From: Pseudoxanthomonas daejeonensis
Lineage (GTDB): Bacteria; Pseudomonadota; Gammaproteobacteria; Xanthomonadales; Xanthomonadaceae
NCBI RefSeq assembly: GCF_010093205.1
Contig: NZ_PDWN01000019.1
Location: forward strand, 1 to 64,000
Reading direction: 5' to 3'
Length of the DNA stretch: 64,000 nucleotides
The position numbers were made by a program, and so were the translations under genes. Positions 1 to 64,000 of the stretch are shown piece by piece. The notes beneath the pieces were generated by a model. The model searched no databases. It saw only the letters and a list, made by a program, of their open reading frames with translations, and was not told the origin of the DNA. Within the stretch, counting starts at the first letter, position 1; each line of letters starts with the position of its first letter.

Positions 1-20
1 CACCCCCACCTGGAGCAGCC

Positions 21-1154
21 ATGGCGAGCAACGAACGCACGAACGGATCCCCGCCTGATGCCGGCGCCGAGCGCTACCTGCGGATCGAAGGCGTGCGCAA
101 GGAGTTCGACGGCTTCGTCGCCGTCGACGACGTCAGCCTGGACATCCGCAAGGGCGAGATCTTCGCCCTGCTGGGCGGCTCGGGCAGCGGCAAGTCGACG
201 CTGCTGCGCTGCCTGGCCGGCTTCGAGCGGCCGACGAAGGGCAGGATCGTGCTCGACGGCGAGGTCATGAACGACCTGCCGCCGTACGAGCGGCCGATCA
301 ACATGATGTTCCAGTCCTACGCGCTGTTCCCGCACATGACCGTGGAGCAGAACATCGCCTTCGGGCTCAAGCAGGACGGGATGGCCAAGGACGCGATCAG
401 GAAGCGCGTGGGCGAGATGCTGGAGATGGTCCAGCTCGGCAAGCTGGCCAAGCGCAAGCCGCACCAGCTCTCCGGTGGCCAGCAGCAGCGCGTGGCCCTG
501 GCCCGCTCGCTGGCCAAGGGCCCGAAGATGCTGTTGCTGGACGAGCCGATGGGCGCGCTGGACAAGAAGCTGCGCTCGCGCATGCAGCTGGAGCTGGTCA
601 ACATCATCGAAACCTCCGGGGTGACCTGCGTGATGGTCACCCACGACCAGGAAGAGGCGATGACCATGGCCACGCGCATCGCGCTGATGGACCAGGGCTG
701 GATCCAGCAGGTCGGCAAGCCCGACGAGATCTACGAGCAGCCGGCCAACCGCTTCGCCGCCGAGTTCATCGGTTCGGTCAACCTGCTGGACGCGGTGATC
801 GACGAGGACGAGCCGGACTACGTGACCCTGAAGGCGCCGGCGTTCGAAGCGCCGATCCACATCGGCCACGGCATCACCGGCTTCGAAGGGCAGGCGGTGT
901 CCTTCGCCGTGCGCCCGGAGAAGCTTGGCATCGGCAAGGAAGTGCCGGAGCAGCCGAACAACAAGGCGCGCGGCGTCATCGAGGACATCGCCTACTTCGG
1001 CAGCCATTCGGTCTACCACGTGCGCCTGCCCAGCGGCATCAAGCTGATGGCCAACTTTGCCAACGAACAGCGCTGGGCCAGCGAGGCCCTGACCTGGGGC
1101 GACGAGGTCTGGCTGTGGTGGGGCGACAACGACGGCGTGGTGCTGACCTCATGA
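21..1154 (+). CDS. potG: Putrescine ABC transporter ATP-binding protein PotG
   Basis: 377 residues, the usual PotG length. This cytoplasmic ATPase powers polyamine (putrescine) import through the PotH/PotI channel. Visible in order: Walker A GGSGSGKST (52-60), Q-loop near 98, ABC signature LSGGQQQ (150-156), Walker B LLLDEP (171-176), H-loop histidine in VTHDQ (about 208), then a C-terminal TOBE-type regulatory domain from about residue 250. A GGAG ribosome site lies just before the ATG. The stop overlaps the potH start (ATGA). The periplasmic binding protein (potF) is not in the window and presumably lies upstream. The choice of PotG over the spermidine-type PotA rests on the length and the PotH/PotI neighbours. 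Confidence 0.9.
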   Translation: MASNERTNGSPPDAGAERYLRIEGVRKEFDGFVAVDDVSLDIRKGEIFALLGGSGSGKSTLLRCLAGFERPTKGRIVLDGEVMNDLPPYERPINMMFQSYALFPHMTVEQNIAFGLKQDGMAKDAIRKRVGEMLEMVQLGKLAKRKPHQLSGGQQQRVALARSLAKGPKMLLLDEPMGALDKKLRSRMQLELVNIIETSGVTCVMVTHDQEEAMTMATRIALMDQGWIQQVGKPDEIYEQPANRFAAEFIGSVNLLDAVIDEDEPDYVTLKAPAFEAPIHIGHGITGFEGQAVSFAVRPEKLGIGKEVPEQPNNKARGVIEDIAYFGSHSVYHVRLPSGIKLMANFANEQRWASEALTWGDEVWLWWGDNDGVVLTS

Positions 1155-2062
1155 ACGTGCGCGCGCTCAAGCGCCTCGTGCCCGGCGGCCGCTGGGCCGT
1201 GATCGCGGTGCCGTTCCTGTGGCTGGTGGTCTTCTTCGCGATCCCGTTCCTGATCGTGCTGAAGATCTCGTTCTCGCGGCTGGCCATCGCCATGCCGCCG
1301 TACACGCCGATCATCGAGTACGTGGACAAGGCGCTGACCCTGCGCCTGAACCTGGGCAACTACGTGGCCCTGTTCACCGACTCGCAGTACGTGGTCGCGT
1401 ACCTGAGCTCGATCAAGATCGCCGCGGTCTCGACCCTGTTCTGCCTGCTGATCGGCTATCCGATGGCGTACTTCATTGCGCGGATGAAGCCGTCGACGCG
1501 CAACATCGCGCTGATGGCGGTGGTGCTGCCGTCCTGGATCTCGTTCCTGCTGCGGGTCTACGCCTGGGTCGGGATCCTCGACGCCAACGGCCTGCTCAAC
1601 CGCGCACTGCTGGGCCTGGGCGTGATCGACACGCCCCTGCGCATCCTCTATACGCCGCTGGCCGCCTACATCGGCATCGTCTACTGCTACCTGCCGTTCA
1701 TGGTGCTGCCGCTGTACGCCAACCTGGTCAAGCTGGACACCCGCCTGCTGGAGGCGGCCTACGACCTGGGCGCGCGGCCATGGCAGGCGTTCCTGCGGAT
1801 CACCGTGCCTTTGTCGCGCGCGGGCATCATCGCCGGCTGCATGCTGGTGATGATCCCGGCGGTGGGCGAATTCGTGATTCCGGAGATGCTGGGCGGGCCG
1901 GATACGCTGATGATCGGACGCGTGCTGTGGGGCGAGTTCTTCAACAACCGCGATTGGCCGGCGGCATCGGCCGTCGCCATCGTGATGCTGCTCCTGCTGC
2001 TGGTGCCGATCCTGGTGTTCAACCATTACCAGCAGAAAGACCTGGAGGGCCGGCTGACATGA
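1151..2062 (+). CDS. potH: Putrescine ABC transporter permease PotH
   Basis: 303 residues, inner-membrane permease of the BPD-transporter family. About six hydrophobic helices are visible, beginning at residue 15. The EAA loop that docks on the ATPase reads EAAYDLGARPWQAF around residues 200-215. I take the ATG at 1151 because it overlaps the potG stop in an ATGA junction, typical of translational coupling; the reading frame extends 12 codons further upstream but that part lies inside potG. It ends in another ATGA overlap with potI. It forms a heterodimeric channel with PotI. Confidence 0.9.
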   Translation: MNVRALKRLVPGGRWAVIAVPFLWLVVFFAIPFLIVLKISFSRLAIAMPPYTPIIEYVDKALTLRLNLGNYVALFTDSQYVVAYLSSIKIAAVSTLFCLLIGYPMAYFIARMKPSTRNIALMAVVLPSWISFLLRVYAWVGILDANGLLNRALLGLGVIDTPLRILYTPLAAYIGIVYCYLPFMVLPLYANLVKLDTRLLEAAYDLGARPWQAFLRITVPLSRAGIIAGCMLVMIPAVGEFVIPEMLGGPDTLMIGRVLWGEFFNNRDWPAASAVAIVMLLLLLVPILVFNHYQQKDLEGRLT

Positions 2063-2904
2063 ACTCGACCCTGGGGCAGCGGATCCTGCGCTGGTCGGTC
2101 CTGGTACTGGGCTTCGCCTTCCTGTACCTGCCGATCCTGCTGCTGATCGTCTATTCGTTCAATTCCTCGCGACTGGCCACGGTCTGGGCCGGGTTCTCGG
2201 TGAAGTGGTACGGCGAGCTGCTGCGCGACCGGCAGATCCTCGATGCAGCCTGGGTCAGCCTGCGAATCGCGTTCTGGACCGCCAGCGCGGCCACGGTCAT
2301 CGGCACGCTCGGCGCGATGGTGATGACCCGGTTCCGGCGCTTCCCCGGCAAGACCGTGTTCGGTGCGCTGATCACCGCGCCGCTGGTGATGCCCGAGGTC
2401 ATCATCGGCCTGTCGATCCTGCTGATGCTGGTCTCGGTCGGCGCGGCGATGGGCATCCCGTCCAAGGGCATGGTCGCGATCTGGATCGCGCACGTGACCC
2501 TGACGGTGTCCTTCGTCACCGTGGTCGTGTCCTCGCGCTTGCAGGAACTGGACAAGTCGCTGGAAGAGGCGGCGATGGACCTGGGCGCCAACCGGCTCAA
2601 GGTGTTCTTCCTGATCACCCTGCCGATCATCGCGCCGGCGCTGGTCTCGGGCTGGCTGCTGGCCTTCACCCTGTCGCTGGACGACGTGGTCATCGCCAGC
2701 TTCGTCGCCGGGCCCGATTCGACCACGCTGCCGATCAAGGTGTTCTCCTCGGTGCGCCTGGGCGTGAGCCCGAAGATCAACGCGATCGCCACGCTGATGA
2801 TCATGGCCGTGTCGATCGCCGCGGTCATCGGCTGGTGGCTGATGTTCCGCGAGGACCAGCGCCGCCAGCGCGACATGCAGATGGCGCTGCAGGACAACGG
2901 CTGA
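2059..2904 (+). CDS. potI: Putrescine ABC transporter permease PotI
   Basis: 281 residues, second channel subunit of the putrescine importer. The N-terminal helix (about 10-33) is followed by further membrane segments and the EAA loop EEAAMDLGANRLKVF around residues 175-190. The start ATG 2059 overlaps the potH stop (ATGA), so potGHI are read as one coupled unit. A long shadow frame runs in from upstream, but codon use and the family boundary support this internal start. The C-terminus is polar (REDQRRQRD...), as expected for a cytoplasmic tail. Confidence 0.9.
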   Translation: MNSTLGQRILRWSVLVLGFAFLYLPILLLIVYSFNSSRLATVWAGFSVKWYGELLRDRQILDAAWVSLRIAFWTASAATVIGTLGAMVMTRFRRFPGKTVFGALITAPLVMPEVIIGLSILLMLVSVGAAMGIPSKGMVAIWIAHVTLTVSFVTVVVSSRLQELDKSLEEAAMDLGANRLKVFFLITLPIIAPALVSGWLLAFTLSLDDVVIASFVAGPDSTTLPIKVFSSVRLGVSPKINAIATLMIMAVSIAAVIGWWLMFREDQRRQRDMQMALQDNG

Positions 2905-3016
2905 GTGGCGCGCACAGGTCCACCGGAGCGCCTGTTGCCGGTGCGGCGGGCGCCGGACACGGCGCGCTAACCTGCCGCGGCCATACTGGACGCCCGGCGA
3001 AAGAGGCCATGCAACG

Positions 3017-4378
3017 ATGACCGTCGAGACGATCAACCCCGCGACCGGCAAGGTCGAATACCGGCATGAACTGATGACCGCGGCCCAGGTCGATGCGGTG
3101 CTGGGGGCTGCGCAGGCGGCGTTTCCCGCCTGGTCGCAGCGCAGCCTGGCCGAGCGCGGCGGGATGCTGCGCGCGATCGGGGCCGAACTGCGCCGCCGCC
3201 GCGAGGACCTGCAACGGACCATGAGCGCCGAGATGGGCAAGCTGCGGAAGGAGGCGCTCGCCGAGATCGACAAGTGCGCCGATGCCTGCGACTACTACGC
3301 CGCCCATGCGGACGGCTACCTGGCCGACCAGGCGATCGCCACCGAAGCGCAGCGCAGCTACGTGCGCTACGAGCCGCTGGGCTGCGTGCTGGCGGTGATG
3401 CCCTGGAACTTCCCGTTCTGGCAGGTGTTCCGCTTCCTCGCCCCCGCCCTCATGGCTGGCAACGTGGCGGTGCTCAAGCACGCCAGCAACGTGCCGCGCT
3501 GCGCCGACCTGATCGGCCAGGTGCTGGATGCGGCCGGGTTGCCGGCGGGCGTGTTCGGCGTGCTGCACATCGACAACGAGCAGGCAGCCGGGGTCATCCG
3601 CGACGCGCGGGTGGTGGCGGTGACCCTGACCGGCAGCGAGCGCGCCGGCCGTTCCGTCGCGGGCAACGCGGGCCAGCAGCTGAAGAAGTGCGTGATGGAA
3701 CTGGGCGGCAGCGACGCGTTCGTCGTGCTGGAAGACGCCGACCTGGACAAGACCGTCGCCGGGGCGGTGGCGTCGCGTTTCGGCAACGCGGGGCAGACCT
3801 GCATCGCGGCCAAGCGTTTCATCGTGGTTGAAGGCATCGCCGATGCATTCGTGCAGCGCTTCGTCCAGGCCGCTGCGAAACTGCGCCTGGGCGATCCGCA
3901 GGACGAGGGCACCACGCTGGCGCCAATGGCACGCCAGGACCTGCGCGACGAACTGCACAAGCAGGTGCGCGACAGCATTTCCGCCGGCGCGACCGTGCTG
4001 TTGGGATGCACACCCGACGATTCGCACGCCGGATATCCGGCCTCGATCCTCGATGGCGTGCAGCCGGGCATGCCGGCCTACGACGAAGAGCTGTTCGGCC
4101 CGGTCGCCAGCATCCTGCGGGTAGCCGACGAGGCCGAGGCGGTCCGCGTCGCCAACGACACCACGTTCGGGCTCGGCGGCAGCGTATGGACGGGCGACGC
4201 CACGCGCGGCGAGCGGGTGGCCCGCCAGCTGCAGGTGGGCGCGGCTTTCGTCAACACCATCGTCCGCAGCGACGTGCGCCTGCCGTTCGGCGGGACCAAG
4301 CGCTCGGGCTTCGGCCGGGAGCTCGCAGACCACGGCATCCACGAGTTCATGAACATCAAGTCCGTCTACGTGGCCTGA
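3017..4378 (+). CDS. sad: NAD-dependent succinate-semialdehyde dehydrogenase (Sad/YneI type)
   Basis: 453 residues, aldehyde dehydrogenase superfamily. It oxidises succinate semialdehyde to succinate, the last step of putrescine/GABA breakdown. General-base Glu228 lies in VMELGGSDAF and the catalytic Cys262 in GNAGQTCIAAKRF; the cofactor-fold motif PWNFPFWQVFR is at about 129-139. The sequence around the active site and the C-terminal GFGRELADHGIHEF resemble E. coli Sad (462 aa) more than GabD. It lies 112 bp after potI on the same strand, so a link between putrescine uptake and catabolism is likely. The exact substrate is inferred from family and context. Confidence 0.82.
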   Translation: MTVETINPATGKVEYRHELMTAAQVDAVLGAAQAAFPAWSQRSLAERGGMLRAIGAELRRRREDLQRTMSAEMGKLRKEALAEIDKCADACDYYAAHADGYLADQAIATEAQRSYVRYEPLGCVLAVMPWNFPFWQVFRFLAPALMAGNVAVLKHASNVPRCADLIGQVLDAAGLPAGVFGVLHIDNEQAAGVIRDARVVAVTLTGSERAGRSVAGNAGQQLKKCVMELGGSDAFVVLEDADLDKTVAGAVASRFGNAGQTCIAAKRFIVVEGIADAFVQRFVQAAAKLRLGDPQDEGTTLAPMARQDLRDELHKQVRDSISAGATVLLGCTPDDSHAGYPASILDGVQPGMPAYDEELFGPVASILRVADEAEAVRVANDTTFGLGGSVWTGDATRGERVARQLQVGAAFVNTIVRSDVRLPFGGTKRSGFGRELADHGIHEFMNIKSVYVA

Positions 4379-4393
4379 ATCGGGGAGCGAGGC

Positions 4394-5059
4394 ATGGCGA
4401 CGCGCTGGAGAGGATTCGGCTGGTATGTGATGACAGTGCTGGCCCTGCTGGTGGCCGCCTACGCGTTCGCCATTTCCTTCATGCCTGACTGGCGGCCGCC
4501 GCTGGTGCGCGACCTGTTCGCACAGCGGCCATTGGCGGCATGGGGGCACTTCGTCGGCGGTGGCCTCGCACTGGCGACCGGTGCCTTCCAGCTCAACGGC
4601 GGCATGCGCAACCGCTGGCTGGGGCTGCACCGCGGGCTGGGTCGCACGTACGTCGTGGCGGTCGCCGTCGGCGGAATGGCTGCGTTGTCGCTTGCGCCGC
4701 ATGCCATGACCGGCGCCGTGGCCGCCAGCGGCTTCGCATTGCTGGGACTGGCCTGGCTCGCAACGACCACCCTGGCGGTCCGCGCGATCCGCCGGCGGCA
4801 ACTGTCGTCGCATCGCGACTGGATGGTGTGCAGCTACGCGCTGACCCTGGCGGCGGTGACGCTGCGGATCTACCTGCCCGCCAGCCAGGTCGCCGGAATC
4901 TCCTTCACGGTCGCCTATCCGGTGATCGCCTGGCTGTGCTGGGTGCCGAACCTGCTGCTGGCGATCCTGTTCCTGCGCTCGAGGCATGCGCGCGAGATGC
5001 TTGCAGCCAGCCGCCTCCCGCCCGCCTGGCGGGGGATCGGGGAGCGTCTCCGGCCCTGA
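4394..5059 (+). CDS. DUF2306 family membrane protein
   Basis: 221 residues with about six or seven hydrophobic segments, first at residues 10-30. Recognisable DUF2306 features are HFVGGGLALATGAFQLN and LGLHRGLGRTYV in the first half and SSHRDWMVCSYALTLAAVTLR in the second half; the conserved histidines in these motifs suggest a metal or haem site, which is inference. Function of the family is unknown. It starts 16 bp after the dehydrogenase and may be co-transcribed. The stop codon lies in the first copy of an 11-bp tandem repeat. Confidence 0.75.
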   Translation: MATRWRGFGWYVMTVLALLVAAYAFAISFMPDWRPPLVRDLFAQRPLAAWGHFVGGGLALATGAFQLNGGMRNRWLGLHRGLGRTYVVAVAVGGMAALSLAPHAMTGAVAASGFALLGLAWLATTTLAVRAIRRRQLSSHRDWMVCSYALTLAAVTLRIYLPASQVAGISFTVAYPVIAWLCWVPNLLLAILFLRSRHAREMLAASRLPPAWRGIGERLRP

Positions 5060-5081
5060 TCCGGCCCTGATCCGGCCCTGC
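5049..5081. repeat. Three tandem copies of an 11-bp unit
   Basis: The unit TCCGGCCCTGA occurs head to tail at 5049-5059, 5060-5070 and 5071-5081 (the last base differs in copy 3). The first copy contains the stop codon of the upstream DUF2306 gene. The units contain GGCC dyads and may be a slippage product; no function is visible. Confidence 0.7.
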
Positions 5082-5178
5082 ATCGCTGCCGGCGATGGAA
5101 CAGTCGGTTGCCGCGCGTGCGGTTCCGTTGCCGCACCGCAGGCATCATCTTCCACGTACCTGGAACCGGAACAGACCC

Positions 5179-6039
5179 ATGAGCATGACCATCGATACCA
5201 CCCCCGCGCGCGTCGTCCGCAAGGTCCACGGTCGTGCCACGTCCGACGGCGCCGGGGTCAAGCTGACCCGGGTGATCGGTGGTCCCGACCTGCCCGAGCT
5301 CGATCCGTTCCTGCTGCTGGACGAGTTCGGCACCGACAAGGCCGAGGACTACATCGCCGGCTTTCCGAGCCACCCGCACCGTGGCTTCGAGACGGTGACC
5401 TACATGCTCGACGGGCGCATGCGCCACAAGGACAACCACGGCAACGAGGGCCTGCTCACCCCCGGCAGCGTGCAGTGGATGACCGCCGGGCGTGGCCTGG
5501 TGCATTCGGAGATGCCCGAGCAGGAGTCCGGCCGCATGCGCGGCTTCCAGCTGTGGGTGAACCTGCCGGCGCGCGAGAAGATGACCGACCCGCGCTACCA
5601 GGAGTTCGCGCCGGAGCGGATCCCGGTCGTGCAGCCGGACGTCGGCGTGACGGTGAAGGTGATTGCCGGCCGCGTCGGCGACGTCGCCGGCCCGATCACG
5701 CAGCCGGCGACCGACCCGCTCTATCTCGATATCGCGCTGGAAGCGGATACGGCATGGACGTACGCATTGCCCGAGGGGCACAACGCGTTCGCCTACGTAT
5801 TCGAGGGCGCCGCCACGGTGGGCGAGGGCGACAGTGCACGCGCACTGGAAACCCACGAGATGGGCGTGATCGGCGGTGGCAGCGCGCTGGCCCTGCGCGC
5901 GGGCGCCAGCGGCGCGCGCCTGATCCTGGTCGCGGGCACGCCGTTGCGCGAGCCGGTGGCGCGGCACGGGCCGTTCGTGATGAACACCCGCCAGGAGCTC
6001 ATGCAGGCCTTTGTCGATTTCCAGGAAGGCAAGTTCTGA
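5179..6039 (+). CDS. Pirin family protein (cupin; quercetin 2,3-dioxygenase-like)
   Basis: 286 residues, the normal pirin length. The N-terminal cupin carries the metal-binding motif FPSHPHRGFETVTYML (about 61-76) and the second cluster GRGLVHSEMP (about 109-118), whose His/Glu residues bind the iron. A C-terminal pirin_C domain begins near 180. Bacterial pirins show quercetinase activity or modulate enzymes; the physiological role here is unknown. I use the ATG at 5179 (MSMTIDTTP...) because homology starts there and the 28 preceding in-frame codons look non-coding. It is flanked by an opposite-strand gene, so it is probably monocistronic. Confidence 0.88.
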   Translation: MSMTIDTTPARVVRKVHGRATSDGAGVKLTRVIGGPDLPELDPFLLLDEFGTDKAEDYIAGFPSHPHRGFETVTYMLDGRMRHKDNHGNEGLLTPGSVQWMTAGRGLVHSEMPEQESGRMRGFQLWVNLPAREKMTDPRYQEFAPERIPVVQPDVGVTVKVIAGRVGDVAGPITQPATDPLYLDIALEADTAWTYALPEGHNAFAYVFEGAATVGEGDSARALETHEMGVIGGGSALALRAGASGARLILVAGTPLREPVARHGPFVMNTRQELMQAFVDFQEGKF

Positions 6040-6155
6040 CGCCGCGGTGGACGGCGGGCCGGATTTCGCGCCCGCCGCATGCCTGCCGACGTTAGGGCAG
6101 GCTCCCTGGGACGCGGGAGAGTCGCGCGAGGCCGTCCCCGCGCCGGGGCGTCGGT

Positions 6156-6578
6156 TCAGTTCAGCGCGATGCCCTGCGCCAGCGACAGCAACTGCTGCAG
6201 TTCATAATCGTTGCTGGCGTCGACCCAGACCTGCGCGTATCGGTCGTCGCCCAGTTCGACGATCGTGATCCGCCGGCGTTCGGAACCCTGCACGGCGACC
6301 TCCGGCTGGTACCAGCGCACTTCGTGCGCACCGATCGTGCCTTGCTCTTCGCGATTGCGGCGCAGGAGGTTGACGGTCGGCTGGCTCGTCAGCATCAGGC
6401 CCAGCACCTGGCGTTCGCCGTCCAGTGCCCGGCAGACGGTGAAGCCGTTGCCGGCCTTCGCTTCCCAGTGCAGGTTCGATCCTGCCGGCAGCGAAGGACA
6501 CGCGGCGGCGTCCTGCGCGCGGGCATCGAAGGTCGGCGACGCTGCGAGCAGCAGTCCCAGGCAGTAGAACTTGTTCAT
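6156..6578 (-). CDS. Small secreted protein, unknown
   Basis: 140 residues. The N-terminus MNKFYCLGLLLAASPTFDARAQ is a clear signal peptide with a likely cleavage after ARA-Q (about residue 20). The mature part has two cysteines (CPSLPAG and VCRAL) that could form a disulfide, and looks like a small beta-rich domain. I recognise no family. The start is supported by an AAGGGGAA ribosome site directly upstream. Its neighbours (pirin, DUF4426) are on different units and say nothing about its job. Confidence 0.65.
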   Translation of the reverse strand: MNKFYCLGLLLAASPTFDARAQDAAACPSLPAGSNLHWEAKAGNGFTVCRALDGERQVLGLMLTSQPTVNLLRRNREEQGTIGAHEVRWYQPEVAVQGSERRRITIVELGDDRYAQVWVDASNDYELQQLLSLAQGIALN

Positions 6579-6779
6579 CACGCATTCCCCTTGCCTGCGC
6601 GTCGCAGGCGTACTGACGGATCGCGTGCGGGCGGCATGGCCGCGTGGCGAGGGCGATGCATGCCGCCGCCGGCGCATTCGCAGCGCCCGCACGTTGCTTT
6701 CCCCCCTTCGCCGGTTCTCCCGCACCCCGGCCCCCGCACCGAACTTACCCAGCGTGGCGCGGTGATGCAAACATCCGGC

Positions 6780-7250
6780 TCAGAAACTGCGCTGGAAGTC
6801 GAATTCCTGGCGACGTCCATCGGCGACCACGGCGACCTCGACGCGCACGGTTTCGTGTGGGCCGATCCGCACCGTGCCGACGTGGTCGACGTAGCTGCCG
6901 GTAGCGACCCTGCGCAGGGCCACGATCTGGCGGCGGCCGGCGAGGTCGACCACTTCGGCGGTCACCTCGCCTTCGGCCGCGGTTTCGTCGCCGTCGGCGG
7001 TCGGACGGCGCAGGGCCACGACCAGCAGGGCCGAACCGGCGTCGCGGGTTACCCGGTACTCGCGCGCGACCGCCTCGCCCAGGGCCAGGGTCGGCAGCAG
7101 GTTGTAACGGGCGCGCAGCGGGCCTTCGAGGTCGGTGACGCTGGGCGGCGGCGGGACGAAGCGCGCCGGTTCCGGCGCCCGCCCGCTGCATGCGGACAGG
7201 CACAGCGCGAGGGCCAGCGCCGCCAGCGGGGCCATCCGTGGGCCGCTCAT
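6780..7250 (-). CDS. DUF4426 family lipoprotein
   Basis: 156 residues. The lipoprotein signal ends in LSAC (Cys21). The mature domain matches the DUF4426 pattern: an N-terminal half around YNLLPTLALGEAVAREYRV and a C-terminal beta-rich half ending in RQEFDFQRSF. DUF4426 genes commonly sit beside proC/yggS in gammaproteobacteria, as here. The start overlaps the proC stop (ATGA), indicating coupling in a yggS-proC-DUF4426 unit. Function unknown; presumably periplasmic, anchored to a membrane. Confidence 0.78.
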   Translation of the reverse strand: MSGPRMAPLAALALALCLSACSGRAPEPARFVPPPPSVTDLEGPLRARYNLLPTLALGEAVAREYRVTRDAGSALLVVALRRPTADGDETAAEGEVTAEVVDLAGRRQIVALRRVATGSYVDHVGTVRIGPHETVRVEVAVVADGRRQEFDFQRSF

Positions 7251-8086
7251 TGCGCACCCGCCGCGGCCAGGGCGGCGCTGCGCTGGCGCGCGGCGTGGAC
7301 GGCGCGGGTGACCAGGGCCTCGAAGCCGCCCGCCTGGAACGCCTCGATCGCGGCCTGGGTGGTGCCGCCGGGCGAGGTGACCCGTCGTCGCAGTTCGGCC
7401 GGTGCCTCGCCGGCTTCGTCGAGCATGCGCCCGGCGCCCAGCAGGGTCTGCACGACCAGCGTGCGTGCATCGGCGGCAGGCAGGCCTTCGGCCACCGCTG
7501 CCGCTTCCATGGCCTCGGCGAGCAGGAACACGTAGGCCGGGCCGCTGCCGGAGACGGCAGTGACCGCGTCGATCAGCGGCTCGGACTGGACCCAGACCGT
7601 CGCGCCGGCGCTGGACAGCAGGTCTTCGGCGCGCCGGCGTTGTCCGGGGTCCACGCCTTCATCGGCATAGAGTCCGGTCACGCCAGCGCCGAGCAGGGCG
7701 GGGGTGTTGGGCATGCAGCGCACCACCGGCACGTCCCCTCCCAGCCACTGCCGCAACCGGGCGACCGGAATGCCCGCGGCGATCGATACCACTAGGGGCC
7801 GTTGCGTCCGCGCCGCGGAGGCCAGCGGTTCGCAGGCCGCACGCATCATCTGCGGTTTGACCGCCAGCAGCCACAAGTCGGCACCGGCAACGGCATCTTC
7901 GCCGCGTTCGAACACCTGTACGCCGAAGTCCGAGGCCAGCGCGTCGCGCAGTGCGGCGACCGGCTCGACGACGCGGATCCGGCGGGTGTCGGCGCCACGC
8001 CGGGCCAGGCCGCCGATCAGGCTGCGCGCCATGTTGCCGCCGCCGATGAAGGCCAGGCCGTCGTGCGCTGTCGTGGAGTCGGTCAT
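7247..8086 (-). CDS. proC: Pyrroline-5-carboxylate reductase
   Basis: 279 residues. It catalyses the last step of proline synthesis, reducing pyrroline-5-carboxylate with NAD(P)H. The Rossmann motif LAFIGGGNMARSLIGG is at residues 11-26; SIAAGIPVARLRQWLG and RCMPNTPALLGAGVTGL follow, and the conserved SGSGPAYVFLL/SPGGTT motifs lie in the helical C-terminal dimerisation domain. I choose ATG 8086 (MTDSTTAHDG) because the Rossmann strand starts a few residues later; the in-frame upstream extension has no homology. It lies 43 bp after yggS. Confidence 0.93.
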   Translation of the reverse strand: MTDSTTAHDGLAFIGGGNMARSLIGGLARRGADTRRIRVVEPVAALRDALASDFGVQVFERGEDAVAGADLWLLAVKPQMMRAACEPLASAARTQRPLVVSIAAGIPVARLRQWLGGDVPVVRCMPNTPALLGAGVTGLYADEGVDPGQRRRAEDLLSSAGATVWVQSEPLIDAVTAVSGSGPAYVFLLAEAMEAAAVAEGLPAADARTLVVQTLLGAGRMLDEAGEAPAELRRRVTSPGGTTQAAIEAFQAGGFEALVTRAVHAARQRSAALAAAGAQ

Positions 8087-8129
8087 CGGGGCAGGGTTCC
8101 GTCGGGAGGGGGCGGGGGCAGGCTGGCGC

Positions 8130-8825
8130 TCATCGTGTACGCGCACCGAACAGCGCGGTGCCGATCCGTACCAGGGTGGCGCCTTCGGCGATGGCGATGG
8201 GGAAGTCGTCGCTCATCCCCATGGACAGGGTATCGACATGCGCATGGTCTGCCGCCAGGGCCTCGAACAGCTGGCGCATGTGCTGGAAGGCCGGCCGGCG
8301 CTGCTCCGGGTCGGCGTGCGGCACCGGGATCGACATCAGGCCGCGCAGCAGCAGCCGCGGCTCGGCGGCGATGCGCCTGGCCAGGGCGGGAAGGTCTTCG
8401 GGGCGGCAGCCGGCCTTGCCGGTTTCGCCTTCGGCATTCACCTGGACCAGCACGTTCAGCGGTCCGCGCGTGGTCGGGCGATGGCGGGCGAGGGCATCGA
8501 CCAGGCTGGGCCGGTCGATGCTCTGGACCCAGTCGAACACCTCGGCGGCCAGCGCCGCCTTGTTCGATTGCAGGTGGCCGATGAGGTGCCATTCCAGGCC
8601 CGGATGCGTGCCGGCCAGCGCTTCGCGCTTGGCCGCCGCTTCCTGCACGTAGTTCTCGCCGAACGCCCGTTGGCCAGCGGTGGCCAAGGCGGCCACCGCG
8701 TCGGCTGGCTGCGTCTTGGAGACCGCCAGCAGGCGCGTCGGTGGCCGGCCTGCCGCGTCCGCCGCGTTCAGGATGCGCTGCGTCACGTCGCGCAGGCGGT
8801 CGTTGGACATGGATGGACGGGCCAT
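8130..8825 (-). CDS. yggS: PLP homeostasis protein YggS (PROSC family)
   Basis: 231 residues, TIM-barrel PLP-binding protein that buffers pyridoxal 5'-phosphate and has no known catalytic activity. The PLP lysine is K37 in LLAVSKTQP; the FGENYVQE, WHLIGHLQSNK and LSMGMSDDFP signatures follow. Two starts are possible: ATG 8825 (MARPSMSN) and ATG 8810 (MSNDRL); neither has a good ribosome site and family alignments would allow either. It is divergent from pilT, the arrangement usual in Pseudomonas and Xanthomonas. Confidence 0.92.
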   Translation of the reverse strand: MARPSMSNDRLRDVTQRILNAADAAGRPPTRLLAVSKTQPADAVAALATAGQRAFGENYVQEAAAKREALAGTHPGLEWHLIGHLQSNKAALAAEVFDWVQSIDRPSLVDALARHRPTTRGPLNVLVQVNAEGETGKAGCRPEDLPALARRIAAEPRLLLRGLMSIPVPHADPEQRRPAFQHMRQLFEALAADHAHVDTLSMGMSDDFPIAIAEGATLVRIGTALFGARTR

Positions 8826-8852
8826 TGGCGCCAGCAGCGGGAGCGCTATACT
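8825..8852 (+). promoter_or_regulatory. Predicted sigma70 promoter of pilT
   Basis: TTGGCG at 8825-8830 and TATACT at 8847-8852 are separated by 16 bp, giving a transcript start near 8859 and a leader of about 65 nt before the pilT ATG. The -35 lies at the very start of the divergent yggS frame. This is a pattern match only. Confidence 0.5.
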
Positions 8853-8923
8853 GCCCCGCGGGGATGTATCGTTCCAGCCTGCGGGGATCGCGGGCTATCA
8901 GTGGATCACGGGGGATCACGCGC

Positions 8924-9961
8924 ATGGATATCGCCGAACTGCTGGCCTTTTCGGTCAAGAACAAGGCTTCCGACCTGCATCTGTCGGCCGGCTTGCCGCC
9001 GATGATCCGCGTCGATGGCGACGTGCGCCGGATCAACATCCCGGCGCTGGACCACAAGCAGGTCCACGCGCTGGTCTACGACATCATGTCGGACAAGCAG
9101 CGCCGCGACTACGAGGAGTTCCTCGAGGTCGACTTCTCGTTCGAGATCCCGTCCCTGGCCCGCTTCCGCGTCAACGCGTTCAACCAGAACCGTGGCGCCG
9201 GCGCGGTGTTCCGCACCATTCCGTCGGACGTGCTGACCCTGGAAGACCTGGGCTGCCCGCCGATCTTCCGCGAGCTGATCGACCAGCCGCAGGGCCTGAT
9301 CCTGGTCACCGGCCCGACCGGCTCGGGCAAGTCGACCACGCTGGCGGCGATGGTCGACCACATCAACAAGAACGAGTACGGGCACATCCTCACCGTCGAG
9401 GACCCGATCGAGTTCGTCCACACCTCGCAGAAGTGCCTGATCAACCAGCGCGAAGTGCACCGCGACACGCACGGCTTCAACGAGGCGCTGCGTTCGGCGC
9501 TGCGCGAGGACCCCGACTACATCCTGGTCGGCGAAATGCGCGACCTGGAAACCATCCGCCTGGCGTTGACCGCCGCGGAGACCGGCCACCTGGTGTTCGG
9601 CACCCTGCATACCTCGTCGGCGGCCAAGACCATCGACCGCATCATCGACGTGTTCCCGGCCGGCGAGAAGCCGATGGTCCGCTCGATGCTGTCCGAATCG
9701 CTGCGCGCGGTGATCTCGCAGGCGCTGCTGAAGAAGGTCGGCGGCGGGCGTACCGCGGCATGGGAAATCATGGTCGGCACCCCGGCCATCCGCAACCTGA
9801 TCCGCGAGGACAAGGTCGCGCAGATGTACTCGTCGATCCAGACCGGCCAGCAGTACGGCATGATGACCCTGGACCAGCACCTGCAGGACCTGGTCAAGCG
9901 TGGCCTGATCACGCGCCACCAGGCCAAGGAATACGCCAGGGACAAGCGCCTGTTCGAGTGA
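8924..9961 (+). CDS. pilT: Type IV pilus retraction ATPase PilT
   Basis: 345 residues. Hexameric cytoplasmic ATPase that depolymerises type IV pili for twitching motility. An N-terminal PAS-like domain (KNKASDLHLSAGLPP) precedes the RecA-like core with Walker A GPTGSGKST (130-138), Asp box near VEDPIEFVH, Walker B in LVGEMRDLETI and the His box GTLHTSSAAKTID. The AIRNLIRE retraction motif is present as PAIRNLIRED near the C-terminus. The start is ATG 8924 (MDIAELLAF); the 61 upstream in-frame codons overlap yggS and are not coding. Followed by pilU after 49 bp. Confidence 0.95.
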   Translation: MDIAELLAFSVKNKASDLHLSAGLPPMIRVDGDVRRINIPALDHKQVHALVYDIMSDKQRRDYEEFLEVDFSFEIPSLARFRVNAFNQNRGAGAVFRTIPSDVLTLEDLGCPPIFRELIDQPQGLILVTGPTGSGKSTTLAAMVDHINKNEYGHILTVEDPIEFVHTSQKCLINQREVHRDTHGFNEALRSALREDPDYILVGEMRDLETIRLALTAAETGHLVFGTLHTSSAAKTIDRIIDVFPAGEKPMVRSMLSESLRAVISQALLKKVGGGRTAAWEIMVGTPAIRNLIREDKVAQMYSSIQTGQQYGMMTLDQHLQDLVKRGLITRHQAKEYARDKRLFE

Positions 9962-10010
9962 CGGCCGCCGCTTGACCGGCCCGACACCCACGCATTCCAG
10001 GAGCACCGCC

Positions 10011-11141
10011 ATGAGCAGCATCGATTTCACCTCGTTCCTCAAGCTGATGGCGCACCAGAAGGCGTCGGACCTGTTCATCACCGCCGGCATGCCGCCGTCG
10101 ATGAAGGTCCACGGCAAGATCAGCCCGATCACGCAGACGCCGCTCACCCCGCAGCAGAGCCGCGACCTGGTGCTGAACGTGATGACGCCGGCGCAGCGCG
10201 AGGAATTCGAGAAGACCCACGAGTGCAACTTCGCCATCGGCGTGGCGGGCGTGGGTCGCTTCCGCGTGTCGTGCTTCTACCAGCGCAACCAGGTGGGCAT
10301 GGTCCTGCGCCGGATCGAGACCAAGATCCCGACGGTCGAAGAACTGAACCTGCCGCCGATCATCAAGACGCTGGCGATGACCAAGCGCGGCATCATCCTG
10401 TTCGTGGGCGCCACCGGCACCGGCAAGTCGACCTCGCTGGCCTCGATGATCGGCTACCGCAACCAGAATTCGACCGGGCACATCATCACCATCGAGGACC
10501 CGATCGAATTCGTGCACAAGCACGAGGGCTGCATCATCACCCAGCGCGAGGTCGGCATCGACACCGACACCTGGGAGAACGCGCTCAAGAACACCCTGCG
10601 CCAGGCGCCGGACGTGATCATGATCGGCGAGGTGCGTACCCGCGAGGGCATGGACCACGCCATCGCCTTCGCCGAGACCGGCCACCTGGTGCTGTGCACC
10701 CTGCATGCGAACAACGCCAACCAGGCGATGGACCGCATCATCAACTTCTTCCCGGAAGACCGCCGCAGCCAGCTGCTGATGGACCTGTCGCTGAACCTCA
10801 AGGGCGTGGTCGCGCAGCAGCTGATCCCGACCCCGGACGGCAAGGGGCGCCGGGTGGCGATGGAGATCCTGCTGGGCACGCCTCTGGTGCAGGACTACAT
10901 CCGCGACGGCGAGATCCACAAGATCAAGGAAGTGATGAAGGAGTCGACCAACCTCGGCATGAAGACCTTCGACCAGAGCCTGTTCGAGCTGTACCAGGCC
11001 GGCGAGATCTCCTACGAGGATGCGCTGCGCTACGCCGACTCGCAGAACGAGGTGCGCCTGCGCATCAAGCTCTCCCAGGGTGGCGATGCGCGGACCCTGG
11101 CGCAGGGGCTGGACGGCGTGGAGATCGCCGAGGTTCGCTGA
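10011..11141 (+). CDS. pilU: PilT-dependent retraction ATPase PilU
   Basis: 376 residues. PilT paralogue that needs PilT to aid pilus retraction under load. It shares the N-terminal domain (HQKASDLFITAGMPPSMKVHG), Walker A GATGTGKST, the VGIDTDTWENALKNTLRQAPD region, Walker B IMIGEVRTREGMD and CTLHANNANQAMD. It lacks the AIRNLIRE retraction motif of PilT (LVQDYIRDG instead) and has a longer C-terminal tail, both typical of PilU. ATG 10011 is preceded by CAGGAG. Co-transcribed with pilT and closed by a strong hairpin terminator. Confidence 0.94.
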   Translation: MSSIDFTSFLKLMAHQKASDLFITAGMPPSMKVHGKISPITQTPLTPQQSRDLVLNVMTPAQREEFEKTHECNFAIGVAGVGRFRVSCFYQRNQVGMVLRRIETKIPTVEELNLPPIIKTLAMTKRGIILFVGATGTGKSTSLASMIGYRNQNSTGHIITIEDPIEFVHKHEGCIITQREVGIDTDTWENALKNTLRQAPDVIMIGEVRTREGMDHAIAFAETGHLVLCTLHANNANQAMDRIINFFPEDRRSQLLMDLSLNLKGVVAQQLIPTPDGKGRRVAMEILLGTPLVQDYIRDGEIHKIKEVMKESTNLGMKTFDQSLFELYQAGEISYEDALRYADSQNEVRLRIKLSQGGDARTLAQGLDGVEIAEVR

Positions 11142-11165
11142 CCCGGGATCGGGTCCAGTGGATCG

Positions 11166-11195
11166 AAGGGCCGCCGCGAGGCGGCCCTTGCTTTT
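11166..11195 (+). terminator. Rho-independent terminator after pilU
   Basis: Perfect 10-bp stem AAGGGCCGCC (11166-11175) and GGCGGCCCTT (11180-11189), tetraloop GCGA, then TGCTTTT. It lies 24 bp after the pilU stop. Confidence 0.85.
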
Positions 11196-11324
11196 CCGGG
11201 CTCGGGAGCCCGCCTCCTTTTACCGCGCGAAGCGGCAGTTCGCCTGGCGAAACAGCTGCGTCTCGGGAAGCCGTGCCGGCGTTCCGGGGCGCTGGCGTCC
11301 GCCGGTGCGGCGGGGCGGCTCGGT

Positions 11325-11330
11325 TAGAAT
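11325..11330 (+). promoter_or_regulatory. Predicted -10 element (TAGAAT) before the YitT gene
   Basis: TAGAAT followed by GCGCGCC, the same layout as the -10 before yqgE at 12771-12776. It overlaps an in-frame ATG (11329), so transcripts starting about 7 bp downstream could not use that ATG. The -35 is not clear. Confidence 0.4.
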
Positions 11331-11358
11331 GCGCGCCCCCACTGCGTCGCCGACTCCC

Positions 11359-12075
11359 GTGAAAACCACCGATCCGGACCTCCGGCCCGGGCAGGAACCG
11401 CTGCCCGAAAACGGCGCCGTCGTCACCGCCGGCCCGCTGACCCCGCCTCCCGATTCGGCGGGCACTCCGGCCGACGGCCGTGCCTTCCACCATTCGGTGG
11501 CCGAGGACGTGCAGGGCATGGTCCTGGCCACGCTGGTCGCCTCGCTCGGGCTAACCGTGTTCGCCCAGGGCGGGATCATGATCGGCGGCATGGCCGGGGT
11601 GTCGTTCCTGCTGCACTACACCCTGGGTTGGAACTTCGGCCTGCTGTTCGTACTGGTGAACCTGCCGTTCTACTGGATCGCCGTGCGCCGGATGGGCTGG
11701 GAGTTCACCCTCAAGACTTTCCTGGCGGTGGGCGCCTGCGGCCTGCTCACCGGCCTGCTGCCGCGCTGGGCGGGCTGGTCGCACATGACCGGGCTGTATT
11801 CGGCGCTGGTCGGTGGCGCGCTGTGCGGACTGGGAGTCCTGTTCTTCATACGCCATCGCGCCAGCCTGGGCGGCATCGGCGTCCTCGCGGTGTACCTGCA
11901 GCGCGAACGCGGGATCAGCGCGGGCAAGGTGCAGCTGGCCTTCGACGCGCTGCTGATGTGCGCGGCGTTCTTCGTGCTGTCACCGTCCAAGGTGATGTAC
12001 TCGGCGTTGGGCGCGGTGATGCTGAGCGTGGTGTTGATGTTCAACCACCGTCCGCACCGCTACATGGGCGTGTAG
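11359..12075 (+). CDS. YitT family membrane protein
   Basis: 238 residues from GTG 11359. A proline-rich hydrophilic N-terminus (about 50 residues) precedes five or six membrane helices (first about 55-75). The pattern GGIMIGGMAGVSFLLHYTLGWNFGLLFVLVNLPFY is typical of the YitT/DUF161 integral membrane family, whose transport role is unresolved. Start choice: ATG 11329 is in frame, but it overlaps a -10 hexamer, so I prefer the GTG; neither start has a good ribosome site. The gene is a single unit between the pilU terminator and the opposite-strand tag gene. Confidence 0.75.
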   Translation: MKTTDPDLRPGQEPLPENGAVVTAGPLTPPPDSAGTPADGRAFHHSVAEDVQGMVLATLVASLGLTVFAQGGIMIGGMAGVSFLLHYTLGWNFGLLFVLVNLPFYWIAVRRMGWEFTLKTFLAVGACGLLTGLLPRWAGWSHMTGLYSALVGGALCGLGVLFFIRHRASLGGIGVLAVYLQRERGISAGKVQLAFDALLMCAAFFVLSPSKVMYSALGAVMLSVVLMFNHRPHRYMGV

Positions 12076-12143
12076 TCGCAGCGATGCCATGGAGCCGGCC
12101 GTGCCCGGTCGCCCATGCTGGCGCAGCGGCAGGGCCGGAAGCA

Positions 12144-12704
12144 TCAGCGCACAGCGGGGTGGGCCCCGATCTGCGCGAGCCAGGGCGGTCCCAGCGTGGC
12201 GATGCGCGCATGCACCGGACAGGTTTCGCGGTGCGCGCCGGGCAGGTAGCCCAGGCTCATCAGGAATTCACCGGTGATCTCGCCCCCGGTGAAGCGGAAA
12301 GTCTTCCTGAACAGCTTGACCCAGCCGGCCTTGTCCAGCGGGTGATGGGCATCGAGCCAGGCGGCGAAACCACCATGGGAAACACGCAACGTGCCGATCA
12401 CGCCGGCGTTGTGGATCGCGGCGTCGACCTTGAGCCGGTTGCGGATGATGCCCGGATCGGCGAGCAGGCGCGCACGGTCGGCCTGGCCATAGGCCGCGAC
12501 CTTGTCGACGTCGAAGCCGTCATAGGCCTGTCGGAAGCCCTCGCGTTTCTTCAGCATCGTTTCCCAGCTCAATCCGGCCTGGTTGATCTCCAGCAGCAGG
12601 CGCTCGAACAGCACGGATTCCTCGCGTTGCGGGAAGCCGTACTCGTTGTCGTGGTAAGGGCCGTGCAGCGGATGGCCCGGAGCGGAGTCGCAGTAGCCGG
12701 ACAT
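12144..12704 (-). CDS. tag: DNA-3-methyladenine glycosylase I
   Basis: 186 residues, the standard Tag length. It removes 3-methyladenine from alkylated DNA in base-excision repair. The zinc site is visible as Cys5 and His18 at the N-terminus and His158/Cys162 in HRETC near the C-terminus. The substrate pocket motif NEYGFP and the helix LFERLLLEINQAGLSWETMLKKREGFR are also typical. ATG 12704 fits the conserved N-terminal MSGYCDSA. Convergent with the YitT gene and divergent from yqgE. Confidence 0.92.
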   Translation of the reverse strand: MSGYCDSAPGHPLHGPYHDNEYGFPQREESVLFERLLLEINQAGLSWETMLKKREGFRQAYDGFDVDKVAAYGQADRARLLADPGIIRNRLKVDAAIHNAGVIGTLRVSHGGFAAWLDAHHPLDKAGWVKLFRKTFRFTGGEITGEFLMSLGYLPGAHRETCPVHARIATLGPPWLAQIGAHPAVR

Positions 12705-12770
12705 GGCGGGTTCCCTGAAGGTCGCGTGTCGATTATCGCAAGCCGCGGGGCGCATCCGGCACGGCGGCGC

Positions 12771-12776
12771 TAGAAT
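12771..12776 (+). promoter_or_regulatory. Predicted -10 element (TAGAAT) of yqgE-ruvX
   Basis: TAGAAT ends 6 bp before the yqgE ATG (12783), so a transcript from it would begin at or next to the start codon and be nearly leaderless. The -35 is weak. It is the same TAGAATGC context as before the YitT gene. Confidence 0.4.
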
Positions 12777-12782
12777 GCAGGC

Positions 12783-13352
12783 ATGTCCGCACCGAACGAC
12801 AACCTGGCCAACCAGTTGCTGATCGCACTGCCTGCATTGGCAGATCCCAACTTCTCCCGTGCCGTCGCCCTGATCTGCCAGCACGACGAGCAGGGCGCGA
12901 TGGGCGTGGTGGTCAACCGCGCTTCCGAGTACACGCTGGGCCAGGTGCTGTCGCAGATGGGGATCGGCAGCGACGACGAGGCGCTGTGCGCGAGCACGGT
13001 CCTGCATGGCGGACCGGTGCACCAGGAGCGCGGCTTCGTCCTGCACGACGGCGGGCAGGAGTGGGAGTCGAGCCTGCAGGTGGCCGATGGCCTGTTCCTC
13101 ACCACCTCGCGCGACATCCTCGAGGCGATGGCGGCGGGCGAGGGCCCGGCGCACGCGGTCGTCGCGCTGGGCTGCGCCGGCTGGGGCGCCGGGCAGCTGG
13201 AATACGAGCTGGGCGAAAACACCTGGCTGACCGCGCCGGTGGATGCGGAGCTGCTGTTCGAGCTCCCGCTGGAGCGGCGCTGGCAGACCGCCGCCGGCCG
13301 CATCGGGGTGGACGACCTGTTCCGGCTGGCCGACTACAGCGGGCATGCCTGA
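12783..13352 (+). CDS. yqgE: YqgE/AlgH family protein
   Basis: 189 residues, about the family's usual length (roughly 185-190). Typical signatures are [46 protein letters not shown] and [16 protein letters not shown]. The biochemical role is not established; AlgH was first linked to alginate regulation in Pseudomonas. It overlaps ruvX by 8 bp, the conserved yqgE-ruvX pairing, and pyrB follows, as in other Xanthomonadaceae. Confidence 0.88.
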
Positions 13353-13818
13353 GCCGTCCGCGATCGCCACGATGCCCCCGGTCGACGCGATCGTGCTGGG
13401 TTTCGACGTCGGCTCGCGCCGGATCGGCGTGGCCGTCGGCAGCAGCCTGGGCGGTGCCCGCGCGGTAGCGGTGGTCGACGTGCGGGATGGCGCGCCGGAC
13501 TGGAAGGCCTTGGACCGCCTGCACGGGGAATGGCGTCCGCGTGGACTGGTGGTCGGCGATCCGATGACCCTGGATGGCGGCGACCAGCCGATCCGCCGTC
13601 GCGCGCGCGCGTTCGCCGGAGAGCTCAAGGCGCGCTACCGCCTGCCGGTGGTGCTGGTCGACGAGCGCTCGAGTTCGGTCGAGGCGGCGCAGCGCTTCGC
13701 CAGCGACCGTGCCGCGGGCAATCGCCGCCGTCGCGATGCCGCCACCCTCGATGCCGCCGCGGCAGCGGTCATCATCGAGCGCTGGCAGGCCGCGCCCGGC
13801 GACGCAACACCGGTTTAG
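13345..13818 (+). CDS. ruvX: Holliday junction resolvase-like protein RuvX (YqgF)
   Basis: 157 residues, RNase H-like fold. YqgF/RuvX acts in processing of pre-16S rRNA and is often annotated as a putative Holliday junction resolvase. The first catalytic acid lies in [35 protein letters not shown] and the final Asp in [18 protein letters not shown] complete the site. The start ATG 13345 overlaps the yqgE stop. The N-terminus is about 10 residues longer than in E. coli. Confidence 0.88.
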
Positions 13819-13935
13819 GGCGGCCCCGGATCCGTTCGATGCCTGCCAGGCCCTTGATCGCCGCTACATCCCGCAACTGGAACCGCACGTGTCGCCGGCC
13901 CCTGCCGGCTCCCACCAGAGAATCCGAACGACGCC

Positions 13936-14880
13936 ATGACCCAACAACTCGATTCCGACGGTCGCCTTCGCCATCTGCTGACCCTTGAGGGGCTGCCGCG
14001 CAGCACCCTGGTGCAGCTGCTCGATCGCGCTGGCCAGATCCGCGACGCGGCGGTCGGGCGCGTCGGCAAGCGCACCGTGCTCGCGGGCAGCGCGGTGTGC
14101 ACGCTGTTCTTCGAGCCGTCCACCCGCACGCGCAGCTCGTTCCAGCTGGCAGCGCAGCGGCTGGGTGCCGACGTGCTCAACTTCGATGCGTCCACATCGT
14201 CGACGCGCAAGGGCGAGACCGCGCGCGACACGCTGAAGAACCTGGAGGCGATGGGCGTGCGCGGCTTCGTCGTCCGCCATCCCGACGACGGCGCGGTGCA
14301 GGCGCTGGCCAACGTGGCCGGCGAGGGCACCGCACTGGTCAACGCCGGCGACGGTCGCAGCGCGCATCCGACCCAAGGCCTGCTCGACATGCTCACCCTG
14401 CGCCAGGCCTGCGGCGGCGATTTCGCCCGGCTGAAGGTACTGATCGTGGGCGACGTGAAGCACTCGCGGGTGGCGCGCTCGGACCTGCATGCGCTGCGCA
14501 CGCTGGGTGCCGGCGAAGTGCGGGTCTGCGGCCCGGCGTCGCTGCTGCCCGATGCCGATACGACGGCGGGCTGCCAGGTCGGCAGCGACCTCGATGCGAT
14601 GCTCGAGGGCGTCGACGCGGTGATGATGCTGCGCCTGCAGCGCGAACGCATGGAGGAGGGCCTGGTGCCCTCGCTCGAGGATTACCACGCCCGTTACGGC
14701 CTGACCGCCGACCGGCTGAAGCGTGCCGCGCCGGGCGCGGCGGTGCTGCACCCGGGACCGATCAACCGCGGCGTGGAGATCACCGACGAAGTGGTCGACG
14801 GGCCGCAGTCCTGGGTGCTGCGCCAGGTCGCCAATGGCGTGGCCGTACGCATGGCGGTGCTCGAACACCTGCTGGGTTGA
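13936..14880 (+). CDS. pyrB: Aspartate carbamoyltransferase catalytic subunit
   Basis: 314 residues. It condenses carbamoyl phosphate and aspartate in pyrimidine synthesis. The carbamoyl-phosphate loop STRTR is at 62-66; the SSTRKGETARDTLKNL loop, HPTQGLLDMLT, VGDVKHSRVARSD and the aspartate-binding LRLQRERM and HPGPINRGVEI motifs are all intact. No pyrI or dihydroorotase-like gene follows, so it may act alone or with a subunit encoded elsewhere. It lies 117 bp after ruvX. I saw no clear attenuator in the gap. Confidence 0.93.
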   Translation: MTQQLDSDGRLRHLLTLEGLPRSTLVQLLDRAGQIRDAAVGRVGKRTVLAGSAVCTLFFEPSTRTRSSFQLAAQRLGADVLNFDASTSSTRKGETARDTLKNLEAMGVRGFVVRHPDDGAVQALANVAGEGTALVNAGDGRSAHPTQGLLDMLTLRQACGGDFARLKVLIVGDVKHSRVARSDLHALRTLGAGEVRVCGPASLLPDADTTAGCQVGSDLDAMLEGVDAVMMLRLQRERMEEGLVPSLEDYHARYGLTADRLKRAAPGAAVLHPGPINRGVEITDEVVDGPQSWVLRQVANGVAVRMAVLEHLLG

Positions 14881-14884
14881 GCGA

Positions 14885-14906
14885 CGCGGCCGGTTCCCCG
14901 GCCGCG
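14885..14906. terminator. GC hairpin between convergent pyrB and vWA genes
   Basis: Perfect 9-bp stem CGCGGCCGG/CCGGCCGCG with loop TTCC, directly after the pyrB stop. There is no T-tract, so its role as terminator is uncertain. Confidence 0.4.
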
Positions 14907-14917
14907 CCGCCTCGTCG

Positions 14918-16696
14918 TCACTCCACCGCGATTGCCTGCACCGGTGTGCCTGTCGCGGCGGTCACCCGGCGGGCCGATTCGACCAGTCCGCTGAACTCGC
15001 CACGCAGGCCCCAGCGATCATCGCCGCTCGCAGCGCGGGCCTGGGCGGCGACATCGTCCCAGTTCCAGTCGCCCACGTTGCCACCGCCACGCAGCAGGTC
15101 GGCATAGCCGGCGACGGCGCTGGCGAAACGCAGCGCCTCGCCCGGCTCGCGCCGCAGCGACGAACGCAGCACCGGTGTCTCGATCAGCTGGCTGTGCGCC
15201 TGTCCGGGCGTCTTGTAGCGCAGACGCAGGTGGGCGATCTCGCCACTGGATGCGCCGCCCGGCGTTGCGGTGCCGCCGTAGCGCAGCGGCGGCAGCCGTT
15301 CGCCACCGGAGCCGACCAGGGCGACCTCGTACAGCGCGGTGACCTCGTGCCCGGCGCCGATATCGCCGGCATCGACCTTGTCGTTGGCGAAATCCTCGCG
15401 GTCCAGCATCCGGTTCTCGTAGCCGACCAGCCGGTACTCGGCCACCAGCGCCGGATTGAACTCGATCTGGATCTTCACGTCGTTGGCGATGGTCAGCAGC
15501 GTCGACTGCATCTGCTCGACCAGCACCTTGCGCGCCTCTTCGGGCGTATCGATGTAGGCGTGGTTGCCGTCGCCGGCATCGGCCAGGCGTTCGGCCATCG
15601 CATCGTGGTAGTTGCCCTGGCCGAAGCCCAGCGTCGACAGCGCGATGCCCGACTTGCGCTGGTCGGCGACCCAGGTTTCCAGGGTGCCGCGATCGACGGT
15701 GCCGACGTTGAAATCGCCGTCGGTAGCCAGCAGGATCCGGTTGACGCCGCCCTCGACGAAGCCCTGCCGCGCCACCGCGTAAGCCAGGCGGATGCCATCG
15801 CCGCCGTTGGTACTGCCGCCGGCCTCCAGTCGATCCAGCGCGTCGAGGATCTCGCCGCGACGGTCGCCCGGCGTGGGCGGCAGCACCAGCCCGGCCGAAC
15901 CGGCATAGACCACGATCGAGACCCGGTCCTGCGCGCGCAGCTGCGATACCAGCTGGGCGAAGGCCTGCTTGAGCAGCGGCAGCTTGTCGGGCGACTGCAT
16001 CGAGCCGGACGTGTCGACGAGGAACACCAGGTTCGCCGGCGGCAGGACGGCCTTGGGCACGTCGTAGCCCTTGATCCCGACCATCAGCAGCTGCCGCTTC
16101 GCGTTCCACGGCGACGGCGCCAGTTCGGTGGTCACCCGGAACGGCACGTCGCGGTTGAGCGGTGCCGGGTGGCCGTAGCTGAAGTAGTTGAGGAATTCCT
16201 CCACCCGGACCGCATCGGCGGGCGGACGCACGCCCTCGCGCAGCATGCGTCGCACGTTGGCGTAGCTGCCGGTGTCCACGTCGATCGAAAAAGTCGACAG
16301 CGGCTGTTCGCTGGCGCGTTGGACCGGATTGTCGTGGCGCGCCTCGTAGCGTTCGGTGTTGGCTGCCCCGACGATCCCGGCCACGGGCGTGGCCGGTGCG
16401 AATGCGATGGCGGGAGCGGCCTGCATCTGCTGGGCCATCGCCTGTCGCCGTTGCCGCTCGGACTCGGCCCGCGCCGCCTGCGCCATCGGTGGCGCGGGCG
16501 GCGCGGGCGCGTGGAAGACATCGGTGGGGCGGGGCTCGGCCACATCGGCCACCACCTTCGCGGGGGGCGGCGCGGCGGCATCGGCGCGCGAGGATGCCGG
16601 CCCCGTGCGGCAGCCGGACAGCGACAGGGCCAGCAGCAGGGTGCTGCCGGCGGCGAGGGCGAGCGTGGGAAACGTGGACAGCGGTGCGGTGCGCAT
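14918..16696 (-). CDS. von Willebrand factor type A domain lipoprotein (YfbK-like)
   Basis: 592 residues. The lipoprotein signal ends in LSGC (Cys29). A proline/alanine-rich linker (30-130) is followed by the vWA N-terminal segment (about 132-190), a vWA domain with MIDAS motif DTSGS (228-232), and a C-terminal region resembling DUF3520. Family members (YfbK) are envelope proteins of unknown function, sometimes associated with MoxR ATPases; none is nearby. It is on the same strand as ppx with 175 bp between them, so a separate promoter is likely. Confidence 0.82.
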   Translation of the reverse strand: MRTAPLSTFPTLALAAGSTLLLALSLSGCRTGPASSRADAAAPPPAKVVADVAEPRPTDVFHAPAPPAPPMAQAARAESERQRRQAMAQQMQAAPAIAFAPATPVAGIVGAANTERYEARHDNPVQRASEQPLSTFSIDVDTGSYANVRRMLREGVRPPADAVRVEEFLNYFSYGHPAPLNRDVPFRVTTELAPSPWNAKRQLLMVGIKGYDVPKAVLPPANLVFLVDTSGSMQSPDKLPLLKQAFAQLVSQLRAQDRVSIVVYAGSAGLVLPPTPGDRRGEILDALDRLEAGGSTNGGDGIRLAYAVARQGFVEGGVNRILLATDGDFNVGTVDRGTLETWVADQRKSGIALSTLGFGQGNYHDAMAERLADAGDGNHAYIDTPEEARKVLVEQMQSTLLTIANDVKIQIEFNPALVAEYRLVGYENRMLDREDFANDKVDAGDIGAGHEVTALYEVALVGSGGERLPPLRYGGTATPGGASSGEIAHLRLRYKTPGQAHSQLIETPVLRSSLRREPGEALRFASAVAGYADLLRGGGNVGDWNWDDVAAQARAASGDDRWGLRGEFSGLVESARRVTAATGTPVQAIAVE

Positions 16697-16871
16697 ATCG
16701 ATACTCCCGGTTAGGACGGAAGATCGAACGCGCGGACGGTGGAGATGGGGTTTGGCCCGGCGCGGGCGGGACCACGCATCCGCGGCGAGCCGGGATCAAG
16801 GGCGACCTGGTCCAGGCCGCGGGAGGCGGTGCGACGGCAAGCCTGCCGCGCGTGCCGGACGCCCGTGCGGG

Positions 16872-18410
16872 TCAGGCCACCATCGGCTGGAAGTCGATGC
16901 CCAACCCGGGCATGCCTTCCTTTTCCATCAGCAGGTCGGCGCGCAGCAAGGGGCGCGTCCCGATCCAGTCGCGTTCCAGCACCAGTTGCAACCGGTCGCC
17001 GTCGGCAGCCAGTTCCAGACGGGGGATCTCGTCGCTGTCGTGGGCACGGTGCAGCAGCACCGCCAGGCGCAGCAGAGCCGCCTTGCGTTTGGCGGCAAGC
17101 AGGAGGCGGTCGGGCAGCGCGTCGAAGGCGCTCTTGGGCACGCCGCGGCGGTGCGTGCGGACCAGGGCGGCCAGCACCTGCTGTTCCTGGCGCGAGAAGC
17201 CTGCGATGTCGGAGTGTTCAAGTACGTACGCGCCATGTACGTGGTACTGGCTGTGGGCGATGGCCAGGCCCAGTTCGTGCACGCGTGCGGCCCAGCCGAG
17301 CATGCGCGCATCGTCGTCGTCCAGGCCCCAGGTCCCGGCGACCTGCTCGTACAGCCGCATCGCCGTGGCCTCGACGCGGGCCGCCTGCGCTTCGTCTATC
17401 CCGTAGCGCTGGGTCAGCGCATCCACCGAGGCATCGCGCGGGTCGTCGACGCCGCCGCGGCCGAGCATGTCGTAGAGGATGCCCTCGCGCATGGCCGCCT
17501 TGCTGACCAGCAGCTTCTGCAGCCCAAGCGCCTGGAACGCGGCCTCAAGCACCAGGACGCCACCGGCGATGATCGGACGGCGGTCGCTGGACAGGCCGGG
17601 CAGGTCGATCTGGTCGATGCTCTCGGCCTGGAGCAGGCGCTCGCGCACCTGCGGCAGCGCTTCGGCGGTGATCGCGCCCTTGGTCAGCTTCATCGCCGCG
17701 CAGATCTCGCCGATCGACTTGTGCGTGCCGGACGAGCCCAGCGCTTCCTGCCAGCCCAGTGCGCGATACAGCCCGGCGAACCGCTGGAACTCCGTGCTGA
17801 TCTCGGTCAGCGCATCCTTCCATTTCTTCTTCGACAGCCGGCCGTTGGGGAAGAAGCGCCGGGTACTTGCAATGCAGCCTGCCTGCAGGCTCTCGCGTTC
17901 GACCGGTTCGAAGCCGCGGCCGATGATGAACTCGGTCGAGCCGCCACCGATGTCGATCACCAGGCGCAGTTGCCCGTCCTTGGGCGGCTGCGCATGGGCC
18001 ACGCCCAGGTAGATCAGGCGCGCCTCCTCGCGGCCGGAGACCACTTCGATCGGATAGCCCAGCACCGCTTCGGCCGGCGCAAGGAAGGCCTGGGGATCAC
18101 GCAGCTGGCGCACCGTATTGGTGGCCAGTGCGCGCACGTGCAGGCGCGGGACTCCCCGCAGGCGCTGGCCGAAGCGGGCCAGGCAATCCAGCGCGCGCAG
18201 GCGCGCCGGCTCGGACAGCCCGCCCTTGCCGTCCAGGCCGTCGGCCATGCGCACGGTTTCGCGCAGCCGGTCCACGACCCGCAGCTGGCCGAGCATGTGC
18301 TGGGCCAGGACCATGTGGAAGCTGTTGGAACCCAGGTCGATCGCGGCCAGCGCATCGCCGTCCTGGACCGGGGCAAGGGTGGCGGCGCGCGAGCTGGAGG
18401 TGCTGGGCAT
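16872..18410 (-). CDS. ppx: Exopolyphosphatase
   Basis: 512 residues. It releases orthophosphate from the ends of inorganic polyphosphate chains. The ASKHA phosphatase domain shows AAIDLGSNSFHMVLA (phosphate 1 loop), ALATNTVRQLRD, GREEARLIYLG and IDIGGGSTEFIIG (phosphate 2 loop); the C-terminal half is an HD-like helical domain with HELGLAIAHSQYHVHG. ATG 18410 is chosen because the ASKHA strand starts about 20 residues later; the 138 upstream in-frame codons overlap ppk. Last gene of phoB-phoR-ppk-ppx. Confidence 0.93.
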   Translation of the reverse strand: MPSTSSSRAATLAPVQDGDALAAIDLGSNSFHMVLAQHMLGQLRVVDRLRETVRMADGLDGKGGLSEPARLRALDCLARFGQRLRGVPRLHVRALATNTVRQLRDPQAFLAPAEAVLGYPIEVVSGREEARLIYLGVAHAQPPKDGQLRLVIDIGGGSTEFIIGRGFEPVERESLQAGCIASTRRFFPNGRLSKKKWKDALTEISTEFQRFAGLYRALGWQEALGSSGTHKSIGEICAAMKLTKGAITAEALPQVRERLLQAESIDQIDLPGLSSDRRPIIAGGVLVLEAAFQALGLQKLLVSKAAMREGILYDMLGRGGVDDPRDASVDALTQRYGIDEAQAARVEATAMRLYEQVAGTWGLDDDDARMLGWAARVHELGLAIAHSQYHVHGAYVLEHSDIAGFSRQEQQVLAALVRTHRRGVPKSAFDALPDRLLLAAKRKAALLRLAVLLHRAHDSDEIPRLELAADGDRLQLVLERDWIGTRPLLRADLLMEKEGMPGLGIDFQPMVA

Positions 18411-18462
18411 GGTGGGAATGGTAGCGGATGGCCGCCGCCATTCCTCCCCCCGCGCGGTCACG

Positions 18463-20571
18463 CTACAACGCGTCCAGCAGCGCCTGCTGCGCCGAATAGG
18501 GCGCTTCGCCCTCGGCCGGCACGCACTTGCGGTAGCGGCCGTCGGCACCGAGCTCCCACGCGTTGGTGTTGTCGGCCAGGTAGTTCTGCAACGCTTCGCG
18601 GCCGACGCGGTCCACCAGCGCCGGATCCAGGATCGGGAAGCAGGTCTCCACCCGCCGCAGCAGGTTGCGCTCCAGCCAGTCTGCGCTGGCGCCGTAGAGT
18701 TCGGGCTTGCCGTCGTTGCCGAACCAGTAGACCCGGCTGTGTTCGAGGAACCGGCCCACGATCGAACGCACCCGGATGTTGTCCGATACGCCCGGGATGC
18801 CCGGATGCAACGTGCAGGCGCCACGCACGATCAGGTCGATGGACACGCCGGCCTGCGAGGCGGCGTACAGCGCGCGCACCACCTGCGGCTCGTTGAGGGC
18901 GTTCATCTTGGCCACGATCCTTCCCGGCCGGCCGGAGGCCGCGAGCCGGGTCTCGCGCTCGATCCTTTGCAGGATCCCGCTGTGCAGGGTGAACGGCGAT
19001 TGCAGCAGGCGCTTGAGCCGGTTCGAAGGCGCCAGGCCGGACAGTTGCTGGAACAGCAGGTGCACGTCGTTGCCGATGTCCACGTCGGCGGTCAGCAGGC
19101 TCAGGTCGGTGTAAGCCCGCGCGGTACCGCTGTGGTAGTTGCCGGTGCCCAGGTGCACGTAGCGGCGCAGGCGCCGGCCTTCGCGGCGCACGATCAGCAG
19201 CATCTTGGCGTGGGTCTTGAAGCCGACCACGCCATACACGACCTGCACGCCGGCTTCCTGCAGGCGATCGGCCACGCCCAGGTTGGCGTCCTCGTCGAAG
19301 CGTGCCCGCAGCTCGACCACCACGGTCACGTCCTTGCCGTTGCGCGCGGCCTGGACCAGCGCCTCGACGATCGCCGAATCCTTGCCGGTGCGATACAGGG
19401 TCTGCTTGATCGCCAGCACATCCGGATCGACCGATGCCTGCGCGAGCAGTTCCAGCACCCCGGAGAACGAGTCGAAAGGATGGTGCAGCAGCACGTCGCC
19501 ACGGGCGACGGTCTTGAACACTTCCGCGCCTTCGAGGCGGTTGCGCGGGGTGAACGGCGGGTACTTCAGCTCCGGTCGCTGGACCAGGTCATGGACCTGG
19601 ATCACCCGGTTGAGGTTGACCGGGCCGTCGATGTAGTACGCCGCGTTCTCGCCCAGCTCGAAGTTGAGCAGCAGCGTGCGCACGATCGCCTTGGGGCAGT
19701 CGTGGGCGATCTCCAGGCGCACTGCGGGCCGGTAGCCGCGGCCGACCAGTTCGGTGCGCAATGCCGAAGCCAGGTTCTCGACCTCGTCCTCGTCCACCAC
19801 CAGTTCGGAGTTGCGCGTCACCCGGAACTGGTACGCACCGCGCACGGTCATGCCCGGGAACAGCTCGTCGACGAACGCCGCCAGCATCGAGGACAGCAGC
19901 ACGAACGCCTGCTTGCCCTTGCCGGCCAGGCTCGGCGGCAGCTCGACGATGCGGCTGAGCGAACGCGGCGCGCGCACGATGGCCAGGTGCCCAGGCCGGC
20001 CGAACGCGTCCATGCCCTCCAGCACGACCACCACGTTGAGCGACTTGTTGAGGATGCGCGGGAACGGGTGCGATGGGTCCAGGCCCAGCGGTGACAGCAC
20101 CGGCATGACCTTGTTGCGGAAGTAGGCGCGCAGCCAGCGGCGCTGGCGCGCGTTCCAGCTGTTGCGGCCAAGGACGCCGATGCCGGCGTCGGCCAGCGCC
20201 GGCCGGATGACCTCGTTCCAGCATCGGTATTGCGCGTCGACCAGCTCGGCTGCGCGGTCGTGGATCAGGTCCAGCAGCTGCGCCGGGGCAATGCCATCGG
20301 ACTGCGCCGGCAGGCCCAGGTCCAGCGCATGGCGCACCGTGGCGGCGCGGATCTCGAAGAACTCGTCGAGGTTGGTGCAGGAAATGCACAGGAAGCGCAG
20401 CCGTTCGAGCAATGGCACCAGCGGATCCTGGGCCTGGGCCAGCACCCGGAAATTGAAATCCAGCTGCGACAGCTCGCGGTTGAGGTACAGCGCCGGGTCG
20501 CGCAGGGCATCCGCGCCGCCGTCGTGTTCGTGCGTGCCGTGGGATTCGTGCTGGCGGCTGTCGTTGTCCAT
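18463..20571 (-). CDS. ppk1: Polyphosphate kinase 1
   Basis: 702 residues, matching the PPK1 size. It reversibly polymerises the gamma-phosphate of ATP into polyphosphate. Domains in order: N-terminal helical (YLNRELSQLDFNFRVL), head domain, and two PLD-like C-terminal domains. The phosphohistidine lies in GFKTHAKMLLI, and VHLGTGNYHSGTARAYTDLS and the metal-binding LYRTGKDSAIVEAL regions are intact. I use ATG 20571 (MDNDSRQHESHGTHEHDGG); an ATG 36 bp further upstream would overlap phoR. The histidine-rich leader is unusual but short. Confidence 0.94.
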   Translation of the reverse strand: MDNDSRQHESHGTHEHDGGADALRDPALYLNRELSQLDFNFRVLAQAQDPLVPLLERLRFLCISCTNLDEFFEIRAATVRHALDLGLPAQSDGIAPAQLLDLIHDRAAELVDAQYRCWNEVIRPALADAGIGVLGRNSWNARQRRWLRAYFRNKVMPVLSPLGLDPSHPFPRILNKSLNVVVVLEGMDAFGRPGHLAIVRAPRSLSRIVELPPSLAGKGKQAFVLLSSMLAAFVDELFPGMTVRGAYQFRVTRNSELVVDEDEVENLASALRTELVGRGYRPAVRLEIAHDCPKAIVRTLLLNFELGENAAYYIDGPVNLNRVIQVHDLVQRPELKYPPFTPRNRLEGAEVFKTVARGDVLLHHPFDSFSGVLELLAQASVDPDVLAIKQTLYRTGKDSAIVEALVQAARNGKDVTVVVELRARFDEDANLGVADRLQEAGVQVVYGVVGFKTHAKMLLIVRREGRRLRRYVHLGTGNYHSGTARAYTDLSLLTADVDIGNDVHLLFQQLSGLAPSNRLKRLLQSPFTLHSGILQRIERETRLAASGRPGRIVAKMNALNEPQVVRALYAASQAGVSIDLIVRGACTLHPGIPGVSDNIRVRSIVGRFLEHSRVYWFGNDGKPELYGASADWLERNLLRRVETCFPILDPALVDRVGREALQNYLADNTNAWELGADGRYRKCVPAEGEAPYSAQQALLDAL

Positions 20572-20593
20572 GGGGCTCGGGCCGGGGAGGGGG

Positions 20594-22003
20594 TCAGCGG
20601 GCGACATGTTCGGTCGCCGGCAGGGCAAGGGGGTCTTCCTGGCGCGCCTGCACGCGCTCGGGACCGAAGTGGCAGGCGAACACGCTGCCCTGGCCGACCG
20701 TGCTCTCGATCGACAGGCGTGCCTGGTGCAGGCCGAGCACGTGCTTGACGATCGACAACCCCAGGCCGGTGCCGCCGCTCTCGCGCGTACGGCTGCTGGA
20801 AACCCGGTAGAAGCGCTCGGTCAGCCGCGGGATGTGCGCCTCGGGGATACCGTAACCGGAATCGCGCACCGACAGCACTGCACCACCATCGGGCGTGCGC
20901 GCGAAGTCCACCTCCACCCGGCCGTCGGCAGGCGTGTAGCGGACCGCGTTGGTCACCAGGTTGGAGAACGCGCTGTGCAGCTCCTGGGTGGAACCCAGCA
21001 GGTCGCAGCCGGCGTGGTCGTGCACTTCGATGGCGTGCCGGCCCTGGCTGTAGGCCTCCGCCTCGCGGCGCAGCGTGGCCAGCATCGGCGCCATCGCCAC
21101 CGGTTCCTCCGGCAGGCTGTCGCGCGACTCCAGGCGCGAAAGGGCCAGCAGGTCCTCGACCAGCCGGGTCATCCGCTGCGACTGCTTCTGCATCTCGGCC
21201 AGCATCGGCTGCCAGGGCGGGAAGTCGGCCGGGTCGAGCATGTCGAGATAGCCATGGACCACGGTCAGCGGCGTGCGCAGTTCGTGGGAGACGTTGGCGA
21301 CGAAATCGCGGCGCATCTGCTCCAGGCGCAGCAGCTTGCTGACGTCGCGCGCGACCAGCAGCCAGTAGTCCTCGGAATAGGGGATCAGGCGCAGGTTCAG
21401 GCGCATGCGCTCGTCCACCGGCGAGGGCGCGTCCAGCATCGGTTCGGCGTTGCGCCCGGCCACGAGCCAGCGCGCCAGGGGCAGCGGCTGCAGGCGCTCG
21501 ACCACCGGTGCGCCGAGATCGTGCGGGTGGCGCAGCCCGAGCAGGTCGGTCGCCGCGCGATTGAACCAGATCGTGCGCTGGGTGTTGCGGTCGACCACTA
21601 CCACCGCGTCGGGCAGCGCTGCGGCGGCGGCGCGGTAGGCGCGCAGCATGTCCAGCAGGCGCCGCTTGCGCGCGCGTATCTCGACCTGGTTGCGATGGAG
21701 CAGGTGGTCCAGTTCGTTCCAGGCCCCGCTGCCGCGTGCCGGTTCCCAGCGGCGGCGGGCGGTCAGGCCGAGCAGGACACGGCGCAGGCGCCAGTAGTGC
21801 CATGCCAGCACGCCCAGGGCGGTGATCGCGAGCACCCAGCCGACCTGGCCGATCGCCAGGCCCACGAGGACCGCCGCGCCGAGCAGCCCCGCCAGCACCG
21901 CCAGGGTGCGTCGCCATGCCGCGCGCAGGTGCGGCGGCATCCGCCCGTCAAGGCTGGCGTCGTTCCGGGTGCGCGCTGCAGGCATGGCGTTGGGATCGTT
22001 CAT
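20594..22003 (-). CDS. phoR: Phosphate regulon sensor histidine kinase PhoR
   Basis: 469 residues. Two N-terminal membrane helices (about 34-72), a PAS domain (about 120-225), the HisKA domain with the phosphorylated His240 in SHELRTP, and the HATPase_c domain (NLVTNAVRYTP, DSGYGIPEAHIPRLTERFYR, GGTGLGLSIVKHV). It senses phosphate status through the Pst/PhoU system in other bacteria and phosphorylates PhoB. It follows phoB by 22 bp and precedes ppk by 22 bp, so the genes form one transcript. Confidence 0.94.
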   Translation of the reverse strand: MNDPNAMPAARTRNDASLDGRMPPHLRAAWRRTLAVLAGLLGAAVLVGLAIGQVGWVLAITALGVLAWHYWRLRRVLLGLTARRRWEPARGSGAWNELDHLLHRNQVEIRARKRRLLDMLRAYRAAAAALPDAVVVVDRNTQRTIWFNRAATDLLGLRHPHDLGAPVVERLQPLPLARWLVAGRNAEPMLDAPSPVDERMRLNLRLIPYSEDYWLLVARDVSKLLRLEQMRRDFVANVSHELRTPLTVVHGYLDMLDPADFPPWQPMLAEMQKQSQRMTRLVEDLLALSRLESRDSLPEEPVAMAPMLATLRREAEAYSQGRHAIEVHDHAGCDLLGSTQELHSAFSNLVTNAVRYTPADGRVEVDFARTPDGGAVLSVRDSGYGIPEAHIPRLTERFYRVSSSRTRESGGTGLGLSIVKHVLGLHQARLSIESTVGQGSVFACHFGPERVQARQEDPLALPATEHVAR

Positions 22004-22025
22004 CCGGTGCGGCGCGTCCGGGCAC

Positions 22026-22715
22026 TCAGGTGGCGCTGGAGAAGCGGTAGCCGGCGCCGCGCACGGTCTGCACCATGTTCTCGACGCCGAACGGTTCCAG
22101 CGTCTTGCGCAGGCGACGGATGTGCACGTCGATCGTACGTTCTTCCACGTACACGCTGCCGCCCCAGACGTGGTCCAGCAGCTGCGCGCGGCTGTAGACG
22201 CGCTCGGGATGGGTCATGAAGAAATGCAACAGCCGGTATTCGGTGGGGCCGATCGGCACGGCCGCATCGCCGGCGAACACGCGGTGCGCGGCACCGTCGA
22301 TGCGCAGCAGGCCGACTGCGACGCTGCCGTCCTCGTCGTCCTCGCGTGCGCGCCGCATCACCGCGCGGATCCGCGCCAGCAGTTCGCGCGCCGAAAAGGG
22401 CTTGACCACGTAGTCGTCGACGCCCGCTTCCAGCCCGCCGACGCGGTCGTTCTCCTCGCCGCGGGCGGTGAGCATGATGATCGGGACCTCGCGGGTCAGG
22501 GCCTCGCGGCGCCAGCGCCGGGCCAGGTCCAGGCCGCTGGTGCCGGGCAGCATCCAGTCCAGCAGGATCAGGTCGGGCACGCGGTCGGCGATGGCGGCCT
22601 GCGCTTCGCGCGCGTCGCCGGCATGCACCGGTGCGTAGTCGCCCTTGCGCAGGGCGAAAGCGACCATGTCCCGGATCGCGGGCTCGTCATCGACGATCAG
22701 GATCTGCTTCTGCAC
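22026..22715 (-). CDS. phoB: Phosphate regulon response regulator PhoB
   Basis: 229 residues. Receiver domain with acidic pocket D9/D10, phospho-acceptor Asp53 in LILLDWMLPG and Lys in VVKPFSA, followed by an OmpR-type winged-helix DNA-binding domain (about 130-229) with the recognition region YVEERTIDVHIRRLRKTLEP. When phosphorylated it binds Pho boxes; one such box lies upstream of this gene, implying autoregulation. First gene of phoB-phoR-ppk-ppx. Confidence 0.95.
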   Translation of the reverse strand: MQKQILIVDDEPAIRDMVAFALRKGDYAPVHAGDAREAQAAIADRVPDLILLDWMLPGTSGLDLARRWRREALTREVPIIMLTARGEENDRVGGLEAGVDDYVVKPFSARELLARIRAVMRRAREDDEDGSVAVGLLRIDGAAHRVFAGDAAVPIGPTEYRLLHFFMTHPERVYSRAQLLDHVWGGSVYVEERTIDVHIRRLRKTLEPFGVENMVQTVRGAGYRFSSAT

Positions 22716-22745
22716 GGCTTTCCCGGAAGTAGGGGCGACGGCGGA

Positions 22746-22779
22746 ATTAGACTACCGTCCGATGACCGAATTGTGACAG
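22746..22779 (-). promoter_or_regulatory. Pho box and -10 of the phoB operon
   Basis: On the minus strand 22779-22762 reads CTGTCAC-AATT-CGGTCAT, a near-perfect Pho box (two 7-mers of CTGTCAT type around a 4-bp AT-rich spacer). Ten bases further is TCTAAT (22751-22746), five of six matches to a -10. In E. coli PhoB promoters the box replaces the -35 with just this spacing. The predicted transcript starts about 25 bp before the phoB ATG. Confidence 0.8.
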
Positions 22780-22806
22780 CGCCTTTCGAGGCGTGGGCGC
22801 CGTTTT

Positions 22807-24447
22807 TCAGCGGCGCTGCATGTCGGGGTCGCGGATGCCCTGGCGGCGCAATTCCAGCACGGTGGGCGTGATGGCGACGATGCGGGCGTCGACCCGGGCG
22901 CGGGTGACGTAGTCCAGGTCGCCGCGCTTTTTCAGCGTTTCCAGCTGGATCAGCGCCTGCTCGGGGCGACCATTGAGGAAAGCGGCCTCGGCGTAGGCCT
23001 CCGCGGCCCGGCTGGTGTCGCCCGCCAGTTCGCTGGCGCGGGCGAAGGTCTGCTGGAACACCGGATCGCTGCCCGAACGGGCCAGCTGCGGGCGCAGGAT
23101 TTCCTGGGCCCGTCGTCCGGCCTGCTTGCCGCCCTGTTCGACCAGGACACGTGCGTAGGTCAGGGCGACCGGCCGGCTGCCCGGCATCTTCCGCAGCAGC
23201 TCGTCGTAGCGGCGATTGGCCTCGGCGGCATGGCCCGAGCGCGATTCGGCCTCGCCCAGGGCCAGTTCCAGCCACAGGTTGTCGGGGTGCCCATCGAGCA
23301 GGCGCGACAGTTCGGTCGCGGCTGCCGCCGGCTGGCGGTTCAGGCGGGCCAGGGCCAGGCCGTACTGCTGCGCGTCCGACAGGCCCTTCGGACCGGACCG
23401 GCGCAGCGATTCGTACTCGCGGATCGCCTCGTCGGGGGTGTTGGCGGTCAACGCCCGCAGGCGTTCCTGGGCCCATCCGAACTGCGCGCCCACGGCCTCG
23501 GCGGTGGGGTCGAACGGGTCGATGCGAAAACCGGCAGGCAGCAGCGGATTGCTGCTGGAGGGAGGAGGGGCCTGGACCTTGAACGGATCCATGCGCTCGA
23601 TCCGCTCGCCACCGCCGGGGACCGACGTGACCGCGGTGACCGAGCCGCGCTTGAGTTGTTCGGCGCGCTGCTTGGCCTCGCTGATGCGGGTCGTATTGAC
23701 CGGATGCGTGCGCAGGTAGTCGGGCGCGCTGTACCCGCCTTCGTTGCCGCGCATGGCGAAGGACATGCGCTCGAAGAAGCCGGCCATCGCGTCGACGTCG
23801 TAGCCGCTGCGCGACAGGGTGCGGATGCCGAGCCGGTCGGCTTCCGATTCGTTGGAGCGGGTGTAGTCGATCTGGTTCTGCTGCATCAGCGCCATCGCAC
23901 TGGCGACGGCTGCCTCCGAGGCTTCGCCGGCGGAACTGCCGCCGGCGGCCTGCGCGGCGACGATCGCGGCGAGCATGCCGAGCAGGATCGGGATCTGGTC
24001 GCGCTGCGCGCGTTCCACGCCGCGCAGCACGTGCTGCTGGGTGACATGGGCGACTTCGTGGGCCAGTACCGCCGCGACCTCGTCTTCGCGCTGCGCGGTG
24101 AGGACCAGCCCTGCGTTCATGCCGATGTAGCCGCCCAGGGTGGCGAAGGCATTGATCTGCCGGTCCTTGAGCATGAAGAACGTGTACGGCTGTTCGGGCC
24201 GGTCGCTGTTGGAGCCGAGCCGGTTGCCCATGGATTGCAGCCAGTCGTCCAGCAAGGGGTCTTCGAGCAGGTAGCCGTAATTGCGCAGTTCGCGCAGCAT
24301 CATCCCGCCGTACTCGGCCTGCTTGGCCGGGTTCAGCAGTTCGCCCGCCGACGAGCCGATGTCCGGCAGGCGCGGTTCGTCCTGCGCCACCGTGCGCATC
24401 GGGGCCAAGGCCAAGGTAAGGGCGGCAGCCAGCAGCAGGTAGCGCAA
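22807..24447 (-). CDS. bepA: BepA-like periplasmic M48 metalloprotease with TPR repeats
   Basis: 546 residues. The signal peptide is cleaved near AQD (about 21-23). An M48 metalloprotease domain with zinc motif HEVAH (130-134) and the third ligand in NESEADRLG is followed by a C-terminal TPR region from about 330. BepA chaperones or degrades stalled LptD and BAM substrates at the outer membrane. The start ATG 24447 is the first residue of the signal peptide; an in-frame shadow in another register is ignored. It lies 92 bp upstream of phoB on the same strand, before the phoB promoter, so it is not part of the Pho unit; it is divergent from grxC. Confidence 0.88.
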   Translation of the reverse strand: MRYLLLAAALTLALAPMRTVAQDEPRLPDIGSSAGELLNPAKQAEYGGMMLRELRNYGYLLEDPLLDDWLQSMGNRLGSNSDRPEQPYTFFMLKDRQINAFATLGGYIGMNAGLVLTAQREDEVAAVLAHEVAHVTQQHVLRGVERAQRDQIPILLGMLAAIVAAQAAGGSSAGEASEAAVASAMALMQQNQIDYTRSNESEADRLGIRTLSRSGYDVDAMAGFFERMSFAMRGNEGGYSAPDYLRTHPVNTTRISEAKQRAEQLKRGSVTAVTSVPGGGERIERMDPFKVQAPPPSSSNPLLPAGFRIDPFDPTAEAVGAQFGWAQERLRALTANTPDEAIREYESLRRSGPKGLSDAQQYGLALARLNRQPAAAATELSRLLDGHPDNLWLELALGEAESRSGHAAEANRRYDELLRKMPGSRPVALTYARVLVEQGGKQAGRRAQEILRPQLARSGSDPVFQQTFARASELAGDTSRAAEAYAEAAFLNGRPEQALIQLETLKKRGDLDYVTRARVDARIVAITPTVLELRRQGIRDPDMQRR

Positions 24448-24599
24448 ACGGGTTCTCCGACGGTCGGCGTGAGCATGGCGGCGGCGCCTGGGGCGCGGGT
24501 GAATCGGCGGTTAACCCGCTGTGTTCCACCCGTGGAGGCTGCCTGCGGCGCCGCCGCTACCATATCGGTATTGACCCCAATCGTCCCGCGGAGTTTCCC

Positions 24600-24893
24600 G
24601 TGTCCCCGTCTGCCCCTCCGATCGTGATCTATTCCACCGCCATCTGCCCGTATTGCGTGGCCGCCAAGAATTTCCTGAAAAGCCAGGGGCGCGAGTGGAC
24701 CGAGGTCCGCGTCGACCTCGACCTGGAAGAGCGCCGGAAGATGATCGACCTTGCGCGCCGCACCAGCGTGCCGCAGATCTTCGTCGGCGACGTCCATGTC
24801 GGCGGCTACGACGACATGATGGCGCTGCATCGCAAGGGTGGCCTGCTGCCGCTTCTCGATGGGCACGGCCAGGTCCCGGAGGCCTCGGCGTGA
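24600..24893 (+). CDS. grxC: Glutaredoxin 3
   Basis: 97 residues from a GTG start. Small thiol-disulfide oxidoreductase with active site CPYC (Cys16/Cys19) and the glutathione-binding motifs TSVPQIFVG and GGYDDM. There is no in-frame ATG before the fold begins, so GTG 24600 is required. It overlaps the next gene by 4 bp (GTGA), suggesting a coupled two-gene thiol-redox unit. Divergent from bepA. Confidence 0.92.
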   Translation: MSPSAPPIVIYSTAICPYCVAAKNFLKSQGREWTEVRVDLDLEERRKMIDLARRTSVPQIFVGDVHVGGYDDMMALHRKGGLLPLLDGHGQVPEASA

Positions 24894-25291
24894 GCGGGCA
24901 GGGGGAGGACGGCGCCGACCGCGTCCGCGAGTTCACCGAATTCCGCCAGCGCATGAACCAGCGGATCCTTGCCGAGCCCAACCAGGTGGTGAGGCGGTTC
25001 TTCGCCCTGGACGCGCAGACCTACCAGGCCGGTGCGCTGGACCTGAAGACCAAGGAGCTGCTCGGCCTGGTGGCCTCGATGGTGCTTCGCTGCGACGACT
25101 GCATCAGCTACCACGTCGCCCAGTGCAAGGAAGCCGGGGTCTCGCGGGACGAGTTCTTCGAGACCTTCTCGGTCGGCCTGGTGGTGGGTGGCTCGATCGT
25201 GATCCCCCACCTGCGCCGGGCGGTGGACTTCCTGGACCAGCTGGAAGCAGGGGCGGCGGACCCCGCGGCACCTGCCCACGACCACGGTTGA
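24890..25291 (+). CDS. Carboxymuconolactone decarboxylase/AhpD family protein
   Basis: 133 residues from GTG 24890, which overlaps the grxC stop. The AhpD-like core has the redox motif Cys68-x-x-Cys71-x-x-x-His75 (CDDCISYH), indicating a thiol peroxidase-type reductase rather than a true decarboxylase. The C-terminus is His/Pro rich (PAHDHG). Pairing with a glutaredoxin is consistent with thiol-dependent peroxide or alkylhydroperoxide handling, which is inference. Confidence 0.8.
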   Translation: MSGQGEDGADRVREFTEFRQRMNQRILAEPNQVVRRFFALDAQTYQAGALDLKTKELLGLVASMVLRCDDCISYHVAQCKEAGVSRDEFFETFSVGLVVGGSIVIPHLRRAVDFLDQLEAGAADPAAPAHDHG

Positions 25292-25360
25292 GCCGGTCCG
25301 CGGGCCTTCCCGTCCGCGCACCCTCCCAAGGTCGATGTGGGGTGTTCACCGGGGATCGGG

Positions 25361-25366
25361 CATAAT
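25361..25366 (+). promoter_or_regulatory. Predicted -10 element of the isocitrate dehydrogenase gene
   Basis: CATAAT at 25361-25366 in the context GGGCATAATTTC; it would give a leader of about 70 nt. The -35 at 17-bp spacing is poor (TGGGGT), so an activator may be needed. Confidence 0.35.
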
Positions 25367-25441
25367 TTCACGACAAACTTTCCCTTCCCCACGTGCCGTG
25401 CCCGCTTCCAGGGCCGGCGCGCCTGTTCCGGAACACTACCC

Positions 25442-26446
<1,005 letters not shown>

Positions 26447-26472
26447 TCCGGCGCTGGCGGCAACACGCAACG

Positions 26473-26497
26473 ACGGGACGCACAGCGTCCCGTTTTT
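26473..26497 (+). terminator. Rho-independent terminator after the isocitrate dehydrogenase
   Basis: Stem ACGGGACG (26473-26480) and CGTCCCGT (26486-26493), loop CACAG, followed by a T5 run. Confidence 0.85.
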
Positions 26498-26577
26498 GTT
26501 GGAGGCTGTGCCATCCATGGCGTTGGCCGGCGCCGTGATGCGACGCACAATCCCCGGCCCGCATCCGAGGCCCGGCC

Positions 26578-27900
26578 ATGTCCGTCCGCCCCAGCGCGCT
26601 GGCGCTGACCCCGCTTCTGCTGTTCCTGGCGCTGTTCTTCGGCGCCGGGCTGTATTACACCGCCCAGGGCGAGCCGATGGGCTTCTACCAGTTGCGCGCG
26701 CCGGTGGCGATCCTGCCGGCCCTTGCGCTGGGCCTGTGGCTGGCGCGCCGCCGCGGCGTGCCGGCGCAGCCGACCCTGCTGGCCGGCATGGGCGACAGCA
26801 ACGTCATGCTGATGTGCCTGATCTTCCTGCTGGCCGGCGCCTTCGCCGTGGTGTCCAAGGCGATCGGCGCGGTCGACGCGGTGGTCGCGCTCGGGCTGGG
26901 CGCGCTGCCTGCCGCGCTGATCCTGCCAGGGCTGTTCCTGGTGGCGTCATTCGTTTCGTTGTCGATCGGCACTTCGATGGGCACGGTCGCGGCGGTGGTA
27001 CCGATCGCACTGGGCGTGGCCGATGCCTCGGGACTGGACCGCGTGCTGGTGCTGGGTGCGGTATTGGGTGGTGCGATGTTTGGCGACAACCTGTCGATCA
27101 TCTCCGACACCACCATCGCCGCCACCCGCAGCCAGGGCGCGGAAATGCGCGACAAGTTCCGCGAGAACTTCAAGATCGCCGCGCCGGCCGCGATCGCGAC
27201 CGTGATCCTGCTGGCGACGCTGGGCGACAGCGTGCCCGTGCCTGAAGCGGCGGAGGCATCGCCCTGGCTGGTGCTGCCCTACGTGCTGGTGCTGGTCCTG
27301 GCGCTGACCGGGCTGGACGTCGTCCTGGTACTGGGGATCGGCCTGGTGGTGACCGGCGGCTTCGGCCTGGCGATGGCGCCCGGGTATGGAGCCGTCGATT
27401 TCGTCGGCGACATCTATGCCGGCTTCGAGAGCATGGTCGAGATCACCCTGCTGTCGATCCTGATCGGAGGCCTGGCGGCGCTGATCAAGGCGACCGGCGG
27501 CCTGGCCTGGCTGGCGCAGGCGATCGCCAGGTTCGCCCGCGGCCATACCGGCCGCCGCTCCGGCGAGTTCAGCATTGCCGCGCTTGCGGCCGGCACCGAC
27601 GCGCTGACCGCCAACAACACCGTGGCGATCCTGGTCACCGGCAGCCTCGCCAAGGACATCGCCCAGCGCCACGGCATCAGCCCGCGCCGTGCGGCCAGCA
27701 TCCTCGACATCTTCGCCTGCGTGGTCCAGGGCGTGCAGCCGTACGGTGCGCAGATCCTGTTGGCCGCATCGCTCGCCGCGGTCTCGCCGCTGGCCCTGGC
27801 AGGCAGCGTGCACTACTGCTGGCTGCTGGCCCTGTCGGCGATCGTGTTCATGCTCTGGCCCGCGCGGAAGGCGTCGACTCCGGCCACGCCGGTCGATTGA
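26578..27900 (+). CDS. nhaC: NhaC-family Na+/H+ antiporter
   Basis: 440 residues, about 11-12 membrane helices. Characteristic NhaC motifs are present: FVSLSIGTSMGTVAAVVPIALG, GAVLGGAMFGDNLSIISDTTIAATRSQG, GLAALIKATGGL and ALAAGTDALTANNTVAILVTG. It exchanges Na+ (or Li+) for protons, or possibly malate/lactate as in the MleN branch; the substrate cannot be assigned by eye. Single gene following the idh terminator and closed by a large palindrome shared with the convergent Bax1-like gene. Confidence 0.85.
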   Translation: MSVRPSALALTPLLLFLALFFGAGLYYTAQGEPMGFYQLRAPVAILPALALGLWLARRRGVPAQPTLLAGMGDSNVMLMCLIFLLAGAFAVVSKAIGAVDAVVALGLGALPAALILPGLFLVASFVSLSIGTSMGTVAAVVPIALGVADASGLDRVLVLGAVLGGAMFGDNLSIISDTTIAATRSQGAEMRDKFRENFKIAAPAAIATVILLATLGDSVPVPEAAEASPWLVLPYVLVLVLALTGLDVVLVLGIGLVVTGGFGLAMAPGYGAVDFVGDIYAGFESMVEITLLSILIGGLAALIKATGGLAWLAQAIARFARGHTGRRSGEFSIAALAAGTDALTANNTVAILVTGSLAKDIAQRHGISPRRAASILDIFACVVQGVQPYGAQILLAASLAAVSPLALAGSVHYCWLLALSAIVFMLWPARKASTPATPVD

Positions 27901-27911
27901 GGGCGTGAAGT

Positions 27912-27957
27912 GCTGGAACGGAAACGGGGCGCCGAGGCGCCCCGTTTCCGTTCCAGC
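27912..27957. terminator. 22-bp perfect inverted repeat between convergent genes
   Basis: Left arm 27912-27933, right arm 27936-27957, every base paired, centre GA; each arm carries GGAACGGAAAC. It lies 11 bp after the nhaC stop and 14 bp before the end of the opposite gene, so it likely terminates transcription from both sides. There is no long T-tract on either side. Confidence 0.7.
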
Positions 27958-27971
27958 GGTGCCGCCGGGGT

Positions 27972-28730
27972 TCAGCGCGACTGCAGCTTCGACAGCAGGC
28001 GCAGGAACTCCAGGTACAGCCACACCAGGGTGACCATCAGGCCGAACGCGCCGTACCACTCCATGTACTTGGGCGCGCCCTGGTCGACGCCGTTCTCGAT
28101 GAAATCGAAGTCCAGCACCAGGTTCATCGCCGCGATCACCACCACGAACAGGCTGAAGCCGATGCCGATGATGCCCGACTCGTGGATCAACGGGATCTGG
28201 ATGTTGAAGAAGCCCAGGACGATCGTGGCCAGGTAGACCAGCGCGATGCCGCCGGTGGCGGCGACCACGCCCATCTTGAAGTTCTCGGTGGCCTTGATCA
28301 TTCCGCTGCGATAGGCGAACAGCATCGCGAACAGGGTGCCCATGGTCAGCAGGACCGCCTGCATGACGATGCCGTTGAACCGGGCGTCGTACATGGCCGA
28401 GATCGCGCCAAGGAACACGCCCTGGGCCAGCGCATACAGCGGCGCGGTGACCGGTGCCCAGGTCTTCTTGAAGATGGTGGCCAGGGCCAGCGCGAAGCCG
28501 GTGAGCAGGCCGCCCCACAGATACAGGCCGATGTTCGGGTTGACCGTGCCGTCGGCGCCGAACGCCTGGCTCCACGACCAGCTGCCGGTAAGTACCGCCA
28601 GCAGCAGCAGCAGGCCGGTCTTGTTGCTGGTGCCGGCGAGCGTCATCGCACCGCCATCGCGCGAAACGACCGCGCCGCTGCCAAGGTCGAGGAAAGTGGA
28701 TTCCTTGAAAGCCGGATTTCCGCTGCGCAT
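27972..28730 (-). CDS. Bax inhibitor-1/YccA family membrane protein
   Basis: 252 residues with seven predicted helices (first about 36-55). The signature pattern GGLLTGFALALATIF and the C-terminal helix YGAFGLMVTLVWLYLEFLRLL fit the BAX inhibitor-1-like family (larger YbhL/YetJ-type subgroup, here with the longer N-terminal tail). Members leak Ca2+/H+ across membranes; the bacterial role is unclear. ATG 28730 (MRSGNPAFKES) matches the conserved hydrophilic N-terminus. Confidence 0.85.
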   Translation of the reverse strand: MRSGNPAFKESTFLDLGSGAVVSRDGGAMTLAGTSNKTGLLLLLAVLTGSWSWSQAFGADGTVNPNIGLYLWGGLLTGFALALATIFKKTWAPVTAPLYALAQGVFLGAISAMYDARFNGIVMQAVLLTMGTLFAMLFAYRSGMIKATENFKMGVVAATGGIALVYLATIVLGFFNIQIPLIHESGIIGIGFSLFVVVIAAMNLVLDFDFIENGVDQGAPKYMEWYGAFGLMVTLVWLYLEFLRLLSKLQSR

Positions 28731-29032
28731 CGTGGAGTCGCTCCGTCGGTATGGTAAGTCGATCGACCAAGGATACACGCAGCGGGGCGGTCGGTCGGAT
28801 CGCCTGCAGGGCTACCTGTCCGCATCGCAGAGGGGGCGATGGCTCGCTGTGGCTCGCGCATGGTGTTTCGACTTGGAGGCGGCAAGTTGCCGACGACATG
28901 CGGGCGATGCGTAAACACGGGGTCGCTGGGCGGCGGGTGGCCGTCGTCGTCAGGCTGGTCGCCCGGCGGCAGCGGTAGGGAGCCTGTGCGCTTCCAGGGT
29001 GTCGTGGCCCGGGGTTAGATTCATTCCCGGGC
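28731..29032. other. Intergenic region without a gene
   Basis: About 300 bp between the Bax1-like gene and tRNA-Leu. I see no supported coding sequence. A GCCCGGG/CCCGGGC hairpin (about 29009-29033) just past the 3' end of tRNA-Leu on the minus strand could help end the tRNA transcript but has no T-run. Confidence 0.4.
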
Positions 29033-29118
29033 TGGTGCGAAAGGCGGGACTCGAACCCGCACGGGGGTTACCCGCTGGAACCTAAATCCAGTGCGTCTAC
29101 CAGTTCCGCCACTTTCGC
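29033..29118 (-). tRNA. tRNA-Leu (TAG)
   Basis: 86 nt with encoded CCA. The acceptor GCGAAAG pairs with CTTTCGC; a long variable arm is present; the anticodon loop is TT-TAG-GT between stem halves CTGGA and TCCAG. It reads CUN leucine codons. Last of five tRNAs, and separated from tRNA-Lys by a terminator-like hairpin. Confidence 0.95.
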
Positions 29119-29174
29119 AGTTCGCCCGCATTCTAACCGTGCCGCCGATCATCGCGCGGGGGTGAGGCGGACAC

Positions 29175-29198
29175 AAAAACGCCCGGACAGGCCGGGCG
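29175..29198 (-). terminator. Terminator between tRNA-Lys and tRNA-Leu
   Basis: On the minus strand: 7-bp stem CGCCCGG/CCGGGCG with 5-nt loop, followed by TTTTT. It should stop most transcription after tRNA-Lys, so tRNA-Leu either has its own promoter or depends on readthrough. Confidence 0.7.
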
Positions 29199-29210
29199 CT
29201 TTCTTCGGGA

Positions 29211-29286
29211 TGGTGGGCCGTGAAGGATTCGAACCTTCGACCTATTGATTAAGAGTCAACTGCTCTACCAACTGAGCTAACGGCCC
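29211..29286 (-). tRNA. tRNA-Lys (CTT)
   Basis: 76 nt with CCA. Acceptor GGGCCGT; anticodon loop CT-CTT-AA; the body closely resembles the E. coli lysine tRNA apart from C34. It reads AAG. Confidence 0.95.
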
Positions 29287-29370
29287 GATGAACCCGTACA
29301 ACCGAGCTGCACATTCTAGCGAATTACGCTTTCCTGGCAAGCTCCGCGGCATGCGCCGCGTCAGAACAAG

Positions 29371-29447
29371 TGGGGTGGCTGAGGGGATTCGAACCCCCGA
29401 CCACTGGAATCACAATCCAGTACTCTAACCAACTGAGCTACAGCCAC
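29371..29447 (-). tRNA. tRNA-His (GTG)
   Basis: 77 nt with CCA. Acceptor GTGGCTG pairs with CAGCCAC; the anticodon is GTG in GGATTGTGATTCC. The base before it (29448) gives the G-1 typical of histidine tRNA, opposite C73. Confidence 0.95.
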
Positions 29448-29481
29448 CACAAAAAAACCTGTATCCGCCGACGCCCTGTGA

Positions 29482-29558
29482 TGGCGCGCCCGGCAGGACT
29501 CGAACCTGCAACCGCCGGCTTAGAAGGCCGGTGCTCTATCCGGTTGAGCTACGGGCGC
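29482..29558 (-). tRNA. tRNA-Arg (TCT)
   Basis: 77 nt with CCA. Acceptor GCGCCCG/CGGGCGC; anticodon TCT in GGCCTTCTAAGCC, reading the rare AGA/AGG arginine codons of this GC-rich genome. Confidence 0.95.
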
Positions 29559-29594
29559 ACAACGCGGTCTCACATCACCCGCCCTGCGGCGGGA

Positions 29595-29671
29595 TGGTCG
29601 GGGTAGAGGGATTCGAACCCCCGACATCCTGCTCCCAAAGCAGGCGCGCTACCAGACTGCGCTATACCCCG
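29595..29671 (-). tRNA. tRNA-Pro (TGG)
   Basis: 77 nt with CCA. Acceptor CGGGGTA pairs with TACCCCG; anticodon TGG in GCTTTGGGAGC. First tRNA of the Pro-Arg-His-Lys transcript. Confidence 0.95.
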
Positions 29672-29760
29672 GTGTGCTGGGTCGGTCCGGCGTCAGTCCA
29701 CTGAGTCCGGCCTGCCGGTCCCGGCTTCATGCTGCCCAGTGGGCCTCAGGAAGGCCGGCT

Positions 29761-29790
29761 ATTGTTCGGGAAGCGCGCCGGGCCTGTCAA
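29761..29790 (-). promoter_or_regulatory. Predicted promoter of the tRNA-Pro-Arg-His-Lys unit
   Basis: On the minus strand a perfect TTGACA (29790-29785) is followed after 18 bp by AACAAT (29766-29761, four of six). Transcription would start near 29753, about 80 nt before tRNA-Pro. Confidence 0.6.
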
Positions 29791-29940
29791 TGCCGGGAAC
29801 AGCTGCAGGCTGGCGCAGCCGCTGCCGATAGGCGAAACTAGCGCGTTCCGCGGGGCCGGCAGGAAAGCCGGTGCCTGACCCTCGAAAACCCGTTGATTTG
29901 CGCTGTGGGCAGGAGCCCCGGCGGCAGGAGCCAGACCACC

Positions 29941-31236
29941 ATGCAAGTTTCCGTCGAATCCACCAGCAATCTCGAACGCCGCATGAACTTCAGCCTGCCG
30001 GCGGAGCAGCTGGAGTCCGGCGTCAGCGGGCGCCTGCGCGAGATCGCGCGCACCGCGAAAATGAAGGGCTTCCGCCCCGGCAAGGTGCCGGCCAAGGTGA
30101 TCGAGCAGCGCTACGGCGAGCAGGTCAAGGCTGAAGTGCTGGGTGGCCTGGTCCGCCAGACCTTCGATTCGGCCGTGCGCGAGCACGACCTGCGCCTGGC
30201 CGGCAATCCGCGCATCGACCGGGCCAGCGAGGGCGACCTGGACTTTGTCGCCACCTTCGAGGTCGTGCCGGACTTCGGTGACGTCGACGTCGCCAAGCTC
30301 ACCGTCGTGCGCAATACCGCCGAGGTGACCGACGCCGACATCGACCAGATGATCGAGAACCTTCGCCAGCAGCGCCGTACCTGGAACAAGGTCGAACGCG
30401 CCGCGAAGGAGGGCGACCTCGTCGCCGGCTCGTTGTGGACCCAGGTCGAGGATTTCCGCCAGCCGGCAGAGGGCGTGGAACAGTTCACCACGGTCATCGG
30501 TTCCGCCCAGTTGCTGCCCGCGCTGGAGAACGCGCTGGCCGGGCTGGAGATCGGCGTGGAAACGGTCATCGACGTCGCTTTCCCGGAGAACTGGCGCCAG
30601 CCGCAGCTGGCCGGCAAGACCGCGAGCGTCCACGTGACCCTGGCCCAGGTGTCCGAGCCGGTGCTGCCGGACGTCGACGCGGCTTTCGTCAAGAGCTTCG
30701 GCGTGCGCAGTGGCGACAAGGACAAGTTCCGGGACGACATCCGCAGCAACCTCGAGCGCGAGCTCAAGGGCGCGCTGATGGGTCGCCTGCGTCGCGAGGT
30801 CGGTGAGCAGCTGACCTCCACCTACGCCCACGTCGAACTGCCGCCACGGCTGGTCGAGAACGAGGCGCGGGCCATGCTGGCCCAGCAGTTGGAGCAGATC
30901 CGCCGCGGCGGTCGCGACCCCGGCCAGCCCCCGGCCAACGCCCATGAAGCGTTCCTGGAACCGGCGCGCAAGCGCGTCCTGGCCGGCCTGCTGGTGGGCG
31001 AGGTCGCTCGCCGCCACGACCTGCGCCTGGACCCCAAGCGCGTGAACGAGACCTTGCGCCTGATCGCTTCGACCTACGAGCAGCCCGAGCAGGTCATTGA
31101 GATGTACCGCAACGACCCCCAGTTGATGCAGGGACTGCAGGGTCGTGTGATGGAAGAGCAGGTGATCGACTGGATCGCCGAGCGCGCCCAGCACACCGAA
31201 ACGCCGCTGTCGTTCCAGGAAGCGATCCGGGGATGA
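29941..31236 (+). CDS. tig: Trigger factor
   Basis: 431 residues, normal length. Ribosome-bound chaperone with peptidyl-prolyl isomerase activity. N-terminal ribosome-binding domain with the docking signature [17 protein letters not shown] (about 43-59; E. coli GFRxGKVP), PPIase domain about 150-245 beginning near the EGDLVAGSL segment, and the split helical C-terminal domain. ATG 29941 begins the conserved MQVSVEST. Upstream of clpP-clpX, the usual order. Confidence 0.95.
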
Positions 31237-31344
31237 CGGCGACGACGGGTGCGGCATGACCGCCGCGCCCGTTACCCTGCCCAAGGGCGTCCGGAATCCC
31301 GGGCGCCACCCCCAAGACAGGCACGCCCAGGAGCGTACGCACCG

Positions 31345-31974
31345 ATGAACATGATCCCGACCAAAGCCCTCAACCTGGTCCCGATGGTGGTCGAGCAGAC
31401 CAGCCGTGGCGAGCGCGCGTACGACATCTATTCGCGGCTGTTGAAGGAGCGCGTGATTTTCCTGGTCGGCCCGGTCGAAGACCATGTCGCCAACGTGATC
31501 ATCGCCCAGATGCTGTTCCTCGAGGCCGAGAACCCCGAGAAGGACATCAGTCTCTACATCAATTCGCCCGGTGGCCTGGTCACGGCCGGCATGGCGATCT
31601 ACGACACCATGCAGTACATCAAGCCGGACGTGAGCACGATCTGCGTCGGCCAGGCGGCCAGCATGGGTGCCGTGCTGCTGGCGGCGGGCGCGAAGGGCAA
31701 GCGCTACGCGCTGCCCAATTCCAGGGTGATGATCCACCAGCCGCTGGGCGGTTTCCAGGGCCAGGCCACCGACATCGACATCCACGCCCGCGAGATCCTG
31801 AGCATGCGCGCGCGGCTGAACGAGATCCTGGCCCACCACACCGGGCAGTCGATCGAGACCATCGCCCGCGACACCGAGCGCGACAACTTCAAGAGCGCGG
31901 CCGATGCCAAGGCCTACGGGCTCGTGGACGAAGTCCTGGAGCGTCGTACGGACGAGTCGATCCAGGCCGGCTGA
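31345..31974 (+). CDS. clpP: ATP-dependent Clp protease proteolytic subunit
   Basis: 209 residues. Catalytic triad Ser106 (GQAASMGA), His131 (MIHQP) and Asp180 (ERDN). It forms the tetradecameric barrel that degrades substrates unfolded by ClpX or ClpA. ATG 31345 ([18 protein letters not shown]) gives a short propeptide, usually removed by self-cleavage. It lies 108 bp after tig and 151 bp before clpX. Confidence 0.96.
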
Positions 31975-31993
31975 GCCAAGCGTCGGCCTTCCC

Positions 31994-32019
31994 GCGGAAC
32001 CGCCGGCCCGGGGTTCCGC
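31994..32019 (+). promoter_or_regulatory. Hairpin in the clpP-clpX gap
   Basis: 8-bp perfect stem GCGGAACC/GGTTCCGC with a 10-nt loop, 20 bp after the clpP stop. There is no T-run; it may stabilise the clpP mRNA end or attenuate clpX. Weak evidence. Confidence 0.35.
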
Positions 32020-32125
32020 CACCGCATTCCGCAGGGTCCGGCGCGCCGCTGGCGCGGTTCCGACCCTGTGTTATTCTCGAACCGGAACCCGTCTCACACG
32101 GGTTGCGATACTGGACACACCAAGC

Positions 32126-33415
<1,290 letters not shown>

Positions 33416-33454
33416 CGCAGGCGGCGCCTGATGGGCGCGACGTTCAGGAAGTTG

Positions 33455-33485
33455 AAGAAGCCCCGGTCCTCCCGGGGCTTCTTGT
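33455..33485 (+). terminator. Rho-independent terminator after clpX
   Basis: 12-bp perfect stem AAGAAGCCCCGG (33455-33466) and CCGGGGCTTCTT (33472-33483), loop TCCTC, with U-rich right arm. It separates the clp unit from lon. Confidence 0.85.
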
Positions 33486-33518
33486 ATCTGCATGATCGGA
33501 AACGACATTGGAGTCCTT

Positions 33519-33547
33519 CTTGCATCCCTTGGGGCTTGCCCCCATAA
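33519..33547 (+). promoter_or_regulatory. Predicted heat-shock (sigma32) promoter of lon
   Basis: CTTGCAT at 33519-33525 and CCCCATAA at 33540-33547, 14 bp apart, match the sigma32 pattern CTTGAAA-N(11-16)-CCCCATNT. The -10 lies in a 7-bp inverted repeat (TGCCCCC 33537-33543, GGGGGCA 33550-33556). lon is a classical heat-shock gene, which supports the call. Confidence 0.65.
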
Positions 33548-33595
33548 CGGGGGGCAGGATGGCAACAGCCGTCACCCCCACATCCCGGAGTCTTC

Positions 33596-36067
<2,472 letters not shown>

Positions 36068-36133
36068 TCAACCGGGTGCTGGAATCGCGGCGGCGCGGGA
36101 GGCAAAAACCCGCGCCGTTGCTGCATTTCCGGC

Positions 36134-36163
36134 TTGCGGCAGGGGGGCGGCGCCCTGTATAAC
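36134..36163 (+). promoter_or_regulatory. Predicted promoter of hupB
   Basis: TTGCGG (36134-36139) and TATAAC (36158-36163) with 18-bp spacing; leader about 110 nt. Pattern match. Confidence 0.5.
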
Positions 36164-36279
36164 GGGCGCACCTGCCGACGGTCCAGACCGTGCGGTGGCA
36201 CCGGACCTACGGGTTCGCCCTGCATGGCGCGGATCCGGTCACTCATCTCGCGGCAAGGCCGCACAGGGAGCAAAGAAGA

Positions 36280-36552
36280 ATGAACAAAACCGATCTGGTC
36301 GACGCCGTCTCCAATGATGCCGAGCTCACCAAGGCGGAAGCCGCACGCGCGGTCGACGCGGTGATCAACAGCGTGACCAAGGCGCTGAAGAAGGGCGACG
36401 CGGTGACGCTGGTGGGCTTCGGTACGTTCCAGGTGCGCAAGCGCGCCGCCCGTACCGGTCGCAACCCGAAGACTGGCGAGACCATCAAGATCAAGGCGTC
36501 GAAGAATCCGGCGTTCAAGGCTGGCAAAGCCCTGAAGGATGCAGTAAACTGA
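36280..36552 (+). CDS. hupB: DNA-binding protein HU-beta
   Basis: 90 residues, full HU length. [11 protein letters not shown] start, the DNA-binding arm with [30 protein letters not shown], and the core [15 protein letters not shown]. Nucleoid protein that bends DNA without strong sequence preference. Good ribosome site (CAGGGAG) before ATG 36280. The lon-hupB-ppiD order is as in E. coli, but here two tRNA genes follow after only 11 bp, so the hupB mRNA probably carries them. Confidence 0.95.
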
Positions 36553-36563
36553 TCGTCTCGCTC

Positions 36564-36638
36564 GGGTGCTTAGCTCAGCGGTAGAGCGTCTCCTTTACAC
36601 GGAGAGGGTCGGGGGTTCGAAACCCTCAGCACCCACCA
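36564..36638 (+). tRNA. tRNA-Val (TAC)
   Basis: 75 nt with encoded CCA. Acceptor GGGTGCT/AGCACCC; anticodon TAC in CCTTTACACGG. It begins 11 bp after the hupB stop. Confidence 0.95.
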
Positions 36639-36686
36639 AGTCACCCGACACCAGCATGTACTTCGGTGCTGGCGAGTTTCAAAAGC

Positions 36687-36763
36687 GGAGTGGTAGTTCA
36701 GTCGGTTAGAATGCTGGCCTGTCACGCCGGAGGTCGCGGGTTCGAGTCCCGTCCACTCCGCCA
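36687..36763 (+). tRNA. tRNA-Asp (GTC)
   Basis: 77 nt with CCA. Acceptor GGAGTGG/CCACTCC; anticodon GTC in GGCCTGTCACGCC. 48 bp after tRNA-Val, and followed at once by a strong terminator. Confidence 0.95.
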
Positions 36764-36770
36764 CTATCCG

Positions 36771-36806
36771 AAAGGGCCCCTGGGAAACCAGGGGCCCTTT
36801 CTCTTT
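36771..36806 (+). terminator. Terminator after tRNA-Asp
   Basis: 13-bp perfect stem AAAGGGCCCCTGG (36771-36783) and CCAGGGGCCCTTT (36788-36800), GAAA tetraloop, then CTCTTT. Flanking A and T runs could make it work in both directions. Confidence 0.85.
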
Positions 36807-36947
36807 GTGCATCCGCTCCAGGGCCGACCAGGGCCGGGCCCATGCCCAGGCCGCCAGACTGGGTCCGTTCCACACGGCGCCAGGGCCGGTCCCGACGGGT
36901 TAAACTGCGCCGCTTACTTTTCCCGCTTAATCACCAGGCAGGCAACA

Positions 36948-38924
36948 ATGCTGCAGAAGCTCCGCGACCGGACATCGGGCTGGGTCGCCACAATCATCAT
37001 CGCGCTGCTGATGGTCCCGTTCCTGTTCGTCATCGACCAGCGCTACATGGGCGGCATGGGTGCCAACAACGTGGCCCAGGTCAAGGCGCCGCCGACGTGG
37101 TGGGAAGGCGCCCCGAAATGGTGGCCGGCGTCGACGCTGTGGGAGCACCGCGAAGTCGGCGTGGACGAATTCCGCCAGCGTTTCGAGCAGGAGCGCATGC
37201 GCGTCCGCCAGGAGCAGGGCGAGGCGTTCGACCCTCGCGCTTTCGAGACGGTGGAGAACAAGCGCAAGGTGCTGGACCAACTGGTCGACGAGAAGGCGCT
37301 GCAACTCGCCGCCGAGCGTGCCGGGGTCGTGGTCGGCGATGCCGCGGTCAGGGACTACATCGCATCGATCCCGGCTTTCCAGGTCGAAGGCAAGTTCGAC
37401 GCGAACCGCTACCAGCTGGCGCTCGCATCGCAGGTGCCGGCGCAGACGCCGACGCAGTTCGAACTGCTCGTGCGCGATTCGCTGCAGCAGTCGTTGATCC
37501 CCGTGGGCCTGGGTACGTCGGCGTTCGTGACCGATGCCGAGTTCGACCGCATCCTGCGCCTGTCCGGCGAGAAGCGCGACGTCGAGCTCGCGTTGCTGCC
37601 GGAGGTGCCGGAAGACACCGCCGCGGTGGACGAAGCGCAAATCCAGGCGTGGTACGACGCGCACCCGGCTGATTTCGTCCGTCCCGAATCGGTGACGATC
37701 GAATACGTCGAGGTGGATGGAAACAGCTTGCCGCCTGCCGTTCCCGCCGACGAGGCGACGTTGCGCAAGCGCTACGAGGACGAGAAAGCGCGCTTCGTCG
37801 AGCCCGAGCAGCGCCTGGCATCGCACATCCTGATCCGGGTCGAACCGGATGCCGACGCGGCTGCGCTGAAGGCGGCCGAAGAAAAGGCGCAGCGCCTGAC
37901 GGCCGAAGCCAAGGCGCCGGGCGCCGACTTCGCCGCGCTGGCCAAGGCCAGTTCGGAGGATCCGGGTTCGCGCGACAGTGGCGGCGACCTGGGCTGGGTC
38001 GAGCGCGGTGCAATGGTTGCGCCGTTCGAGGAGGCCCTGTTCTCGATGCAGTCCGGCGAAGTCCGCGGTCCGGTCAAGACCGACTTCGGCTTCCATGTGC
38101 TGCAGCTGCGCGAACTCAAGCAGGGTGCACAGGTGTCGTTCGAGGAGGCGCGCGAGGAACTGGCGCGCGAACAGGCACAGGTGGATCGCGAGCGGGCCTT
38201 CAGCGACTTGACCGGCCGGTTGACCGACCTGGTCTACCAGAACCCGTCATCGCTGGCTCCCGCGGCCGAGCAGGTGGGCCTGCAGGTGCAGAAGCTGGGT
38301 CCGTTCACCCGCGAGGACACGATCGGTATCGGCGCTTCGCCCGAGGTCAAGAAGGCGGCCTTCTCCGAAGCGTTGATCGAGGACGGCACGGCCAGCGATC
38401 CGATCCAGCTGGGCCCGGAGCACAGCGTCGTGATCCGCGTGATCGAGCACGCTCCCGAACAGCCGCGACCGCTGGCCGAGGTCAAGGACCAGGTAGTTGC
38501 GGCGATCCGCGTCGATCGACGGCAGGCTGCCGCCGGCGCCGCCGCCGATGCGCTGGCCAAGCGCGTGCAGGCAGGCGAGACCATGGCCGACGTGGCCGCC
38601 TCGGTGGGTGCGCAGGTGATGCCGCTGCCGGGCCTGCCGCGTGGCGTGCCGGCACCGTCGCCTGAGGCCAACCGCGAGATCTTCGCGGTCGCTCCGCCGG
38701 CCGAGGGCAAGGTCGCTGCGGGTCATTTCGAAATGCCCGATGGACGCTTAGCGCTGTTCGCAGTGACCGGCGTGCATCCGGGCGATGTGGCGGAACTGCA
38801 GCCCGAGCAGCGCGAGCAGCTGCGCAAGCAGTTCGCACAGATCGACGGTGCGGCGGCCGCGGAAGCCTACGTCCGCCAGATCCGCAAGAGCTTCGACATC
38901 GTGATCGAGGAAAGCCAGCTGTAA
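36948..38924 (+). CDS. ppiD: Periplasmic chaperone/peptidyl-prolyl isomerase PpiD
   Basis: 658 residues. One N-terminal membrane anchor (about 12-30), a SurA-N-like chaperone region (about 65-220), a parvulin-type rotamase domain (about 285-390; ASHILIRVEPDAD, GGDLGWVERGAMVAPFEEALF, GPVKTDFGFHVLQL), and a further C-terminal domain. It sits at the SecYEG exit and helps fold secreted proteins. The start ATG 36948 (MLQKLRDRTSGWVA) matches the family; the upstream in-frame extension covers the tRNA and is not coding. Confidence 0.92.
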   Translation: MLQKLRDRTSGWVATIIIALLMVPFLFVIDQRYMGGMGANNVAQVKAPPTWWEGAPKWWPASTLWEHREVGVDEFRQRFEQERMRVRQEQGEAFDPRAFETVENKRKVLDQLVDEKALQLAAERAGVVVGDAAVRDYIASIPAFQVEGKFDANRYQLALASQVPAQTPTQFELLVRDSLQQSLIPVGLGTSAFVTDAEFDRILRLSGEKRDVELALLPEVPEDTAAVDEAQIQAWYDAHPADFVRPESVTIEYVEVDGNSLPPAVPADEATLRKRYEDEKARFVEPEQRLASHILIRVEPDADAAALKAAEEKAQRLTAEAKAPGADFAALAKASSEDPGSRDSGGDLGWVERGAMVAPFEEALFSMQSGEVRGPVKTDFGFHVLQLRELKQGAQVSFEEAREELAREQAQVDRERAFSDLTGRLTDLVYQNPSSLAPAAEQVGLQVQKLGPFTREDTIGIGASPEVKKAAFSEALIEDGTASDPIQLGPEHSVVIRVIEHAPEQPRPLAEVKDQVVAAIRVDRRQAAAGAAADALAKRVQAGETMADVAASVGAQVMPLPGLPRGVPAPSPEANREIFAVAPPAEGKVAAGHFEMPDGRLALFAVTGVHPGDVAELQPEQREQLRKQFAQIDGAAAAEAYVRQIRKSFDIVIEESQL

Positions 38925-38952
38925 GCATCCACGCGATGCATCAGTCGCAGGC

Positions 38953-38984
38953 AAGGCGCGGAAGAGTTTCTTCCGCGCCTTTCT
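38953..38984 (+). terminator. Terminator after ppiD
   Basis: 12-bp stem AAGGCGCGGAAG (38953-38964) and CTTCCGCGCCTT (38970-38981), 5-nt loop, then TCTC. Moderate T-richness. Confidence 0.7.
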
Positions 38985-39094
38985 CGCTTATGGGATGGGA
39001 GGGCCGATGCGACTGTCGCTGGTGCGGCCGCATGCAAGCGATCCCGGCGCCCTGCTCGGACGATTCTGGGGAGGGCGGATGAGCGCCCCAGCGA

Positions 39095-40285
39095 TCACTG
39101 CAGGCGCAGCACCATGCCCGGGCGCAGCACGCTGTTGGCTTTCAAGTCGTTGAGTTCCAGCAGGCGGCGCGTGGTCACGCCGTAGTGCCTGGCGATGCTC
39201 CAGGCCGAATCGCCCTTGCGGACGGTGTGCGTGGCCGAGCCGGCAGTGGCATCCGCCTCGTCAGTGCCGCTGCGCGCAGACGTGGCTGCAGCCACCGACA
39301 TGTCGCCCTGGACGCCAGTAGGCACCAGGGCCAGTGGCACGCCGCGGCTGGGCCAGTGGCCGGCCAGTGCTGGATTGAACCGGCGCAGCACCTTCGCATC
39401 CTGGTCGTTCTTTGCCGTCCAGGCATCGAGCGACTTCGCGTTCTCCAAGGGCACGGCACGCAGGCGCGGGACCGGCTGGTCGAGCCCGGCGCGCCACTGT
39501 GTGCGCTCGCCCGATTCTTCGAGCAGGCAGGCCAGCGCATGCAGCTTCTCGACGTAGGCATACGTCACCGGTGACAGGCCCTTGATGCTTTCAGGCGTGG
39601 CGCTGGAGATGTTGCCGCCGCTGCGTCGCAGCGCCTGCAGTACGCGGTACTCGCCGGCGTTGTAGGCCATCGCGACAAGCCGCCAGTTGCCGTCGAAGGT
39701 ATCGTCCAGCGATTTCAGGTAGCTGACTGCCGCGCGGGTCGACTCGGCCGGCGAAAGCCGTCCGTCGTAGCCGGGCTCGACCCGCAGGCCATGGCCACGT
39801 GCGGTCACCGCGATGAACTGCCACAGGCCCGCGGGACCGGCCTTGCTGCGGGCGCCGGGGGCGTAACCGCTCTCCACGAACGGGATCAGGGCGAACTCGG
39901 TCGGCAGACCGGCTGCGCGCAGCGACTCGACCACATGGGCGAACAGCAGCAGCGTGTCGGTACCCGGATCGCCGAGGCGCTGGGGCGCATGGGCGAAATG
40001 CTTGCGCCAACGGGCCTGGGAATTGCCGCATTGCGGCTCGGCCAGTCCGGTACGGAAGTCTTCGTAGATGGCCAGCCCGTTGCCGGGGGATGGGCCTGCC
40101 GCTTCCGCCGCTTGTACCCCATGGGCTGGCGGTTCGGTGGAGACGGCTGATGGAGCAGGTGACGGGGTGGGCGAGACAGGTGACGGGGTGCCCGCATCCG
40201 GCGACCGGACAGCGGGCGTAGTGCACGCGGTCAGCATGAGCGCGGCGAGCAGGCACGGCACGTGGGCGCGACGGGGTAGGGTCAT
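39095..40285 (-). CDS. mltD: Membrane-bound lytic murein transglycosylase D (LysM lipoprotein)
   Basis: 396 residues. The lipoprotein signal ends in LTAC (Cys21), followed by a Pro/Ser-rich linker. The SLT domain (about 110-240) has catalytic Glu138 in FVESGYAPGARSKAGPAGLWQF and the AMAYNAGEYRVLQAL motif; one C-terminal LysM (HTVRKGDSAWSIARHYGV...) binds peptidoglycan. E. coli MltD has two LysM repeats, so this is a shorter form. The start overlaps the gloB stop (ATGA), so the genes are coupled. gloB-mltD adjacency is conserved in E. coli. Confidence 0.9.
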   Translation of the reverse strand: MTLPRRAHVPCLLAALMLTACTTPAVRSPDAGTPSPVSPTPSPAPSAVSTEPPAHGVQAAEAAGPSPGNGLAIYEDFRTGLAEPQCGNSQARWRKHFAHAPQRLGDPGTDTLLLFAHVVESLRAAGLPTEFALIPFVESGYAPGARSKAGPAGLWQFIAVTARGHGLRVEPGYDGRLSPAESTRAAVSYLKSLDDTFDGNWRLVAMAYNAGEYRVLQALRRSGGNISSATPESIKGLSPVTYAYVEKLHALACLLEESGERTQWRAGLDQPVPRLRAVPLENAKSLDAWTAKNDQDAKVLRRFNPALAGHWPSRGVPLALVPTGVQGDMSVAAATSARSGTDEADATAGSATHTVRKGDSAWSIARHYGVTTRRLLELNDLKANSVLRPGMVLRLQ

Positions 40286-41043
40286 GCGCGGAATCCATCC
40301 TTCCAGCTGCGCAGCGCGGCAAAGGTTTCCACCGGGGTGGCGGGCGCATGGCCGAGCCGGCGCGCGACGGTTTCGCGTACCGCCGGCACGTTGCAACGCA
40401 GGAACGGGTTGCAGGCGCGCTCGCTCTCGAGAGTGGTGGGTAACGTGGCCAAACCCGCCGCGCGGTGGCGCAGCACCTGGGCGCGACGCGTGGCCAGGTC
40501 GGGATTGCCGGGTTCGACCTCGCACGCGAACGCCGCATTGGCCTGGGTGTATTCGTGCCCGCAGCACACCTGCAGGTCGCCGGGCAGGGACGCAAGCCGC
40601 TGCAGCGAATCGTGCATCTGCGTGGGCGTACCCTCGAACATGCGGCCGCAGCCGAGGCTGAACAGCGTATCGCCGCAGAACAGATGGCCATCGGTCACGT
40701 ATGCGACATGGCTGCGCGTATGCCCCGGCACGGCCATCACCTGCACGTCGCTGTCGAGTATGCGCAAGCGGGAGCCCTCGCCGACACGTTCGCACTCCAC
40801 GGCTATCCGCTCGTCGTCCGGCGCGAACACCTGCAGCCCGGGCCAGCGCTCCAGCAGCGCGGGCACGCCGCCGCAATGGTCCGGGTGGTGGTGGGTCAGC
40901 AGGATCGCGGCCGGTTCCAGGCCCTCGCGCGCGGCGGCCAGCACCGGCGCCGCATCGCCCGGATCCACCAGCAACGCACGCCGTGAGTCCCGCAGGACCC
41001 AGATGTAGTTGTCCTCGAATGCGGGCAGCATGCTCAGTCGCAT
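40282..41043 (-). CDS. gloB: Hydroxyacylglutathione hydrolase (glyoxalase II)
   Basis: 253 residues. Metallo-beta-lactamase fold enzyme that hydrolyses S-lactoylglutathione in methylglyoxal detoxification. The dinuclear metal motif is THHHPDH (50-56), with further ligands in VPGHTRSHV, FCGDTLF and CCGHEYTQAN. The C-terminal glutathione-binding domain ends in LRSWKD. Divergent from the methyltransferase-like gene with only 11 bp between start codons. Confidence 0.93.
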   Translation of the reverse strand: MRLSMLPAFEDNYIWVLRDSRRALLVDPGDAAPVLAAAREGLEPAAILLTHHHPDHCGGVPALLERWPGLQVFAPDDERIAVECERVGEGSRLRILDSDVQVMAVPGHTRSHVAYVTDGHLFCGDTLFSLGCGRMFEGTPTQMHDSLQRLASLPGDLQVCCGHEYTQANAAFACEVEPGNPDLATRRAQVLRHRAAGLATLPTTLESERACNPFLRCNVPAVRETVARRLGHAPATPVETFAALRSWKDGFRA

Positions 41044-41054
41044 AGAATCCGACG

Positions 41055-41711
41055 ATGCCCGTCGCCGCGCCTAGCCGTCAACCCGGCGCCTCGATCCGGT
41101 TCAGCGGGAAGGAGGCGCAATGGCTGCTCGCCGAAGAGCGGCGCTGGCTTGCGACCCAGCTGGCTGCGCGACCGGCCCGCCCCTGGCTGTGGCTGGTTCC
41201 GCCGTCGGAATCGGCGCCGGACTGGGTCACGCCGCCACCGCGTGGCCTGCTGCTCCGGCCGGAAGGCGGCGTCTATGCCGGTACGGTGCGCTGCGGGCTG
41301 CCCCTGCCATTGCCCAGCGAGTGCCTGGGCGACGTGGTGTTGCAGCATCCCGGCGCGTGCAATGCAGGGCCGCTGATCGAGGAGTGCGCGCGCGTGCTGG
41401 TCGATGGCGGCCGCCTGTGGCTGTTCCTGGCCAATCCGTGGAGTCCCTACCGCCTGCGTTGCTTGCGCGACCTTCCGGCTTCCGCGGCAGGTCCATGGCA
41501 GAAGCGGCTGCGCGACGAGGGCTTGCAGGTCGACATGACGCGCTTCATCGGGCCATGCTGGCGGATGCTGCAGGACGATGCCGGCGACGGACCCGGCAGC
41601 GGCGTGTCGCCATTGCGCGCCTGTCGCGTGATCGTGGCCGAGAAGCGTGGACTGGCGCCGGTGGCGCCTGCGCCCCGGGGCTGGCGCCACGGTGCCGCAC
41701 CCGCGGCATGA
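41055..41711 (+). CDS. Methyltransferase-domain protein (YafS-like)
   Basis: 218 residues. It occupies the yafS position between gloB and rnhA, as in E. coli. The middle part DVVLQHPGACNAGPLIEECARVLVDGGRLWLFLANPWSPYRLR matches the second half of a SAM-dependent methyltransferase (family 11 type), but I do not see the usual N-terminal GxGxG cofactor loop, so cofactor binding may be altered. Substrate unknown. The C-terminus is Ala/Pro rich. Confidence 0.7.
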   Translation: MPVAAPSRQPGASIRFSGKEAQWLLAEERRWLATQLAARPARPWLWLVPPSESAPDWVTPPPRGLLLRPEGGVYAGTVRCGLPLPLPSECLGDVVLQHPGACNAGPLIEECARVLVDGGRLWLFLANPWSPYRLRCLRDLPASAAGPWQKRLRDEGLQVDMTRFIGPCWRMLQDDAGDGPGSGVSPLRACRVIVAEKRGLAPVAPAPRGWRHGAAPAA

Positions 41712-41731
41712 AGTAGAACCACAGGAAAACA

Positions 41732-42184
41732 ATGAAGAAGATCGAAATCCACACCGACGGTGCCTGCCTGGGCAACCCCGGTCCCGGCGGCTGGGCCGCA
41801 CTGCTGCGCTACAACGCCCACGAACGCGAGCTGGCCGGCGGCGAACCCGATACCACCAACAACCGCATGGAGCTGATGGCGGCGATCCGCGGCCTCGAGG
41901 CGCTCAGCGAACCATGCGAAGTGATGCTGCAGACCGACTCGCAGTACGTACGCCAGGGCATCACCGAGTGGATGGCCGGCTGGGTGCGGCGCGGCTGGAA
42001 GACTGCCGGCGGCGACCCGGTCAAGAACCGGGACCTGTGGGAGCGCCTGAACGCTGCCGCCAGCCGCCACCGGATCGACTGGCGCTGGGTCAAGGGCCAC
42101 AACGGCGATCCGGACAACGAGCGCGTTGACGTGCTCGCGCGTACCGCCGCCGAGCAGGTGCGCGACGCCGGCGCGGTACACTGA
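41732..42184 (+). CDS. rnhA: Ribonuclease HI
   Basis: 150 residues. It cleaves RNA in RNA-DNA hybrids. Catalytic carboxylates Asp9, Glu47, Asp69 and Asp133 and the assisting His123 are all present; the handle region with [20 protein letters not shown] is complete. It ends 6 bp before dnaQ, so the two are probably co-transcribed (in E. coli they are divergent). Confidence 0.95.
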
Positions 42185-42190
42185 TCGCGC

Positions 42191-42928
42191 ATGCGACAGA
42201 TCATCCTCGATACCGAAACCACCGGACTAGAGTGGAAGAAGGGCAACCGCGTGGTCGAGATCGGCTGCGTCGAGCTGCTGGAACGGCGCCCGAGCGGCCG
42301 CAACTTCCACCGCTACCTGAAGCCCGATTGCGACTTCGAACCCGGTGCGCAGGAAGTCACCGGCCTGACCCTGGAGTTCCTCGCCGACAAGCCGGTGTTC
42401 GAGGATGTCGTCGAAGAGTTCCTCGCCTACATCGATGGCGCCGAACTGATCATCCACAACGCGGCCTTCGACCTGGGCTTCCTCGACAACGAACTGTCGC
42501 GGGCGGGTAGCCAGTACGGGCGGATGGCCGATCGCACCACGGTGGTCGACACGCTGCTGCTGGCGCGCCAGCGGTATCCGGGCCAGCGCAATTCGCTGGA
42601 CGCGCTGTGCAAGCGGCTGGGCGTGGACAACTCGCACCGGCAACTGCACGGCGCGCTGCTCGACGCCCAGATCCTCGCCGACGTCTACGTCGCCCTGACC
42701 TCGGGCCAGGAGGAGATCGGCTTCGGCGACGCGCAGGCGCACGACGCGCGGCCGGCCGCGGCGGCCAGTTTCATCCCCGCGACTGGCGAGCGTCCGCGCA
42801 TCGGCCTGCTGCCGGGCGAACAGGAGGCGCACCTGCGCCGACTGGAGACCCTGCGCAAGAAGGCGGGGCGGGCAGTGTGGGATGCGGTCGTGGAATCGCC
42901 GGCCGTCACGGACGGCGTGCCGGCCTGA
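42191..42928 (+). CDS. dnaQ: DNA polymerase III epsilon subunit
   Basis: 245 residues. 3'-5' proofreading exonuclease of the replicase. ExoI motif LDTETTGLEW (Asp7, Glu9), ExoII IIHNAAFDLGFLDNEL, ExoIII HGALLDAQILADVY, typical of the DEDDh family. The C-terminal 50 residues contact the alpha subunit. Convergent with the PP2C gene (22 bp between stops). Confidence 0.95.
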   Translation: MRQIILDTETTGLEWKKGNRVVEIGCVELLERRPSGRNFHRYLKPDCDFEPGAQEVTGLTLEFLADKPVFEDVVEEFLAYIDGAELIIHNAAFDLGFLDNELSRAGSQYGRMADRTTVVDTLLLARQRYPGQRNSLDALCKRLGVDNSHRQLHGALLDAQILADVYVALTSGQEEIGFGDAQAHDARPAAAASFIPATGERPRIGLLPGEQEAHLRRLETLRKKAGRAVWDAVVESPAVTDGVPA

Positions 42929-42949
42929 GCCGCCGCCGCGTGCCGGGCG

Positions 42950-43654
42950 CTACTGGCAGCGCACCAGCACCGCGGTGACGTTGTCCGACCCACCACCGTC
43001 CAGGGCGGCGGCGACCAGCGTGTCGACGCATTCCTGGGCGCTGCATTCCTGCTCGCCCAGGGTGGTAGCGATATGACGGTCGTCCACTTCCTCGGTCAGG
43101 CCATCGCTGCACAGCAGCAGCTGCATGCCCGGCCGCAGTTCGCCGGCCATGGTCGACACGTTCAGGTGGTTGGGGTCGGTCACGCCCAGCGCCTGGGTGA
43201 CCACGTTGCGATGCGGATGGGAGCGGGCCTGCTCGGGCGTGAGCGTGCCCTGCGCGATCAGGTCCTGCACGTAGCTGTGGTCCTGGCTGAGCTGGGCCAG
43301 CTTGCCGTCGCGCCACAGGTAGGCGCGGCTGTCGCCGACCCAGGCCACTTCGAAGCGCTGGCCCTGGACCCGGGCGGCGACCACGGTCGTGCCCATCGGC
43401 AGGGCGTCGTTGCGCCGGCGCGAGACCCGGATGATCTCCTCGTCGGCGATGCGGATGGCCTGGGTCAGCGGGGTGCCGCTGCGGATCTCGCGGACGATGG
43501 TCTCGCGGGCCAGGGCGCTGGCGACTTCGCCGCAGGCGTGTCCGCCCATGCCATCGGCGACCAGCCACAGTCCCAGCTCGCTGTCGCCGTAATAGGTGTC
43601 TTCGTTGAGCTGGCGGCGCAGGCCGACGTGGGTCAGGTGTCCGAATTCGATCAT
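42950..43654 (-). CDS. PP2C-family protein serine/threonine phosphatase
   Basis: 234 residues, a stand-alone PP2C domain. Metal-binding aspartates in VGLRRQLNEDTYYGD, LVADGMGGHACGE, LLCSDGLTEEV and GSDNVTAVLV; GDSRAYLWRDG is also typical. Such phosphatases oppose Ser/Thr kinases of the PknB type, often in type VI secretion or signalling loci; no kinase is adjacent. The start ATG 43654 (MIEFGHLTHVGLRR) is where the fold begins. Confidence 0.85.
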   Translation of the reverse strand: MIEFGHLTHVGLRRQLNEDTYYGDSELGLWLVADGMGGHACGEVASALARETIVREIRSGTPLTQAIRIADEEIIRVSRRRNDALPMGTTVVAARVQGQRFEVAWVGDSRAYLWRDGKLAQLSQDHSYVQDLIAQGTLTPEQARSHPHRNVVTQALGVTDPNHLNVSTMAGELRPGMQLLLCSDGLTEEVDDRHIATTLGEQECSAQECVDTLVAAALDGGGSDNVTAVLVRCQ

Positions 43655-43788
43655 GTCTGCCGGCGGGCCGGGGTGCTCAAGAAATGCATACGCAATGATC
43701 CGGACGGACAGGACAACGGGCAAGGCAGGTTACGCGATGGCGTGCCGGCACGTCATTCGCGAACGGTGTCGCGGGGGGTAGGGCCAGC

Positions 43789-43817
43789 TTGTCCCGGGCA
43801 GGCCGTATCCGTATCAT
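43789..43817 (+). promoter_or_regulatory. Predicted promoter of tRNA-Ser
   Basis: TTGTCC (43789-43794), 17-bp spacer, TATCAT (43812-43817). It ends 28 bp before the tRNA, a fitting distance. Confidence 0.65.
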
Positions 43818-43845
43818 GCACGGCCCCGGTCATGCCGGGGACCGC

Positions 43846-43936
43846 GGAGAGGTGGCAGAGCGGTTGAATGTACCTGACTCGAAATCAGGCAGGCGTTTAT
43901 AGCGCCTCGAGGGTTCGAATCCCTCCCTCTCCGCCA
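43846..43936 (+). tRNA. tRNA-Ser (CGA)
   Basis: 91 nt with encoded CCA. Acceptor GGAGAGG/CCTCTCC; long variable arm; anticodon CGA in CTGACTCGAAATCAG, reading UCG. Confidence 0.95.
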
Positions 43937-43944
43937 GATTATTC

Positions 43945-43980
43945 AAGGGGTTGCGCTTCCGGCGTGACCCCTTTTGTTTT
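43945..43980 (+). terminator. Terminator after tRNA-Ser
   Basis: Stem AAGGGGT (43945-43951) and ACCCCTT (43967-43973), extended inside by further pairs around loop TTCCG, then TTGTTTT. Confidence 0.8.
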
Positions 43981-44047
43981 GGGGCCGTTACGCGGACCCC
44001 ACGGATGGGGGCGGTAGACTGTGTCGATCCCATAGACGCATCGACCC

Positions 44048-44455
44048 ATGTCCGAAATCATCGTGCCCGTCTCGTTCGGCGAACTGCTCGACAAGATCTC
44101 GATCCTGCAGATCAAGGCCGAGCGGATGACCGATCCGGCCAAGCTGGCCAATGTCCACAAGGAGCTGTCCGCGCTGGAGCGCACCTGGATGCAGCATCCG
44201 GCGGCCGGCGGCGACATCGCCCTGTTGCGGGCGCAGCTCAAGGCGGTCAACGAGCGCCTGTGGGACATCGAGGACGAGGTCCGGGTCAAGGAGAAGGCCC
44301 AGGCCTTCGACGACGAATTCGTGCGTCTGGCGCGCAGCGTCTACTTCGAGAACGACGAGCGCGCGCGGGTGAAGAAGGACATCAACCTGGCGCTGGGCTC
44401 GGCCTACGTCGAGGAGAAGTCGTACCAGGACTACCGGAGCGGCGCCGCGCCCTGA
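44048..44455 (+). CDS. DUF6165 family protein (LPS-core locus)
   Basis: 135 residues, mostly alpha-helical. The N-terminus EIIVPVSFGELLDKISILQIKAERM and the central RLWDIEDEVRVKEKAQAFDDEFVRLARSVYFENDERARVK are typical of DUF6165, found near glycosyltransferases of lipopolysaccharide synthesis. The function is not known. It is convergent with a heptosyltransferase-like gene, which fits that association. Confidence 0.75.
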   Translation: MSEIIVPVSFGELLDKISILQIKAERMTDPAKLANVHKELSALERTWMQHPAAGGDIALLRAQLKAVNERLWDIEDEVRVKEKAQAFDDEFVRLARSVYFENDERARVKKDINLALGSAYVEEKSYQDYRSGAAP

Positions 44456-44486
44456 TCGGCCCTTGCGGGCCGCGACCCGCGCCGGC

Positions 44487-45536
44487 TCAGCCGTGGTCGG
44501 CCCGGTAGCGCTCGAACGCCCCGATCGCGTCATCCACGGTGACCAGGTCCATCACCCCGTCGTGCTCGATCTTGGTGCCCCACTTCAGCGCCGACGCAGG
44601 CTTGCCCAGGTATTTGCGCGCGGCGTCGTCGTAGCGGTCCACGCAGTAGCGGCGGTCGGAGTAGGGGCCGCTGCGGGCCGGGTTGCTGGCCGCATGCAGG
44701 CCCAGCACCTTGCTGCCCATCGCATTGGCGATGTGCATCGGTCCGGAGTCGGGGGTGACCAGCAGGCGGGCGCGCTCGAGCAGGGCCGGCAGCTGCTTGA
44801 GCGTGTCCTTGCCGACCAGGTCCAGGGCCGGGCCGCGCATCGCCGCCAGGATCGCGTCGGCCGTGCTGCGCTCGAGTTCGCTGCGTCCCCCGCACAGCAC
44901 CACCCGCCAGCCGCGCGACACGGCGTGGTCGGCCAGTGCGGCATGGCGCTCGGGATACCAGTTGCGGCGCGCGTGGCTGGAGCAGGGCGAGATCATCAGC
45001 ACCGGCGTGCCGTCCTCGGGCCATTGCGCCCGGGCCCACTCGCGCGCCGCATCGGGCACCGGCAGGTCCCAGGTGACTTCCGTCTGCTTCAGGCCCAGGG
45101 GTTCGCAGAAGCTGCCGATCGCATCGAGCACGTGGATGCCCGGCCGGTCGGGGATGCGCTCGTTGATGAAAAGCCCGTGCAGGTCCTTGGAGCGCGAGCG
45201 GTCGTAGCCGATCCGCCGCTTCGCGCGGACATGCGCCGACAGCAGGTTGGCGCGGAACGCCACCTGCATCTGCAGCAGCACGTCGAAGCCTTCCGGCGGC
45301 AGCGCGGCGCGCAGGGCGCGCATGCCGGCCAGGCCGGTGCGCTTGTCATAGACATGGAAGACCACGCCCTCGAGCCCGTCGAGCAGGCGCTTGCCGGCAG
45401 GGTCGATGATCCAGTGCAGCGGCGGCGTCCTGTCCGGCGAGCCGGGCCAGGCGCGCTGGAGGGTGCGCACCAGCGGTACGACATGGGTCACGTCGCCGAG
45501 GGCGGACAGGCGCAGCAGGCAGAGTGATGGGCGCAT
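44487..45536 (-). CDS. Glycosyltransferase family 9 (heptosyltransferase-like)
   Basis: 349 residues, GT-B fold. N-terminal [21 protein letters not shown] is the GT9 start; [23 protein letters not shown] lies in the ADP-heptose binding half, and [34 protein letters not shown] is the C-terminal GT9 signature. It adds a heptose to the LPS inner core at the cytoplasmic membrane; which position cannot be told. Only 31 bp separate it from the divergent kdkA gene. Confidence 0.85.
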
Positions 45537-45567
45537 TCGCTTGCAGTGTGTTGTTAGACTCGTGCGG

Positions 45568-46320
45568 ATGGTCGCATTCGACGCCAGCGAAGCCTTGACG
45601 CCGTACCGTGCCGAGCGCGGATACGGGGCCATTCTCTTCGACCGTCATCGGCTGCGGCAAGCCGGCGCCGAGCTGTTCTCGCCGGCGGCCTGGGGCGAGC
45701 GAGCGCGGCCGGTGACCTCCGGTGGCCGCGGTGGCGCCTGGTTCGTCGATGCGCCGTTCGGCCCCAGCGTGCTGCGCCAGTACCTGCGCGGCGGGCTGGC
45801 CGCGCGCTTCAGCCGCGACGGCTACCTGTGGCGCGGCGCGGCGCACACGCGCAGCTTCGCCGAGTTCCGGCTGATGCGCGAACTGCTGATGCGCGGCCTG
45901 CCCGTGCCACGCCCGCTGGCGGCCAGCTACGTGCGCGACGGCGGCTTCCAGTACCGCGCCGCGATCCTGCTGGAACGGCTGATGGACGTGCGCTCGCTGG
46001 CCGACCGCGCGCTGGTCGCCGGCAACGGCGCGCCGTGGGAAGAAGCCGGCCGGCTGATCGCGCGCTTCCACCGCGAAGGCCTGGACCATGCCGACCTCAA
46101 CGCCCACAACCTGCTGTTCGACGGCAACGGCCGCGGCTGGATGATCGATTTCGACCGCGGCCGCCTGCGCATCCCCGCCACCCACTGGCGCGAGGAGAAC
46201 CTGCGGCGGCTGCTGCGTTCCCTGCTCAAGCTGCGCGGCGAGCGTGCCTCCGACGAGGTCGAGGCCGATTACGCCCGCCTGCGCCGCGCCTACGACCTGG
46301 CCTGGAAGCGGGGCTGCTGA
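45568..46320 (+). CDS. kdkA: 3-deoxy-D-manno-octulosonic acid kinase
   Basis: 250 residues. Kinase-like fold of the WaaP/KdkA family that phosphorylates the Kdo residue of lipid A-core, a phosphorylation used in bacteria with a single Kdo. The catalytic loop [12 protein letters not shown] and the metal-binding IDFDRGRLR are visible near 175-205; GGRGGAWFV is the glycine-rich nucleotide loop. ATG 45568 is used, since it begins the conserved region. It overlaps the next gene by one base. Confidence 0.85.
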
Positions 46321-47078
46321 TGGCCGCCTGGGCGCTGCAGCTGCATGGGGTCGGCAACGCATCGGCGGTGGAGCTGGGTTCGGCGATGGCCAGCATCGAG
46401 CGCGACGGGCGGCCCTGGCTGACCATCGATTGCGGTGCCGAGGGCCTGACCGCGTTCGAGGCCCTGTACGGCCGCCCGCCCGACGCAGTGTTCATCACCC
46501 ACGTGCACCTGGACCACGTCGCCGGTCTGGAACGGCTGTTCGTGTCCAGCTATTTCGATCCGCAGCGCCGTGGCCGCATCCGCCTGTACGTGCCCGCGCC
46601 GGTGGTGCCCTTGCTGCAGCGGCGCGTGGGCGACTACCCGAACGTGCTGGCCGAGGGCGGCGCCAATTTCTGGGACGCGTTCCAGCTGGTCCCGGTCAGC
46701 GATGCGTTCTGGCACGACGGCCTGCGCCTGGAAGTGTTCCCGGTCCGCCACCACTGGCCCGACACCGCGTTCGGCCTGCGCCTGCGCGGCAGCGTCGTGT
46801 GGAGCGGTGATACCCGGCCCATTCCCGAAATGCTGGCGCGCCACGCCGATGCCGGCGAGCTCATCGCCCACGACTGCGCGCTGCACGGCAATCCATCCCA
46901 CACCGGGCTGGACGACCTGGAACGCGAGTATTCCGATGCGCTGCGCAAGCGCATGCTGCTCTACCACTACGCCGGGCACGCCGATGCGGCCACGATGGTC
47001 GCGCGCGGCTACCGCGTGGCGCGACCGGGCGAGTCGTGGCCGCTGGCCGAGCACACCGCGATGCTGGCGCTGCCATGA
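46320..47078 (+). CDS. MBL-fold metallohydrolase
   Basis: 252 residues. Metallo-beta-lactamase fold with HVHLDH (61-66), further ligands in RHHWPDTAFGL, WSGDTRPIP, HDC and YHYAGH, an RNase Z/lactonase-like arrangement. Substrate unknown. The ATG at 46320 overlaps the kdkA stop, and its own stop overlaps the moaA start (ATGA), so it is translationally tied to both LPS-core and molybdopterin genes. Confidence 0.78.
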   Translation: MAAWALQLHGVGNASAVELGSAMASIERDGRPWLTIDCGAEGLTAFEALYGRPPDAVFITHVHLDHVAGLERLFVSSYFDPQRRGRIRLYVPAPVVPLLQRRVGDYPNVLAEGGANFWDAFQLVPVSDAFWHDGLRLEVFPVRHHWPDTAFGLRLRGSVVWSGDTRPIPEMLARHADAGELIAHDCALHGNPSHTGLDDLEREYSDALRKRMLLYHYAGHADAATMVARGYRVARPGESWPLAEHTAMLALP

Positions 47079-48097
47079 ACCTGGCCCGGCCGCTGCAGGC
47101 ATTGCCGCACGACCAGCTCGGACGGCCGCTGCGCGACCTGCGCCTGTCGGTCATCGATGCCTGCAATTTCCGCTGCGGCTACTGCATGCCCGCCGACCGC
47201 ATCCCGGACGACCACGGCCTGGATTCCGCCGGGCGCCTGTCGTTCGACCAGATCGAAGCGCTGGTACGGGGCTTTGCCGCGGTGGGCGTGCACAAACTGC
47301 GCCTGACCGGCGGCGAGCCTTTGCTGCGCAAGCGGCTGCCCGAGCTGGTCGCGCGGCTGGCGCGCATTCCCGGCATCGACGACCTGGCCTTGACCACGAA
47401 TGGTTCGTTGCTGGCCGCGCAGGCACGCGCGCTGCGCGAGGCCGGGCTGCACCGGATCACCGTCAGCCTCGATGCGATCGACCCGGCGGTGTTCCGCGCC
47501 ATGTCGGGCGGACGCGGCGAGATCGCCGCGGTGCTGGACGGCATCGCCGCCGCCGAGGCCGCCGGTTTCACCGCGTTGAAGATCAACTGCGTGGTCCAGC
47601 GTGGCGCCAACGAGGACCAGGTGCTGCCGCTGCTCGAACACTTCCGCGGCAGCGGGCACGTGGTCCGCTTCATCGAATACATGGACGTGGGCACCTGCAA
47701 CGGCTGGAGCAGCGAAGAGGTGGTGTCCTCGGCGCAGCTGCGCGACCGCATCGCCGCGCGCTGGCCGCTGCGCGCGCTGCAATCGCGCTATCGCGGCGAA
47801 GTCGCCGAGCGGTATGCCTTCGAGGACGGCGCCGGCGAACTGGGCTTCGTCAGTTCGGTCAGCGCGCCGTTCTGCGGCGACTGCCATCGCGCCCGCGTTT
47901 CGGCCGACGGCCGCATCTACACCTGCCTGTTCGCCGGCGACGGGCATGATCTCAAGCCGGCGCTGGAGCAGGGCGAAGCGGCGCTTGCGGCGCACGTGGC
48001 CGCTTTGTGGAGCCGGCGCGAGGATCGCTACAGCGAGATCCGCGGCAATCCGCTGGCGCCGCGCAAGCACATCGAGATGTACCTGATCGGAGGTTGA
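47075..48097 (+). CDS. moaA: GTP 3',8-cyclase
   Basis: 340 residues. Radical SAM enzyme that starts molybdenum cofactor synthesis. N-terminal cluster CNFRCGYC (Cys30, Cys34, Cys37); TGGEPLLR; C-terminal cluster in CGDCHRARVSADGRIYTC; and the C-terminal Gly-Gly needed for activity. ATG 47075 overlaps the preceding gene; no Moco riboswitch fits, because the leader is coding. Confidence 0.95.
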   Translation: MNLARPLQALPHDQLGRPLRDLRLSVIDACNFRCGYCMPADRIPDDHGLDSAGRLSFDQIEALVRGFAAVGVHKLRLTGGEPLLRKRLPELVARLARIPGIDDLALTTNGSLLAAQARALREAGLHRITVSLDAIDPAVFRAMSGGRGEIAAVLDGIAAAEAAGFTALKINCVVQRGANEDQVLPLLEHFRGSGHVVRFIEYMDVGTCNGWSSEEVVSSAQLRDRIAARWPLRALQSRYRGEVAERYAFEDGAGELGFVSSVSAPFCGDCHRARVSADGRIYTCLFAGDGHDLKPALEQGEAALAAHVAALWSRREDRYSEIRGNPLAPRKHIEMYLIGG

Positions 48098-48607
48098 GTG
48101 GCCACCCGCACGTCCCCCAAGCCGGCACCGCCGCACCTGACCCACCTGGACGCCGAAGGGCGCCCGGCGATGGTCGATGTCTCGTCCAAGGCGGTCTCCG
48201 CGCGCAGTGCCATTGCCGAATGCCGCGTGCGCTTCCCGGCCGAAGTCGCCGCGCAGCTGCGAGCCAATGGCCTGCGCGGGTCCAAGGGCGGCATCGTCGA
48301 GACCGCGGTGATCGCCGGCACCCTGGCGGCCAAGCGCACCCATGAACTGATCCCGTTCTGCCATGCGCTGCCGCTGGAGGGCCTGCGTATTTCCATCGAC
48401 TGGCACGGCGAGCGCGAGCTGCGGATCGAGTGCAGCGCACGCACCACTGCGCGCACCGGCGTGGAGATGGAAGCGCTGACCGGCGCGACCGTGGCGGCGC
48501 TGACCGTGTACGACATGAGCAAGGCGCTGTCGCACGCCATCGTGCTGGGTCCGGCGAAGCTGCTCGGCAAGCGCGGCGGCAAGCGCGATTTCGGGGCGCA
48601 GGCATGA
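48098..48607 (+). CDS. moaC: Cyclic pyranopterin monophosphate synthase
   Basis: 169 residues from GTG 48098, directly after the moaA stop. It completes cPMP formation. Signatures [45 protein letters not shown] and [24 protein letters not shown]; the catalytic Lys/Asp (YDMSKAL) are present. Confidence 0.94.
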
Positions 48608-48849
48608 TGGCGAAGGTGCGACTGCTGTACTTCGCCAGCCTGCGCGAAGCGACGGGGCAGGACGTGGAAGTCGTGGACAGCGCCGCGCCCGACTTGGCCA
48701 CGCTGTATGCGGAGGCCGCAGCCCGGCACGCACTGGCCTGGCCGCGCGAGCGCCTGCGCGTGGCGGTCGATGGCGCGTTCGCGCAGTGGGACGACGCGCT
48801 TCGCGATGGCAGCGAAGTCGCGTTCATCCCGCCGGTTTCGGGAGGCTGA
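48604..48849 (+). CDS. moaD: Molybdopterin synthase small subunit
   Basis: 81 residues, ubiquitin-like fold ending in the Gly-Gly that becomes a thiocarboxylate (PPVSGG). It supplies sulfur for molybdopterin. Two adjacent ATGs (48604 and 48607) are possible; the first overlaps the moaC stop. Confidence 0.92.
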
Positions 48850-48850
48850 C

Positions 48851-49342
48851 ATGACTGCTCACGCTGCTGGAACGATTGTCGCCCGCTTTGAACTGGCCGA
48901 CGCACGTTTCGAAGTCGAGCCCTTGCGCGCGCAGCTGCTGCGCGACGCGGCCGGCGCCTATGCGAGTTTCGAAGGCTGGGTCCGCGACCATAACGATGGC
49001 CGCCCCGTGCTGGGCCTGCGCTACGAGGCCTATGCCGCGCTCGCCTCGGCCGAGGGGCGGCGCATCGTCGAGGAAGCCGTTGCGCGCTTCGCCATCACCG
49101 GCGTGCATTGCGTGCACCGCACCGGCGACCTGGCGATCGGCGACCTGGCGGTATGGGTAGGCGTGAGCGCCGCGCACCGTGGCGCGGCCTTCGACGCGTG
49201 CAGGTTCGTGATCGATGAAGTGAAATCGCGGGTCGCGATCTGGAAGCACGAACGCTACGCCGACGGCGACCTTCAGTGGCTGCATCCGGAGCCGGCTGCC
49301 GCGGGTAGCACTGACGAACCGCGTGGAGAAGGCGCGCGATGA
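48851..49342 (+). CDS. moaE: Molybdopterin synthase catalytic subunit
   Basis: 163 residues. It transfers the MoaD sulfurs to cPMP. Visible: GAYASFEGWVRDHNDGRPVLGLRYEAY, the HRTGDLAIGDLAVWVGVSAAHRGAAFDACRFVIDEVK core with catalytic Lys in VKSRVAIWKHE. One base separates it from moaD; it overlaps the next gene by 4 bp. Confidence 0.94.
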   Translation: MTAHAAGTIVARFELADARFEVEPLRAQLLRDAAGAYASFEGWVRDHNDGRPVLGLRYEAYAALASAEGRRIVEEAVARFAITGVHCVHRTGDLAIGDLAVWVGVSAAHRGAAFDACRFVIDEVKSRVAIWKHERYADGDLQWLHPEPAAAGSTDEPRGEGAR

Positions 49343-50379
49343 ATCGCATCTCAAGAAGCGGGTTGGCCGCAGGGCTGCTGGTTGTGCTGTTCGCGGCTCC
49401 CGCCGCAGGCGCGGCCGAACTGCTGGTCGGCAACAAGTCCGCCGATACGCTCTGGCGCCTGTCCCTGGAGGATGGACGCAAGCTCGGCGAATCGCCGACC
49501 GCACCCGGCCCGCACGAGATCGCAGTCAGTCCCGACGGCCGCCTGGCGGTGGTCAGCGAGTACGGCCGCCAGGCGTCCGGCAACACCCTGGGCGTGTACG
49601 ACACCACCGACGGCCACCTGCTGCGGCGGATCGACCTGGGCACGCATTCGCGGCCGCACGGCATGCGCTTCGACGCCGATGGCCAGCACCTTCTGGTCAC
49701 CACCGAAGGCAGCGACGCACTGGTCGTGGTCGACATCGCCGGCAAGGTCGATCGCGCGATCGACCTGGGGCCGGGCAAGGGCCACATGGTCGCGCTGTCG
49801 CGGGACGGCAAGGTCGCCTACGTCAGCAAGGTCGGCGCCGGCACCGTGGTGCGCGTGGACCTGGCCGATGGCGCCACGCTGGAGAAGCCCGCGGGTGCCG
49901 GTGCCGAAGGCATCGGCGTGGCGCCCGATGGCAGCGTCTGGGTCAGCAACCGCGAGGACGGCTCGGTGACCGTGCACGATCCGGCGACATTGGACGTCCA
50001 CGATACGCTCGACAGCGACGGTTTCCCGATCCGGGTCGGCTTCACCCCCAGCGGCCGCCATGCGCTGGTGACCAACGCGCGTGCCGCGACGCTGGCGGTG
50101 TTCGATACCGTCTCGCGCAAGCCCGTCGCCGTGGTCGCTCTGGCCAAACCAGGCACCGAGTACCGCGAAACAATGCTCGGCCGCGCCGCGTTGCCGATCG
50201 GCGTGATCTCCGATCCCTCGGGCAAACGCGTCTACGTCGCGATCAGCGGCGGCAACGAGATCGCCGTGGTCGACACCGCAAGCTGGAGCGTGGTCGAACG
50301 CTGGCCGACCGGCGACGAGCCCGATGCGCTGGGGATCGTCACGGATCCGGCGGCACCGGCGCGCGGAAAGGCGAAGTAG
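49339..50379 (+). CDS. YncE-like seven-bladed beta-propeller protein
   Basis: 346 residues with a signal peptide (cleavage after AGA-A, about 25). Repeated blades such as PHEIAVSPDGRLAVVSEYG, PHGMRFDADGQHLLVTTEG and GIGVAPDGSVWVSNRED are YVTN/YncE-type. Periplasmic, function unknown. Its ATG overlaps the moaE stop (ATGA), so it is expressed with the moa genes; a role in a periplasmic molybdoenzyme pathway is possible but unproven. Confidence 0.75.
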   Translation: MNRISRSGLAAGLLVVLFAAPAAGAAELLVGNKSADTLWRLSLEDGRKLGESPTAPGPHEIAVSPDGRLAVVSEYGRQASGNTLGVYDTTDGHLLRRIDLGTHSRPHGMRFDADGQHLLVTTEGSDALVVVDIAGKVDRAIDLGPGKGHMVALSRDGKVAYVSKVGAGTVVRVDLADGATLEKPAGAGAEGIGVAPDGSVWVSNREDGSVTVHDPATLDVHDTLDSDGFPIRVGFTPSGRHALVTNARAATLAVFDTVSRKPVAVVALAKPGTEYRETMLGRAALPIGVISDPSGKRVYVAISGGNEIAVVDTASWSVVERWPTGDEPDALGIVTDPAAPARGKAK

Positions 50380-50585
50380 GGCGCGCCTGCCTGCAAGCGG
50401 GCGAAGGCGTTCGCCGCGTGATCTGGCACGGGTCCGCCATCAGCGGCGATTTCACCCGCTCAATGCAGACGACTGACCCACGCTGATCGGCAGCATGAGC
50501 CACGCTCAAGGCTGGCTTGTGGAATCTCCGCTACGCACCGTGATCGCGGCCGGCTAAGGTCGCGGCGATCCCCAGGAGATCCTTC

Positions 50586-51476
50586 ATGCCCGTGCGCCCG
50601 CTTTTGCCCGTGCTCTGCTTGTTGCCGGCCGTGGCTTGCGCCACGGGGCCATCGCAGGATCTCGATGTCCCGCCGCCCGCACGCTGGACGCCGCCGGCGC
50701 TGTCGACCGACCAGTACGAATCCTCGCCGGTGTTCTCGCCCGACGGCCGCGAGCTGTTCTTCTTCCGCGCCCCGCCAACCTTCGACCGTTACCGTCTCCT
50801 GTACTCGCGCTGCGAGGGGACGCAATGGGGCGCGCCGCGCGCCCCGGCGTTCGCCGGTCCGGCACAAGCCCTGGAAACGGATCCGGCCTACAGCCCCGAC
50901 GGCGCGTGGCTGTATTACGCCAGCGACCGCACCCACCCGGGCGACCTGGACATCTGGCGGGTGCCGCGCCTTGGCGACGGCAGCTGGGGCGAGCCGGAGC
51001 GGCTCCCGGCACCGGTGAACTCGGCGCAGGCCGAACTCCTGCCGCGGCCGCTGGCCGATGGGCGCGTGCTGCTCGGCTCCCATCGCGCGGGTGGCATGGG
51101 AGGGCGCGATGTCTACCTGGCCACGCCACGCGACGGCGGTGGTTGGGACGTCGCGACATTGCCTGCGCCGGTCAACACGCCGCAGGACGAGTACGAGGCC
51201 GACCTGTCCGCCGATGGCCGCGTGCTGGTCGTGGTCGCCAATCGCGGCACGCGTTCGCACCTGTACGTGTACGACCGCGAGGGCGAGGGTGAAGCCTGGC
51301 ATGAGCGCGGCCGCGTGCCGGCCTACGCCGATGTGTTCCAGGTCGGACCGTTGCTGTCGCCGGACGGAAGGCGGCTGCTGTTCGCGCAGGCCGATGGCGC
51401 GGCGTCGGGCGAATTCTTCCTCGTGGACCTGGCGCCGGGTGCCGATCCGCGATGGCCGCCGGTCTGCGGCGAATAG
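50586..51476 (+). CDS. PD40/TolB-like beta-propeller protein
   Basis: 296 residues. Short signal peptide (about 18 residues, AVACA). Repeats of the PD40 type: SSPVFSPDGRELFFFRAP, TDPAYSPDGAWLYYASDR, EYEADLSADGRVLVVVANRG, VGPLLSPDGRRLLFAQAD. Secreted, perhaps periplasmic; ligand unknown. An AGGAG ribosome site lies just before ATG 50586. 206 bp separate it from the previous gene. Confidence 0.75.
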   Translation: MPVRPLLPVLCLLPAVACATGPSQDLDVPPPARWTPPALSTDQYESSPVFSPDGRELFFFRAPPTFDRYRLLYSRCEGTQWGAPRAPAFAGPAQALETDPAYSPDGAWLYYASDRTHPGDLDIWRVPRLGDGSWGEPERLPAPVNSAQAELLPRPLADGRVLLGSHRAGGMGGRDVYLATPRDGGGWDVATLPAPVNTPQDEYEADLSADGRVLVVVANRGTRSHLYVYDREGEGEAWHERGRVPAYADVFQVGPLLSPDGRRLLFAQADGAASGEFFLVDLAPGADPRWPPVCGE

Positions 51477-51605
51477 CCTGGGAAGATGGCGCCTTCCGCT
51501 GATCTCCGCGCCCAGCGCGTGGTGCTACCCGTGCGAGATCGCTTGGGCCAGCGCCGCAGCCATGCGGCATCGGGAAACTGCCGCACTTTTCCGCGGCCCA
51601 AAAAG

Positions 51606-51716
51606 GTGGCGGCCCCGCCGGCTGACCTCGGCGCCCGCATCGACCGATACCGTTGCTGCCTTCCGGCCCTGGCGGGATTTTCGATCTAGCGTCGCGAGGG
51701 GCCGACGGGGCCACCA
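51606..51716 (-). ncRNA. ffs: Signal recognition particle RNA (4.5S, small type)
   Basis: About 111 nt on the minus strand. The conserved SRP apical loop is readable: CCAGGGCCGGAAGGCAGCAA lies at the expected centre, preceded by ACGCTAGATCG. The ends pair (GGTGGCCCC at the 5' end with GGGGCCGCCACC at the 3' end), and the 3' end runs into six T (51605-51600). It pairs with Ffh to target membrane proteins. The exact 5' end is inferred from the terminal helix. Confidence 0.9.
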
Positions 51717-51931
51717 TAGGACTGGAGCGCGCGGGGCGATCCATGGTTCCGGCGAGCGGGGCAGGCCGCCTGGGGCGGCCGCCGCGCGAGCGGGGACGCG
51801 AATTCTAGCCGATCCCGGCGACGCGCCGCCATGCCGGCGGCCCGTGCGCGCGGTCCGGCCGTTCAGCGGCAAGGGGTGCGGCGGCGGCTGATCCCGCCGC
51901 ACGCCCCGCCGCATGCCTCCGCTGCCCCGGC
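51717..51931. other. Intergenic region
   Basis: The 51477-51931 gap holds the SRP RNA in its centre. In the remainder I see no supported gene. CTATGG just upstream of the SRP 5' end on the minus strand may include the -10. Confidence 0.3.
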
Positions 51932-53152
51932 TCAGGCCGGCACGCGTTCCTTGCCCGGCGCGCCGTTGCCGCGCTTCACGAACGGCACGTCCACGGTCAG
52001 GTAGGTGCCGGCGCGCCACACCCATTCCAGCGGCCCGTAATAGAAGCGCCGGAACCACAGGTGCGCGAACAGCACCTGCACGGCGAACGCGGCCAGCCCC
52101 AGCAGCAAAGCCTGCACCTGGGTCATCGACGCATGCAGGCCCAGGCCGTAGCCGTAGAACACCGGCACGAACAGCAGCGACTGGGCGATGTACAGGGTCA
52201 GGGTCATCCGCCCGGCCGGGGCGAGCACGCCCAGCGCCCGGTGCGCGCCGCCGTGGTACAGCGCGACGAAGCCCAGCATCAGCACCGCCATCACCGCCAG
52301 GTCGAACAGGCTGCCCAGCAGCGCGCCGGTGAGCGCGCGCGGCATGGGCATCGCCTCGCTCGCTGGCACCCAAGCGGCGAGCGGCTCGCGCGCGAAGTAC
52401 AGCGCCACCGCCACGCCCAGCGCGATCAGCAGGCCGGTCACGCGTGCGCGGGCGAACTCCTGCGGCCGGCTGAAGAAACCGATCCGCCCCAGCAGCATGC
52501 CGACCAGCGACAGGCCCAGGATCTGGCTCAGGCGCCCGGACTCGTACATGAAGAGCCACTTGAACGCCCAGCCTTCGGCGACGTTCATGCGCAGCGTGTC
52601 GACGAAGCCGCCATCCAGGTAGACCTGCGGGATCGTCGCGCTCCAGAAGCGCAGCGGCTGGTTGGCCCAGTCGGCACCCGCGAGGCCGGCCACGATCCGC
52701 ACCAGCATCAGCGGCTGCAGCAGGAACAGCACCGCCACCGCCAGCAGCACCCGGTTCGAACGCACGCGATGGAACGGCAGCAGGAACAGGCCCATCACCG
52801 CCAGCACTTCGAGCACGTCGCCGCGGTACCACAGCCCGTGCAGCAGGCCCATCGCCGCCAGCAGCACCAGCCGCCAGACGAAGCGCCCGGTGAAGTCCAC
52901 GCCGCGCCGCGCGGCGCGGTCCATGATGATGAAGAAGCTCACCCCGAAGCACAGCGCCAGCAGGGCGAAGGCCTTGCCGGCGAAGACCAGCCAGACCGCG
53001 TCGTGCACGGCCAGCTGGAAAGGATCGGTGGCCGGATGCGCCCAGTACAGCTCGAACAGCTCGGGCATGTGCACGATGAACAGCCCGAACAGGGCGAAGC
53101 CGCGCAGGGCGTCGAGCCCTTCCATGCGCGGGGTGTAGGTGGTGTCTTGCAT
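51932..53152 (-). CDS. DUF418 domain membrane protein (YeiB-like)
   Basis: 406 residues with about ten membrane helices. The N-terminal GLDALRGFALFGLFIVHMPEL and the C-terminal DUF418 pattern (LAPAGRMTLTLYIAQSLLF... FGLGLHASM-like, then FYYGPLEWVWRAGTYL) are typical. Family function is unknown; it resembles acyltransferase-3-type membrane proteins. Single gene, divergent from the YciI gene. Confidence 0.82.
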   Translation of the reverse strand: MQDTTYTPRMEGLDALRGFALFGLFIVHMPELFELYWAHPATDPFQLAVHDAVWLVFAGKAFALLALCFGVSFFIIMDRAARRGVDFTGRFVWRLVLLAAMGLLHGLWYRGDVLEVLAVMGLFLLPFHRVRSNRVLLAVAVLFLLQPLMLVRIVAGLAGADWANQPLRFWSATIPQVYLDGGFVDTLRMNVAEGWAFKWLFMYESGRLSQILGLSLVGMLLGRIGFFSRPQEFARARVTGLLIALGVAVALYFAREPLAAWVPASEAMPMPRALTGALLGSLFDLAVMAVLMLGFVALYHGGAHRALGVLAPAGRMTLTLYIAQSLLFVPVFYGYGLGLHASMTQVQALLLGLAAFAVQVLFAHLWFRRFYYGPLEWVWRAGTYLTVDVPFVKRGNGAPGKERVPA

Positions 53153-53376
53153 GGGGTTCCCCGTCCAGGCGCGAACACGCCACCCGCCGCGCAGGCAGGC
53201 ACGTCCACGGTGTTGCTCCCAGTGCGGCGAGCATAGCGGGGCGGGCGGCGGGCGGCGAGGGTGATCCGGTTACGCTTGAATCGATCCCGCCCGCCCGCGC
53301 AATGCCGGCATCGGCCCGTCGATCCTGGATGCACCGTCTCGTCGTCCCTGCATCCCACTCCAACAAGGACATCCCA

Positions 53377-53748
53377 ATGAAGTACCTCGGCCTGGCCTAT
53401 TACACCCCCGAAGCCTTCGCGGCGATGACGCCGGAAGCGGTCGAGTCGCTGACCCGCCAGTGCCCCGCACTGGACGAGAAGATGCAGGCGACCGGGAAGA
53501 TGCGGGTGTCTGCTTCGCTGGGCGAGCCGCACACCCGGCGCACGCTGCGCCCGCACGGCGGCAGGACGCAGGTCAGCGACGGGCCCTATACCGAAGCGAA
53601 GGAGGTCGTCGGCGGGCTGTTCGTCATCGAGGCGGACAGCGAAGACGAGGCGCTGCGGATCGCGTCGATGCATCCGGCCGCGACGCTGGGCGAGGAATGC
53701 GGGTGGACGGTGGAGCTGGTGCCGCTGGAGTTCTATCGGGGGTGGTGA
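53377..53748 (+). CDS. YciI/DGPF-domain protein
   Basis: 123 residues. Dimeric ferredoxin-like fold with the SDGPYTEAKEVVGGLFVIEADS motif (DGPF type). These proteins usually accompany an ECF sigma factor (sigma-70 family of the SigJ/ECF41 type), but none is adjacent here. Function unknown. ATG 53377 precedes the conserved MKYLGLAY. Confidence 0.78.
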   Translation: MKYLGLAYYTPEAFAAMTPEAVESLTRQCPALDEKMQATGKMRVSASLGEPHTRRTLRPHGGRTQVSDGPYTEAKEVVGGLFVIEADSEDEALRIASMHPAATLGEECGWTVELVPLEFYRGW

Positions 53749-54186
53749 GGCGCTGGCGAAGTTGCACCTGGCCGGCGCATGGATGTGCACGCCGACACAC
53801 TTCTGGCTCCGCCGCAGGCGGCCTGGCAGCACGGCGTGCGGTGCGAGAGTGAGGGCGGAGAGACCATGCCGACCGCCTGGACATTGGAAGACCGGTATGG
53901 CCTTCCTGGCTGATGATTGCGAGGAGTCGAAGAGGTCCCGGAACATCCGTCACTGGAAGAATTGCTTGCCTATTAAGGTTTCCGTTCACCGGGGCATTGC
54001 CGTGGCCGGGCCGTGACGGCCGATCGAATGCCCTGGGTTCGCGGCGACGGATGGTTCGAGCGGCCAGTCGCGAATCACCACCTCTTCACAGTCCATATAC
54101 GTACTCCAACGTCAGATGAAGGCGAGTCATGGCTCCGGCTAAAAGGTCGCTATATTCCCGGGGTCCCACACGAAGGAGGATTGCAA
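53749..54186. other. Intergenic region without a gene
   Basis: About 440 bp of lower coding potential. Several short frames exist, but none has a credible ribosome site, start or recognised domain. It ends in the likely promoter and AGGAGG ribosome site of the Lpp-like gene. Confidence 0.4.
54151..54156 (+). promoter_or_regulatory. Predicted -10 element of the Lpp-like gene
   Basis: TATATT at 54151-54156, giving a leader of about 25-30 nt that contains a perfect AGGAGG (54174-54179). The -35 is weak. Confidence 0.45.
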
Positions 54187-54456
54187 ATGTTCATGACCAA
54201 GCAACATCTCACAACGGCGCGTACGCTCGGCGTGGCACTCGTCGCCGCCCTGGGTCTCGCCAGCTGCGCCACCTATGACGACGAGTTCGCAACAATCAAC
54301 TCGCGCCTCGATCAACTCGACACGAGGGTGCAGGGCGCGGCCCAGAGTGCCGAATCCGCCAACCAGTCCGCCCAGCAGGCCAACCAGCGGTTGAACCAGC
54401 TTGAAGGCCGCGTCCAGCAGCTCGAAAGCGCACCCAAGCGCGCGCCGCGCGGCTAG
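54187..54456 (+). CDS. Lpp/OprI-like alanine-zipper outer membrane lipoprotein
   Basis: 89 residues. The lipoprotein signal ends in LASC (Cys27); the mature part is a coiled coil with Ala/Leu heptads (INSRLDQLDTRVQGAAQSAESANQ, ANQRLNQLEGRVQQLES), as in Lpp. An optimal AGGAGG ribosome site implies strong expression. Unlike Lpp or OprI it does not end in lysine but in KRAPRG, so covalent attachment to peptidoglycan would need an internal lysine, if it occurs. Start ATG 54187 (MFMTKQ); ATG 54193 is an alternative. Confidence 0.8.
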   Translation: MFMTKQHLTTARTLGVALVAALGLASCATYDDEFATINSRLDQLDTRVQGAAQSAESANQSAQQANQRLNQLEGRVQQLESAPKRAPRG

Positions 54457-54494
54457 TCGCTCTTCCGCGATTTGTGACCAAGGTTCGAACCTGG

Positions 54495-54531
54495 GACCGG
54501 TTGCCGTTGCTGGCAACCGGTCTCCTTCCTT
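54495..54531 (+). terminator. Terminator after the Lpp-like gene
   Basis: 11-bp perfect stem GACCGGTTGCC (54495-54505) and GGCAACCGGTC (54512-54522), 6-nt loop, then TCCTTCCTT. Confidence 0.75.
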
Positions 54532-54545
54532 GCCCGATCCCGTTC

Positions 54546-55310
54546 ATGAGGAATCGTCCCATCCGTACGTCCATACATCCTGCTATCCGGGGCGCTTGTG
54601 GTGCGCTGCTGTTGGTTTTGTCGTTCGCCAACGTCGGCGTGGCCGACGCCGCGCCTGCCCCCGCGCCCGCGCCCGCGCCCGCGCAAAGCGGGGCCGCCGT
54701 CGACCAGCTTCCTCCTGGCCAGGAAGTGTCCGACACGGTGATCGAACTGGCCGGCTGGGTCGTCGCAAGCGGCGACAGCCAAGGCTATCCATTCGCGGTC
54801 ATGGACAAGGCCGCTGCACAGATCCTGGTGTTCGGCGGTGACGGCCGGCTTCGCGGCGCAGCGCCCGGGCTGTTCGGCTCGGCGACCGGCGACCATGCGG
54901 CGCCCGGCATCGCCGGCCTGGCGCTTCGCGAGATTCCCGGCCGGGATCGCACCACGCCTGCAGGTCGCTTCGTGGGCGGGTATGGCCCATCGACCGACGC
55001 CGGACGCGTCCTGTGGGTGGACTACGATTCCGCGGTTTCCATGCACCCCACGGCGACCGGCGTCCCGGCCGAGCGGCGCGCCGAACGCCTGGCATCGCCT
55101 TCGCCGGACGACAACCGCGTCACCCATGGCTGCATCAACGTCGCACCCGATTTCTACGAGCAGGTCATCCGTCCGACGTTCGAGCGGGGCGGGGTGTTCT
55201 ACATCCTGCCGGACAAGGCGTCACTGGCCGAGACCTTCCCGGAGTTCGTGCAAAGCAACGGGACTGCGCAACGCGACGATGGAAAGCGCGCACGGCCCGC
55301 CCGCCATTGA
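54546..55310 (+). CDS. L,D-transpeptidase (YkuD domain)
   Basis: 254 residues. The signal peptide (cleavage near ADA-A, about 34) is followed by an Ala/Pro repeat stretch. The YkuD catalytic motif with His and Cys is visible as THGCINVAPDF. L,D-transpeptidases form 3-3 peptidoglycan cross-links or attach Lpp. It lies 90 bp after the Lpp-like lipoprotein; a functional partnership is likely but unproven. ATG 54546 is used, because an earlier in-frame ATG (54474) lies before the terminator stem. Confidence 0.82.
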   Translation: MRNRPIRTSIHPAIRGACGALLLVLSFANVGVADAAPAPAPAPAPAQSGAAVDQLPPGQEVSDTVIELAGWVVASGDSQGYPFAVMDKAAAQILVFGGDGRLRGAAPGLFGSATGDHAAPGIAGLALREIPGRDRTTPAGRFVGGYGPSTDAGRVLWVDYDSAVSMHPTATGVPAERRAERLASPSPDDNRVTHGCINVAPDFYEQVIRPTFERGGVFYILPDKASLAETFPEFVQSNGTAQRDDGKRARPARH

Positions 55311-55509
55311 CGGGCACGTTGGCGTATTGCCGGTGGCGTGCGAGGCAGCAGCGACTGACGCTGCTCGTGGCCCGGCCACTTCTGCGGCGCAATGCTCGGC
55401 CTTCCTTGCAGGGTCCGGCATCCGTGCTGACAGTGCAGCCAGCGTGAGATCGGTTGGGCGCCTCTGATCCTGGGAGACCGGACTGTACGAGGCGCCGCAC
55501 CCGCCCGGG

Positions 55510-56058
55510 TCAGGGAGTACTGGAGGCCGCGTTGCCTCCGGCAGCCGGTGCCACTGCCGGGGGTGCCAACAGGCCCAGTTGTTTCATCAGTCCAAGCGAG
55601 TCGGCGCAGGTCCATTCCTCGGCGATTCGTCCGTCCGCCATCCGGAACAGCGTCGTGCCCGTGATCTGCACTGCGCGACCGGTGGCCGGGATGCCGTTGC
55701 CGGCACCCGTGTTGGTTCCCCGCGCGCTCCAGCGCACGGCCACAAGTTCGCGCTCGGCTACCTGCTTGTCGACCGTGATGTCCAGGTCCGGGAATGCTTG
55801 GCGCCATCCCTTGGCCTCGGCCATGCCGTCGGCATGCGTGAAGGTCTTGCGGCCGCCGTGCCCGACGAAGTCTTCGCTGTACGGCACGTCGAATCGCCCT
55901 TGATTGAGGCCTTCCTCGTACACCTTGCGGGTAATCGACTTGTGAAGCTCCAGGGACTCGGCGTGCACGCTGTCGGGGACGGCTGCATTGCATGGAACCA
56001 GCCCGGTGGCGGCGGCGAAGGCGGTCACTGCGGACATCAGGATGTTGCGGATTTTCAT
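55510..56058 (-). CDS. SnoaL-like ester cyclase family protein
   Basis: 182 residues. Signal peptide (about 27 residues, ending near CNAA). A SnoaL/NTF2-like fold: YEEGLNQGRFDVPYSEDFVGHGG, WRQAFPDLDITVDKQVAERELVAVRWSARGTNTG, GTTLFRMADGRIAEEWTCAD. Such proteins bind or cyclise small molecules; no substrate is known. The start ATG 56058 is favoured, as an AGGAG lies 7 bp upstream; ATG 56064 would sit too close. Divergent from the truncated FGE gene (about 40 bp between them). Confidence 0.75.
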   Translation of the reverse strand: MKIRNILMSAVTAFAAATGLVPCNAAVPDSVHAESLELHKSITRKVYEEGLNQGRFDVPYSEDFVGHGGRKTFTHADGMAEAKGWRQAFPDLDITVDKQVAERELVAVRWSARGTNTGAGNGIPATGRAVQITGTTLFRMADGRIAEEWTCADSLGLMKQLGLLAPPAVAPAAGGNAASSTP

Positions 56059-56098
56059 GGTCATCTCCTGTGCGCGGATTGCGTGTCGGGGATGATGG

Positions 56099-56824
56099 GT
56101 GCTCGAATCACCGCCGGCGCTGCTCATGCCGTCCTCCGTGGTGCTGGTGCCGCCCCCCGGGCGCGTGGATCTGGGCAACCATTACAACTGGTGGCAGTAC
56201 GTCGCCGGCGCCGACTGGCGCCACCCGCGCGGCCCGGACAGCGCGATCGAAGGAATGGACAACCACCCGGTCGTGCACGTGGCCTACGAGGATGCGCTGG
56301 CTTATGCGCAGTGGCTGGGCAAGGACCTGCCCACGGAAGCCGAGTGGGAATTCGCTTCCAAGGGTGGCAGCGACGGCACCGAGTTCGCCTGGGGCGACGA
56401 GCTCGTTCCGGATGGCCGCTACATGGCCAACACCTGGCAGGGCGAATTCCCGTGGGAGAACCACAAGCTCGACGGCTGGGAGTTCACAGCGCCGGTCGGC
56501 TCGTTCCCGGCCAACGGCTACGGCCTGCACGACATGATCGGCAACGTCTGGGAATGGACCAGCGACTGGTACCAGGAGCACGGCCGCATCCAGCGCAGCT
56601 GCTGCACGCGCGAGAACCCGCGTGGCGGCAAGCGCGAGGACAGCATCGACCCGCGCAGCCCGCAGATCACGATCCCCCGCCGGGTGACCAAGGGCGGCTC
56701 GCACGCCTGCGCACCGAACTACTGCCGTCGCTACCGTCCCGCCGCGCGCATGGCCCAGCCGGTGGACACATCCACCAGCCACGTGGGGTTCCGTTGCGTG
56801 GTGCGCGAGCGGGCGGGGGGCTAG
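56099..56824 (+). pseudogene. 5'-truncated formylglycine-generating enzyme (FGE/SUMF1 family)
   Basis: About 242 residues in frame. It begins in the middle of the FGE fold: the first homologous part is VVLVPPPGRVDLGNHYNWWQYVAGADWRHP. LPTEAEWEFASKGG, GYGLHDMIGNVWEWTSDWY and GGSHACAPNYCRRYRPAARM follow. Both catalytic cysteines of the copper site (ACAPNYC, equivalent to human Cys336/Cys341) are kept, but about 90 N-terminal residues (the GGxFxMGS part) are missing; no upstream frame supplies them. Either a broken gene or an unusual short form; I judge it a pseudogene. FGE converts sulfatase cysteine to formylglycine; no sulfatase is in the window. Confidence 0.7.
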
Positions 56825-56827
56825 GCG

Positions 56828-57208
56828 ATGTTCAGGGACTGGCTCTACGCGCTCAGCGAACCGGTGATCGCCGCCATCGACCTGATGGCGCTGGTCCTGA
56901 TCGCGGGGGCCACGGTGTACACGTTCTTCGCCGGCTTGTGGATGGTGGTGACCCGCGGGACCGTGGACGGCCACGAGCGGCGCACGCTCTGGCTGGCCTA
57001 CGCACGCTGGCTTGTGGTCGGGCTGACCTTCCAGCTCGCGGCCGACATCATCGAATCATCGATCGCCCCGTCGTGGGAGGCGATCGGCCAGCTCGGCGCC
57101 ATCGCGGTGATCCGCACCTTCCTCGACTATTTCCTGGAGCGCGACGTCGCCGAGATCCGCGAGCGCGACCATGTGTCGTTGCATCGGGCCGCGCCGGAGG
57201 ACAAGTAG
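56828..57208 (+). CDS. DUF1622 family membrane protein
   Basis: 126 residues with three membrane helices (about 14-38, 57-75, 88-105). The central ARWLVVGLTFQLAADIIESSIAPSWEAIGQLGAIAVIRTFLDYFLERDV is the DUF1622 signature. Function unknown. It starts 4 bp after the FGE fragment, so it may be co-transcribed with it. Confidence 0.8.
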   Translation: MFRDWLYALSEPVIAAIDLMALVLIAGATVYTFFAGLWMVVTRGTVDGHERRTLWLAYARWLVVGLTFQLAADIIESSIAPSWEAIGQLGAIAVIRTFLDYFLERDVAEIRERDHVSLHRAAPEDK

Positions 57209-57216
57209 CCCCGTGG

Positions 57217-57448
57217 CGCTCGTGCCTGCCATGGACATGCATGAAGCGGCGGCGGGCACCTTCGGGCCTGCATCCGCGCGCGTGCGGTGGCACGTGCGCC
57301 CGACGATGCTGGCGGTGGCCACGCTGGCCGGATACCTGACCAGGTCGCCTCCTTCCCGCTGTGGATCGAGCCCGGCCGGCGGACCTTCGCGTGGGTGCCC
57401 GGAGGGCTGCTGCTGGCGCGTCGTGAGTGGATGGCGTTGATCGTATGA
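57217..57448 (+). pseudogene. Frameshifted remnant of a membrane protein N-terminus (MASE1-like?)
   Basis: In one frame MLAVATLAGYLT (from about 57307) looks like the start of a hydrophobic helix; after about 57343 sense continues one frame over as QVASFPLWIEPGRRTFAWVPGG, then LLLARREWMALIV and a stop near 57448. The two pieces read well as one membrane-anchored N-terminus, for example a MASE1-type sensor (WVPGGLLLA resembles WPPAGLALA). A frameshift and a truncation would explain it. Identity is a guess. Confidence 0.4.
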
Positions 57449-58204
57449 ATCGTCCGCTGCGAATGAGCATAAACCTGCGGGATTAGTGGCTGCTATCGAG
57501 GGTAGGGGACGCCACACCTGAATCAGCAGACGGGGCGCATGTGCATTTGAATCACCTCTTTGATTGCTGAGGTCTATTGGGGGTAGGAAGGTCCGCTTCC
57601 GACCATAGCGGACACCCGCATGCCGGGATCCATATTCCCGGGTGACCACGCAGGGCACGCCGGTGAAGCCCTGCAGGGCCACGCGCGCGGGCATGAACGA
57701 ATTCAGTCGAGATCATGGAATGCCCACCGATGCCGCAGGCTGAGCCTTAGTCTGCTCGGTAGGCACCGACTGGCGAGGCAGGTCGTGCGTTCACGCAAAC
57801 GTGCGGCGTCTTGGCCATGCGCATCCGGGGGACGTTGAAGCGGGCATCGTCGCCTTCCGGTCGATCCCCGCGGTGCCGCGTGCACCGCAAATTTAACAAC
57901 GCGCCCCGCTGGTTCTGGGATTCTCCACGTGGGGACGGGATGCTTTGATTCGATCGATGCGGACGGCCATGCGCCGGCCAGCGATCCGCGACAGCTTCAT
58001 CCCGAAGCCGTGCAGTCGAGTTCGACGTAACGCGTTGAAATACCACCTGTCACAGAGAGGCTCGAGCATCCAGTAGTCAGCACCGGGCGCTACGACCCGG
58101 ACGTCGATGACGACTGCGCGCCGGGTGGTCATCGCCGCGATGCCCGATCATGCCGTACGCATCACGCCTGCTTTCAGCCGATTACCACCCTCGGGAGTTT
58201 GGTC
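57449..58204. other. Intergenic region without a gene
   Basis: About 750 bp. Apart from the inverted repeat at 57591-57613 I see no supported feature; frames are short or lack starts. A GGGAG ribosome site for the DUF1254 gene ends the region. Confidence 0.4.
57591..57613. repeat. Inverted repeat GTCCGCT-N9-AGCGGAC
   Basis: Perfect 7-bp arms (57591-57597 and 57607-57613) around TCCGACCAT. I have the impression that similar GTCCGCTT...AGCGGAC elements recur in intergenic DNA of proteobacteria, but cannot check this here. Confidence 0.5.
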
Positions 58205-59692
58205 ATGCAGACATCCAGAATCGTGCAACACGTCCTCGCACTCGCCCTCCTCGCCGCCGCGGCACTGGGCACCGGCTGCGACCGGAGCAAGGACGCCGTC
58301 AGCCAGGCGGCCACCGCCGATGCCGCGCAGGGCGTGCCCGCGCCCGGCATCGCCGAGACCCGGGCCATCGCCGAGGAGGGCTTCATCTACGGCCTGCCGC
58401 TGGTGATGAATTACGCGGTGATGCACGAGTTCGCGGTGGATTCCGGTTCCGCGGAGTTCAAGGCGCCCTTCAACCAGATCAGGAACCTGAGCTCGGTCGC
58501 CACGCCCGACGACACGGCCGTCGTCACGCCCAATAGCGATACACCCTATTCGATCCTGTGGCTGGACCTGCGCGCAGAACCGATGGTGATCTCGGTGCCG
58601 GAAGTGGATCCGAAGCGCTACTACTCGGTGCAGCTGATCGACGGCAATACCTACAACTTCGGCTACATCGGCAGCCGCGCCACCGGCAGCGGCGCGGGCC
58701 ACTACCTGGTGACCGGCCCGGACTGGAAGGGCGACAAGCCCGAGGGGATCCAGCAGGTCTTCACTTCCACCACGCCGTTCGTGTTCGCCAACTTCCGCAC
58801 CCAGCTGTTCGACCCGGCCGACATCGAGAACGTGAAGAAGGTGCAGGCCGGCTACAACGCGCAGCCGCTGTCGGCGTTCCTCGGCCAGCCCGCGCCGGCC
58901 GCTGCGCCTAAGATCGAATTCCTGCCTGCCACCACCGCCGGGGTCAAGGACAACTTCTTCGATTACCTGGGCGCGGCGCTGGAGCTCGTTCCGCAGACGC
59001 CCGAGGACCAGGAGATCCGCGCCCGGCTCGCGAGCATCGGCGTGGGGCCGGGCCGCAAGTTCGACTTCAAGGAACTGTCACCCGAGCACAAGGCCGAGGT
59101 CGGCCTGGGCATGAAGGCGGGCGACGAGAAGGTGGACGCGTTCGTGGCCCAGGGGATCAAGAACGTCAACGGCTGGAGCATCGGTTCCTTCTTCGGCGAC
59201 CAGGCTTTCTACAAGGGCGACTGGCTGCTGCGTGCGGCCGCCGCCAAGAGCGGCATCTACGGCAACGATGCGGTGGAAGCGACATACCCGCTTACGCGGA
59301 CCACGGCCGCTGGCGAGCCGATCGACACCAGCCAGCACAACTACACGCTGACTTTCCCGGCCGGGCAGCTGCCGCCGGTCAACGCCTTCTGGTCGGTCAC
59401 CATGTACGACGGCAACAGCCAGCTCCTGATCAAGAACCCGATCAACCGGTACCTGGTCAACTCGCCGATGCTCGATTCGATGAAGAAGAATCCCGACGGC
59501 TCGCTCACGCTGCACATCCAGAAGGACTCGCCGGGCAAGGAGCTGGAATCCAACTGGCTGCCCGCGCCCGATGGCCCGGCCTACCTGGTCATGCGCCTGT
59601 ACTGGCCCAAGGACACGCCGCCGTCGGTGCTGCCGGCGGGCACGGGGAGCTGGAAGCCGCCGGGCGTGGTGGCTGCCTCGTCGGGATCTTGA
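58205..59692 (+). CDS. DUF1254/DUF1214 domain lipoprotein
   Basis: 495 residues. The lipoprotein signal ends in LGTGC (Cys25). The DUF1254 region (about 55-190; GFIYGLPLVMNYAVMHEF, TPNSDTPYSILWLDLRAEPMVISVPEV) and the C-terminal DUF1214 region (about 370-480; PPVNAFWSVTMYDGNSQLL, DGSLTLHIQKDSPGKELESNWLPAP) are in the usual order. Family role unknown; sometimes associated with sulfatase or xenobiotic loci. ATG 58205 has a GGGAG 7 bp upstream; a TTG two codons earlier is less likely. Confidence 0.82.
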   Translation: MQTSRIVQHVLALALLAAAALGTGCDRSKDAVSQAATADAAQGVPAPGIAETRAIAEEGFIYGLPLVMNYAVMHEFAVDSGSAEFKAPFNQIRNLSSVATPDDTAVVTPNSDTPYSILWLDLRAEPMVISVPEVDPKRYYSVQLIDGNTYNFGYIGSRATGSGAGHYLVTGPDWKGDKPEGIQQVFTSTTPFVFANFRTQLFDPADIENVKKVQAGYNAQPLSAFLGQPAPAAAPKIEFLPATTAGVKDNFFDYLGAALELVPQTPEDQEIRARLASIGVGPGRKFDFKELSPEHKAEVGLGMKAGDEKVDAFVAQGIKNVNGWSIGSFFGDQAFYKGDWLLRAAAAKSGIYGNDAVEATYPLTRTTAAGEPIDTSQHNYTLTFPAGQLPPVNAFWSVTMYDGNSQLLIKNPINRYLVNSPMLDSMKKNPDGSLTLHIQKDSPGKELESNWLPAPDGPAYLVMRLYWPKDTPPSVLPAGTGSWKPPGVVAASSGS

Positions 59693-59938
59693 TCGCCAGG
59701 AATGGCTCGGCGGGCTGGCATGCGCCGTCGAGCCCTGGGCCAATACCCTACCGCATCCAGCACGCCTACTTCGTGGACAGCCAGAATCCCGAATACAGAT
59801 CCCCGCGAGTTACCGCGGAGCCTGTCCAGTCAATGCCTTGGGACGGTTCGCCCATCAGCTGCGTAACCTTTCGGTGAAGCCGGACTGGACGCCGCGCGGG
59901 ACTTCAGCGGTTGTCGTATTGGCGATCAAGGGGAATCC

Positions 59939-60286
59939 ATGCGCCGCGAGGAAAAACTGAAGAGCTACCTGGCTCAGGCCGAAGCTTTGGGGATCAATCG
60001 GTGGCAAGCAGCCCCTCCGCTTCACAGGTTGGCGTGGCGCTTGGGCATTCCGCTAGCCCCACCCCTGTGTATGAGCTTTGCTGGACTCACCCTGCTGTTC
60101 GGCGGCATGTTCGGGCTGGCGATGTATTTTGTCCTCAACGCGCCGTACTGGTCACCGATCGAATCGCCTATGGCCACGGTTGTGGGGGCTATTGTCGGAG
60201 GAGTTCTCTACGGGCTGGCCATGGCCGCAGTTTTCAAGAGTCAGCAACGAAACAGCCGCTTCCCTCTTTGGCGAGGCTTCCAGTAG
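59939..60286 (+). CDS. DUF6404 family membrane protein
   Basis: 115 residues. The N-terminal amphipathic part KLKSYLAQAEALGINRWQAAPPLHRLAWRLGIPLAPP is the DUF6404 signature; two membrane helices (about 43-65 and 75-97) follow, and the tail KSQQRNSRFPLW is typical. Function unknown. DUF6404 genes often sit in integron cassettes and other mobile DNA, and base composition here is more AT-rich than in the neighbours. A good AAGGGG ribosome site precedes ATG 59939. Confidence 0.7.
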   Translation: MRREEKLKSYLAQAEALGINRWQAAPPLHRLAWRLGIPLAPPLCMSFAGLTLLFGGMFGLAMYFVLNAPYWSPIESPMATVVGAIVGGVLYGLAMAAVFKSQQRNSRFPLWRGFQ

Positions 60287-60386
60287 GGTCTTGGTTCTGG
60301 GCATTACCGGGCTGGTCGCCATGATCCGTTACTGGTTCTCGTCGGCCAGTTCCATGTTTGCCCTATAAGGTAGTTGGCCCGCTGAC

Positions 60387-60863
60387 ATGATCATCCGCAA
60401 CTTCATGCCAGGCGAAGAAGAGGCTTTGCGGGGTGTCTTTGTGTCGTCGGTGCACGATCTGGCCGCAAAGTTCTACACGCCAGAACAGATCAACGCATGG
60501 GCGCCCATCGCTTACGACAGGCAGGAGTGGGCCAGCAAGCTTGCTCGACTGCGGCCATTCGTCGCAGTGTCGGAGGGTCAGGTAGTCGGCTACGCAGACC
60601 TCCAGGGGCCTGGCTACATCGATCACTTCTTTGTATCGGGTAGATTCGCCGGCCGTGGCGTTGGCAACGCTCTCATGGGTCACATCTGTGGCGTTGCCGC
60701 CAGGCGCGGCATTTCCGAGCTGTCTGCCGACGTAAGTCTTTCTGCGGAGCCGTTCTTCTCCAAGCATGGTTTTGTTGTGGTTGAGCGTCAGACGGTGGCC
60801 GTCGCAGGTGTCGAACTGGCAAATGCGCGCATGTGCAAGGCACTGCGCCATCAGATGGGGTGA
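60387..60863 (+). CDS. GNAT family N-acetyltransferase
   Basis: 158 residues. MIIRNFMPGEEEALRGVF start; acetyl-CoA loop with DHFFVSGRFAGRGVGNALMGHIC (Q/RxxGxG type, about 84-104), and LSAEPFFSKHGFVVVERQTVAVAGVEL. Substrate unknown (small-molecule type similar to YafP). AT-richer than the core genes, together with DUF6404 a candidate for acquired DNA. Confidence 0.82.
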   Translation: MIIRNFMPGEEEALRGVFVSSVHDLAAKFYTPEQINAWAPIAYDRQEWASKLARLRPFVAVSEGQVVGYADLQGPGYIDHFFVSGRFAGRGVGNALMGHICGVAARRGISELSADVSLSAEPFFSKHGFVVVERQTVAVAGVELANARMCKALRHQMG

Positions 60864-60998
60864 TGCGACATGACGCACGGGGCGACCCAAAGCATCGGGT
60901 GACCTCGCCGGTGCGCCGGGTTAAAATTCCTTTGTCGAAAGAACCGTCATGGCTGGCCCATGAAGGGCTTTCATTCTTGCTGCTCCCATTGGGTGAAG

Positions 60999-61910
60999 AT
61001 GAACAGGCCTTTCATTTCGCTGTGTCCGGAAATCACCCGGACGGATGCGCTCACGCTGATGGACTGGCTGGAGGACGAGTGCGTCACCCGCTACCTGAGC
61101 GACTCGCGCCATGTCTCACGGTTCATCGAGCAGGTCATCGGCCGGGTCCAGTTGCCGATCCTGACCCCTCTTTTCAACCAGGGTGGCCGGTTCTTCATGG
61201 CCTACGACCGGCATGACGCGCGGGTGGGTTTCGTCCGCCTGGTCAAGACGGGACCGGATTGCGAGATGGTCCTGGTCATCGGCAACCGCAACGACTGGGG
61301 ACGCCAGCTCGGCGCCGCCGCGATCCGCGAAAGCATGAAGCTCGCCTTCCTGGAGATGCGCGCCGAGAGGCTCATCGCCAGGATCCACCCGGACAACGCG
61401 CGTTCGCTGAGAGCCTTCGAGCGCTGCGGGTTCGTGGCTGAAAGCCAGGCACCTGCCCTGAAGTCCTTCGCCATGACCGCGATGCGCTATCGCCAATTCC
61501 TGCGCGAAACCCCTGCCGGGCATGCCGCCAACATCCACATCACGGAGATCGACAAGGATCGGCTCAGCAGCCTGCTCGCATTCGTGCGGGACCCGGCTGT
61601 TTTCGAACTGGAGCATGAGATCGAGCGCGCCACCGTGGTCGATCCCGGGCAGGTGCCGGGTGATGTGGTCACGATGAACTCCAGGGCCTTGCTCCAGCTC
61701 GATGACGAAGCCGTGGAGGTGACCCTGGTCTACCCGGAGGACGCTGACTGCAGCGCCGGGAAACTGTCGGTCTGCTCGGGCATCGGCACCGCGATCCTGG
61801 GCTACCGGGAGGGGGACGCCCTCGACTGGCGGATGCCGGACCGGACCCGCCGTATCCGGATCGAGAAAGTGCTCTACCAGCCCGAAGCCACGGGCAATTT
61901 CCACCTTTAG
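60999..61910 (+). CDS. GNAT acetyltransferase fused to a GreA/Rnk-type domain
   Basis: 303 residues. N-terminal GNAT domain (about 1-165; MVLVIGNRNDWGRQLGAAAIRESMKLAFLEMRAERLIARIHPDNARSLRAFERCGF is the acetyl-CoA core), joined to a C-terminal Rnk/GreA-like domain (about 175-300; NIHITEIDKDRLSSLLA, VTMNSRALLQLDDEAVEVTLVYPED, SVCSGIGTAILGYREGDALDW). The first domain acetylates an unknown target; the second resembles nucleoside diphosphate kinase regulator Rnk. Start ATG 60999 (MNRPFISLCPE) is preferred over ATG 60960, as the fold begins there and GGTGAAG precedes it. Confidence 0.8.
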   Translation: MNRPFISLCPEITRTDALTLMDWLEDECVTRYLSDSRHVSRFIEQVIGRVQLPILTPLFNQGGRFFMAYDRHDARVGFVRLVKTGPDCEMVLVIGNRNDWGRQLGAAAIRESMKLAFLEMRAERLIARIHPDNARSLRAFERCGFVAESQAPALKSFAMTAMRYRQFLRETPAGHAANIHITEIDKDRLSSLLAFVRDPAVFELEHEIERATVVDPGQVPGDVVTMNSRALLQLDDEAVEVTLVYPEDADCSAGKLSVCSGIGTAILGYREGDALDWRMPDRTRRIRIEKVLYQPEATGNFHL

Positions 61911-62341
61911 CCTGCGCGCTGCGGACCTGGGAGGAGATGGCCTGGAGACGATGGCCATTCGACAGTCCGCTCCTGGCCGAAGGCTGCCACCTTCCCGTCG
62001 TCGAGGGGGACAGACGCGCTAACGTTGGATGTGGCGCGGACGCAGGACGCTCGCAACCAGCCCCAACGGACGGCAAACCCAAGCACGATCAGCACGGGGG
62101 CCATCTTCGCGTCCTTGAGAGCCAAGCCTGACGGTAATGGCCTGGGCGGAGACGCATCCGCAGAATTCGGCGATGGGCGCGATGACGAGCGCTGCAACCG
62201 GCCGCGCGCGGGGTGCGTGCGATCGGGATTTTCCCTACGTGATGTCAGGCATTCCCCGATAGGCGGCGAGCCTTCACAAGCGGATAGTGCGCGCACCAGC
62301 ACCGCGTGTCGCCGTGAACTGTCCGGATGAGCCTGCGCGCG

Positions 62342-62373
62342 GGCCCTGCCTACTTTCCCCGGTAGGCAGGGCC
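62342..62373. repeat. 12-bp perfect inverted repeat
   Basis: GGCCCTGCCTAC (62342-62353) and GTAGGCAGGGCC (62362-62373) with an 8-nt loop (TTTCCCCG). No gene ends next to it, so it is not an obvious terminator. Confidence 0.6.
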
Positions 62374-62655
62374 GCTGGTTACTCCGAGTGGCGCGGCGCT
62401 CGCCCGCAACCCGGTGCGGCATTACCGGGACCAGGGTCGCGACGTTGCCGAGCCACGCCAGTCCGGGCAGCGTGGCCGCGCACGGCAGCGAGGCCGCGAG
62501 GGTTCCGGCCAACCGGATCCAACCCTCCCACCGAGCGTCCGCTTCCGACCCCTTGCGACATCGCCCTCCGATGGGCGGGCTGTCGAACCCGTGCGGGCCC
62601 CGTCCGGGATTCCCGCGCAGCCGCAGGCGCCCGCGTGCGCCACCGCCGACCGCCT

Positions 62656-62693
62656 GTAGGAAAACTCCGAATCCCGCCGGGCATTTCTCCTAC
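62656..62693. repeat. Inverted repeat GTAGGA...TCCTAC
   Basis: 6-bp arms (62656-62661 and 62688-62693), extended by AA/TT past one mismatch, with a GC-rich centre. It lies about 170 bp before the 159-residue gene. Confidence 0.45.
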
Positions 62694-62861
62694 GTGCGGG
62701 GACCGCTTTCCCTGATATCGAACTTCCGCAGCGTCGGCATCCTTGTGCCGCCACCCGCGGTGGGGACTGGAATCCCCCCATCGACCTGGCACCGGCGGGC
62801 GAGCGGCGGCGCCGGTGGCCAGGAGCGGGGGCATCCCTTCCCGATGCAAAGGAACCTGCAC

Positions 62862-63341
62862 ATGAAGAACCTCGTATCGCTGTCGTTTTCGGCCGAAGAC
62901 CTGGCCGCGCTGGATGCCGCCTTGCTCGTGATCGAGCAGAAGCTGGGCGGCCTGGTCTCGCTCACCACCGCGGAGGTGCGCGGCCTGGCCAAGATGGGTG
63001 AGAAGTCCGAAGTGTTCTGCCGCAGCGTGCTGCAGGTGCTGCAGCAGAACCCGCAGGTGGTCACCCCGGCCCTGGGCCTGCCCGAGGCCAACGACGACCT
63101 GGCCGCGCTGGACGCGCTGCGCCCGCGGTTGCGCCGGCTCAAGCTGCTCACCACCCGCGGCGAGGACACCCTGCTGGCCCTGGGCGCGGACGTGATGTCG
63201 GCGGCGCTGGAGGGCTATGCGCTGCTGAAGGTCAGCGGGCGGGCGAGTGGGCTGGAGGACCAGCGGCGCGAGCTGGGCAGCCGGTTCGCGCGCGCCGGGC
63301 GCAAGGAGGACGAGGACGAGGAGGCGGTCGAGCCGGTGTGA
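62862..63341 (+). CDS. Conserved-looking helical protein of unknown function
   Basis: 159 residues, almost entirely alpha-helical by eye. Visible blocks: LVSLSFSAEDLAALDAALLVIEQKLGG, LTTAEVRGLAKMGEKSEVFCRSVLQVLQQNP, LAALDALRPRLRRLKLLTTRGEDTLLALGADVMSAALEGYALLK, then an acidic tail (EDEDEEAVEPV). No catalytic motif, signal or membrane helix; one cysteine. I do not recognise a named domain. ATG 62862 gives the best start; an ATG 18 bp upstream is in frame. Codon use is like the core genome. It is closed by a strong terminator and followed by the 21-bp repeat array, which makes the pair the most interesting unknown here. Confidence 0.75.
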   Translation: MKNLVSLSFSAEDLAALDAALLVIEQKLGGLVSLTTAEVRGLAKMGEKSEVFCRSVLQVLQQNPQVVTPALGLPEANDDLAALDALRPRLRRLKLLTTRGEDTLLALGADVMSAALEGYALLKVSGRASGLEDQRRELGSRFARAGRKEDEDEEAVEPV

Positions 63342-63376
63342 TCGCTGCCCGGTGCGGCCGGGCAGGTGGTTGACCG

Positions 63377-63409
63377 AAGCCGGGCGGAGGCGACTCCGCC
63401 CGGCTTTTT
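63377..63409 (+). terminator. Strong terminator after the 159-residue gene
   Basis: 13-bp perfect stem AAGCCGGGCGGAG (63377-63389) and CTCCGCCCGGCTT (63394-63406), tetraloop GCGA, then TTT (five Ts counting the stem end). Confidence 0.9.
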
Positions 63410-63440
63410 CGTGCCCGGATGGCGGGGAACGCAGGCGGGG

Positions 63441-63734
63441 CGGGGGGTTCGAGTTCCCGGCACTGGCGCGCGAGTGTCGGGAACCGGGGCGCGAGTGTCT
63501 GGAACTGGCGCGCGGGTTCCGGGAACTGGTGTGCCAGTGTTTTCCATACGCGAATGCATGGAAAACACTCATGCGCGAGTGTTGGGAACTGGCGCGTCAG
63601 TATTTTCCATACGTGCGCGCATGGAAAATACTCATGCGTGAGTGCCTGGAACGGGTGCGCGAGTGTTTTCCATGCATGGGCGTATGGAAAATGGTGGTGC
63701 GTGAGTGTTGAGGACTGGCGCGTGGGTTCGGGCG
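63441..63734. repeat. Array of about fourteen 21-bp units with nested hairpins
   Basis: Units of exactly 21 bp run from 63441 (or 63462) to 63734; many begin ACTGGCGCG and carry CGAGTGT. Every third unit ends in TTTTCC and the following one carries ATGGAAAA, making three 12-bp-stem, 10-nt-loop hairpins at 63536-63569, 63599-63632 and 63662-63695, exactly 63 bp apart; the first two are perfect, the third is partly decayed. Smaller 5-bp hairpins (ACTGG/CCAGT at 63525-63538, ACTCA/TGAGT at 63630-63643) lie between. As 21 is a multiple of 3, frames stay open on both strands, so openness does not show coding. Strand of any transcript is unknown. Confidence 0.85.
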
Positions 63735-63851
63735 ATGCGCGGGGGGGCACCGAGCGCCGGGGGTTCGGTGATTGGAACGGGCGGGCCAGTTACCGGAGCT
63801 ACGAAGCTGCTGGCTGGGGAAAGTGCACCCTGACCCCTGTTTCACTTCACT

Positions 63852-64000
63852 TCACGGGGGCGTGGAGCCGTTCAGATCGTCTGGCGACTTGTCGACCCGG
63901 AAGAATCCGCGGGCGTCGGCCAACGACATCAGGCCGCTGTAGGTCTCCACCTCCTTGGGGGTGAGTTCGTCCCGGTCGACGCGTCCTTCCAGCTTGGCGT
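63852..64000 (-). CDS. 3' end of a gene running off the window
   Basis: About 49 C-terminal codons on the minus strand, stop TGA at 63854-63852. The readable end is LTPKEVETYSGLMSLADARG, then FFRVDKSPDDLNGSTPP. The upstream part lies beyond 64000. Acidic/polar and soluble-looking; not enough to name a family. The shape and codon use suggest a real gene. Confidence 0.6.
   Translation of the reverse strand, partial: AKLEGRVDRDELTPKEVETYSGLMSLADARGFFRVDKSPDDLNGSTPP

Follow-up and report, generated by a model that had tools for sequence, protein, structure and literature searches.

A small-protein gene associated with helix-phased, dyad-symmetric tandem arrays in Pseudoxanthomonas and related bacteria

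A tandem array of palindromic 21-bp units lies behind a small gene near the end of a 64,000-nucleotide stretch of a Pseudoxanthomonas daejeonensis contig (NZ_PDWN01000019.1, positions 1 to 64,000; the window), which raises the question of whether the array is a real element, whether it belongs with the gene, and whether it acts as DNA or as RNA. The features of the locus are the following.

62707 to 62861, plus strand: leader of the module, beginning at the 5′ edge of the block in common with the orthologous locus (homology of L052 and L063)
62862 to 63341, plus strand: gene for a 159-aa protein (MKNLVSLSFS...), mostly helical by prediction and of no named family (ORF; 14 members in the genus)
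63378 to 63409, plus strand: hairpin resembling an intrinsic terminator, with a T run (AGCCGGGCGGAG gcga CTCCGCCCGGCTTTTT), between gene and array (read directly)
63442 to 63735, no strand assigned: array of 21-bp period, about 13 units (TRF, autocorrelation, unit alignment, dyad phase)
63536 to 63569, no strand assigned: type B dyad 1 (12-10-12; R1 match, E 3.4e-12)
63599 to 63632, no strand assigned: type B dyad 2 (12-10-12; R1 match, E 1.3e-11)
63662 to 63695, no strand assigned: type B dyad 3, with an imperfect outer arm (R1 match, E 7.8e-11)

The array is located 3′ of the 159-aa gene and of that gene's terminator. Written in 21-bp rows, it showed about 13 units that stay in register between 63463 and 63735, in agreement with the run of 13 to 14 consecutive units counted in an earlier, sequence-only reading. 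That reading had also placed the three 12-10-12 hairpins correctly, at an exact spacing of 63 bp, and the one compensated pair that it described between hairpins 1 and 2 is present; hairpin 3 has a broken outer arm (AGTG.../...ATGGT). Autocorrelation over 63441–63740, tested at lags of 5–89, exceeded 0.42 only at lags 21, 42, 63, and 84 (0.48, 0.50, 0.65, and 0.46), and TRF independently reported a 21-bp array at 63462–63540 and a 63-bp array at 63519–63707. The higher-order period above the 21-bp unit is 63 bp. Two kinds of unit occur, A (ACTGGCGCGCCAGT-like) and B (TTTCCAT-10-ATGGAAA), with the dyad centre at the identical phase of the 21-bp frame in every unit. When the columns were permuted, none of 200 controls was as dyad-symmetric as the actual units (z 8.9). 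The array is not a chance pattern, and its dyad symmetry is under selection or, at the least, conserved.

Rfam returned ten matches over the whole window and none within the array; one of them, an sX4 sRNA match at 43834–44018, overlaps a tRNA match. Directly 3′ of the array, at 63817–63853, the window reads AAAGTGCACCCTGACCCCTGTTTCACTTCAC, and a GTGTCAGGGACAATT-like string was also seen at the module edges in L358 and L360.

The neighbouring gene belongs to a family with 14 members in the genus, the window gene included, distributed over 7 of 17 genomes. Homology of the window locus (L052) to contig C144 of genome G001 (L063) starts at L052:708, about 155 bp 5′ of the gene, and ends at L052:1724, with 78% over 1048 columns. 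No family in Pfam, NCBIfam, PHROGs, or PADLOC gave a match passing a cut-off. The best profile match was the Cas9 bridge helix (E 0.006, below its cut-off), and the best matches in a sequence search of the PDB had E values of 0.03 or worse. In a wider sample of the bacterial family (198 genomes, 54 genera), members were present in 66 genomes belonging to 23 genera, with up to 12 copies per genome, and 28 of 299 genomes of the order sample matched, including 11 from two other bacterial families. Farther away, the A2 search returned no match in the remaining 397 genomes of the phylum sample, and the A5 search of that sample returned one weak partial match (G556). A remote homologue of the protein (30% identity) was found in Thiodictyon (L396 4992–5459, plasmid pTs417). 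Inspection by eye showed no array in its 891 flanking bases, a hint of an older, array-free family.

The surroundings of the gene were also inspected. The motif TTCCTAC occurred in 13 of 115 leaders and 8 of 738 control windows; as it is confined to a subset of leaders, a universal leader motif was rejected. A conserved GC-rich leader with possible stems, about 150 bp 5′ of the gene, was seen in L262, L263, L269, L286, L297, L307, and others; members of a subclade have it in common, and it may be a structured region at the 5′ end. Large ORFs resembling type I methyltransferases recurred near the module (L266, L268, L272, L275, L276, L316, and L325), and N6_Mtase matches were obtained for 4 of 139 neighbour ORFs, a figure that has no control set and serves as a lead only; a location of the module in defence islands is one possible interpretation.

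Arrays homologous to that of the window do exist in relatives. A covariance model of the B unit found them in 7 of the 17 genomes of the genus, and under stricter filters it found none outside the genus among the 198 genomes of the family sample. A scan of genome contigs matched 51 stretches, of which the six with at least two separate matches were all from Pseudoxanthomonas, the rest being single matches. Window-type arrays occupy ten places in the genus, nine of which group into four loci by shared flanks.

Beside the window gene: G000, and G001 contig C144, with a gene-less counterpart on C221 (the tenth place)
GST/regulator locus: G000 and G014
Glycosyl hydrolase family 9 gene locus: G001 and G007
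Integrase gene locus: G005, G008, and G009 (tyrosine recombinase by Pfam)

The integrase of the last locus is one that we take to be an integron integrase. There, window-type arrays without a family gene stand closely 3′ of the integrase gene (L058 3129–4136 and 4150–4500 in G005, also L059 and L060), and G008 and G009 carry the array while the family gene is absent from the whole genome. In total, 8 of the 10 window-type arrays have no adjoining family gene, which counts against a reading in which the protein is the partner of the array. In G001:C221 (L047 3770–4215), the leader is fused straight to the array and the gene is gone, while C144 of the same bin retains it; this loss may show one route by which orphan arrays arise.

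Most members in the genus adjoin an array. Beside the 14 genus members there was mostly another 21-bp array, with a different sequence (downstream in seven, upstream in four, none seen in three), and the genome of the window itself contains three gene-array pairs (C10, C31, and C13) together with an orphan array on C1. Outside the genus, 80 loci with full-length members from 42 genomes and 18 genera were analysed; these were the top of the family match list rather than a random sample, and weaker matches were handled as a separate set. In a matched scan that tried every period from 8 to 70, 63 of the 160 near windows contained an array, compared with 2 of 160 windows at 2.5–3.6 kb, where distant windows missing at contig ends were scored as having no array. 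A scan with finer steps found an array within about 1.1 kb at 64 of the 80 loci, in 17 genera (score >0.10; 12 of the 64 scored only 0.10–0.12, just above the threshold), and detected none at the other 16. The array was downstream of the gene in 49 cases and upstream in 15.

The association was replicated in the two other bacterial families (f11/f12), with arrays at 20 of 25 loci and in 2 of 50 far windows. Among divergent or weaker members, 11 of 15 had an array (4/4 for L381–L384 and 7/7 for L389–L395), the four low-scoring homologues L385–L388 having none. Since the loci are related by descent, these tests overstate their independence. The association of gene with array greatly exceeds what chance would give, in at least 18 genera and two more families. 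Seven places far from the gene scored above 0.12, of which L275 and L305 look like coding or simple repeats. Further 21-bp arrays, at distances above 1.3 kb from the family gene, were seen at L273 10515, L276 8718, L292 8530, L306 7820, and L289 8246 (oriented coordinates), the last adjoining a weak remnant of the gene.

The geometry of these arrays is uniform. The periods were 20–22, 40–44, or 63–66 bp in 63 of 64 arrays and 53 bp in one, in a scan that covered 8–70 bp, so that a spacing near two turns of the DNA helix is constant across unrelated array sequences. Dyad symmetry, defined as no more than 2 of 200 column permutations being as good, was found in 50 of 70 arrays and was not found in 20, and the dyad phase learnt on the first half of an array was confirmed in the second half for 61 of 70. 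Array sequence thus varies from one paralogue to another, with a unit length of about two helical turns and dyad symmetry retained. Open frames run across the window array because 21 is divisible by three; a coding reading was rejected, since in 19 of the 64 arrays the period is not.

Within this constant geometry, the letters follow the protein. Array similarity tracked protein similarity, also between genera (Mantel test, 0/300 permutations), and the mean number of shared 8-mers rose from about 10–12 below 55% protein identity to 27 at 65–75% and 46 at 75–90%. Gene and array diversify together, and homology between loci is often bounded by the edges of the module.

Linkage, period, and dyads together lead us to infer that the adjoining protein binds the array. 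In the reading that we prefer, to which we assign a probability of roughly one half, the array would be a DNA-level platform and one half of a two-part module, whose other half would be the small, probably helical adjoining protein. Protein dimers would bind the dyads along one face of the DNA and, lined up next to one another, would build a nucleoprotein array, with a separate repeat for each paralogue. Less firmly, such an assembly might have a local role on the chromosome, such as compaction, insulation, partition-like or anchoring activity, or the self-maintenance of a small accessory element. Several results are counted against the platform. The strongest are the orphan arrays (8 of the 10 places in the genus, with two genomes that lack any family gene), the acidic median pI of the family (5.7, not basic), and a low-confidence structure prediction made from two sequences only (mean pLDDT 39.9). 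The others are the 16 array-less loci among the 80 together with L385–L388, the 12 arrays that score just above the threshold, and the 20 of 70 arrays that are not dyadic.

A passive satellite, in which slippage, unequal crossing-over, and template switching at quasi-palindromes would expand and homogenise the repeats while the gene merely travels along, with no function for the host, is in our judgement unlikely. Units are indeed homogenised within arrays (e.g., L332, L288, and L260), orphan arrays persist, and template switching can generate compensated changes. A decayed array of the window type, recognized by eye, follows the integrase at the corresponding place in G015 (L165) and would also fit passive decay. 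However, this explanation does not account for the common helical period and the dyads of unrelated sequences beside one gene family, nor for the enrichment of arrays near that family.

Alternatively, gene, leader, and array might form a small element moved by a recombinase acting in trans, with the array as its recognition or target region in the manner of REP/RAYT elements. In favour of this, homology in close pairs often starts 114–195 bp 5′ of the gene and stops with the array. Nine pairs have at least 95% protein identity, and three of these (L358/L359, L360/L362, and L365/L366, the last with both copies in one genome) share nothing else in the fetched flanks; L297/L298 is another pair with homology ending at the module edges. 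Pairs without homology beyond the module numbered 41 of 58, which is an upper bound because L307/L319 scored zero despite a shared flank segment of 492 bp. The presence of as many as 12 copies in one genome and the gene-less derivative in G001:C221 would suit such mobility as well. However, the family has no transposase or HUH domain, terminal repeats and target duplications are not established, and the array switches sides of the gene (49 downstream, 15 upstream), so that we consider a mobile-element substrate quite improbable. An origin from phages or plasmids was rejected: blastn of the array against plasmid and phage collections and tblastn of one member (L157) against 72,556 plasmids and the phage collection found nothing, and an A2 scan of viral contigs found no relative of the gene. 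A pattern search for the array matched two viral contigs.

The sequence-only reading had proposed selection on the structure of RNA or single-stranded DNA. This interpretation is supported in part: the dyad symmetry and the non-random nature of the pattern stand, and homologous arrays exist; the proposed selection is less supported. Predicted RNA folding of the window array was far better than that of shuffles on both strands (z −11.3 and −12.8), a point for an RNA-level element, but such folds are given by any palindromic array. The covariation that had been claimed for the hairpins was not significant among 31 distinct homologous units from nine arrays: the score was reached by 37 of 500 shuffles, 83.9% of cells were paired compared with 82.3% in shuffles, and one inner pair was mismatched in 17 of the 31 units. 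Nor was paired covariation found among the 35 arrays with the strongest dyad symmetry (mean z −0.02, pooled Z 0.83), where the power for any single array is limited. A pooled value over all 70 arrays (Z 4.9) was set aside because the arrays tested had also served to choose the dyad phase, and because most of the excess was contributed by weakly dyadic arrays. In the 35 arrays the two sides of the dyads vary independently, which speaks for the half-sites of a protein dimer on DNA, as a selected RNA stem would not behave in this way.

A transcribed array of hairpins that binds the protein or another factor, as a type III antitoxin, guide array, or sponge, is consequently quite unlikely in our view. 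The pairing of a gene for a protein of about 150 aa with tandem repeats is the layout of type III toxin-antitoxin systems too, and subclades contain repeats of the conserved leader. However, a hairpin RNA has no reason to hold two DNA helical turns per unit, and the array is usually outside the transcript of its gene, being mostly beyond the terminator or upstream of the leader. A terminator-like hairpin was found 3′ of the gene in 29 of the 49 loci with a downstream array, compared with 3 of 400 random windows that were not matched to gene ends.

The DNA platform can be compared with known systems. In the ParR/parC, TubR/tubC, and iteron-Rep systems, a small protein is encoded beside a tandem array of its own DNA sites, with a spacing set by the helix. 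The module shares the small-protein gene and the helix-spaced tandem array, the binding here being our proposal. In contrast to those systems, its family matched none of their proteins and the module is chromosomal, L157 having no tblastn match in the plasmids, and no partition ATPase/NTPase or replication gene was a recurrent neighbour among the 25 most frequent of 113 Pfam families (139 neighbour ORFs).

REP/BIME sequences, which go with RAYT transposases (PMC2817692), are intergenic palindromes at regular spacing that are linked to a gene and spread over variable places, as are the palindromes of the module. Unlike them, the module has no transposase domain (no Y1/HUH or other transposase family appeared in the Pfam matches of its members), its array sequence varies between paralogues, and its copies are few and adjoin the gene. 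TIGR-Tas loci (PMC12045711) have an array upstream or downstream of the gene, with a repeat that is conserved inside each locus but differs from one locus to the next, and the module arrays agree in all of these respects. However, no Nop domain was detected in 15 A5 members at E ≤ 10, with HMM filters that may miss very remote relatives, and most arrays lack clear hypervariable spacers of 9 nt: the least conserved 9-column stretch was above the null in 47 of 56 arrays (clearly in 24) and at or below the null mean in 9, and a dyad lattice is present instead. With ToxIN, a type III toxin-antitoxin system (PMC8860590), the module shares a small-protein gene, adjoining tandem repeats, and a terminator. 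It differs in its predicted helical protein, its helical DNA period, and an array 3′ of the gene's terminator in most loci, and no ToxN/AbiQ-like toxin was matched by Pfam or PADLOC in the members scanned.

No description of such a gene-array module was found in full-text searches of open-licence papers, and a small-protein gene with a helix-phased, mirror-symmetric array is apparently an undescribed genetic module. More tentatively, and as a possibility rather than an expectation, it may be a movable module, complete in itself and widespread in Xanthomonadales, whose DNA is conserved in geometry and not in sequence. Each paralogue would then have a private, co-evolved, helix-phased satellite, and one genome would carry several orthogonal pairs, like a set of private bacterial centromeres or anchors. 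If this is true, the module would be an undescribed chromosomal element, comprising an unnamed protein family and arrays that hold helical phase and dyads while their letters turn over completely. It would provide a naturally occurring set of orthogonal pairs of protein and DNA array, allow co-evolution between a protein and its satellite DNA to be tested in bacteria, and account for intergenic tandem repeats of a kind that annotation has overlooked.
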